Virus record (IMG/VR): IMGVR_UViG_3300038548_000309
Span: 1-29,014 of that record
Direction: 5' to 3' (one strand)
DNA: 29,014 bases
Origin: a virus
Below the pieces are notes generated by a model, which did no database searches, had not been told where the DNA came from, and worked only from the letters and a program-made list of their open reading frames with translations. Shown in pieces: positions 1-29,014 of this stretch (positions are counted from its first letter, which is position 1; each line of letters begins with the position of its first letter). The translations under genes were made by a program, and so were the position numbers.

Positions 1-8
1 AACTCCCA

Positions 9-605
9 TTAGAAGATCTCAAGCTCCTCCATGTGGAACCGTAGGGCCACCGACGCTCCGATGGGTCCGCCAGTTGGATTCTCGTAGGCGAAGTAGGCAC
101 TGTCCAGCCTGCCCAATCGAACGGCGTTCTTCAGATCCAACGTACCTGCTGGCACCGCCCTGTGGAACGAAGCAACTTCTATGCCTCCCGTCAGGCCAGT
201 GATTCCGAGGGCACCTGTATCGTCCCAGACCTCGGCCTCTACTTCCGCCTCGTTGGTCGAGGAGAAGTTCCGATTCTCGGGAACGATAGGGAGGTTGGCT
301 CCGATGGCCCCAAGGATCGGGTTCTTCACCAGATACAGGATCATGCCTGGTGCAGCATCCGTAGCAGTGAAGCCATCCAATACCAACGTCTTTGTTGCAG
401 AGATGTTCCTGACGTACATGATAGGACCGTCGTCTGCCGCTGCGAAGGTAAGACTCCGTATAGCTTGAGAGGTACCGAGGGTGAACGCCTCACCTGCCCG
501 AGAAGCTGACGCTTCGCCTGACTCTTGAACCGACTGAGTCAGCAGCCGCCCATCGTTGTTGACACGTGCTCCCCGCTGAGTGAGCGGATCTCTAATCAAC
601 GTCAT
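9..605 (-). CDS. Putative virion protein (unknown)
   Basis: 198 residues, no family recognised. The sequence is rich in beta-forming and small residues with few charged clusters. It lies at the end of the late gene block, so a virion (neck, tail or fibre-associated) role is inferred from position only. The ATG overlaps the end of the 55-codon gene at 592-759 by 14 bp and follows a GAGGAG ribosome binding site. The stop TAA shares its last base with an ATG at positions 9-7, which starts another minus-strand gene (Met-Gly-Val...) leaving the window, so the operon continues leftwards. Confidence 0.75.
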   Translation of the reverse strand: MTLIRDPLTQRGARVNNDGRLLTQSVQESGEASASRAGEAFTLGTSQAIRSLTFAAADDGPIMYVRNISATKTLVLDGFTATDAAPGMILYLVKNPILGAIGANLPIVPENRNFSSTNEAEVEAEVWDDTGALGITGLTGGIEVASFHRAVPAGTLDLKNAVRLGRLDSAYFAYENPTGGPIGASVALRFHMEELEIF

Positions 606-759
606 CGTCTGTAAACTCCTCTTCGGTGATAGATTTCAAGTGCACTTCGATTCTCAGTAGAACCTTGAGTAGCTTCTGCGCTACATCCAACAGTTGATTC
701 GCTTGCTCGGTATCCGTCTCTGCTCGTTCACCAGCATCACTATCAGGATCAAAGCTCAC
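592..759 (-). CDS. Small acidic helical protein, GTG start
   Basis: 55 residues. The GTG start overlaps the upstream stop codon as GTGA, and the reading frame fills what would otherwise be a gap in a tightly packed operon. The protein begins MSFDPDSDAGERAE, has a central amphipathic stretch (QLLDVAQKLLKVLLRIEVHL, about residues 22-41) likely to be a helix, and an acidic tail. Function unknown. Coupling and position suggest co-expression with the virion genes. Confidence 0.7.
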   Translation of the reverse strand: MSFDPDSDAGERAETDTEQANQLLDVAQKLLKVLLRIEVHLKSITEEEFTDDDVD

Positions 760-1427
760 TGGATCCACCAGTTCGCAGCATCACTCACTAAGGTGAAGCA
801 ACGGTTGCGAGACCGGATAATAGCACTCTCAGCGTCGTCGATCAGTTCACCTGTAGAAGGAAGGAGTGTTACCTGAGTTTCTAGGGGACTCGTTCCTATC
901 AGTTTAATATGAAGCTGATCAGTGAAGCCTGATGGAACTCCTCGAGTTATCGCTAGGGGAAGTTGAATGTCTACAGACCCCAGCGAGACATCTACGTTTA
1001 GATGCCAGTCATCAAGGGCTACTGCATACGTCGTATCTGCTGCTGTGATAGTTCGTATCACCCTCCGCATTTGTGCTGGAAAGGTATAAGTACCGCCAGG
1101 GAAGGGAGTACCAGTTCCAAAGATCCCTGAGAATACCTGGCTCGCCCCGATGTCCAATGCAGCCTCATGCTGCTTAACTGCGGACACAGGCACTTGAACG
1201 TCGAGGATGTCACCTGTTAGATCAATAAAATCAACTGAGCCTCCAGGGGCACCCCCTCCCGGATCACCAGGGTCAGGCGGAGGAAGGGCTGGATCTGTGG
1301 GAGCTCCTACTGCCCCAAAGAACCATCCATCAGGCCCACGAACCAGGAGATCGTCCTTACTAGGGATCTGCCCTGAACAAGCAGCTCGAAGGACTGCCTC
1401 AGCTAGGAAGCGTTCACTCTCAGCTAT
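756..1427 (-). CDS. Putative virion protein, probable ATA start
   Basis: The part from a GTG at 1193 encodes 145 residues, but the same frame stays open for 78 more codons upstream, back to the end of the adaptor gene. That extension contains no ATG, GTG or TTG except a GTG two codons before the 1193 start. It reads as sensible protein: AESERFLAEAVLRAA near the start, then a Pro/Gly linker PPDPGDPGGGAPGG, then SVDFIDLTGD. An ATA at 1427-1425 overlaps the adaptor stop as ATAG and lies 7 nt after a GGGAGGG ribosome binding site, so I propose it as the start (223 residues). Alternatives are initiation at 1193 or 1199, a ribosomal frameshift from the adaptor, or a sequencing error in an ATG. The C-terminal part (TLLPSTGELIDDAES..., NWWIQ at the end) is beta-rich and fits a virion surface or tail-associated protein, which is inference. 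Confidence 0.6.
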   Translation of the reverse strand: MAESERFLAEAVLRAACSGQIPSKDDLLVRGPDGWFFGAVGAPTDPALPPPDPGDPGGGAPGGSVDFIDLTGDILDVQVPVSAVKQHEAALDIGASQVFSGIFGTGTPFPGGTYTFPAQMRRVIRTITAADTTYAVALDDWHLNVDVSLGSVDIQLPLAITRGVPSGFTDQLHIKLIGTSPLETQVTLLPSTGELIDDAESAIIRSRNRCFTLVSDAANWWIQ

Positions 1428-2104
1428 AGCAGTACCCTCCCTCGGAACGTCTCATCTACAGCCTGCCTCGGGTCATCTTGTAGATCCCTGAATGACCGAG
1501 CGATCGCAATACCTTCTGCCGGGTTCTGACCCTCCAACCACTCCTCAGTTGGCAGTTTCCTCAACTTGTTCTCAGCAGCCTGGAAGATGAATGTAGCCCT
1601 CTCATTTTCCTCCAAGTCAATCAACGCGTTCCTCAGCCCGATCATATGGATCACCCTGTCATACATCGAAGGTAATCCAGACGTATCTGTTGGTAAGGCT
1701 AGTTGAGGAGGCTCTTTGATAAAGAACAACTCCAACTGCTCCACGACGTTAGGGAGAGGATGAACGCTAATGAAAGCACCTACTCGGGCGTAGTGAGTAG
1801 GACTCCCTTCCCTCGTATCGTCGAACAACTGAAAGTTCTCGATCGAGGTCTTAATCATCCTCTTCCTCGTAGTGTTGTTCTTTAGAACCAACATCGCAAG
1901 GAGATCCGCCGGAACGTCGTATTCTCTCTGGTCGATCACAGTGTCTGCGGTAGCACCTTGTCTCCGGCCAGTAATGTCCAACTCACCGAATAGCTCGATA
2001 ACACCGTCATTGATCCACTGATCAAGCCGTTCGTTACCTTGTCGCTTATCCCCTAAAGCGAGATTGATTCCGTCTCTGAACTCTGTAAGTGTCTCAAGTC
2101 CCAC
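1424..2104 (-). CDS. Head-to-tail adaptor protein (second copy)
   Basis: 226 residues resembling the phage SU10-type adaptor family, which forms a ring beneath the portal and joins the capsid to the tail. Support: the N-terminus LTEFRDGINLALGDKR with an early DQWINDGVIELFGE helix, the mid-region YDVPADLLAMLVL, and a C-terminal helical bundle (YDRVIHMIGLRNALIDLEEN). The same order of elements is found in the next upstream gene, so the two look like diverged tandem paralogues. The start overlaps that gene by 11 bp. Family assignment is by pattern recognition, not by a search. Confidence 0.7.
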   Translation of the reverse strand: MGLETLTEFRDGINLALGDKRQGNERLDQWINDGVIELFGELDITGRRQGATADTVIDQREYDVPADLLAMLVLKNNTTRKRMIKTSIENFQLFDDTREGSPTHYARVGAFISVHPLPNVVEQLELFFIKEPPQLALPTDTSGLPSMYDRVIHMIGLRNALIDLEENERATFIFQAAENKLRKLPTEEWLEGQNPAEGIAIARSFRDLQDDPRQAVDETFRGRVLL

Positions 2105-2747
2105 TTGCTGAACCCTCCACCGGATCGGCTGCTGTAGGCTGAGTCTGCGTCAACCCGCCAAGAAGGAACGAGAAGTCCTGTCCAGTCAATCTACTCCCTA
2201 GGTAGGCTATCGCTCGATTAGCCCAGGTGATTGCTCTTGCATCTTCACCTACCGCCAGCAGTCCATAGGCTATCCCTAGCAGCAAGACAGCATTGTCCAC
2301 GTATGGAGGTAAGATCGTCACATCCCCGTCCCCAACCAAAGGAGGCGGTGTCTGCTTGAAGAACGCCAGGAGATTGATAACTCCATTAGGTAGGGGAAAG
2401 ATCAAGATCTCATCCCCCCTCCTAGTCCACCGGAGTGGTACGCCCTGTGCTACACTTCGATCCAACCTGAAATACTCACTGTTCGGTATCCAGGTTAGAA
2501 GATTGTCGTTGTCCTCATCACGTACCAGTTGAACAATCAAGGGGTTTACTGGCGCTGCATAGTTGTTCTGCGCCTGTACTGTCGGTATGGCTAGATCATC
2601 ATCTAGCTCGGTGAAGTCTATCCCACTCGCAATGTCAGTATAGGCAAGGTTGATCCAAACATCTCGGCGCGGATCGTCAACGTTCGACCTGTCTCCCATA
2701 GAGGAGTCCAGCTCGGTACGGATCTGTAATAGTGTCAAGACGCCCAT
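2094..2747 (-). CDS. Head-to-tail adaptor protein (first copy)
   Basis: 217 residues, same proposed family as the following gene: LLQIRTELDSSMGDRS at the N-terminus, RRDVWINLAYTDIASGIDF helix, NNYAAPVNPLIVQLVRD strand region, LRWTRRGDEILIFPLP hairpin, then a C-terminal helical part (VDNAVLLLGIAYGLLAVGED). Its start shares one base with the upstream stop (TAATG). Two adaptors in a row between capsid and tail genes fit a podovirus-like neck with portal, adaptor and a further ring or nozzle component. The specific ring position cannot be assigned from sequence. Confidence 0.7.
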   Translation of the reverse strand: MGVLTLLQIRTELDSSMGDRSNVDDPRRDVWINLAYTDIASGIDFTELDDDLAIPTVQAQNNYAAPVNPLIVQLVRDEDNDNLLTWIPNSEYFRLDRSVAQGVPLRWTRRGDEILIFPLPNGVINLLAFFKQTPPPLVGDGDVTILPPYVDNAVLLLGIAYGLLAVGEDARAITWANRAIAYLGSRLTGQDFSFLLGGLTQTQPTAADPVEGSASGT

Positions 2748-3016
2748 TAGACTTTCACTCTCACGAGGTCCACGTTAACTCCGCCCCCATTCTCTCTCAC
2801 TCCTACTGATTCATGCAACAGTTGAACATGCTCTGCTTCTGCGGGAAAGGGAAAGACACCGTCCTCAACGATGGACAGTTCTTTTCCTTGAGGCTTGAAG
2901 TTCGCAAGAAGGCGATCCCCCTCCTCTATTCCAAGGACCTGTAGGCGATTGCCTCTTCTTAGGCAGATCCAACCTGTAGATCCTATCTTATTGCTTTGAA
3001 GCAAAACGGCAGTCAT
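2747..3016 (-). CDS. Small beta-rich protein between capsid and adaptor
   Basis: 89 residues from an internal ATG at 3016 preceded by an AAGGTGG ribosome binding site. The frame is open to a GTG at 3094, but that start would overlap the capsid gene by 50 bp and lacks a good site. The sequence (MTAVLLQSNKIGSTGWICLR..., ending VNVDLVRVKV) suggests a small beta domain. Its place directly after the major capsid gene suggests a capsid accessory, vertex or connector function, but no family is recognised. Confidence 0.65.
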   Translation of the reverse strand: MTAVLLQSNKIGSTGWICLRRGNRLQVLGIEEGDRLLANFKPQGKELSIVEDGVFPFPAEAEHVQLLHESVGVRENGGGVNVDLVRVKV

Positions 3017-3044
3017 CGTTCCACCTTGTTCAACGTATGAACAA

Positions 3045-3971
3045 CTAGGCCCCTGAAGACCCGTCGATACCTCTCCAATCAGTTGAACCGGCACTCATCC
3101 TCGCGATGATACCGAACCAGCTGATCTGCTCCCGAGCTTCGAACCCACTGACATCGTCAGGAGTCGATCTCCAGAAGAACTGCAACGGGTACGACCTTGA
3201 GTTCTTCGGGATCAAGGTGAACCACGCATCGGCGTCCGTCAGATACTGCGACTTCATCGGGACGAGCCCCTGGCGGCTGATGACGTTCGAGGCCTCGAGA
3301 GACTCGATACCGTCGGCAGCAAACGTAGTCGTGACGACCTGCGTCTGCAAGATTTCCAGCGCCTGGAACCACCCAAAGATCGACACCAACACGTTCGTCG
3401 GCATCAGGTTGATCTTCAGGTCTCGGTCCGTCCGTAGGTCCATGAACCGCTCCAACGAGTTCTTGAGAGCAGTCGTGGAAAGATCCACGTCCGGATTGGC
3501 ACGGTTGGTGAAGGTCAAAGAACCTACACCGGTGTGAGCGATGTTGATGAGAGACACACCGTCATACGTCAGAACGGTCGAGAACGCACCATTCAGAACA
3601 GCATGAGCTGTGACCTCCTCGGCCTCACGCATCGAACGAGCCAAGTTCGACGCACCCTGACTATTCAGGGCACCATACACATCGTCCTCAACAGCCTCGC
3701 GGGTGATCTCAAACCCAAGACCAAACCCCGTGTGGATGTAGCGGACCTTCCCTCTGAACTTCGGCCGATCCATTGCAATCGGCGTTCCTTCAGGTCTCTT
3801 GACGGCGATTGGCATACCCGTAATCACCAGGTCATCTTCGTACGCCTGACTAGACGTGTCCACATTGAAGATGCCAGGATAGATCGCAGGAAGCTCGTTG
3901 TAGTCATCGATAAAGACCTTACGAGCACCAGGCCGCAAGAGGTTGTCGAATTGCCCTCTCACAACAGTCAT
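3045..3971 (-). CDS. Major capsid protein
   Basis: 308 residues, the usual size of a HK97-fold shell protein. Recognisable features are the N-terminal FDNLLRPGARKVFIDDYNELP segment, a GLGFEITREAVEDDVYG segment like the long-helix/E-loop part of Mu gpT-type capsids, MREAEEVTAHAVLNGAF, and a C-terminal GFEAREQISWFGIIARM strand pair. The ATG has an AGGAGAG ribosome binding site. It lies directly after a decoration-type gene and a scaffold-like gene, the standard head-module order. The exact capsid subfamily is not certain. Confidence 0.85.
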   Translation of the reverse strand: MTVVRGQFDNLLRPGARKVFIDDYNELPAIYPGIFNVDTSSQAYEDDLVITGMPIAVKRPEGTPIAMDRPKFRGKVRYIHTGFGLGFEITREAVEDDVYGALNSQGASNLARSMREAEEVTAHAVLNGAFSTVLTYDGVSLINIAHTGVGSLTFTNRANPDVDLSTTALKNSLERFMDLRTDRDLKINLMPTNVLVSIFGWFQALEILQTQVVTTTFAADGIESLEASNVISRQGLVPMKSQYLTDADAWFTLIPKNSRSYPLQFFWRSTPDDVSGFEAREQISWFGIIARMSAGSTDWRGIDGSSGA

Positions 3972-3979
3972 GATCTCTC

Positions 3980-4420
3980 CTAGATCTGGAACTGACGGTT
4001 CGCCGCCAAGACACTGACCTCGAAGAACCCAGTCGGACCGACGCCCTTCAGGTAGACGTCCTCAATGCGTAGACGTGACGCACCACTCGCGTCGTCTAGC
4101 AAAGCGACCCCATTCCCGTCGACGCCGACATCTCTGGATTCTCCGACATCCGTTGGCAGTGGATCCGAAAGCCCCTCAAGGAAGAACGTGCTGTCGGGGT
4201 AAGCGACGAATACAAGAGCGAACCCAGGATCGGGATCTAACTCAAGCAACACCGCATCATGAGCCGCAAAGCCCAAGATTACCGCCGGATCAGCACCGGC
4301 TTCGATAAGTTCGCCATTGCCATCAAGCAAGACAACAGCGCCCTCAACATACGTAGCCGCGCTCTCCAAGGGGAACCTACGAATCCGCCTTCCCGTATTC
4401 GGGATTGCAGGCAGAGCCAT
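3980..4420 (-). CDS. Capsid decoration (head-stabilising) protein
   Basis: 146 residues. The N-terminal pattern (RRFPLESAATYVEGAVVLLDGNGELIEAGADPAVILGFAAHDA) is typical of small beta-tulip/beta-barrel decoration proteins: a start segment, then a strand containing a G-x-V-x-L motif, then a conserved 'ADP..ILGFA' turn. It directly precedes the major capsid gene with an 8-bp gap and has an AGGAG site. It would bind the outside of the assembled shell. Assigned from pattern and position. Confidence 0.7.
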   Translation of the reverse strand: MALPAIPNTGRRIRRFPLESAATYVEGAVVLLDGNGELIEAGADPAVILGFAAHDAVLLELDPDPGFALVFVAYPDSTFFLEGLSDPLPTDVGESRDVGVDGNGVALLDDASGASRLRIEDVYLKGVGPTGFFEVSVLAANRQFQI

Positions 4421-4444
4421 TGGTGTCTCCTGGCGTTAAGTGTC

Positions 4445-4987
4445 CTAAGTCTCCTTGTGAGACTCAGGCCCTTCAACTTCTCGTTCTACATGCTCGGTGA
4501 CGCTCACCCCTCGAGGGCGTGCCCGATACTCTGGGCGCATCCCTTTCTTGAGTTCCATCTCCTCGACAGCGTTGTAGAACTCCTCCTGGACTCGTCCCAT
4601 CTCCTCAGCGGCGGAGTCGTCGAGCCCAGCCTGGATCTCCTGTCTGATGGATGCAGCGATAGCCATCATAACTACGTCACCTACCCGAACAGGATCGTCA
4701 GGCTTCATCCCTGGTAACATCTCAGCGACGTCGTCACCAAGGTCCTTCACGTAACACATCCGGTATCCGTCGATATGTCGGCTGGTTACGTTAGATAGCT
4801 CCGGCTTGTGCTCCGGAGAATAAACGAAACGTACATCTTCTTCTGGTCGTGTCCTCAGATACATATCTGCAAGCATCTTCAGACGTTGTCCTACCTTCCC
4901 GCCACTCCTCACTCTTGTGACAGGAGCCTTCGCCTTCCTATCCTTCGAGGGAGATCCTTTCCCTACGGCATCCGGTATGATTGGCAT
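4445..4987 (-). CDS. Unknown head-module protein
   Basis: 180 residues, unrecognised. The N-terminal 30 residues are basic and low-complexity (SPSKDRKAKAPVTRVRSGGK). A central domain (LADMYLRTRPEEDVRFVYSPE... RHIDGYRMCYVKDLGDD) follows, and the last 60 residues are acidic and helical. It lies between the scaffold-like and decoration genes, so a head-assembly role is inferred. One alternative is a protein packaged inside the head. Confidence 0.6.
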   Translation of the reverse strand: MPIIPDAVGKGSPSKDRKAKAPVTRVRSGGKVGQRLKMLADMYLRTRPEEDVRFVYSPEHKPELSNVTSRHIDGYRMCYVKDLGDDVAEMLPGMKPDDPVRVGDVVMMAIAASIRQEIQAGLDDSAAEEMGRVQEEFYNAVEEMELKKGMRPEYRARPRGVSVTEHVEREVEGPESHKET

Positions 4988-4997
4988 CTTTCAATCC

Positions 4998-5747
4998 TCA
5001 AGTTGGGAGCTTCAGCTCGTCAAGGCCAACACTGTCACGATACTTGGTGAACTCCTCAGTACTCATTCCTGAGGCCCGAGCGACTTCTTTCTCCAGATCA
5101 CTTATCTCTGGATCGCCACCCGCCGGGTCTGGAGGCGTAGGAGTGCTAGGCGGTATACTACCTGACCTCCCACGGTTAGCCAACGCTTTGGCCTCCAGTG
5201 CTTTAGTCCCCAAAGACATCGTGTACGCTCCCATGATGTTCTGCCGTGTAGCAGGCAGCCTACCATCCTTGAGCAACTGTCGAATCTGTGCCTCATGTTC
5301 AGCGAAGTCATCGACCTGAGTTGCTACCATCGAGAACTCCGCTTCCCCTACTCGTTCAGAGAGATCACCTATACCTTGAACATAACCTCTCTTTGTAGCC
5401 CACCGATCAAGAGCCTTGTCCACGTCCTCGAGGATCAGCTCTTCCATCGGCTTGTCGTCGTCAGGATCTGGTTCGGCAGGAGTGGCCACACTCACAGCGC
5501 CCCTCAGTTCAGCAATCTGCGTCTTCAGATCATCTACTTCGTTGTTCCGAGATCCCAAGCTAGAGATCATGTGGTCTAGTAAGAACTTGACCTCAGCCTC
5601 TGGCCTGTCCCTCAGGTCCTCCGGTAACGCTTCCAACGAGATCGTCGCCGGTGCAGCAGGCGGATCTCCTTCCTTCGGAGGATCAGCCGGCGGTGGATCA
5701 GCCGGTGGATCTCCCTCTGGTGGTACAACTGGTTCGTCAGCCATCAT
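4998..5747 (-). CDS. Putative scaffolding protein
   Basis: 249 residues with the composition of a phage internal scaffold. The N-terminal 35 residues are an acidic proline tract (repeats of DPP, PADPP), followed by a helical coiled-coil-like stretch (LLDHMISSLGSRNNEVDDL), an acidic linker, a long helical region and a short C-terminal helix after a second Pro/Gly linker (PPSTPTPPDPAGGDP). Two adjacent ATG codons are possible starts. Position between the portal and capsid genes supports the call. It would guide shell assembly and then leave or be cleaved. No protease gene is seen in this window. Confidence 0.65.
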   Translation of the reverse strand: MMADEPVVPPEGDPPADPPPADPPKEGDPPAAPATISLEALPEDLRDRPEAEVKFLLDHMISSLGSRNNEVDDLKTQIAELRGAVSVATPAEPDPDDDKPMEELILEDVDKALDRWATKRGYVQGIGDLSERVGEAEFSMVATQVDDFAEHEAQIRQLLKDGRLPATRQNIMGAYTMSLGTKALEAKALANRGRSGSIPPSTPTPPDPAGGDPEISDLEKEVARASGMSTEEFTKYRDSVGLDELKLPT

Positions 5748-5773
5748 TCACCTCTCATCGACGAGGGTTAAGG

Positions 5774-6055
5774 TTACTTCTTCTCTCCTAAAATCATCGA
5801 AGCCAGTTCGGGATCTGTTCGTTTCAGATCTTCGAAAGACTCATTCATCCTCTTTGCCATATACTCCTCGAACGGAGTCTCGTTAACCTCCGACAGGCTC
5901 TCCACCAAAGAGTATATCCGTTCCCAGTTCTGCAGCGCCCCCTGTCGGCGGAGGAAGTCTTGGTGGCTCTCCGCTTGACTCAGGTACTCCAGTATCTCTG
6001 CGCCTAAGAATTTCAGCCTCTCGCAGTAGACCTTCCAGCCCGCTGAGCTTTTCAT
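5774..6055 (-). CDS. Small helical protein overlapping the portal gene
   Basis: 93 residues from an ATG at 6055. The frame remains open upstream to 6250. The 173-bp overlap with the end of the portal gene is unusually long. The protein (AGWKVYCERLKFLGAEILEYL... FLRRQGALQNWERIYSLVE) resembles the small helical proteins often encoded after portal genes in tailed phages: a 'GW+' start, a helix and an 'R.QG.L..' helix. That similarity makes the overlap believable. A later start outside the portal gene would remove this core. Function unknown. Confidence 0.6.
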   Translation of the reverse strand: MKSSAGWKVYCERLKFLGAEILEYLSQAESHQDFLRRQGALQNWERIYSLVESLSEVNETPFEEYMAKRMNESFEDLKRTDPELASMILGEKK

Positions 6056-7988
6056 TGATCTCAGCGCTCTCAACTCCTCTGCTGAAAGCTTCCAATCCCC
6101 CCAGGTCCTCTGCTCGAGGAAGGAGGCGCTCAAGGACCGTAAGACCTGCGAGTGCTTCTTCCGGATCGGAGATGTCAAACGTCTCCAGTACATCACCCAT
6201 GAACTTTTGAGCCCCGCCAACCATCGACCTAACAACCTCAGGTAAAGCATCTGGCGCCAATCCTTGAGCTAGAGGTATCATCTGTTGATAGAGAGTGGTA
6301 AGCAGGTTGAACATCGCAATCGAGTTCTCCCGCTTGACCTGTCGATTCTGCAGTGATGTCGGAGCCTGTACCTTGACAGCCAACCCCAACTCCACCACAC
6401 GCCTCGGCAGCCTGAAGACCGCTTCTACTGTTCGACCCCGTTCTCCCATCCAGGCAAGACCCTTCCCATTCACTCCGAACTGGAAGTAGAGATCAATAGC
6501 CTGACTTCCAATCTCATCCAAGCCTGAGCGGATTCCACGAACAGTCAGGTCAATCCTCTTAGCTTGTTCCTGGAGGAGGGCTAACTGGGCCGATGCGGTA
6601 GTCCGTGATACTGGCTGCGCGGAGCCCGCGGTTACCTCATTGGTCCCAGATAGCCGCTCCCCATAGTCCCTGAGCATCAACTCCTCGTTCACAGTCGAGG
6701 GGTAGATCTCGGATATTCTCATCTCTCGAATGTCGTTGTGTACGTCCAAGACCTCGAGGATCTTACCTGAGTACAGTGGATCACCAGGCTGTAGAGCCCT
6801 GACTCCTTTCCGCTTCAGGAATATCTTCAAGCTGGCCAGAGTGATGTTATCGGATCGCTGGTTGTAGCGAGAGCTGATAGCCTCCTGAATCTGCTCCAGC
6901 ATCTCACACAGCCCTTGATCGTAGAACCTTCCAGGTACAGGGAAGTAACCCAACTTGACGAAAGGACGCTTCCCATGCCAGTAGGGATGAAACTGTCGTC
7001 CAACGATCTTCTGTAGCTTCTCGTTGTAATAGACGACGATCTCAGTCATCTTAGGCAGCTCGCCGTTCGACTCCGATTTCGACTTCAAGTCATAGGTAAG
7101 CCAGACTTCGTAGAACACGAACTCCTCTCTGAAGTGTGGCTCAGTCTCCTCAATTTCCTCAGCCAGTTTCTTCTGGTCTGGAATCCTACTATCATCAGCA
7201 GGCTTCTGATCCTTGAGTAGATCCCAAGTTCCCTTCTGGAAGCGGCCACTCCGCTCGTGGTCAATGATGTCTGTTTCATTGAGACGTATCCGCTTGGCAC
7301 ACCACCTGGCTCTTTGAATGTCTGACTCCGCAAAGCGAATGATGAAGTCAGTCAGATCCATATTGTAAGTGATCGGCCCATCGTGCATGACCAATGACTT
7401 CGGAAACACACCGGTTCCATCGGAGGTGATCTGGAAGAACTCTTTCTCAATAGCCTCGTAGCCCACCTCGAGTACCGAAGTACCTAACTGTGCTGCTTCG
7501 ATAATCCAGGGGACAGCAGTCTTGTCGATCTTCAGATCTCTTTCTGAGGCGATGTCAAGGAAGACTTCGATCTCATCAACGAAGGACTCCCACTCCTCAG
7601 CTAGATCAGTTAACACCCATCTGGGACGAGCAGTCAGGGTTGCCTGAACTAGTTGAGCAGTAAGAGTATTCACTGCCTCTTTGACGACGGGCAGGGTAAG
7701 ATTCGACGCACCGAAGAATGGGAACGTCTTGGGTCCCTCAGGCATGGGCACATCATACACCAGCTTCCAGCGAGCCAACTTCCTTTCGAAGTCAGACCTC
7801 TCGTTCAATGCTCGCCAGATCTCGTCCCGTACGAAGTTCGTAACGTCATCGCAGATAGGATCCCACATCGAACTAGGGATCTGAGCCGCGATCGGCGTCT
7901 CTTCGATAGGAGCTTCAGATTCTTCCGGTGGTTCCTCGGTAAGAACCTTCAGCTCTTTTACCGGCTTTGGTATGATATGGTCAGGCAT
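5883..7988 (-). CDS. Portal protein
   Basis: 701 residues, in the size range of podoviral (P22-like) portals, which form the dodecameric DNA gate and terminase docking site at one capsid vertex. Supporting features: an N-terminal acidic tail, then LARWKLVYDVPMPEGPKTFPFFGASNLTLP with the characteristic 'PF.GASN.T.P' turn, WHGKRPFVKLGYFPVPGRFYDQGL in the clip/stem region, a QIQEAISSRYNQRSDN helix and SGTNEVTAGSAQPVSRTTASAQ before the crown. The C-terminal 45 residues are Pro/Gly-rich and overlap the next gene. The start lies 2 bp after the stop of the preceding gene. Confidence 0.85.
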   Translation of the reverse strand: MPDHIIPKPVKELKVLTEEPPEESEAPIEETPIAAQIPSSMWDPICDDVTNFVRDEIWRALNERSDFERKLARWKLVYDVPMPEGPKTFPFFGASNLTLPVVKEAVNTLTAQLVQATLTARPRWVLTDLAEEWESFVDEIEVFLDIASERDLKIDKTAVPWIIEAAQLGTSVLEVGYEAIEKEFFQITSDGTGVFPKSLVMHDGPITYNMDLTDFIIRFAESDIQRARWCAKRIRLNETDIIDHERSGRFQKGTWDLLKDQKPADDSRIPDQKKLAEEIEETEPHFREEFVFYEVWLTYDLKSKSESNGELPKMTEIVVYYNEKLQKIVGRQFHPYWHGKRPFVKLGYFPVPGRFYDQGLCEMLEQIQEAISSRYNQRSDNITLASLKIFLKRKGVRALQPGDPLYSGKILEVLDVHNDIREMRISEIYPSTVNEELMLRDYGERLSGTNEVTAGSAQPVSRTTASAQLALLQEQAKRIDLTVRGIRSGLDEIGSQAIDLYFQFGVNGKGLAWMGERGRTVEAVFRLPRRVVELGLAVKVQAPTSLQNRQVKRENSIAMFNLLTTLYQQMIPLAQGLAPDALPEVVRSMVGGAQKFMGDVLETFDISDPEEALAGLTVLERLLPRAEDLGGLEAFSRGVESAEINEKLSGLEGLLREAEILRRRDTGVPESSGEPPRLPPPTGGAAELGTDILFGGEPVGG

Positions 7989-7990
7989 AG

Positions 7991-8221
7991 TTAGGCGTCA
8001 GGCTCCTTGCCCCAGTTCTTGACGTCGGCTACCGTGATGGCTCCTTCCTTACCGGTCCCCACCAAATCTCCCAGATCCTCAGCAGTGATGCCTAACTCGG
8101 CAGCAACCTCGGCTGCACGGTCAGTTGCATAGTTGATCTGCGTCCCACCCTCGGTGGCCTCAGCGTCGGCCGGACGAGCCTGCCTGCCCGCTAGATGTGC
8201 TGGAAAAGATTGCGTCGGCAT
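7991..8221 (-). CDS. Small protein with E3-binding-domain-like motif
   Basis: 76 residues with a strong GAGGAGGAAGT site. Residues about 31-70 (ATDRAAEVAAELGI... then DLVGTGKEGAITVADVKNW) match the pattern of the peripheral-subunit-binding domain (E3-binding domain) of 2-oxoacid dehydrogenase complexes: A(S/T)..AR.LA.ELG...L..V.GTG..GRI...DV. In enzymes this three-helix fold binds the E3 subunit. In phages, similar modules occur in small virion-associated proteins, with unknown partners. Location between fibre and portal suggests a virion or assembly role. The fold assignment is from motif only. Confidence 0.65.
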   Translation of the reverse strand: MPTQSFPAHLAGRQARPADAEATEGGTQINYATDRAAEVAAELGITAEDLGDLVGTGKEGAITVADVKNWGKEPDA

Positions 8222-8234
8222 ACTTCCTCCTCAC

Positions 8235-9935
8235 TTAAGGTAGATTAGCCCAAACGGTACCAGGTGATACCTCCGGTTGATCCGTCCACGGGGTACGAAA
8301 GTCAAATCCAAAGGCTCCCGCTAGGAAGGATTCCATCTGCACTATCTGTTCATCTGATGCAGCAATCGAGTATCCGCCAATCCAGGCGATCAATCGATCT
8401 ACTCCCCATATAGTTCCACCAGGCAATCCTAGCTCTGGGCTGCCAGTGTTCTGACTACGTCCGATTGCCCCTTGCTGAACGCCTCCCGCTCCAACGCTGT
8501 TGTTTGGAGGTGTCACGAAGCCTGGCACCGATGCCACCTGTTCACCGTTCAGCCGAATCAACATCCCCTCAGGGTCCACGCCAGCGGAGCCACCCGTGGA
8601 GCGACAAGTGATGAGGAGCAGTTCGTCCTCTACTATGACCCCAGGATCAGTTATGATGTTCGTCTGAACCGCCGTAGGGATAGTCTCAGTGCCGAACCCG
8701 AATAGCAAGGTCCCATCTGCAAAGGCACAGACATCTATCTCTCGTGGAGGAGTGGCCCCAGTGAGAGTGCCGATGAACGCAGCCCCCTCAGAGAGATCCT
8801 TGACCTGAGCCACGATGAAGATGGTGAGTTCACTACCCCTAAATGCAGCCTGCGCGTCGTACTCCATCGCCTCTTCGCGGCTAGGAGGGCCAAGGCCAAA
8901 ATTCAGGAACTCCACAGAGGGGACCAACGTTCCAGGAGCCCAACGATCTGCCCGAAACGTGGGCTGTTCGGCGGGAGCTGGAGCATCCACAGCGTTATTG
9001 TTCTGACCAGACTGATCTATCCATGTCACTACAGGATCACCGTCACTCAGCCCCAGAATACGAGCATCATACTCGATCTCAGAGTTTGCGATAGTAGGCT
9101 TCGGCAGGCCGATATTAAAGACCTCAGGGAACGGTGTCCAGATAGTCTTCCCGCCCAAAGGAGGGGGAGGAGGTGGCTCAACATCAGGATCCACTGACCA
9201 AGATAGGAATGCAATTCGCTGATCAAAGATAGAGAAGAACGGAGGTGCACACCAACCTACAGCTTCCAGTCCACGGCCACCTGTAAAGCTATTGGGACTA
9301 GTGGACCCGTCTATGCTAGCGGGCTCATCCTCAAAGTCGCCGTACCAAGCCGTCATCTGGAAATCATCATCGCCAGGATCACCAGAGTTCTGAGTCCTTC
9401 TAACCCTAAGCCACATCCACTCAGGATCTTGTTCCGCCTCTTGAATGTCTGACTGACCATCAAGAGCAGAACCAGCAGGGATGGATATTGCACTTGCAGA
9501 CTCAGGAGGGCTAACACTAGCATCAAAGACAGTACCACCAGCCCACTGGATATCAGTTCCTGGACCAATACCGATAAGTCCCTGCAGGCTCATGCAAGGG
9601 CCGATATTGTTGCGGTTCTTCACCCCTCCGGTATTGTAGTAGAACCGACACAGCAGCTCACCGAACTCCATAAGTCCATCAAAGGCATCTATTCCGAATC
9701 CCCAGCGACCATCACTCCCGTTGCCCTGCCCAGTCATTTCGAAGTACTTACCTTCATCTCCGAAAGTAGGAGTGAGTGGAGTATCGAAGATACCTACATC
9801 GTCAGGATCATCAGTGGATAGGCCATACGCAGTGATACCAGCCGGCAGACCTGCGCCTACCGTGAACTCACTGAAGTCCGTAGCTCCCACTTGGACTCCA
9901 TTCACCACTGCTGGTACTCCGCTCTTAACTGCCAT
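8235..9935 (-). CDS. Fibre/spike-type protein with two lectin-like domains
   Basis: 566 residues. The N-terminal half (to about 250) has the look of a concanavalin/laminin-G-like domain: YFEMTGQGNGSDGRWGFGI, then ELLCRFYYN, then WMWLRVRRTQNSGDPGDDDF. A proline linker (about 251-262) joins it to a second domain whose start, LSDGDPVVTWIDQSGQNNNAV (about 295-315), is the classic entry of LamG-like jelly rolls. It probably recognises a host surface glycan, as a receptor-binding or capsid-fibre protein. No catalytic motif is visible. There is no purine-rich ribosome site: the ATG instead lies 5 bp after the palindrome at 9940-9954. Confidence 0.7.
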   Translation of the reverse strand: MAVKSGVPAVVNGVQVGATDFSEFTVGAGLPAGITAYGLSTDDPDDVGIFDTPLTPTFGDEGKYFEMTGQGNGSDGRWGFGIDAFDGLMEFGELLCRFYYNTGGVKNRNNIGPCMSLQGLIGIGPGTDIQWAGGTVFDASVSPPESASAISIPAGSALDGQSDIQEAEQDPEWMWLRVRRTQNSGDPGDDDFQMTAWYGDFEDEPASIDGSTSPNSFTGGRGLEAVGWCAPPFFSIFDQRIAFLSWSVDPDVEPPPPPPLGGKTIWTPFPEVFNIGLPKPTIANSEIEYDARILGLSDGDPVVTWIDQSGQNNNAVDAPAPAEQPTFRADRWAPGTLVPSVEFLNFGLGPPSREEAMEYDAQAAFRGSELTIFIVAQVKDLSEGAAFIGTLTGATPPREIDVCAFADGTLLFGFGTETIPTAVQTNIITDPGVIVEDELLLITCRSTGGSAGVDPEGMLIRLNGEQVASVPGFVTPPNNSVGAGGVQQGAIGRSQNTGSPELGLPGGTIWGVDRLIAWIGGYSIAASDEQIVQMESFLAGAFGFDFRTPWTDQPEVSPGTVWANLP

Positions 9936-9939
9936 AGGT

Positions 9940-9954
9940 GTTCATCGGATGAAC
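9940..9954 (-). promoter_or_regulatory. Dispersed palindromic operator-like site 1
   Basis: On the minus strand this reads GTTCATCCGATGAAC followed by ACCT and then the ATG of the fibre gene. It is one of six GTTCA-N5-TGAAC sites in the window. It fills the 26-bp gap between the ADP-ribosyltransferase-like and fibre genes and occupies the place of the ribosome binding site, so it could act as DNA operator or as an RNA hairpin controlling fibre translation. Confidence 0.6.
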
Positions 9955-9961
9955 GTCTGGG

Positions 9962-10693
9962 TTATCTTTCTTCTTCGCGAGCTCTGCCCAATGCACCAGC
10001 TCCGAACAATGCTGCTCCTGCACCGCTTCCCATCATACCTGGCAACCCAAGGTTACGAGGATCAAAGGCAGCGAACGTAGAGCGTATGTTAGCAGGATTA
10101 AGGATCATCCACGAAAAAGATCCTACATCCTCTACATTGTTCAAGTATTTGAATCCAGCGAATCCCTTACTCTTCATCAGCGCCGTGACTCCTGTTCTAC
10201 CTGCCTCTAAGAAGTTTGCTCCTGCTCTCTCTGCATCAGCGGCTCTAGTTATAACAGTCCCTGCTTCCTCAGCTGTTATAGCTCCAACCCTTCTCATCTC
10301 CTCAAGTAAGTTCGCAGGACTCCAGGTAGCCCCCAAATCGTTTATCTCCAAGAACTTTCCCCTAACCTGTATGGGAAACATCCTAGGAGTGCCGGGAGCA
10401 AAAGCATCTATCGCCCCAATATCCCCAAAGTTCGGAGGGACGCCTCCTCCTAGATCCGTAGACCGGATTCTATCTTCTGCAGCTTGCCTGGTTCCTGCGT
10501 GAGTCCCCCAGTTGAATTGATTGAACTCATGCCCTGAGAGAGATCTCTCCGCTCGAGTTACAATGTTCGCGGGCGGAGCCTGAGTCCCATGAAAGAGCGG
10601 GGTATTAAAGCCCTGTTCTGCAGCTCTGCCCTGACGGGACACTGCATCCATTGCCAGGTCATCGAACCGACCTCCTAGTTGCGAGGGATTCAA
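9962..10693 (-). CDS. ADP-ribosyltransferase-like (polyvalent-protein type)
   Basis: 243 residues. The pattern fits the ART domain found in phage and plasmid polyvalent proteins: an FHGT motif (residues 34-37, with the NAD-binding His of the H-Y-E class), WGTHAGTRQAAEDR (62-75) matching the 'G.HFGT...A..R' segment, FKYLNNVEDVGS (181-192) carrying the candidate catalytic Glu188, and the diagnostic ending NPANIRSTFAAFDPR (199-213). Such proteins are injected with phage DNA and are thought to modify host proteins early. The C-terminal GSGAGAALFGAGALG is a small hydrophobic segment. The furthest possible start is TTG at 10693; a stop lies just upstream, and an ATG at 10651 is an alternative. The gene overlaps the previous one by 35 bp. 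Confidence 0.7.
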   Translation of the reverse strand: MNPSQLGGRFDDLAMDAVSRQGRAAEQGFNTPLFHGTQAPPANIVTRAERSLSGHEFNQFNWGTHAGTRQAAEDRIRSTDLGGGVPPNFGDIGAIDAFAPGTPRMFPIQVRGKFLEINDLGATWSPANLLEEMRRVGAITAEEAGTVITRAADAERAGANFLEAGRTGVTALMKSKGFAGFKYLNNVEDVGSFSWMILNPANIRSTFAAFDPRNLGLPGMMGSGAGAALFGAGALGRAREEER

Positions 10694-11294
10694 TGTCCTC
10701 TATGTTCTTCGTATGTGCTGCTGCTGCATCACCGAAGGGATCGTCAGGCCTCTTCAAGTCACGGAAGATCTGCCGCCGAATAGACTCTAGATTATCTAAC
10801 TGGCGGACAGCTCCGGTTGCTGCAACCTCACCCCCTCTACCTCTTGTGATCTGATCCAAGATACTCCCCACTGCATCATCCGAAGCAAGAGCAGCTTCTG
10901 GAGAACCCCTAAGAGCTGCCCTTGAAGTACTCATAGCTACATCCGATACGACGCCCCCCGCTCCCTTGGTACCAGCTCGAATCAGATCCCCGAGTACCCC
11001 TATAAAGGGAAGGGCACTCAGTAGACTGATCGTCCCCATGACGTTCTGACCTTCTCTGAACTGTCGAGGGGCGTCAAAGCCTGCAGCCTTGATATCTCCT
11101 ATGCCAGGAGTGAAGTCCATAGCTATGCCAAACAGCTGGCGAAGGAAGTCCTCGGAAGTACCTGTCTCAAAGCCTGTGTTGACGTTCTCCACATTCGTAG
11201 CATCCTGCTGAGCCAGGAAATCCTCAACTACCATATTGGCTAGTTGGTTTCTAAACTCATCTGGGTCTACAAGATGTCCAGGTTCGTGAGACAT
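10659..11294 (-). CDS. Virion-type protein with membrane-active segment
   Basis: 211 residues. Residues 53-107 (LFGIAMDFTPGIGDIKAAG... then LLSALPFIGVLGDLIRAG) match the hydrophobic, glycine-rich 'DF.PG.GD..AA.DA...' segment that precedes effector domains in polymorphic toxins and phage polyvalent proteins, and which is thought to help membrane insertion or DNA delivery. The N-terminal 50 residues are acidic, the C-terminal part basic and helical. It directly precedes the ART-like gene with overlapping ends, so the two look like halves of one multidomain injected protein. Begins 1 bp after the large terminase stop. Confidence 0.6.
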   Translation of the reverse strand: MSHEPGHLVDPDEFRNQLANMVVEDFLAQQDATNVENVNTGFETGTSEDFLRQLFGIAMDFTPGIGDIKAAGFDAPRQFREGQNVMGTISLLSALPFIGVLGDLIRAGTKGAGGVVSDVAMSTSRAALRGSPEAALASDDAVGSILDQITRGRGGEVAATGAVRQLDNLESIRRQIFRDLKRPDDPFGDAAAAHTKNIEDIESLATRRSVR

Positions 11295-11295
11295 G

Positions 11296-12990
11296 TTATC
11301 TTCCTAAGTGGGTTCGGTAACCAGTAGCGTTGAGCTGGCCTAGGTACGCTTTTTCATCCCAAGCTGGCTTCTCTGTGGGCTTGAATAGAGGTAGAACACC
11401 GATATGCTTCTCTACGTAGTCTCTTTCCGTCTGAGCGTGCTCCATAGCCTCTGCTTCGCTCATCAGAGCCGGCCAGTAGTCCAAACTCTGCGAGAATGAG
11501 TCCACTCCATCATCGTGACGGACATTAGGGTGGAATTCAAACTGTTCAACCAGTTCTGTCTGCGTCTTGTGCAGCCAAACTAGATTTGAGTTGACTAACG
11601 GCTGGCAAGCCTTGATATGTTCCTCTTTAGCCCACTGTGCCTTCTCAGATCCTTCCGGAGGCCACTGGATCAGCGGAGGATAGGGAAGATTCTCTCGTTC
11701 CGCCTTCTCTTGGACCCAGTACTTCGTAGCTCCTTGATATCCCCGGTACTCGACGGAGATTATCGAAGGTCTCCACTTCTTATCTAGCTCAAAGAGGAGC
11801 TGGACGGCCTCATCGGGAGGATAGTGACCCACATGGGCTTCTAGAACGATGCGATAGGGGAGGGGATAGCCCTTTAGCAGGACTAGGATCGAATTCATCG
11901 ACGATCCCTTCTTCTCAGCGCGAGATGGGTCGTAGACTATGATCCTTTCTCCTCCCCAAGGAGAGATCTTGAGGAACAACTCACCATCATGAGCACATAT
12001 GATCATTCTACCGTCAGGGGACCACCGCCAGAAGCGAAGGTTCTCGTCATCGAACGTATTGAGCCCCGTTCCTTTCGGAGAGTTCGCATATTGGGCGTGG
12101 TAACGCTGAGGGTCCCACTTCTTCATCCTCATAAGGAAGGCCATCGTGTTCTGCTCGGGGAAGATGACCTCCCCATTCTCAATATCCCTCCTCCAGAACA
12201 CAGCCATCTCACCTTTCTGTGTTGCGTGAGGTCCTATCTCCTGAGTCTCGAAGCCATCACCATATCGTTTCTGCTGAACCTCGTACAGATCCCCTTTCTT
12301 CTTCCTGGAACCTGTGAAGTCGATCAATCCTTCGATCTCAGAGTTCAACAGCGACTCCAAACCTCCAGCCCAAGTGTTCAGAGCTTCCATCTCAACGTCA
12401 GAGCGAATACATTTCTCAGTTACGAGGTCATCTGGGCGGATGATGTCGTAGTGTCGTGACTCGATACCACCCATAGCGCCAATGGCATCAATCGTAGGCT
12501 CTCGTCTCACCTTATTCCGAGGAACGATCATCTCAGATTGCGACCAGATGGCCTTCGTGAAGTTCTCAGGGATCAACTCGGAGTACAACCAGCGGAACAA
12601 CTCGTTCATCATGAAGTGTTGCTGGATCTCCCTCATGAATCGAGAGGCATTGATCGCTGTATCCGCTACGATCAAGATAGTGACGTTGGGATCTCGAAGA
12701 ATGTCTTGGATCGAGAGAGCGATTGTCCAGATTGTAGTCTTGAAGTGGGTCCGAGGCATGAGCTTGAGGCGTCTGTGAGCCTTAACCTCATTCGCGAAGC
12801 GGCACATCGGCATGTGGACATGGGGAACTAGCTTGTCGTAGCCGAGGATTACCTTGCAGAGATAGTAGAGATCCTCTTTGCCCAGGTTCCTCATCCTCTC
12901 CCGGGTCTCTGGATCTGGAGTTACAGGTTTCTTCGGGAGGTTCTCAGGATCTGTGTTCTGATAGACCGAGTTAGAGATTCCCTCAGTCAT
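11296..12990 (-). CDS. terL: Terminase large subunit
   Basis: 564 residues from the ATG at 12990, which overlaps the small terminase stop by 8 bp; the frame is open further upstream, but that part lies inside the small terminase gene. The protein is the packaging motor ATPase plus headful/end nuclease. ATPase: Walker A-like PRTHFKTT (79-86), with Phe where Gly/Leu/Ser is usual before the Lys, a following TILIVADTAINASRFMREIQ segment, and Walker B region HYDIIRPDDLV (180-190). Nuclease of RNase H fold: IIVYDPSRAEKKGSS (Asp354), SVEYRG (Glu414) and RHDDGVDSFSQSLDYW (Asp493, 494, 497). It docks on the portal with the small subunit encoded just upstream. Confidence 0.9.
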   Translation of the reverse strand: MTEGISNSVYQNTDPENLPKKPVTPDPETRERMRNLGKEDLYYLCKVILGYDKLVPHVHMPMCRFANEVKAHRRLKLMPRTHFKTTIWTIALSIQDILRDPNVTILIVADTAINASRFMREIQQHFMMNELFRWLYSELIPENFTKAIWSQSEMIVPRNKVRREPTIDAIGAMGGIESRHYDIIRPDDLVTEKCIRSDVEMEALNTWAGGLESLLNSEIEGLIDFTGSRKKKGDLYEVQQKRYGDGFETQEIGPHATQKGEMAVFWRRDIENGEVIFPEQNTMAFLMRMKKWDPQRYHAQYANSPKGTGLNTFDDENLRFWRWSPDGRMIICAHDGELFLKISPWGGERIIVYDPSRAEKKGSSMNSILVLLKGYPLPYRIVLEAHVGHYPPDEAVQLLFELDKKWRPSIISVEYRGYQGATKYWVQEKAERENLPYPPLIQWPPEGSEKAQWAKEEHIKACQPLVNSNLVWLHKTQTELVEQFEFHPNVRHDDGVDSFSQSLDYWPALMSEAEAMEHAQTERDYVEKHIGVLPLFKPTEKPAWDEKAYLGQLNATGYRTHLGR

Positions 12991-13534
12991 CTGCCAGTTC
13001 CACTTCAGCTCCGAATCCCACAGCCGGAACCTCCTCAACCTCCTCGAGTTCCTTAGGAGCAATCTCCTTGTACATCCCGCGATACTCAGTCAGCTCTCGA
13101 GTAGTCTCCTCCATCCTCTGGACAACATCCTCAGGTAGGAGAGGAGGAGCTTCTTCCCTTACTTCTCTGACTGGCGTGTATCCAGCCCGGTCCAGTAAGC
13201 CGAATGCTGCTGTTTGACGAACTTTCTCATTGCGCGATGTTCGGAGTTCTTCCACGATCTCATCCAGTGCCTCATTAGCATATAGCTTGATCCGGAGAGC
13301 AGTATCAATAGTCCGGTCTGCGACACTCTGCGCAAGATTCTCGATGTCATAGATCGCCCTAGGATCATTGAGGATGAGTGAGATGTGGGACTCAGAGACC
13401 CCGAGCTTCTGAGCTATCTCCCTTCCCTTATCGCCTGCTAGATGCAGGGCAACAATCAAACGGTGACGAGGACTCCATTTCTCCGGAGACCACTCCTTCT
13501 CACCATTCAATAAGGGAAGTAGATCGACCGACAT
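12983..13534 (-). CDS. terS: Terminase small subunit
   Basis: 183 residues with a GGAGAAGG site. Residues about 23-58 form a helix-turn-helix (RHRLIVALHLAGDKGREIAQ, then KLGVSESHISLILNDP), the DNA-recognition part of small terminases. A long helical oligomerisation region follows (TALRIKLYANEALDEIVEEL), then an acidic tail. It recognises the packaging start site and feeds DNA to the large subunit, whose gene overlaps its end. First gene of the late operon, about 50 bp downstream of a consensus promoter. The HTH alone could suit a repressor, but the neighbouring large terminase decides. Confidence 0.8.
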   Translation of the reverse strand: MSVDLLPLLNGEKEWSPEKWSPRHRLIVALHLAGDKGREIAQKLGVSESHISLILNDPRAIYDIENLAQSVADRTIDTALRIKLYANEALDEIVEELRTSRNEKVRQTAAFGLLDRAGYTPVREVREEAPPLLPEDVVQRMEETTRELTEYRGMYKEIAPKELEEVEEVPAVGFGAEVELADD

Positions 13535-13586
13535 ACCTTCTCCAGTGATGACTGAGCAGATTGTGTCAAATCAGGAACACCTTTCC

Positions 13587-13615
13587 ATCATAACCCTTTT
13601 CAGTGCATTTGTCAA
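13587..13615 (-). promoter_or_regulatory. Late operon promoter (sigma-70 type)
   Basis: On the minus strand: TTGACA at 13615-13610, a 17-bp spacer, TATGAT at 13592-13587. This differs from the full consensus by one base in the -10 box. The expected transcript start is near 13580, leaving a leader of about 45 nt before the small terminase ATG at 13534. A host-type promoter ahead of virion genes implies regulation by repression or timing and not by a phage polymerase. Confidence 0.75.
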
Positions 13616-13720
13616 GAGAGGAGGAAAAAGTCTAGGTGGGACGGGAGCAGTCGATAGCGGAACGACTTGTGCAACAGCGAGGCGACAGCCGAGTCCCCGC
13701 GTCCGCTGGTTCATCGACTT

Positions 13721-13735
13721 GTTCATCGGATGAAC
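13721..13735 (+). promoter_or_regulatory. Dispersed palindromic operator-like site 2
   Basis: GTTCATCGGATGAAC followed by ACCTC, about 105 bp upstream of the late promoter -35 box in the divergent control region. The 15-bp core is identical on the plus strand to the core at 9940-9954. A second partial copy, GTTCATCG, lies 12 bp upstream at about 13709. Confidence 0.6.
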
Positions 13736-13830
13736 ACCTCACTCAACAGAGTGGGTCATTCTTAAAAAAATTAGACATGTTTGTAGTGGTATTCTGGGGG
13801 ATACGCGCACCAATGGGGGGCTATGGGGTA

Positions 13831-14141
13831 CCCTCTTACCTTAATCGCAGCTCCCCGGTGGCCGCTCATGTTAATCGCAGGTGGTCCCGCACCCTCTCAT
13901 GTTAATCGCAGCTCGGGGTGTCGCTTACCTTAATCGCAGTGTGTGCGACGAAGTATGCCATAATGGCAGGTGTTCATGCCACTTTGGCTGTACCATGTAG
14001 GTGACACCCCGTCCCATCGTAGTGACACCCACGTAAGTCGTTGTGGCACATGCACTTACGCCAGTCACATGGTAATCGCAGTCGATTTGGGTGTCACTAG
14101 GTTAGGACACACTGGCCTACCCATGTGATTAAGGTGAGCGC
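13831..14141 (+). repeat. Iteron-like TTAATCGCAG array
   Basis: TTAATCGCAG occurs at 13841, 13871, 13902 and 13930, a spacing of 28-31 bp or about three helical turns. A degenerate copy (ATAATGGCAG) follows at 13960, and a further copy (GTAATCGCAG) at 14072. The bases before each copy are also alike (CTTACC or CTCATG). An inverted copy, GCTCACCTTAATC on the minus strand, lies at about 14127-14139. Same-face spacing suggests cooperative binding of one protein, as in iteron origins or regulatory arrays. The gene for such a protein is not identified. Confidence 0.65.
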
Positions 14142-14170
14142 TGTAAGTCCATGTGGGACAACGACTTACG
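14032..14170. repeat. Long-range inverted repeat in control region
   Basis: CGTAAGTCGTTGT at 14032-14044 is exactly inverted as ACAACGACTTACG at 14158-14170. Allowing two mismatches the arms extend to 19 bp. Further GTAAGT or ACTTAC copies occur between the arms (about 14052 and 14143), as do GTGACACCC (about 14002 and 14022) and its inverse GGGTGTCAC (about 14089). The arms bracket the last iterons. They may be two inverted protein-binding sites, since the loop is too long for a simple hairpin. Confidence 0.55.
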
Positions 14171-14216
14171 AGGAAAGCGGATTTCTGGCACGGCGATTGC
14201 ATATGTTGTTGGTGTC

Positions 14217-14249
14217 GTGGGTCGCTACCCACCGGGGCGGAATCCCCGG
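14217..14249 (+). promoter_or_regulatory. Two tandem hairpins in leader
   Basis: GTGGGT-CGCT-ACCCAC (14217-14232) is followed at once by CCGGGG-CGGAAT-CCCCGG (14232-14249), two perfect 6-bp stems sharing one base. No T-run follows, so an intrinsic terminator is unlikely. They lie 75-105 bp upstream of the first early gene, and could be a structured 5' leader or protein-binding sites. Confidence 0.5.
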
Positions 14250-14260
14250 GACCCGCGTCT

Positions 14261-14714
14261 GATGTGACATTGTGTGTAGGGCATCTTTACTCACCTACTT
14301 GTTTCTCTATCTAGGAGTAAATATGTCTAGGATGCACACTTGGAGTAGTTCGCGGAATGGGATCTCTCACGATTTCAAACGTGAGGTTCCGACTGATGTT
14401 GACGAACTCGACCTGATCGTGGGTCTGTTCGGATCAACTGCCCGCATGGTCTGGCATGCTGTAACTAGTGCCACCATCGCGGTCGCCCCGGGTTGCCGGG
14501 ACCGGTTGGAGGATATCCCTGCGGCAGAGCTCTATGCGGCGGCATACGTCGCGGATGGCTCGAAGGAAACGGCCTATGTCAAGACCGTTACGCGGAGCGA
14601 ACTCGACGAACAGGACTTCAGTGAGAGCCAGATGGCGCTCATAGAGGAGAAGTTCGGTAAGCAGATCGTCGAGTAACTTCTAACCTTTAACTGCCCTGCG
14701 CACAATGTCACATC
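14261..14714. repeat. Inverted repeat flanking the first early gene
   Basis: GATGTGACATTGTG at 14261-14274 is exactly inverted at 14701-14714. Two mismatches extend the arms to 18 bp (14261-14278 and 14697-14714). The arms bracket the single gene at 14323-14676 almost symmetrically. No recombinase or transposase gene is nearby, so a pair of inverted operator sites is as likely as a mobile cassette. Confidence 0.5.
14323..14676 (+). CDS. Unknown early protein, paralogue of 17794-18153
   Basis: 117 residues from the ATG at 14323 with a TAGGAG site; an earlier in-frame ATG at 14272 lacks one. No known family. It aligns along its length with the protein at 17794-18153: both have a K/R-EVP strand near the N-terminus, a central helix with G(A/C)R.RLE, and an acidic C-terminal end with a (F/W)(S/T).xQ motif, here DFSESQMALIEEKFG. 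First gene of the rightward early block, bracketed by an inverted repeat. GC-rich, well-behaved codon use. Confidence 0.75.
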   Translation: MSRMHTWSSSRNGISHDFKREVPTDVDELDLIVGLFGSTARMVWHAVTSATIAVAPGCRDRLEDIPAAELYAAAYVADGSKETAYVKTVTRSELDEQDFSESQMALIEEKFGKQIVE

Positions 14715-14720
14715 TTGGGT

Positions 14721-14750
14721 GGGTTGGGACTGGTCGAACAGTCCTAGCCC
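14721..14750 (+). promoter_or_regulatory. Strong intergenic hairpin
   Basis: Arms GGGTTGGGACTG and CAGTCCTAGCCC form a 12-bp RNA stem with two G-U pairs and the loop GUCGAA. It lies between the first and second early genes. There is no downstream T-run, so it may protect or process the mRNA end, or act as a factor-dependent terminator. Confidence 0.5.
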
Positions 14751-14787
14751 GATGTAGTACCGTTCTCACTCACAGAGGGAGTAGTGT

Positions 14788-15060
14788 ATGAACAAAGGAG
14801 TAAAAGTATCTCAGGCGCGTCGTGTCTTGGCCCTGAACGTTGAGGGTATCGAGGTACGGCACCATGAGGCGGATAATATCATCGAGTTGATGGTAGATGA
14901 TACGATCCCCCTTCCCTTCGAGATCTTTGATGAACTAGGAGCATGGGCTGAGCACTCGGGATTTAGTAAGCTCGAAGCTGACCTGTTCAGAGAAGCAGTA
15001 GGAGAGAAGGTAGTACGCCTGATAGACGAGAGGTTCCTACTCAATCGTCTCCGCAGCTAG
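14788..15060 (+). CDS. Unknown early protein
   Basis: 90 residues, ATG after a GAGGGAG site. Basic N-terminus (MNKGVKVSQARRVL), beta-like centre (GIEVRHHEADNIIELMVDD) and a helical C-terminal half (FEIFDELGAWAEHSG... VVRLIDERFLLNRLRS). No family recognised. Probably a small cytoplasmic early protein. Confidence 0.7.
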   Translation: MNKGVKVSQARRVLALNVEGIEVRHHEADNIIELMVDDTIPLPFEIFDELGAWAEHSGFSKLEADLFREAVGEKVVRLIDERFLLNRLRS

Positions 15061-15108
15061 GAGACACACCCACCTGGGCACGTGACTAAACTGCCCCAAG
15101 GAGGAGCG

Positions 15109-15279
15109 ATGGACAAGTTGATCGAGGTATGGGTAATCGTCTCGTGGTGGGAAGGTGACTTCGCTAGTCGAGACAACCTCAAGGTTACAGTGTTCAACCA
15201 TAGGAAGAAGTGCGAGGCTTATGCCTCAACCTTCAGCGAAGGCGTCGTGTGGTTCATGGAGATGAAGCGCCTGAGCTAG
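15109..15279 (+). CDS. Unknown early protein
   Basis: 56 residues. The start at 15109 is chosen for its AAGGAGGA site; the open frame reaches an ATG at 15082. Aromatic-rich: IEVWVIVSWWEGDF near the N-terminus and GVVWFMEMKRLS at the C-terminus, which suggests a small beta/alpha domain. No family recognised. Confidence 0.65.
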   Translation: MDKLIEVWVIVSWWEGDFASRDNLKVTVFNHRKKCEAYASTFSEGVVWFMEMKRLS

Positions 15280-15705
15280 AGTAGGACCACAACATAGAGC
15301 ACATCGGCAACTGCCAGCCTCTGATCGGAGCGGAGGGTGAGGGCACCCCCTGCGCGCTGTTTATACTTTGCTCAACGCGCCCCGCTCACCCCCCAAAGAG
15401 GAGTAATGAGGTGTTCATGATGCCACCGCCAGCCAGACAACCATTGGCCTGATGGGTATTCCACACGGTGAGAGGGAACTGAAAGTTGAGAGGCGTGAGG
15501 GCTATCTATATTTGTATATATACTTTTTATTTACACTAAGGTGTGACCCTTCTCTACCTAAGCACACCCACTAGCCCTTGGATGGATGGGTCTGCCAATG
15601 GTTGTCTGGTGGGCAGTGGTGGGCAGCCTGGACATGCGTGGCTGGGCTTGCGTACTATGCTATCTGGATGTTATATTCACACACAAGCACAACCAACGAG
15701 GGACT
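15280..15705 (+). promoter_or_regulatory. Structured intergenic region with AT-rich island
   Basis: 426 bp without a normal gene. It holds a GC-rich hairpin with GCGCG (15352) and CGCGC (15376) arms and TATACT in the loop; a strong AAAGAGGAG site followed by two tiny overlapping frames, 15406-15420 (Met-Arg-Cys-Ser) and 15417-15452 (11 residues); a perfect 16-bp inverted repeat, CCAGACAACCATTGGC at 15433-15448 and its inverse at 15594-15609; and, between the arms, a highly AT-rich stretch at 15503-15536. The promoter at 15648-15677 closes the region. Candidate roles are a second origin/unwinding site or a regulatory leader. Confidence 0.5.
15648..15677 (+). promoter_or_regulatory. Early promoter, family member 1
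   Basis: TTGCGT, 18-bp spacer, TATATT followed by CA. The TTGCGTACTA start and GTTATATTCA end recur at other early promoters of this window. 21 bp (15659-15679) are identical to 23448-23468. Expected transcript start near 15685, about 20 nt before the next ATG. Confidence 0.65.
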
Positions 15706-15882
15706 ATGTCTGACAGTTTCATTGCCAACCTTGAGCTAGGCCTGACAAAGACTAAGGTAGTGATGGAGTTCACCGAATCAGTTGCTTGGTTTGAGCTGCT
15801 ACCTGCAGACGCACGGAAGTTAGCAGCAGACCTCATAGTACACGCTGATCATCTTGACAAGGAGTGGGACCATGACACTTGA
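15706..15882 (+). CDS. Unknown early protein
   Basis: 58 residues, starting at 15706 behind a GAGGGA site and right after a promoter. An upstream in-frame ATG at 15586 would run through the promoter and is rejected. Sequence: beta-like first half (TKTKVVMEFTESVAWFELL), helical second half (ADARKLAADLIVHADHLDKEW). Overlaps the next gene by 11 bp, so the two are translationally coupled. Confidence 0.65.
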   Translation: MSDSFIANLELGLTKTKVVMEFTESVAWFELLPADARKLAADLIVHADHLDKEWDHDT

Positions 15883-16198
15883 CAACAGTAGTGAGTTCAT
15901 CTACTGCCAGACATGTGCTAACCAATGGGAGCTAGGTGATACGAGGGAGATGTTCTACTTCCAGTCTGCCTCGTTCGCATTAGGTAGCTACACCTCACCT
16001 GCCCTCATCGTGGCAGCAGCGGAGCTTATGGACTTCTGCCCTCAGTGTGATGTTGGAGTGCTGACCGACGCTTACCGCAAGCCGCATCGCGGCATACAGG
16101 AGTCACCGTTCTATGATGGTGATAGTCGCATGATCGGGGCTGATGTGGACGCAGGCGGTGACAATGAGGGTGATGCTGACGTGGTGCATCAACCGTGA
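15872..16198 (+). CDS. Zinc-ribbon-like small protein
   Basis: 108 residues, ATG at 15872 after AAGGAGTGGG inside the preceding gene. Two CxxC pairs, CQTC near the N-terminus and CPQC about 45 residues later, suggest a zinc ribbon. The C-terminal 25 residues are acidic (GADVDAGGDNEGDADVV). Target unknown; small Zn-binding proteins are frequent in early phage gene clusters. Confidence 0.65.
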   Translation: MTLDNSSEFIYCQTCANQWELGDTREMFYFQSASFALGSYTSPALIVAAAELMDFCPQCDVGVLTDAYRKPHRGIQESPFYDGDSRMIGADVDAGGDNEGDADVVHQP

Positions 16199-16398
16199 TC
16201 AAGGTACAGGTGTTCACCAACGGTGCGTATGCCTATCGCAAGGTACTACATGATGATGACCTTGACCACGCCCACCTACATGCCCTGCTTCAACAGATCC
16301 TACGCACCATAGTGCCGAAGGTTAAGTACACCATTGAGCTGAAGGAGGATAGTTGTTCACCGGATGAACGAGTTACCCATCCTCCACTTGAGACATGA
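16195..16398 (+). CDS. Unknown early protein, GTG start
   Basis: 67 residues. GTG overlaps the upstream TGA as GTGA. Beta-alpha-beta look: IKVQVFTNGAYAYRKVL, a histidine-rich helix DDLDHAHLHALLQQIL, then VKYTIELKED. The last 12 codons run through the palindrome at 16355-16369 and overlap the next gene, so the natural C-terminus is less certain. Confidence 0.6.
   Translation: MIKVQVFTNGAYAYRKVLHDDDLDHAHLHALLQQILRTIVPKVKYTIELKEDSCSPDERVTHPPLET
16355..16369 (-). promoter_or_regulatory. Dispersed palindromic operator-like site 3
   Basis: On the minus strand GTTCATCCGGTGAAC followed by AACT. It lies at the end of one gene and contains the ATG (16364) of the next, between an AAGGAGGA site and that start codon. 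As RNA it would place the start codon in a hairpin stem. Confidence 0.55.
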
Positions 16399-16675
16399 CC
16401 TCTCATACCTATACGCTATGAACATGTCTATGCGGGGCAAGCTCATGTCAAGGATGCGGCACATCTATCGCATCTTCTGCATGAGGTGCGGTAAGTATCA
16501 AGCCAACATCATAGACCCATGCAGGTGCAAGCCAATGTGGGTCTGCATGGATGAGTTCTCGGCTGAGCTGTGTCGAGAGCAGCAGTGTGTGTACTGTGTA
16601 GGCATGAGCCCACCACCCAAGCGATACCATAAGATCTTCAACGTGCAAAAGCTAAGCGATGTACACAGCACTTGA
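16364..16675 (+). CDS. Cys-rich small protein, putative zinc binder
   Basis: 103 residues from the ATG inside the palindrome; an ATG at 16418 would give 85 residues and a more compact protein. The second half contains FCMRCGKYQ, DPCRCKPMWVC and CREQQCVYC, eight to nine cysteines in pairs, the pattern of a double zinc site. No known family. The upstream SD (AAGGAGGA) is 15 bp away, long unless the palindrome folds. Confidence 0.55.
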   Translation: MNELPILHLRHDLSYLYAMNMSMRGKLMSRMRHIYRIFCMRCGKYQANIIDPCRCKPMWVCMDEFSAELCREQQCVYCVGMSPPPKRYHKIFNVQKLSDVHST

Positions 16676-16886
16676 GCATAACAGACAGTACCGCATAGGT
16701 ATCGGGAGTGAGGCACGTGTTGTCACTTACATGTACCGTGACTTCCCCGAGGATCACCCTGCTGTGTTCAACTTCATGGATCAAGAGACAGGTGAAATAG
16801 TATCCTTCATGATCGAGCAACTCACCGCTATCGAGCGGGACGGAGGCATCGAGTACATGGGTGTCACACTACCACAGGAGAAGTGA
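16659..16886 (+). CDS. Unknown early protein
   Basis: 75 residues overlapping the previous gene by 17 bp. Beta-rich: YRIGIGSEARVVTYMYRDF, then a turn FMDQETGEIVSFMIEQLTAIERD and a final strand IEYMGVTL. Reads like a small single-domain barrel or roll. No family recognised; weak ribosome site, so it probably depends on upstream translation. Confidence 0.6.
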   Translation: MYTALEHNRQYRIGIGSEARVVTYMYRDFPEDHPAVFNFMDQETGEIVSFMIEQLTAIERDGGIEYMGVTLPQEK

Positions 16887-16887
16887 G

Positions 16888-17097
16888 ATGGACGGAGCGA
16901 CGGCCGAAGGAGATGGTTCAATCAAGATCAAGGTGCAGACCATGTATAGCTTGGATCTCAAGGACATAGCCACGCCTGAGGATCTACTCAAGGTATTCCA
17001 GGCCATGGGTACTATCTTCTCGATAGTGGAGGGGTCCGAGGTGTGGAATGAGATGCATGATGCAGGCATGGGCCACCTGCTCACCATCCAGGTGTAG
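16888..17097 (+). CDS. Unknown early protein
   Basis: 69 residues, start chosen at 16888 after CAGGAGAAG, one base after the upstream stop. Contains SIKIKVQTMYSLDLKD, then an alpha segment with PEDLLKVFQAMGTIF and a C-terminal GHLLTIQV strand. Small alpha/beta protein of unknown function. Confidence 0.6.
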   Translation: MDGATAEGDGSIKIKVQTMYSLDLKDIATPEDLLKVFQAMGTIFSIVEGSEVWNEMHDAGMGHLLTIQV

Positions 17098-17098
17098 C

Positions 17099-17686
17099 AT
17101 GGGCTATCACATACGCACTGGTCTAGTTGAGGAGTTCAAGACCACACTCGAAATGATTGCCTCGACCATTGACAAGGGCGAGTCCATTCGGTTCGACTGT
17201 CCTAACCCCGAGCAGATGAACAAGCTCAAGTACCAGCTCAACCGTATCCTTCGAGCATCGAGTGTGCTCAAGACAGAGTGCAACGGTGACTTCGATGGAC
17301 TAAGGGAGATGGTGCAGGTGTGTGAGGACTGGAAGATCATGGCTATCGTGGTCAAGCCAGTGCATGGCCCACTTGATCTTCGTAGTCTCAAGCCCGCTCG
17401 AGCCAACGAGTACGACGCCATCGACAGGCTCAAGCAGTTCGAGGGTCTGATGGATCTCGTTCGCTTCACCCCAACCAGTGAGTTTGACCTGGCGGAGTGG
17501 CAGCTAGCACTCAATGAGATAGGCTTTGACTTGATGGCTAACCCTGATGAACCAGGGTGGATCGGAGATGAGTATGAAGACGGGAGCGTGGAGTATGCTG
17601 TCTCTCGGACGGCCAGTAAGAAGCCCACTGGGTTCAGTATGTTGAAGTCCTTTGAGACATCCGGGGACATGACTCCAGAGGGTTGA
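17099..17686 (+). CDS. Unknown early protein
   Basis: 195 residues from the ATG at 17099, one base after the previous stop; the longer frame from 17048 would overlap that gene. N-terminal helix-rich part (GLVEEFKTTLEMIASTIDKG, then MNKLKYQLNRILRAS), a middle MAIVVKPVHGPLDLRSLKP, an acidic region, and a basic Ser/Thr-rich tail. Largest gene of this sub-block. No family recognised. Its stop is at the -35 box of the next promoter. Confidence 0.65.
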   Translation: MGYHIRTGLVEEFKTTLEMIASTIDKGESIRFDCPNPEQMNKLKYQLNRILRASSVLKTECNGDFDGLREMVQVCEDWKIMAIVVKPVHGPLDLRSLKPARANEYDAIDRLKQFEGLMDLVRFTPTSEFDLAEWQLALNEIGFDLMANPDEPGWIGDEYEDGSVEYAVSRTASKKPTGFSMLKSFETSGDMTPEG

Positions 17687-17711
17687 CAATGGTGCCAACT
17701 AGGGTTATTAT
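17683..17711 (+). promoter_or_regulatory. Strong early promoter (near consensus)
   Basis: TTGACA, 17-bp spacer, TATTAT. The -35 box overlaps the stop of the previous gene. Transcript start about 17718, leaving a leader of about 75 nt that contains a 14-residue frame (ATG at 17712, MLQGTNMVPLTGYG) and an imperfect hairpin GGGACCA-ACA-TGGTTCC. Confidence 0.75.
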
Positions 17712-17793
17712 GATGTTACAAGGGACCAACATGGTTCCACTTACCGGGTACGGGTGACGATGAACCTGGCCCACAAACAGGAGAGTATGTATC

Positions 17794-18153
17794 GTGGCAA
17801 CCGCAACCTTCAACGTTTCCAAGCGTGGCGGGGACTCAGTCGAGGTATCCAAAGAGGTACCCGACAACCTCGAAGACCCACGTTGGGGAAACATCGTGAT
17901 GAAGCCCGAAGAGGACGTGCATGAACTCGCACTTCAGGCTCTCATCGTCAAGTGTCAGGCTGGTGCTCGCGCTCGGTTGGAACAGGGCGAGGCTGCTGTC
18001 CAGGCATACGTCGATGCGTACAAGTACGGTGCGCGCAGCGGCGGCTTCGTATCTCCCTCGCTCAGTGCGGAGGAAGCTTCGGAGCAGGCCTTCACCGAGG
18101 AACAGTTGGCCTTCCTGAGGTCGGCTGGCATGAGGGTGGAAGCCGAGGCTTAG
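17794..18153 (+). CDS. Unknown, probably highly expressed early protein
   Basis: 119 residues, GTG start 8 bp after AGGAGAG. It stands alone behind the strongest early promoter of the window, so high expression is likely. Beta-like N-terminus (ATATFNVSKRGGDSVEVSKEVP), long helix (ELALQALIVKCQAGARARLEQ), tyrosine-rich segment and a tail AFTEEQLAFLRSAG that resembles the tails of several other small proteins here. Homologous along its length to the protein at 14323-14676. No known family. Confidence 0.7.
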   Translation: MATATFNVSKRGGDSVEVSKEVPDNLEDPRWGNIVMKPEEDVHELALQALIVKCQAGARARLEQGEAAVQAYVDAYKYGARSGGFVSPSLSAEEASEQAFTEEQLAFLRSAGMRVEAEA

Positions 18154-18213
18154 CTCCCCCAGGGTGAGCGCAGTCCTGGGTATGACTGTCATCAAAACTG
18201 CCCATCCCCCCTC

Positions 18214-18228
18214 GTTCAACGCATGAAC
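18214..18228 (+). promoter_or_regulatory. Dispersed palindromic operator-like site 4
   Basis: GTTCAACGCATGAAC followed by ACCT, in the gap between the strongly promoted gene at 17794 and the next promoter, about 130 bp upstream of that promoter -35 box. Confidence 0.6.
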
Positions 18229-18355
18229 ACCTTGGATTACCGCAGATGGAGTCACTGCCCAATCAAAAGGCGGCGACACCTAGTGCACTAGTAAGTGGGC
18301 TGCTGAGAGGCTGGCCTTGCCACTGCGGGCGATCCGGGGACTTGTTCCAGACCCC

Positions 18356-18385
18356 TTGCGTACTACCCCTACTCGGGTTTATATT
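18356..18385 (+). promoter_or_regulatory. Early promoter, family member 2
   Basis: TTGCGT, 18-bp spacer, TATATT followed by CA. It shares TTGCGTACTA and TATATTCA with the promoter at 15648 while the middle of the spacer differs. Serves the operon starting at 18437. Confidence 0.65.
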
Positions 18386-18436
18386 CATATATGGGCAAAT
18401 GCGCCCGCGAACTGTTCTCTCGACTAGGAGTAGAAG

Positions 18437-18646
18437 ATGTACACGCACACTAATTTCCCCACCAAGAAGGCACTCAAAGAGGCGGTCGAATCTGGCCAAC
18501 GTGTCACCTGCTTTGAGCCAGGACTTGGTGCCCCTTGCATCGACGGTGTTGGTGACCTCGAAGGCCCCCACTATCCGAAGGCCCACTCATGGTACGCCTC
18601 ATGTGTCATTAAAGATGGCGTCATCTTGAGGGGGACAGTCAAATGA
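18437..18646 (+). CDS. Unknown early protein
   Basis: 69 residues, ATG after TAGGAG in a leader that resembles the one at 14312. N-terminal FPTKKALKEAVESGQRVTCFEPG is a helix-strand unit seen in many small phage proteins; the rest is GVGDLEGPHYPKAHSWYASC and a final GVILRGTVK strand pair. Overlaps the next gene as ATGA. Confidence 0.7.
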   Translation: MYTHTNFPTKKALKEAVESGQRVTCFEPGLGAPCIDGVGDLEGPHYPKAHSWYASCVIKDGVILRGTVK

Positions 18647-18885
18647 TCAACAGGTTCAGCACCTATACCGAAATCACTAAGCATCTTAGCGATGCCCGCA
18701 CTGGGATACTCAACTCGATGGACTGCATGGTCGGGCGAGATACCTATCCTCTCTTGGAGCCCGACGCTCACCCCTCCGACGTGTTTGTCTGCTCTGAGTT
18801 GGAACGACTCAACGGCCAGATAGATGCACTCCGCTCCTTCATGCTCAACGGGATCGAATGGGAGAGGAAGCACGAAGATGATTGA
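18643..18885 (+). CDS. Unknown early protein
   Basis: 80 residues, ATGA overlap with the gene before. Mostly helical: INRFSTYTEITKHLSDARTG, then an acidic loop, then ELERLNGQIDALRSFMLNG, an amphipathic helix. No family recognised. Confidence 0.65.
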   Translation: MINRFSTYTEITKHLSDARTGILNSMDCMVGRDTYPLLEPDAHPSDVFVCSELERLNGQIDALRSFMLNGIEWERKHEDD

Positions 18886-19069
18886 GTGCCTGCATTGTGG
18901 TCACCCTAAGGAAGATCACCCTAGGGATGGGTGTCCTCGGTGGTCACCTCATGACCCAGCTCGTCCATTCCGTACGTCGTGTGCCTCATGCAATGAGATC
19001 CTTCACAACGTGGATGGGACTAGTCAGAGTCCAATCTGTCCCCACTGCGGCGGGGTGACCTACGCATGA
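18878..19069 (+). CDS. Small double zinc-finger-like protein
   Basis: 63 residues from the ATG at 18878, overlapping the previous stop by 8 bp. Three CxxC pairs: CLHCGH, CASCN and CPHCGG, with DGCPRW between. Compatible with two Zn sites. Possibly nucleic-acid or protein binding; family unknown. Confidence 0.65.
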   Translation: MIECLHCGHPKEDHPRDGCPRWSPHDPARPFRTSCASCNEILHNVDGTSQSPICPHCGGVTYA

Positions 19070-19257
19070 TAACTCAGAAGCAGGTAGATCAGATCATCAA
19101 CGTTGGGAGGCTCTATGTCCCCGACGAGAAGCCCTTCTTCAAGGTGTTCAAGAAGTTCTATCCCGATACCTCGGTGCCTAACATGGATGAGTGGAAGGAT
19201 TGGGACTGGACTGATGAACAGAGACAATTCCTACGTGACCACGGACTAGACATATGA
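19066..19257 (+). CDS. Unknown early protein
   Basis: 63 residues, ATGA overlap. Helical N-terminus (QKQVDQIINVGRLYV), aromatic middle (FFKVFKKFYPD), then a tryptophan-rich tail DEWKDWDWTDEQRQFLRDHG. The tail matches the (F/W)(S/T).EQ..(F/L) pattern seen in neighbouring small proteins. Confidence 0.65.
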   Translation: MITQKQVDQIINVGRLYVPDEKPFFKVFKKFYPDTSVPNMDEWKDWDWTDEQRQFLRDHGLDI

Positions 19258-19406
19258 TAACCTGGGGATTTTCGTGGAGTCTGATGGGCCTAGCCTTGGT
19301 CATAGACTTCGAGCAACACGGGTTCTCCTTCTGCGTTGGACCCCTTCACTTGTTCCTTTGTCTCTCACCTAACCGGCACCCGAAGGAATACTACGACGAT
19401 GAGTAA
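19254..19406 (+). CDS. Small hydrophobic protein
   Basis: 50 residues, with ATGA coupling to the gene before and ATGAGTAA overlap with the gene after, which makes it very likely real. N-terminal ITWGFSWSLMGLALVIDF is hydrophobic and could be a membrane segment or signal anchor; a second hydrophobic stretch GPLHLFLCL follows; the tail is charged (NRHPKEYYDDE). Similar short proteins in phages often lie near the membrane. Function unknown. Confidence 0.6.
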   Translation: MITWGFSWSLMGLALVIDFEQHGFSFCVGPLHLFLCLSPNRHPKEYYDDE

Positions 19407-19593
19407 ACTGGTGCGGGTATCTGACAAGATGTTCGATGAGTTGAAAGAGAGATCGGAAGTCAATGCCCCTCTTAGCATGGGTGACTTCATCTATCAAGCG
19501 ATCATGCACATGACCCAAGAGCAACGGGACTACTTCAAGCGCACATTCTCTAAGGAACAGTGGTCGATGCTCTGCAAAGGACAGGACTTCTGA
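19399..19593 (+). CDS. Ribbon-helix-helix-like small protein
   Basis: 64 residues from the ATG at 19399. The N-terminal LVRVSDKMFDELKERSEVN, then PLSMGDFIYQAI, has the strand-helix-turn-helix order of ribbon-helix-helix DNA binders, where the short strand (RVS) reads DNA as a dimer. The C-terminal part (MTQEQRDYFKRTFSKEQWSML) is helical with two copies of an EQ motif. Could be a transcription regulator of the early genes. Moderate confidence. Confidence 0.6.
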   Translation: MSKLVRVSDKMFDELKERSEVNAPLSMGDFIYQAIMHMTQEQRDYFKRTFSKEQWSMLCKGQDF

Positions 19594-19775
19594 TGAAAGT
19601 ACTACGCAAGCGCAAGCTAAGCCAGGCTGAGGCAGACGCACTCACTCAGCCCGATCAGGAACGTGTCACCCTGTTCTCGTCCCCTGCGTTCGGGACTATG
19701 ATATGGATACGTGGCAACATCTTCATCTTCGATAGCGGGACGTGCTACCAACTGTTCACTACTGAGGAGGACTAG
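19593..19775 (+). CDS. Unknown early protein
   Basis: 60 residues from the ATG at 19593, which shares a base with the previous stop (TGATG). Basic start (KVLRKRKLSQAEADAL) followed by beta-rich VTLFSSPAFGTMIWIRGNIF and a final TCYQLFTTEED. No family recognised. Confidence 0.65.
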   Translation: MKVLRKRKLSQAEADALTQPDQERVTLFSSPAFGTMIWIRGNIFIFDSGTCYQLFTTEED

Positions 19776-19868
19776 ATGAGACGACGACACAACAACTTCG
19801 TGATGGAGTCAACAGCCCTACTACTGGTGCTGTTCTTCATGATCATCTTGATAGTGTTAGGCTCATGA
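19776..19868 (+). CDS. 30-residue single-span membrane protein
   Basis: Begins directly at the stop of the gene before, after a strong GAGGAGGA site. Sequence starts MRRRHNNFVMES and continues with about 17 hydrophobic residues (ALLLVLFFMIILIVLG). Positive residues at the N-terminus predict the N-terminus inside. Its stop overlaps the next ATG. Very small, but ribosome site, coupling and composition agree. Could modulate the host membrane or a membrane complex. Confidence 0.65.
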   Translation: MRRRHNNFVMESTALLLVLFFMIILIVLGS

Positions 19869-19984
19869 GTCTGACTCACATGCAGGTACGTACGATACTC
19901 GAGGCTATCCTTCAAGCTCAGCTTGCTCTACTGAACGACAAGCAGTTGAAGGCTTACTACGAGCGCTACCCTAAGGAGGCATAG
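19865..19984 (+). CDS. Small helical protein
   Basis: 39 residues, ATGA overlap before and TAGTG overlap after. Predicted to be one long helix (MQVRTILEAILQAQLALLND) followed by KQLKAYYERYPKEA. Unknown function; coupling on both sides supports it. Confidence 0.6.
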   Translation: MSLTHMQVRTILEAILQAQLALLNDKQLKAYYERYPKEA

Positions 19985-20229
19985 TGCACCGAAACAGCAA
20001 GACGCCCAAGCTCACGCTACAGGCTGCCGTCACGCAGCTACGTGAGGCAGGGTTCAAGCCCAACTTCAAAGCCGGTGAGTTGGTTGACTGGCGAAGGATC
20101 AAGGGGCATCACCTTCAGACGGCCAAGGTTACTGTTCACACCTCAGGTCGTACCACTATCCACCACAGGAGTACGGCAGATGGCAAGGAGAGATCTAACT
20201 CCTCTCGTCGTAAAAATACTACGGCATAG
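19984..20229 (+). CDS. Unknown basic early protein, GTG start
   Basis: 81 residues, GTG sharing a base with the previous stop, behind TAAGGAGG. Basic and without acidic clusters: LTLQAAVTQLREAGFKPNFK, then WRRIKGHHLQTAKVTVHTSG and a Ser/Arg-rich tail. Possibly nucleic-acid binding. Overlaps the next gene by 50 bp. Confidence 0.6.
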   Translation: MHRNSKTPKLTLQAAVTQLREAGFKPNFKAGELVDWRRIKGHHLQTAKVTVHTSGRTTIHHRSTADGKERSNSSRRKNTTA

Positions 20230-20554
20230 AGCAAGGGAGAGGCTCATCCCTATTAGCCCTCGTAGAATAATCAAAGTCTACAAGGAGCTACCTAAGGGGG
20301 GTGACTACAATATAAACAGGTTCGAAATCAGTATCGGGCGTAAGTATGTGTTGAAGTATCGCAACCCCTTCGACATGGCAGATCACATACTCACTGCGGT
20401 AGCTGCCTTCGACATGATAGCTGTGCATGAACAAGCCCAACGTATAGTGCGGGTTAAGTCTCAAATTATGCAGCAAGTTTCGTACTTGGAACGAGCCCTG
20501 TCTCACAGCGAGTACGCTAACTTCGTCCACTCCCTCAACCACAAAGAACAATGA
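20180..20554 (+). CDS. Unknown basic early protein
   Basis: 124 residues from ATG 20180 behind an AGGAG site; the frame is open back to 20042, inside the preceding gene. Strongly basic N-terminus (MARRDLTPLVVKILRHRARE), central beta part (INRFEISIGRKYVLKYRNP) and helical C-terminal half with VKSQIMQQVSYLERAL. No family recognised. Confidence 0.6.
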   Translation: MARRDLTPLVVKILRHRARERLIPISPRRIIKVYKELPKGGDYNINRFEISIGRKYVLKYRNPFDMADHILTAVAAFDMIAVHEQAQRIVRVKSQIMQQVSYLERALSHSEYANFVHSLNHKEQ

Positions 20555-20793
20555 CCGAGCCCACTCCTGAGCATACCATCTTCACTCCATTCAAATCGTG
20601 TAAGCACCGCACACTTCAGATCATGAGTACCAATGCTCTTGGGTGTACAGTAGGGTGTGTCTACTGTGATGAAACGTTCCATCTTGATGCCTCGGTGGTG
20701 GATGAGAAGTTCTATCACTTCACACACAACAGTCCCCGAGGGGTAGAGCATGACATGGAGCTACTCATACACTACAAGGTCATAGAAAAATAA
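20551..20793 (+). CDS. Small protein with CxxxCxxC motif
   Basis: 80 residues, ATGA overlap. CKHRTLQIMSTNALGC, then TVGCVYCDETFHLD: four cysteines and two histidines compatible with one zinc site. Acidic C-terminal half. Last gene of the operon that starts at 18437; followed by a 244-bp gap. Confidence 0.65.
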   Translation: MTEPTPEHTIFTPFKSCKHRTLQIMSTNALGCTVGCVYCDETFHLDASVVDEKFYHFTHNSPRGVEHDMELLIHYKVIEK

Positions 20794-20880
20794 CGAGGTG
20801 GGGTGGCTGCTGCTCCGCGCACAAGTATTCTACTCCTTGCTTGCCGGCCTGAACAACCGGGCAGTCATACCCACCCACTC

Positions 20881-20895
20881 GTTCAACGTGTGAAC
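20881..20895 (+). promoter_or_regulatory. Dispersed palindromic operator-like site 5
   Basis: GTTCAACGTGTGAAC followed by AACT, in the gap between two early operons, directly ahead of the tRNA-like element. Confidence 0.6.
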
Positions 20896-20910
20896 AACTG
20901 AGGGTGCCCG

Positions 20911-21013
20911 AGGGGGGCCAACGTGCGATTCTGCTGCACAGACGACGTTGGAACTTCGGGAGGCGGCTACATCCCAAAGCGATAGCCTCCGGGTTCGAGT
21001 CCCGGCCCCTCTA
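20911..21013 (+). tRNA. tRNA-like element, possibly degenerate tRNA
   Basis: A canonical T-arm (CCGGG-TTCGAGT-CCCGG, 20989-21005) is followed by a 7-nt acceptor strand CCCCTCT (21006-21012) that can pair with AGGGGGG at 20911-20917. No CCA is encoded. The interior is not a normal cloverleaf: CCAACGT (20918) pairs with ACGTTGG (20945), and GGAGGC or GGCTA can pair with GCCTCC or TAGCC near 20983; no standard anticodon arm is found. Just upstream, TGCCCGAGGGG (20905-20915) resembles the D-arm of Ser/Leu/Tyr tRNAs. It may be an unusual tRNA, a decayed one, or a tRNA 3' end used as an attachment site. Confidence 0.35.
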
Positions 21014-21037
21014 TTACACTTAGGGGAGTAATGCGCC

Positions 21038-21358
21038 ATGTGTACTAAGAAATACCTAGTCTTGAGGAAGCGAGAGATCCTTCGACTGATCCAGCAAACT
21101 GTCCACATGGCAGTGGATGGGGCAGACGATGACAACGGGGGCTGCTTCCCCGGTAAGCTAGAGGAAATGAGGTATGTAATAGCATCCCTCCACTCTCTAG
21201 CTGACCACCTTGGGGTTGTACTCGGTAGGTTAGAGAGGGTCACTGCTGCTGAGGGTGAGATCATGGCGATCCAGACTATCAGTGAACTGATCTTCAAGGT
21301 AGTCGGGCACTCACCACCTACTGAATTGTTCGAGTCCTTTGATCCCACTATGAACTAG
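21038..21358 (+). CDS. Unknown helical early protein
   Basis: 106 residues, ATG behind GGGGAG. Basic N-terminal YLVLRKREILRLIQQTVHMA, a linker with DGADDDNGG, then two helices (LEEMRYVIASLHSLADHLG, and EIMAIQTISELIFKVVG). First gene after the tRNA-like element. No integrase features. Family unknown. Confidence 0.65.
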   Translation: MCTKKYLVLRKREILRLIQQTVHMAVDGADDDNGGCFPGKLEEMRYVIASLHSLADHLGVVLGRLERVTAAEGEIMAIQTISELIFKVVGHSPPTELFESFDPTMN

Positions 21359-21366
21359 GAGGTAGT

Positions 21367-21567
21367 ATGAGTGAGGCAGAACAGTTCGTCCTTGATGCAC
21401 TGGTGAGACATGAGAGGCTGAATAGGTTTGAGCTGATGACTATGATAGGCTCACCTCTCACGCCCAAGAAATCCTACTATACGTTACGAGACATGGAGGA
21501 TAAGGGACTGATCACCTCTCGCTTGGAGGCAGGTCACTCGTCCCATCGGTGGTATCGCAAGGTATGA
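21367..21567 (+). CDS. Winged-helix DNA-binding protein
   Basis: 66 residues, strong TAGGAGGTAGT site. The whole protein is one winged helix: EQFVLDALVRHERLNRFELMT, then SPLTPKKSYYTLRDMEDKGL (recognition helix region) and a wing ITSRLEAGHSSHRWYRKV. This is the size and order of small MarR/PadR-like regulators. It is the best candidate in the window for a DNA-binding regulator of the early genes, although its target is unknown. Confidence 0.7.
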   Translation: MSEAEQFVLDALVRHERLNRFELMTMIGSPLTPKKSYYTLRDMEDKGLITSRLEAGHSSHRWYRKV

Positions 21568-21863
21568 AGGGTAACTTGTGGAATGACTGGGTGTCCGACG
21601 ATACCGTTGACATAGTGATGCCCAAGACAGGCAGCTACGCTACTGATACCAACGTATGGGCCAACTCACCCGAAGGGGTGGAACACCTAGTAGGTATGGT
21701 ACTCGATGTACGCAGGCCCAAGGTACACGAGGTACGTGCCATCGTAGTCATACCAGACAAAGACTTCAAGAGATTCCGTATCTTCTTTGAACGGGACCCC
21801 TGCCCTGTTGTATTCTTCGGCGGTGCAGACGTGTGTCCCTTATGTGGAGAGGCTCATGGGTAG
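21564..21863 (+). CDS. Unknown early protein
   Basis: 99 residues, start at 21564 with ATGA overlap. N-terminal LWNDWVSDDTVDIVMPKTGS, beta-rich middle (KVHEVRAIVVIPDKDFKRF), and a C-terminal CPLCGEAHG that could be half of a zinc site together with an upstream Cys. No family recognised. Confidence 0.6.
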   Translation: MKGNLWNDWVSDDTVDIVMPKTGSYATDTNVWANSPEGVEHLVGMVLDVRRPKVHEVRAIVVIPDKDFKRFRIFFERDPCPVVFFGGADVCPLCGEAHG

Positions 21864-22056
21864 TGACGCATGGTTCGAGAGATTCGAGCGCATCCAGGCT
21901 GAGCATCCTGAGATGAGTGATGATGAGGCAAGCGAGGCAGCTGATGAGAAGTTACGTGATGACTATGCTGACCGCGCTGACCAGCTCAACGACGAGAAAT
22001 GGGAGAGAGCGTATGAGGCTAAGCTAAAGGAGAAGGCAGATGAGACGGATCTATAA
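21856..22056 (+). CDS. Acidic helical early protein
   Basis: 66 residues from ATG 21856, overlapping the previous stop. Very charged, all-helical: WFERFERIQAEHPEMSDDEA, then EKLRDDYADRADQLNDEKW. Low-complexity charged helices like these often mediate protein contacts. Function unknown. Confidence 0.6.
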   Translation: MGSDAWFERFERIQAEHPEMSDDEASEAADEKLRDDYADRADQLNDEKWERAYEAKLKEKADETDL

Positions 22057-22303
22057 GTACTCGATCCCAGTCCAGAATGAAATCGAGATTATGATGCCTA
22101 AGGGAGCAGAGGTCTTGGCTTGTCAGATGCAACACGGCTCGCCGTGGATCTGGGCATTGGTAGATGAGGATGCTCCTATGGTTCCTCGTGAGTTCAAGAT
22201 GAGAGGGACTGGCCATCTCGCTAATGATTTGGAGATTGAGGATTACGTCGACACGTTTCAGATGGAGGGGGGACGCTTGGTGTTCCACCTGTTCCATGGC
22301 TGA
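22040..22303 (+). CDS. DUF7352-like small phage protein
   Basis: 87 residues, ATG after AAAGGAGAAGG. The pattern is that of a small protein widespread in phages: IYKYSIPVQNEIEIMMPKGA, 'EVLACQMQHGSPWIWALVD', then FKMRGTGHLANDLEIEDYVD and FQMEGGRLVFHLF. Members are single beta domains with the order I-Y-K-Y / P-x-G-A / W-A-L-V-D / G-T-G-H / G-x-L-V-F-H. Function unknown. The DUF number is from memory. Confidence 0.7.
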   Translation: MRRIYKYSIPVQNEIEIMMPKGAEVLACQMQHGSPWIWALVDEDAPMVPREFKMRGTGHLANDLEIEDYVDTFQMEGGRLVFHLFHG

Positions 22304-22556
22304 GCTGGGCAACGACACGGTGAGGCCGAGGTGTGACTACCACTGTGCCCACCGTACTGATGAGAACAAGCAAGGGATAGGGATGAGTGTCGAGGTGTAC
22401 TGCTGCTGGTGTGGCAAGAAGGTAATCGTACCTATCACCATCGAGCGAGAGCCTCTTGAGGGACATGGCCCGTACACCGCAGCCCCTACGATAGTGTACG
22501 ACTGGCCCAAGGGCTGGGGTATACGAGAGGTACCTACCAAGGTGCATAATGTCTGA
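22296..22556 (+). CDS. Small Cys/His protein
   Basis: 86 residues from ATG 22296 overlapping the previous stop. Metal-binding look: CDYHCAH near the N-terminus and VYCCWCGKKVIVP in the centre, then a WPKGWGIREVP ending. Possibly a zinc ribbon. Family unknown. Confidence 0.6.
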   Translation: MAELGNDTVRPRCDYHCAHRTDENKQGIGMSVEVYCCWCGKKVIVPITIEREPLEGHGPYTAAPTIVYDWPKGWGIREVPTKVHNV

Positions 22557-22728
22557 GCCCATGGACATAGGGATGGGGCAGACTATCCGTGAGCCTACTA
22601 AGGAGGATGCGCTGGTTGTCCTCGCTCGGTTCAAGCAGATCAAGCACATCGACTTGGAGGACGAGGCCCAACGGCTAGCTATGATACTGTGGCAAGAGGG
22701 CTTCGTCATACTAGAGAACGATGAGTAG
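22549..22728 (+). CDS. Small helical early protein
   Basis: 59 residues, overlapping both neighbours by 8 bp (ATGTCTGA before, ATGAGTAG after). Disordered first third, then TKEDALVVLARFKQIKHIDL and a second helix EAQRLAMILWQEGF. Fills an otherwise empty 165-bp interval in a tightly packed operon. Confidence 0.65.
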   Translation: MSEPMDIGMGQTIREPTKEDALVVLARFKQIKHIDLEDEAQRLAMILWQEGFVILENDE

Positions 22729-22975
22729 CCTACGTGTCCACTACGCACAGCGACTGTTCCGTTCGGTCACTCACCTAGGCCAGACCATATGGCAACCACT
22801 GTGTGGTATCTCTAACGTCAGTAAGATCACCATGACCACGGTGCTCAAGGAGATAGAGTGCAAGAGGTGTCAGAACATGCTCATTCGTAACAGGCAGAGG
22901 CTTGGCCTGTCCCGACAAGTCAACAAGATACGCAGGGAGGGTACATGGTATGCCAAAGATCAACCTCAAGACTAA
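22721..22975 (+). CDS. Small zinc-binding-like protein
   Basis: 84 residues. Contains VHYAQRLFRSVTHLGQTIWQ, then LCGISNVSK and a T.VLKEIECKRCQN unit. This H...C...CxxC order is common in short phage proteins believed to bind one zinc. Basic C-terminus (NRQRLGLSRQVNKIRREG). Overlaps the HNH gene by 26 bp. Confidence 0.6.
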   Translation: MSSLRVHYAQRLFRSVTHLGQTIWQPLCGISNVSKITMTTVLKEIECKRCQNMLIRNRQRLGLSRQVNKIRREGTWYAKDQPQD

Positions 22976-23420
22976 GGAGGTAGGGTGTCGTAAGCCTGGG
23001 TGTACAAGGAGGATGGAAGCAACGGCTCGGCATCATCGTAGGTGTGAGACTATGTTCGTCCGAGCCTATGCCAAGCACCCTGACAAGGTCAAGACGAAAA
23101 GATACAAGGCTATGTGTGAGAGGTATGAGTCCTTCGATCCTCGAGATGTAGAGATCCTCTGCGCCTTCCATCACTGCGAGATCCATCTGATCTACGATGA
23201 TATGATCGCTAGGGATAAGAAGAAGCGGCGTAAGACATCCTTCATAGACTACACGTGGTCTCAGGCTAACGCTGTCATGTCCAAGCTAAGCAAGGAGTGC
23301 TATGAATGGATGAAGCGAGAGACTCCAGGTAGAAACCCCGATGATTGTACCTCTGCTAAGAGATTCCCTGCCATGCCTAAGAGAGTACGACAGAGGAGGA
23401 AGTACCGGGATCGCAAGTGA
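22950..23420 (+). CDS. HNH-type endonuclease
   Basis: 156 residues from ATG 22950 with a GGGAGGG site. Residues about 13-80 carry the motif order CRKPGC (13-18), ATARHHRRC (24-32) and DPRDVEILCAFHHCEIHLIY (63-82): metal-binding cysteines, the catalytic His-His pair, and the closing His. This matches Cys-containing HNH nucleases of phages, which may be homing enzymes or help packaging. It is not beside the terminase here, so a free-standing or homing role is more likely. Very basic C-terminus (PKRVRQRRKYRDRK) probably binds DNA. Confidence 0.65.
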   Translation: MPKINLKTKEVGCRKPGCTRRMEATARHHRRCETMFVRAYAKHPDKVKTKRYKAMCERYESFDPRDVEILCAFHHCEIHLIYDDMIARDKKKRRKTSFIDYTWSQANAVMSKLSKECYEWMKRETPGRNPDDCTSAKRFPAMPKRVRQRRKYRDRK

Positions 23421-23436
23421 ACATGGTCCAGAGGGG

Positions 23437-23466
23437 TTGACCCGATAGCTATCTGGATGTTATATT
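23437..23466 (+). promoter_or_regulatory. Early promoter, family member 3
   Basis: TTGACC, 18-bp spacer, TATATT followed by CA. 21 bp including the -10 box are identical to the promoter at 15648. Heads the gene at 23503 and probably the recombination block behind it. Confidence 0.7.
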
Positions 23467-23502
23467 CAATAGACCACCAAATCCCCCCAACCGAGGGCGA
23501 AA

Positions 23503-23874
23503 GTGAATGAGGACCAAAAGGAAGCCGTCACTGTCTGGGTTGCTAACGAGGCAGGTCACCCTTATCATAAGATCAAGGAAAAACTAGGCGACGACGTACA
23601 GATCAAGTCACTTAGTCTCGGAGACATTAACCCCCTCCGAGTTGACCGCCTGACGTGGCACATAGGCCGTGGAATAGCGTCGTTTGCAAGGGAGGGTGAC
23701 TACCTGCTGATAAGCGGGACTCCTATAGTGAACGCGCTTGCTTTAACTATGTGGCTACAAATGTGGCCGACGTGTAAGTTGGCTCTCTGGGACGCAAAGA
23801 AGAGAGAGTACCTCATCTCTACTGTCGAGAGAGAAAACCTGGCTAACATTCTGCAAGCGCATGTCGAGAGGTAA
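23503..23874 (+). CDS. Unknown early protein, GTG start
   Basis: 123 residues, GTG behind GAGGGCGAAA. Alternating strands and helices: AVTVWVANEAGHPYHKIKEKL, then RLTWHIGRGIASFAREGDYL, 'LISGTPIVNALALTMWL', and KLALWDAKKREYLIST. The GDYLLISGTPIVNALA stretch recalls a Rossmann-like strand-loop-helix, close to the CRISPR/CARF or nucleotide-binding topology, but no diagnostic motif is present. Confidence 0.65.
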   Translation: MNEDQKEAVTVWVANEAGHPYHKIKEKLGDDVQIKSLSLGDINPLRVDRLTWHIGRGIASFAREGDYLLISGTPIVNALALTMWLQMWPTCKLALWDAKKREYLISTVERENLANILQAHVER

Positions 23875-23875
23875 G

Positions 23876-24085
23876 ATGGAAGATGAAGCGGTTGTTGTAA
23901 CTGCACGACTACCGAAGGATCTTGGGGACTGGGTCAATGAGGAGTTTGGCCGTGGCTTCAAGCAGAAGTTCATGCACCAGTGTTTCGATAACCTACGTCA
24001 TGTTCTCACCGAAGGCGAGCTACCTCCACAGAGTGAGTATGCTCGTGCTGCATCCCTCCGATCCATAGAAAGGATGGCAAGCTAA
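23876..24085 (+). CDS. Ribbon-helix-helix-like small protein
   Basis: 69 residues from the ATG at 23876 behind GAGAGGTAA (an ATG at 23861 is possible). N-terminal AVVVTARLPKDLGDWVNEEF, then a helix KQKFMHQCFDNLRHVL: the strand-helix-helix arrangement of a ribbon-helix-helix regulator. C-terminal tail disordered. Moderate confidence; a candidate regulator of the exonuclease/Sak4 block. Confidence 0.55.
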   Translation: MEDEAVVVTARLPKDLGDWVNEEFGRGFKQKFMHQCFDNLRHVLTEGELPPQSEYARAASLRSIERMAS

Positions 24086-24237
24086 TGCCCCAGCATCCCA
24101 CCAAGCCAGTGCCGTCGATGTCAGAACGGCGTTCGGCGAGAGGTACCGCACCCAAGACAGGTAAGCTACCTCCCGGTAGTGAGGGTCAGCCTTCATCTCC
24201 ACGTATTGGAGTGACCATAGTGAAGCGCGGTGCCTAA
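24085..24237 (+). CDS. Small basic disordered protein
   Basis: 50 residues, ATG sharing a base with the previous stop (TAATG). Pro/Ser/Gly/Arg-rich and likely unfolded: HPTKPVPSMSERRSARGTAP, ending PSSPRIGVTIVKRGA. Only the coupling and the coding-like interval support it. Confidence 0.5.
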   Translation: MPQHPTKPVPSMSERRSARGTAPKTGKLPPGSEGQPSSPRIGVTIVKRGA

Positions 24238-24286
24238 GCACACGACGAAGGTCAAGCGCAAACCTCGAAAGACCAAGAAGAAGTAG
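24230..24286 (+). CDS. Very small Lys/Arg-rich peptide
   Basis: 18 residues from a GTG that overlaps the preceding gene end: MPKHTTKVKRKPRKTKKK. Half of its residues are Lys or Arg, so it would bind nucleic acid if made. Support is weak (overlap only), and it may instead be leader RNA. Confidence 0.3.
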   Translation: MPKHTTKVKRKPRKTKKK

Positions 24287-24410
24287 ACAGCACTCCCGTC
24301 TCAGCATGTCAGTGGCATGAACTGAGAAAGCCGAAGTAGCTGGCGGCAGCTTGCGCATCCTCAGGCCGGGGGTAGCTACTACCACATAACTCCATCGTTG
24401 CGGAGGCAGT

Positions 24411-24467
24411 ATGTACTACCGAAATTACGTGTGCATCATAGTCGTTCATTCGTTGAACACCTCATGA
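24411..24467 (+). CDS. Leader peptide coupled to exonuclease gene
   Basis: 18 codons behind GCGGAGGCAGT, the only good ribosome site in this interval, ending TGA that overlaps the exonuclease ATG as ATGA. Peptide MYYRNYVCIIVVHSLNTS. It would carry ribosomes through the palindrome at 24444 to the next start. The 24287-24410 stretch in front holds nothing recognisable. Confidence 0.45.
   Translation: MYYRNYVCIIVVHSLNTS
24444..24458 (+). promoter_or_regulatory. Dispersed palindromic operator-like site 6
   Basis: GTTCATTCGTTGAAC followed by ACCTC and then the exonuclease ATG at 24464. Same geometry as at the fibre gene, where the core also lies 5 bp before the start codon. Confidence 0.6.
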
Positions 24468-25438
24468 CTGAACTTAATGTCGTGAGTACAGGACCGAGAG
24501 AGCTACTCGAACGGTTCGACCTAGTACCGAAGGCCCCTCCAGTAATCGACGCGTCCATGCTGAGTACCTTCATGGACTGTCCCTCCAAGTTCTACCTACG
24601 CTACGTGCTCGGGCTACGTCCATCACGTAAGGACCCCACTAAGGACGGTAACCTGGATTGGGGCACCTGCTGGCATGAGACGATGTTCGCGTTCATGGAG
24701 GCACAGGGTGGGACGATGAAGGAGAGGATGGTTGCTGGTCTTGAGGCTTTGGATAAGAGCTATCCAGCCTACCTGACACCCGATGTAGATAAGATGAAGC
24801 GCTCGAAGGATAGGATGATCGAGCAGTTCTTCGCATACGCAGAGGTATGGCTGCATAAGGAAGCAGACTATGACATCCTTAGGAACGAGCAGTACTTTGA
24901 TGTACTCGACGAGGCCTCTGGACTTCGATGGTGCGGACGAATTGACTCTATACGACGAGTCAGACGTAACGGAAAGATTCGAGTCTGGGACTATAAGACT
25001 ACCAAAGCGATGGGTCCGACTTACTTTGATCAGTTCGAGATCTCTTTTCAGTTCCCCGGGTACGTGTGGTCGTCTGACCAAATGATGACTGATGATGTGA
25101 AGGAGATCACAGTCGATGTGATGTACACTGTGTCCAAGAAGTTCGAGTTCTTTGAACGCACCTTCCGATACGACGACTTCCGCTTGGCAGAGTGGCAACG
25201 TAACGTCACCCGTATAGTGGGACGGATTCGACAGTTGCTCGACGACCACTTGTACGAGCCAGAGATGTGGGATAAGAACTGGGGTGACTGCACAAGGTAT
25301 GGTAAGTGTAGGTTCTTCACCGTCCACTCGCTCAACCCCCGTGGTGAAGGTCGACTACTCGAGCTACGTGACAATTTCGAGGTGAGTCGTTGGGATCCAA
25401 GCTCTGTAGCTGGGGCAACCGAGGAGACAGACCAGTGA
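24464..25438 (+). CDS. PD-(D/E)XK exonuclease (Cas4/RecB-like)
   Basis: 324 residues from the ATG at 24464; the frame is open to a TTG at 24398 without a ribosome site. Nuclease motifs: SMLSTFMDCPSKFYLRYVLG with Cys39, WHETM (His71), CGRID (Asp161) and VWDYKTTK (Asp176, Lys178). A C-terminal CTRYGKCRFF adds Cys276 and Cys282. Cas4/AddB-like relatives hold an iron-sulphur cluster with four cysteines; only three are seen here, so the cluster may be absent or use another residue. With the ATPase and DUF669-like proteins downstream it makes a recombination module that resects DNA ends. Confidence 0.8.
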   Translation: MTELNVVSTGPRELLERFDLVPKAPPVIDASMLSTFMDCPSKFYLRYVLGLRPSRKDPTKDGNLDWGTCWHETMFAFMEAQGGTMKERMVAGLEALDKSYPAYLTPDVDKMKRSKDRMIEQFFAYAEVWLHKEADYDILRNEQYFDVLDEASGLRWCGRIDSIRRVRRNGKIRVWDYKTTKAMGPTYFDQFEISFQFPGYVWSSDQMMTDDVKEITVDVMYTVSKKFEFFERTFRYDDFRLAEWQRNVTRIVGRIRQLLDDHLYEPEMWDKNWGDCTRYGKCRFFTVHSLNPRGEGRLLELRDNFEVSRWDPSSVAGATEETDQ

Positions 25439-25689
25439 CACCTATAGAACCAAAGGGAAAGGCGATACCCACCGACGTGCCGGGCAAACTGCCAATGGAG
25501 CCCGCTGAGGTATACCCCAGTACTTTGCCTCCCTTCTTAAACGAACAGATTAGACATCGAGAGGCATACCTCACTCTCATCCGAGACTTGACTGAGCACC
25601 TCGCTCAAGACTGGAGTTCAAAGCCAGAGGCTTATGCTAAGGGACGAATCGCAGGAGCAATCTCTGAAAGCCTGAGTATGTGGATATGA
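25435..25689 (+). CDS. Unknown protein in recombination block
   Basis: 84 residues, GTG overlapping the exonuclease stop as GTGA. N-terminal half Pro-rich and probably extended (IEPKGKAIPTDVPGKLPMEP), C-terminal half helical (YLTLIRDLTEHLAQDW..., GRIAGAISESLSMWI). Overlaps the ATPase gene as ATGA. Possibly an adaptor between exonuclease and recombinase; no family recognised. Confidence 0.65.
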   Translation: MTPIEPKGKAIPTDVPGKLPMEPAEVYPSTLPPFLNEQIRHREAYLTLIRDLTEHLAQDWSSKPEAYAKGRIAGAISESLSMWI

Positions 25690-26606
25690 CTACCACACTG
25701 GCTGAGAGTGGGTTGAGTGGAGGCAGATTCAAACGACTGAACCTATTGATCTACGGCCCATTCGGTACATGGAAAACAGTGAACGCCCATCACCTACCAC
25801 GGACAAGGACACTTGACTTCGATGATGGGTTGCAGTCAGTTGAGTGGGCTATACTAGCAGGGGTGTTGGATCGGAAGTTGGAGGACATAGTGTATGAGAC
25901 TATCCTTCCCCCGGCTACGATGGACGAAAGTAAGAATGAAGTCTTTGACCTCGCTACTGATAAGATCGAAGAGTGGCTTGAGGAGGAGGATATGGACCCC
26001 TCCGAGTGGGACAAGCCATACGATCAGATGTGGGACACACTCATCATTGACTCAGGTACCAGTCTAACTGAGGGTACCATGATTAAGGCATTGAAGGAGA
26101 CGGATCGCCTAGGTCTGAGTCAGAGTTGGTCCAAGAGAAAGAAGAAGGGACTCACCCCTCGGATGATTCAGGACTATGGTGCAGCAGGCATCCTGTTCAA
26201 GAAGTTCATGAAGCTCTGCTATGGCACAGGTAAGAACATCGTCCTCATCTGTCATGAGTACCAGAACACAGACAAGAAGGGTAACCTGCTAGGCCTAGAA
26301 CCCGCGCTCATCGGAGGACTAAGACAGGACATACCTAAGGACTTCGACGAGGTGTGGTACTCGAGGGTGAAGGGACCTGCCGCCAAGAGTTATGGTGTCT
26401 TCCAGACTCAGCCTGATCCGATGAGGAAGTGTAGGTCTAGACTAGGCTGCCTTGAGCATGAGGTAGGGGCAGACTTCGACGAGATCAGGAATCAAGTGGC
26501 TGAGTTCTACAAGGTTGATCCCGAGAAGTTGTGGACCGCTTCTCATGGTGTCGCTGGTGCCAAGGCTCTCATTCAAGAGGAGGTAGCAGACTCAACGATG
26601 ATATAG
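25686..26606 (+). CDS. Sak4-like RecA-fold ATPase
   Basis: 306 residues from ATG 25686 (ATGA overlap). Walker A GPFGTWKT (24-31) in LNLLIYGPFGTWKT, an early DFDDGLQSVEW, Walker B DTLIIDSGTSL (117-127), and a later GKNIVLICHEYQNTDKKGNL (sensor-type strand). This order is the AAA_24/Sak4 family, single-strand annealing or RecA-like recombinases of phages. Usual length about 250-300. It should load onto ssDNA made by the exonuclease, together with the ssDNA-binding candidate encoded next. Confidence 0.8.
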   Translation: MTTTLAESGLSGGRFKRLNLLIYGPFGTWKTVNAHHLPRTRTLDFDDGLQSVEWAILAGVLDRKLEDIVYETILPPATMDESKNEVFDLATDKIEEWLEEEDMDPSEWDKPYDQMWDTLIIDSGTSLTEGTMIKALKETDRLGLSQSWSKRKKKGLTPRMIQDYGAAGILFKKFMKLCYGTGKNIVLICHEYQNTDKKGNLLGLEPALIGGLRQDIPKDFDEVWYSRVKGPAAKSYGVFQTQPDPMRKCRSRLGCLEHEVGADFDEIRNQVAEFYKVDPEKLWTASHGVAGAKALIQEEVADSTMI

Positions 26607-26657
26607 GAGTATACGGCCTCGAAGGATACCTTAAACTTATTATCAAGGAGCGGCTTC

Positions 26658-27050
26658 ATGCCCAGTATCAACCTTAACCTCACAGAGGCTGAGAGTCTTA
26701 AGCCGATTGAGGAAGGTGCGTATCCTGCTACCGTATTGGAAGTGGGTGAAGTAACGCAGGGACCGAAGGCTCAGTATGTCTCTGTCAAGCTGTCGATCTC
26801 CGACGGCGAGTACGAAGGACGTACGTTCTACAACAACTTGCCCATCGAGGGTAAGGGAGCAGGGATCTTCGTTGACTTCATCAACAAGTGCCTCGACCTG
26901 GACTATGATGTTGACGACATGGAGGATCTCGCCTTTGACACCGACGAGTTGATCGGTGCCGAGCTGACCATCAACATCAAGAACGAGGAGTACCCCAAAG
27001 GATCGGGTGACATTCGTTCGGGCATCAAGTCCACGGCTCGCAAGGCGTAA
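26658..27050 (+). CDS. DUF669-like ssDNA-binding protein candidate
   Basis: 130 residues, site AAGGAG, 51 bp after the ATPase gene. Pattern of DUF669 proteins: INLNLTEAESLKPIEEGAYP, 'TVLEVGEV', YVSVKLSISDGEYEGRTFYN, acidic helix and a GAELTINIKNEEY strand pair. These are OB-like and usually sit beside Sak4/annealase genes. Proposed role is binding ssDNA during recombination and replication. Confidence 0.75.
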   Translation: MPSINLNLTEAESLKPIEEGAYPATVLEVGEVTQGPKAQYVSVKLSISDGEYEGRTFYNNLPIEGKGAGIFVDFINKCLDLDYDVDDMEDLAFDTDELIGAELTINIKNEEYPKGSGDIRSGIKSTARKA

Positions 27051-27074
27051 CCATCTCCCTCCTTCTCGGTTGAC

Positions 27075-27668
27075 ATGTTAGAGAAACCTGTTCAGATAGC
27101 GGAGGACCTCAACCGTCGTGCTGATACCCTTCAGATGATGGGCGAGTACGTGCTGATCGAGTGCAACGCAAACGACTCAATGATCGGTAATCTCCACGTT
27201 CCTCTCGAAGCTGCGGAAGTATACCCGACCTCTGGTTGGATCGTAGGCTTTGGACCTAAGGTTAAGGAACGCATATCGGTGGGCGACTTCGTGTTGATTG
27301 AGGAGGAGGGGATCGTCTTACCCACCAGCTATTACGATGTCTTCGAGATCATACTGCGTCTGCCAGATGAGAGCCTAGAAGGAATATGGGTCGAAGTTGA
27401 GGTAGAGCCAGTGGTCAAGGAAGAAGTGTCTAAGTTTCGGAGAGGGGGTCCAGACAGCATGATGGCTGTGAAGGACACCAAGACAAATGAATCCGTCTCA
27501 TTCAACTGCTCTGATGTGGTTGACTGGCAGATAGGAGACATGGCCAACCCCTCGTACGATCTCACCTACGTACCAGTCCACATGTATATCTTTCTGAACG
27601 AGGATGACGAACCCGCTCTCTTCTACATAACTCAACCCCGCAAGATCATATCCAAAGTGGAGTACTAA
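27075..27668 (+). CDS. GroES-like (Cpn10-fold) protein with extra C-terminal domain
   Basis: 197 residues. Residues about 24-92 follow the co-chaperonin pattern: GEYVLIECNANDSMIGNLHV, then YPTSGWIVGFGPKVKERISV, GDFVLIEEEGIVLP, and YYDVFEI. In GroES these are the beta-barrel strands, with the mobile loop near SMIGNLHV. The C-terminal 100 residues are unrelated and acidic-to-mixed. GroES is about 97 residues, so this is a double-length variant. Its position among recombination genes is odd for a virion-folding helper. Weak ribosome site; an ATG at 27135 or 27138 is an alternative start. Confidence 0.55.
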   Translation: MLEKPVQIAEDLNRRADTLQMMGEYVLIECNANDSMIGNLHVPLEAAEVYPTSGWIVGFGPKVKERISVGDFVLIEEEGIVLPTSYYDVFEIILRLPDESLEGIWVEVEVEPVVKEEVSKFRRGGPDSMMAVKDTKTNESVSFNCSDVVDWQIGDMANPSYDLTYVPVHMYIFLNEDDEPALFYITQPRKIISKVEY

Positions 27669-29014
27669 TGCCTCAAACTGTCAGTCCCTCCGATATTGAA
27701 ATCAAGCCACGACAACGTAAGATCCTAACCCCTCTCCAAGTTGAGGAGATGGCTGCATCCATCGACAAGTTCGGCCTGTTCGCTCCGCCGGTCATGTCAC
27801 CTGGTTCAGAGAAGGGTAAGCTCCAGTTGGTGGCTGGCTTTACCCGCCTTCAGGGTATGATGTACCTGAGGTGGGATCAGATACCCTACACCATGCTGGA
27901 TGAGACCGACGAGATCACCCTCAAGGAGATCGAGTTGGAGGAAAACATACGGCGCACAGATCTAGAGTGGTGGGAGAAGGCCGAAGCTATCGCTGAGATA
28001 CACGAGCTGCGTTGCAATCAGGATCCAACCTGGTCCATGCGTAGTACCGCCGACCTGACAGGTGAGGCACTTGGCACCATCTCTCAGTCGGTCCAGCTAC
28101 GTGATGAGGTGAAGCTCAACCCTGAACTCAAGACAGAGAAAACCCTGCGTGGTGCCCTTCAGAAACTAGACGTCAAGAAGAAACTGGCGAGTAAGAAGAA
28201 GGACATCGAGCGGAGAGCGAAGGGCTTGACACCCTCCCTCCGTGCCGAGATTATCATAGGAGATGCAGCCGAGCTGATCCAGGCAGAGGAGGACGAGAGC
28301 TACGACGCCATCGTCACGAACCTGCCCTTCGGCGTGGACCTCGAGTTCAAAGGTGGACTCAAGCCCTATGAGGACGACGAGCAGCTTATCATCGACACGG
28401 TGCAGAAGGTAATCATCGAGTCCTTCCGTGTCCTCAAGGACGACAGTTGGTTCGTAGCCTGGTTCGATGTAAGGAAGATCACATACTCCAATGCACAACT
28501 GGCACTGTACAAGAAGCTGGCTGGTCTGGCGAGGATGAAGGACTTTAAGAAGATGTTCTTCGACTCGATGGGCCTGAACTTCTGGTTAGAGGAGGCTGGC
28601 TTCTCGTATGTCACCCTCGTACCTGCCTTCTGGGTCAAGCCTAACAAGACTCAGGGTATGATTGGAGATCCACGCAAGGGTATGATCGTCGCTGCCGAGG
28701 CTATGATCTTTGCATCGAAGGGCGGTGCATTTCTCATGAAGCAAGGGAGGAACAATGTCTTTATCTATGACTCCCTCGTCGGGACAGAGCGTGACTATAG
28801 TATGCAAATGCCAGCCGACCTTTGCACTGAAGTTGTCTCGATGGTTACACTCTCAGGGGGTAGGGTACTCGATCCCTTTGCGGGGAGTGGTTCTATTGGA
28901 CTCGGAGCTCTCAACCGTGAGTGTGAGTTTCGAGGATACGAGATCAACGAGGAAGCCGCAAGCATAGGCAACATGCTTCTCAAGCAGCATCACCTAGCAG
29001 CTCAGGAGAACAAC
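27668..29014 (+). CDS. ParB-like domain / DNA methyltransferase fusion (partial)
   Basis: At least 449 codons, cut by the right edge of the window. ATG shares a base with the previous stop (TAATG). Residues 9-105 form a ParB/Srx-type N-terminal domain: EIKPRQRKILTPLQVEEMAA, LVAGFTRLQGM (55-65) and ELEENIRRTDLEWWE (89-102). From about 190 follows a Rossmann methyltransferase with motif IV-like TNLPF (217-221) before motif I-like DPFAGSGSIGLGAL (402-415), the permuted order of beta-class N6-adenine or N4-cytosine enzymes. In motif IV a Leu replaces the usual first Pro. It may protect phage DNA from restriction, with ParB helping DNA or CTP binding. Confidence 0.75.
   Translation, partial: MPQTVSPSDIEIKPRQRKILTPLQVEEMAASIDKFGLFAPPVMSPGSEKGKLQLVAGFTRLQGMMYLRWDQIPYTMLDETDEITLKEIELEENIRRTDLEWWEKAEAIAEIHELRCNQDPTWSMRSTADLTGEALGTISQSVQLRDEVKLNPELKTEKTLRGALQKLDVKKKLASKKKDIERRAKGLTPSLRAEIIIGDAAELIQAEEDESYDAIVTNLPFGVDLEFKGGLKPYEDDEQLIIDTVQKVIIESFRVLKDDSWFVAWFDVRKITYSNAQLALYKKLAGLARMKDFKKMFFDSMGLNFWLEEAGFSYVTLVPAFWVKPNKTQGMIGDPRKGMIVAAEAMIFASKGGAFLMKQGRNNVFIYDSLVGTERDYSMQMPADLCTEVVSMVTLSGGRVLDPFAGSGSIGLGALNRECEFRGYEINEEAASIGNMLLKQHHLAAQENN

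Follow-up and report, generated by a model that had tools for sequence, protein, structure and literature searches.

Repeats at the divergence of two phage gene blocks

A cluster of short direct repeats between the late and early genes of an uncultivated phage raises the question of what such an array is for. An earlier note on this DNA described the cluster (13831-14141) as iterons and left two readings side by side, a replication origin or a regulatory nucleoprotein complex. We analyzed the repeats, their surroundings, and the same region in related phages, and find that the repeats are most likely exchangeable binding sites of a regulatory region rather than a proven origin, which replaces an ill-defined repeat array with a promoter model that can be tested.

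The window, meaning the whole analyzed stretch of 29,014 nucleotides, is a 29-kb IMG/VR record of a tailed phage. The head and packaging genes in the window all run leftward, among them genes for the capsid (3045-3971), an SU10-type portal (5883-7988), the terminase large subunit, TerL (11296-12999), and the terminase small subunit, TerS, which is the first late gene (12983-13534, minus strand). Small early genes run rightward from 14323 up to those for a PD-(D/E)XK exonuclease, a Sak4-like ATPase, and an SSB-like protein. The first of them, E1 (14323-14676, plus strand), encodes 117 amino acids with no assigned function and is present in all 6 relatives compared here; its AlphaFold model has low confidence (pLDDT 53) and was not used as evidence.

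DNA comparison with the phage collection identified no close relative of the window, and TerL identity in that collection was at most about 26% among the matches listed. In IMG/VR, TerL was found at 78-93% identity in 8 contigs, 6 of which have the same divergent late/early region. The comparison below therefore covers 7 phages, the window and L011, L012, L013, L014, L015, and L017, to all of which the divergent intergenic region is common; all 7 records are metagenomic, and none was rated complete by the tool used. L014 is a near-complete relative (47.8 kb) with all genes in 2 opposed blocks, so that the region is its one divergent control region; its replication genes, UDG-PolA and DUF3987, stand at the distal end of the early block. 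In a search for the host, TerL was scanned against GTDB genomes, and nothing matched.

The repeat array and its unit

Four exact copies of TTAATCGCAG were confirmed at 13841, 13871, 13902, and 13930, with spacings of 30, 31, and 28 bp; all lie within 100 bp, and no further exact copy was identified anywhere in the record. Among 300 dinucleotide shuffles of the window, none had any 10-mer at 4 copies within 110 bp, and 1 had a 10-mer at 3 copies within that distance. At up to 2 mismatches, TTAATCGCAG was seen 17 times in the window against 17.05 expected, a count at chance level, so weak copies alone count for little. The unit of the array is longer than 10 bp; it is the 16-bp CTYAYSTTAATCGCAG, an imperfect dyad centered on TTAA whose symmetry is weak. 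It reads CTTACCTTAATCGCAG in units 1 (13835-13850) and 4 (13924-13939) and CTCATGTTAATCGCAG in units 2 (13865-13880) and 3 (13896-13911), all on the plus strand, and we know of no regulator site that these weakly symmetric units resemble. Array units reach a density of 2.53 per kb in the region versus 0.045 per kb elsewhere. A search with Rfam at gathering thresholds and a tRNA search found no RNA element and no tRNA.

Beyond the 4 exact copies, the additional members that had been proposed fared differently. The sixth copy was recovered as GTAATCGCAG at 14072, one mismatch from TTAATCGCAG, in a lone unit-like site, CACATGGTAATCGCAG (14066-14081, plus strand), and the inverted copy as the near-copy CTCACCTTAATCACAT on the minus strand (14123-14138), a 16-bp match with 2 mismatches. 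The supposed degenerate fifth copy in register, ATAATGGCAG at 13960, turned out to be part of another conserved palindrome, TGCCATAATGGCA (13956-13968). Nor do the copies share one face of the helix, as their spacing had been taken to imply: at 10.5 bp per turn, the phases of the 4 exact copies are 0, 309, 291, and 171 degrees, with a resultant of 0.46, and a shared face would require about 10.0 bp per turn.

Two opposed predicted promoters

The array is just one among about 5 element families in the region, which holds a predicted promoter on either side. Toward the early genes, TGGCACGGCGATTGCA (14186-14201, plus strand) is a predicted sigma-54 (-24/-12) early promoter that matches the consensus TGGCACG-N4-TTGCW exactly, with GG at -24, GC at -12, and 10 bp between them. 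No other site in the window matches sigma-54 as well, and sites with 2 mismatches occur there at chance level. The site stands 121 bp before the E1 start codon, with transcription expected to start near 14212. The GG and GC are present in all 7 phages, and in each of the fetched loci (7/7), the best sigma-54 match is intergenic, on the E1 strand, and at a similar distance from E1, with a tie in L014. The 7 sites agree in the bases G,G,C,A,G and T,G,C but not in the 4 spacer bases, and their flanks are variable; because the relatives are akin to one another, the sites are not 7 independent events, though spacer bases and flanks have diverged. With scoring weights that are our approximation of the published consensus, 6 of the 7 phages score at least 15.1, a level that shuffled sequence reaches about 3 times in a million positions. 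The intergenic site of L014 is the weakest of the 7 (score 13.9, 3 mismatches), and the full 47.8-kb contig has a better score (14.5) inside the DNA polymerase gene. No strong sigma-54 site was found in the divergent region of 2 distant phage genomes with similar architecture.

We identified no sigma-54 activator domain, Fis-type HTH, or sigma-54 encoded in the phage records searched, so the host would supply both sigma-54 and its activator. An IHF site between enhancer and promoter is common at sigma-54 promoters, though not universal; here, no WATCARNNNNTTR at up to 1 mismatch was found between the upstream dyads and the promoter.

Downstream of the promoter, the 5' end of the early transcript is predicted to form a hairpin with GGA in its loop (14217-14256, plus strand). 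This strong predicted leader hairpin, right after the expected start, has GGA in the loop in 5 of the 7 phages and is CsrA/RsmA-like. Further, E1 is flanked in the window by a 23-bp inverted repeat, 91% complementary (14261-14283 and 14692-14714), which a simple search around E1 in L011, L012, L013, and L017 did not find.

On the late side, a sigma-70-type promoter, TTGACA-N17-TATGAT, was predicted from sequence at 13587-13615 on the minus strand, and the pattern TTGACA-N17-TANNNT is present with no mismatch in all 7 phages. Farther toward the array come the palindrome GTTCATCGGATGAAC (GTTCA-N5-TGAAC; 13721-13735), exact in 7/7 phages, a conserved A/T-rich stretch, TTAAAAAAATTAGA (13762-13775), and a conserved G-rich block, ATTCTGGGGG...CAATGGGGGGCTATGGGGT (13791-13829), which abuts the array. 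The G-rich block CTGGGGGATACGCGCACCAATGGGGGGCTATGGGGT stands between array and late promoter in 7/7, and an IMG/VR scan found it only in these phages; we regard the block at 13791-13829 as a candidate origin or packaging element.

Conserved elements upstream of the predicted early promoter

Between the array and the sigma-54 promoter, we identified three 18-bp dyads of the form TGT-N12-ACA that are candidate upstream activator sites: TGTACCATGTAGGTGACA (13989-14006), CGTCCCATCGTAGTGACA (14010-14027), 21 bp from the first, and TGTCACTAGGTTAGGACA (14092-14109). Counted from the first base of the sigma-54 promoter, as are all offsets here, such dyads stand at -94, -174/-176, and -196/-197 in the window, L012, and L014, in keeping with the 100-200 bp upstream at which dyad sites for enhancer-binding proteins typically lie. 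The upstream dyads of L013 and L017 are of other kinds, and L011 and L015 have no TGT-N12-ACA dyads upstream of the promoter and harbor other elements there instead. Among the known motifs of enhancer-binding proteins is a class with TGT/ACA half-sites separated by 9, 11, or 12 bp (PMC4641369). The density of TGT-N12-ACA dyads is 0.78 per kb in the region versus 0.030 per kb elsewhere, and for the array unit and these dyads the enrichment in the region is 26- to 57-fold.

A 27-bp palindrome is present in the window as a distal copy, GTAAGTCGTTGTGGCACATGCACTTAC (14033-14059), and as a proximal copy, GTAAGTCCATGTGGGACAACGACTTAC (14143-14169), adjoining the sigma-54 promoter. The distal position (-152/-153) is occupied in the window, L012, and L014 and the proximal one (-44) in the window, L011, L012, and L014; L013 and L017 have ACCGAA-N5-ACCGAA at the same -44 offset. 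Elements TGCCANNNTGGCA, of the type of the palindrome TGCCATAATGGCA, are present in the intergenic region of all 7 phages, and the window has a second TGCCANNNTGGC(A) element with 1 mismatch (13977-13989). At the thresholds used, the 27-bp palindrome, the CCGAA repeat, and the exact TGCCA palindrome are found in the region only.

The 27-bp palindrome, as GTAASTCSWTG-N5-CAWSGASTTAC, was also identified in at least 119 IMG/VR stretches, often several per contig, with pairs 50 bp apart and C/G interchange at fixed positions. It was found in a few MAG contigs of Fibrobacter, Treponema, Verrucomicrobia, and Planctomycetes, where the best adjacent sigma-54 score was 14.3; since these palindromes have no strong sigma-54 site beside them, the palindrome does not name the host. 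Three phage-like IMG/VR contigs, L114, L084, and L151 (33.8, 37.2, and 11.2 kb), harbor many sigma-54-type sites, with exact TGGCAYGNNNNYTGCW found 24, 24, and 4 times, respectively, and the reversed pattern 0 times. Their sites often form divergent pairs about 25 bp apart, near the 27-bp palindrome, and these contigs may belong to another phage group, unrelated to this one, that relies on sigma-54 throughout.

Exchange of the array among relatives

The array differs among the 7 phages. L011 has 3 TTAATCGCAG units plus a fourth, likewise in register, with the sequence TTATCCACAG, which is a perfect DnaA box; in L015, TTATCCACAG is accompanied by 1 degenerate unit; and L014 has a single TTATCTGCAG unit at the array start. 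In L012, 3 TTCGGTNTNTNTTCGGT (TTCGGT) units with a 26-bp period stand in the array's place (L012:7950-8070). The region is shorter in L013 and L017, which have neither the TTAATCGCAG array nor the L012-type array and carry single TTCGGTNTNTNTTCGGT copies directly beside the sigma-54 promoter. Conservation of the array between the window and L011 is 0.76, equal to that of the late-side block, whereas between the window and L012 it falls to 0.38 over the array stretch with the late side still at 0.71. The array was thus swapped in L012 while the late side was kept, which makes it a replaceable module anchored to the G-rich block that it abuts; its distance to the sigma-54 promoter is not fixed. 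A widespread iteron was considered and rejected, as exact tandem TTAATCGCAG pairs in IMG/VR were limited to L007/L011 and 5 unrelated contigs, 4 of which are near-identical to one another.

Origin, repressor operators, or packaging sites

The array could be part of a replication origin, its repeats serving as DnaA-box-like or initiator-binding iterons by the A/T-rich stretch (13762-13775) and the G-rich block, a reading that we consider unlikely. Three perfect TTATNCACA boxes occur in the 7 loci (about 140 kb), and 2 of the 3 are the array units of L011 and L015; the window units, TTAATCGCA, have 3 differences from the DnaA consensus, TTATCCACA, one of them at the variable position. Array sequences are also exchanged between relatives, as initiator/iteron pairs can be. 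The window itself, however, has no perfect DnaA box, 3 of the 7 phages have neither array nor DnaA box, and the flanking stretch, at an A/T content of about 0.64 over 50 bp, does not stand out as A/T-rich. No initiator gene linked to the region was recognized, with the UDG-PolA and DUF3987 genes far off. GC skew, which the earlier note had proposed as a check, does change sign at the region, both in the window and in near-complete L014, where it changes back at the convergent end, but all genes turn direction there too; because skew flips wherever genes flip, it is wholly confounded with gene direction and uninformative on an origin. That note had also looked to relatives with the same early genes, and here the outcome is divided: the array is missing in L012, L013, and L017 despite the same first early gene, while the skew change persists. 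The absence from these 3 phages leaves the term iteron, in the sense of an initiator-binding repeat, not established; it is apt for tandem direct repeats in 4 exact copies, but conservation with a cognate initiator was not seen. Of the 2 readings first offered, the regulatory one gains from apparent sigma-54 and sigma-70-type promoters in 7/7 phages and from several families of dyad sites at fixed distances from the sigma-54 promoter; an origin co-located in the region is less probable but would be compatible with the DnaA boxes of L011 and L015 and the skew change.

We regard as improbable that the array consists of operators of a phage-encoded repressor, swapped among relatives like lambdoid immunity regions. 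Close relatives do have differing arrays at one place, one in the window and L011 and another in L012, and every element family is concentrated in this single divergent region. Yet no integrase or CI-like repressor was recognized among the phage genes examined, a Pfam/PHROGs scan covering part of the small early proteins recognized no repressor, and small candidate DNA-binding proteins, such as that encoded at 21367-21567, have family matches below threshold.

Lambda cosB R sites are repeats that precede the gene for the terminase small subunit, and the array is comparable in lying about 300 bp upstream of terS, but that it comprises cosB- or pac-type packaging sites for the TerS encoded next door is highly improbable and was rejected, because the array is lost in L012, L013, and L017 where TerS stays about 80% identical (78-81%, with a near-identical recognition helix in L012), none of the 7 contigs ends at the region, and better-conserved blocks stand closer to terS than the array does.

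A probable exchangeable module in the divergent control region

Regulation is the best reading of the array because 2 promoters are opposed, conserved dyads stand at fixed offsets, and arrays are replaced by arrays. As judged from sequence comparison, we put at roughly 0.58 the probability that the array works as an exchangeable operator/enhancer module between a sigma-54 early and a sigma-70-type late promoter that share one divergent control region. What can be read directly from the DNA is how well the promoter matches and is conserved, along with the dyads, the array, and its replacement in relatives; from these we infer the use of sigma-54, a protein that would bind the array, and an activating or repressing effect of that binding. 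Under this model, the array would provide tandem predicted binding sites for a dimeric DNA-binding protein, with the predicted sigma-54 early promoter (14186-14201, rightward) and the sigma-70-type late promoter (about 13587-13615, leftward) facing apart. Host sigma-54 RNA polymerase would transcribe the early operon after activation by a host enhancer-binding protein on the upstream dyads, the best candidate sites being the TGT-N12-ACA dyads at distances of about 110, 190, and 215 bp from the early start. The TTAATCGCAG array may tune one or both promoters; it lies upstream of each, at 280-370 bp from the early start and 260-350 bp from the late start. Several observations weigh against this model: the weak symmetry of the array units, the variable distance of the array from the sigma-54 promoter, the weak intergenic site of L014, the missing IHF-like site, the 2 distant genomes with no strong sigma-54 site in their divergent region, and the perfect DnaA boxes of L011 and L015, which favor an origin.

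If the early operon needs sigma-54, it would stay off until a host enhancer-binding protein has been activated, which would tie infection to host signaling. The wider proposal, that environmental phages entrust early transcription to the host sigma-54/enhancer-binding-protein system via a modular, rapidly exchanged enhancer and infect only when a certain host signaling pathway is active, is tentative, and we rate it at slightly below even odds. In that case, the TTAATCGCAG array would belong to a set of several enhancer/operator cassettes that can replace one another. A keyword match in open-access text found no report of sigma-54 control of phage early genes.

Comparison with known systems

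Replication iterons, such as those of R6K, P1, RK2, and the lambda origin, resemble the array in being short tandem direct repeats in a noncoding control region. Their period is about 20-22 bp, and the array differs from them in its period of about 30 bp, in having no linked initiator gene, in being missing from close relatives, and in its location in a promoter region. DnaA box clusters are matched by L011 and L015, with TTATCCACA in the array register, but not by the window, where the units are TTAATCGCA rather than the consensus box. Lambdoid immunity operators likewise form arrays that can be exchanged and that lie in a divergent control region; here, in contrast, no cognate repressor was recognized, and one of the 2 promoters looks sigma-54 dependent.

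The tailed phages studied so far usually open infection with sigma-70-type promoters or with a polymerase of their own. The closest likeness of the predicted early promoter is to bacterial sigma-54 promoters, for example, those of the Desulfovibrio vulgaris regulome (PMC4641369), which are alike in the -24/-12 elements and, as far as the candidate sites of the window, L012, and L014 go, in a cluster of TGT/ACA dyads 100-220 bp upstream. Unlike these, the predicted promoter would drive a phage early operon, has no activator gene nearby, and is accompanied by an extra tandem 30-bp array further upstream, with several dyad families stacked in the region and exchanged among phage relatives.
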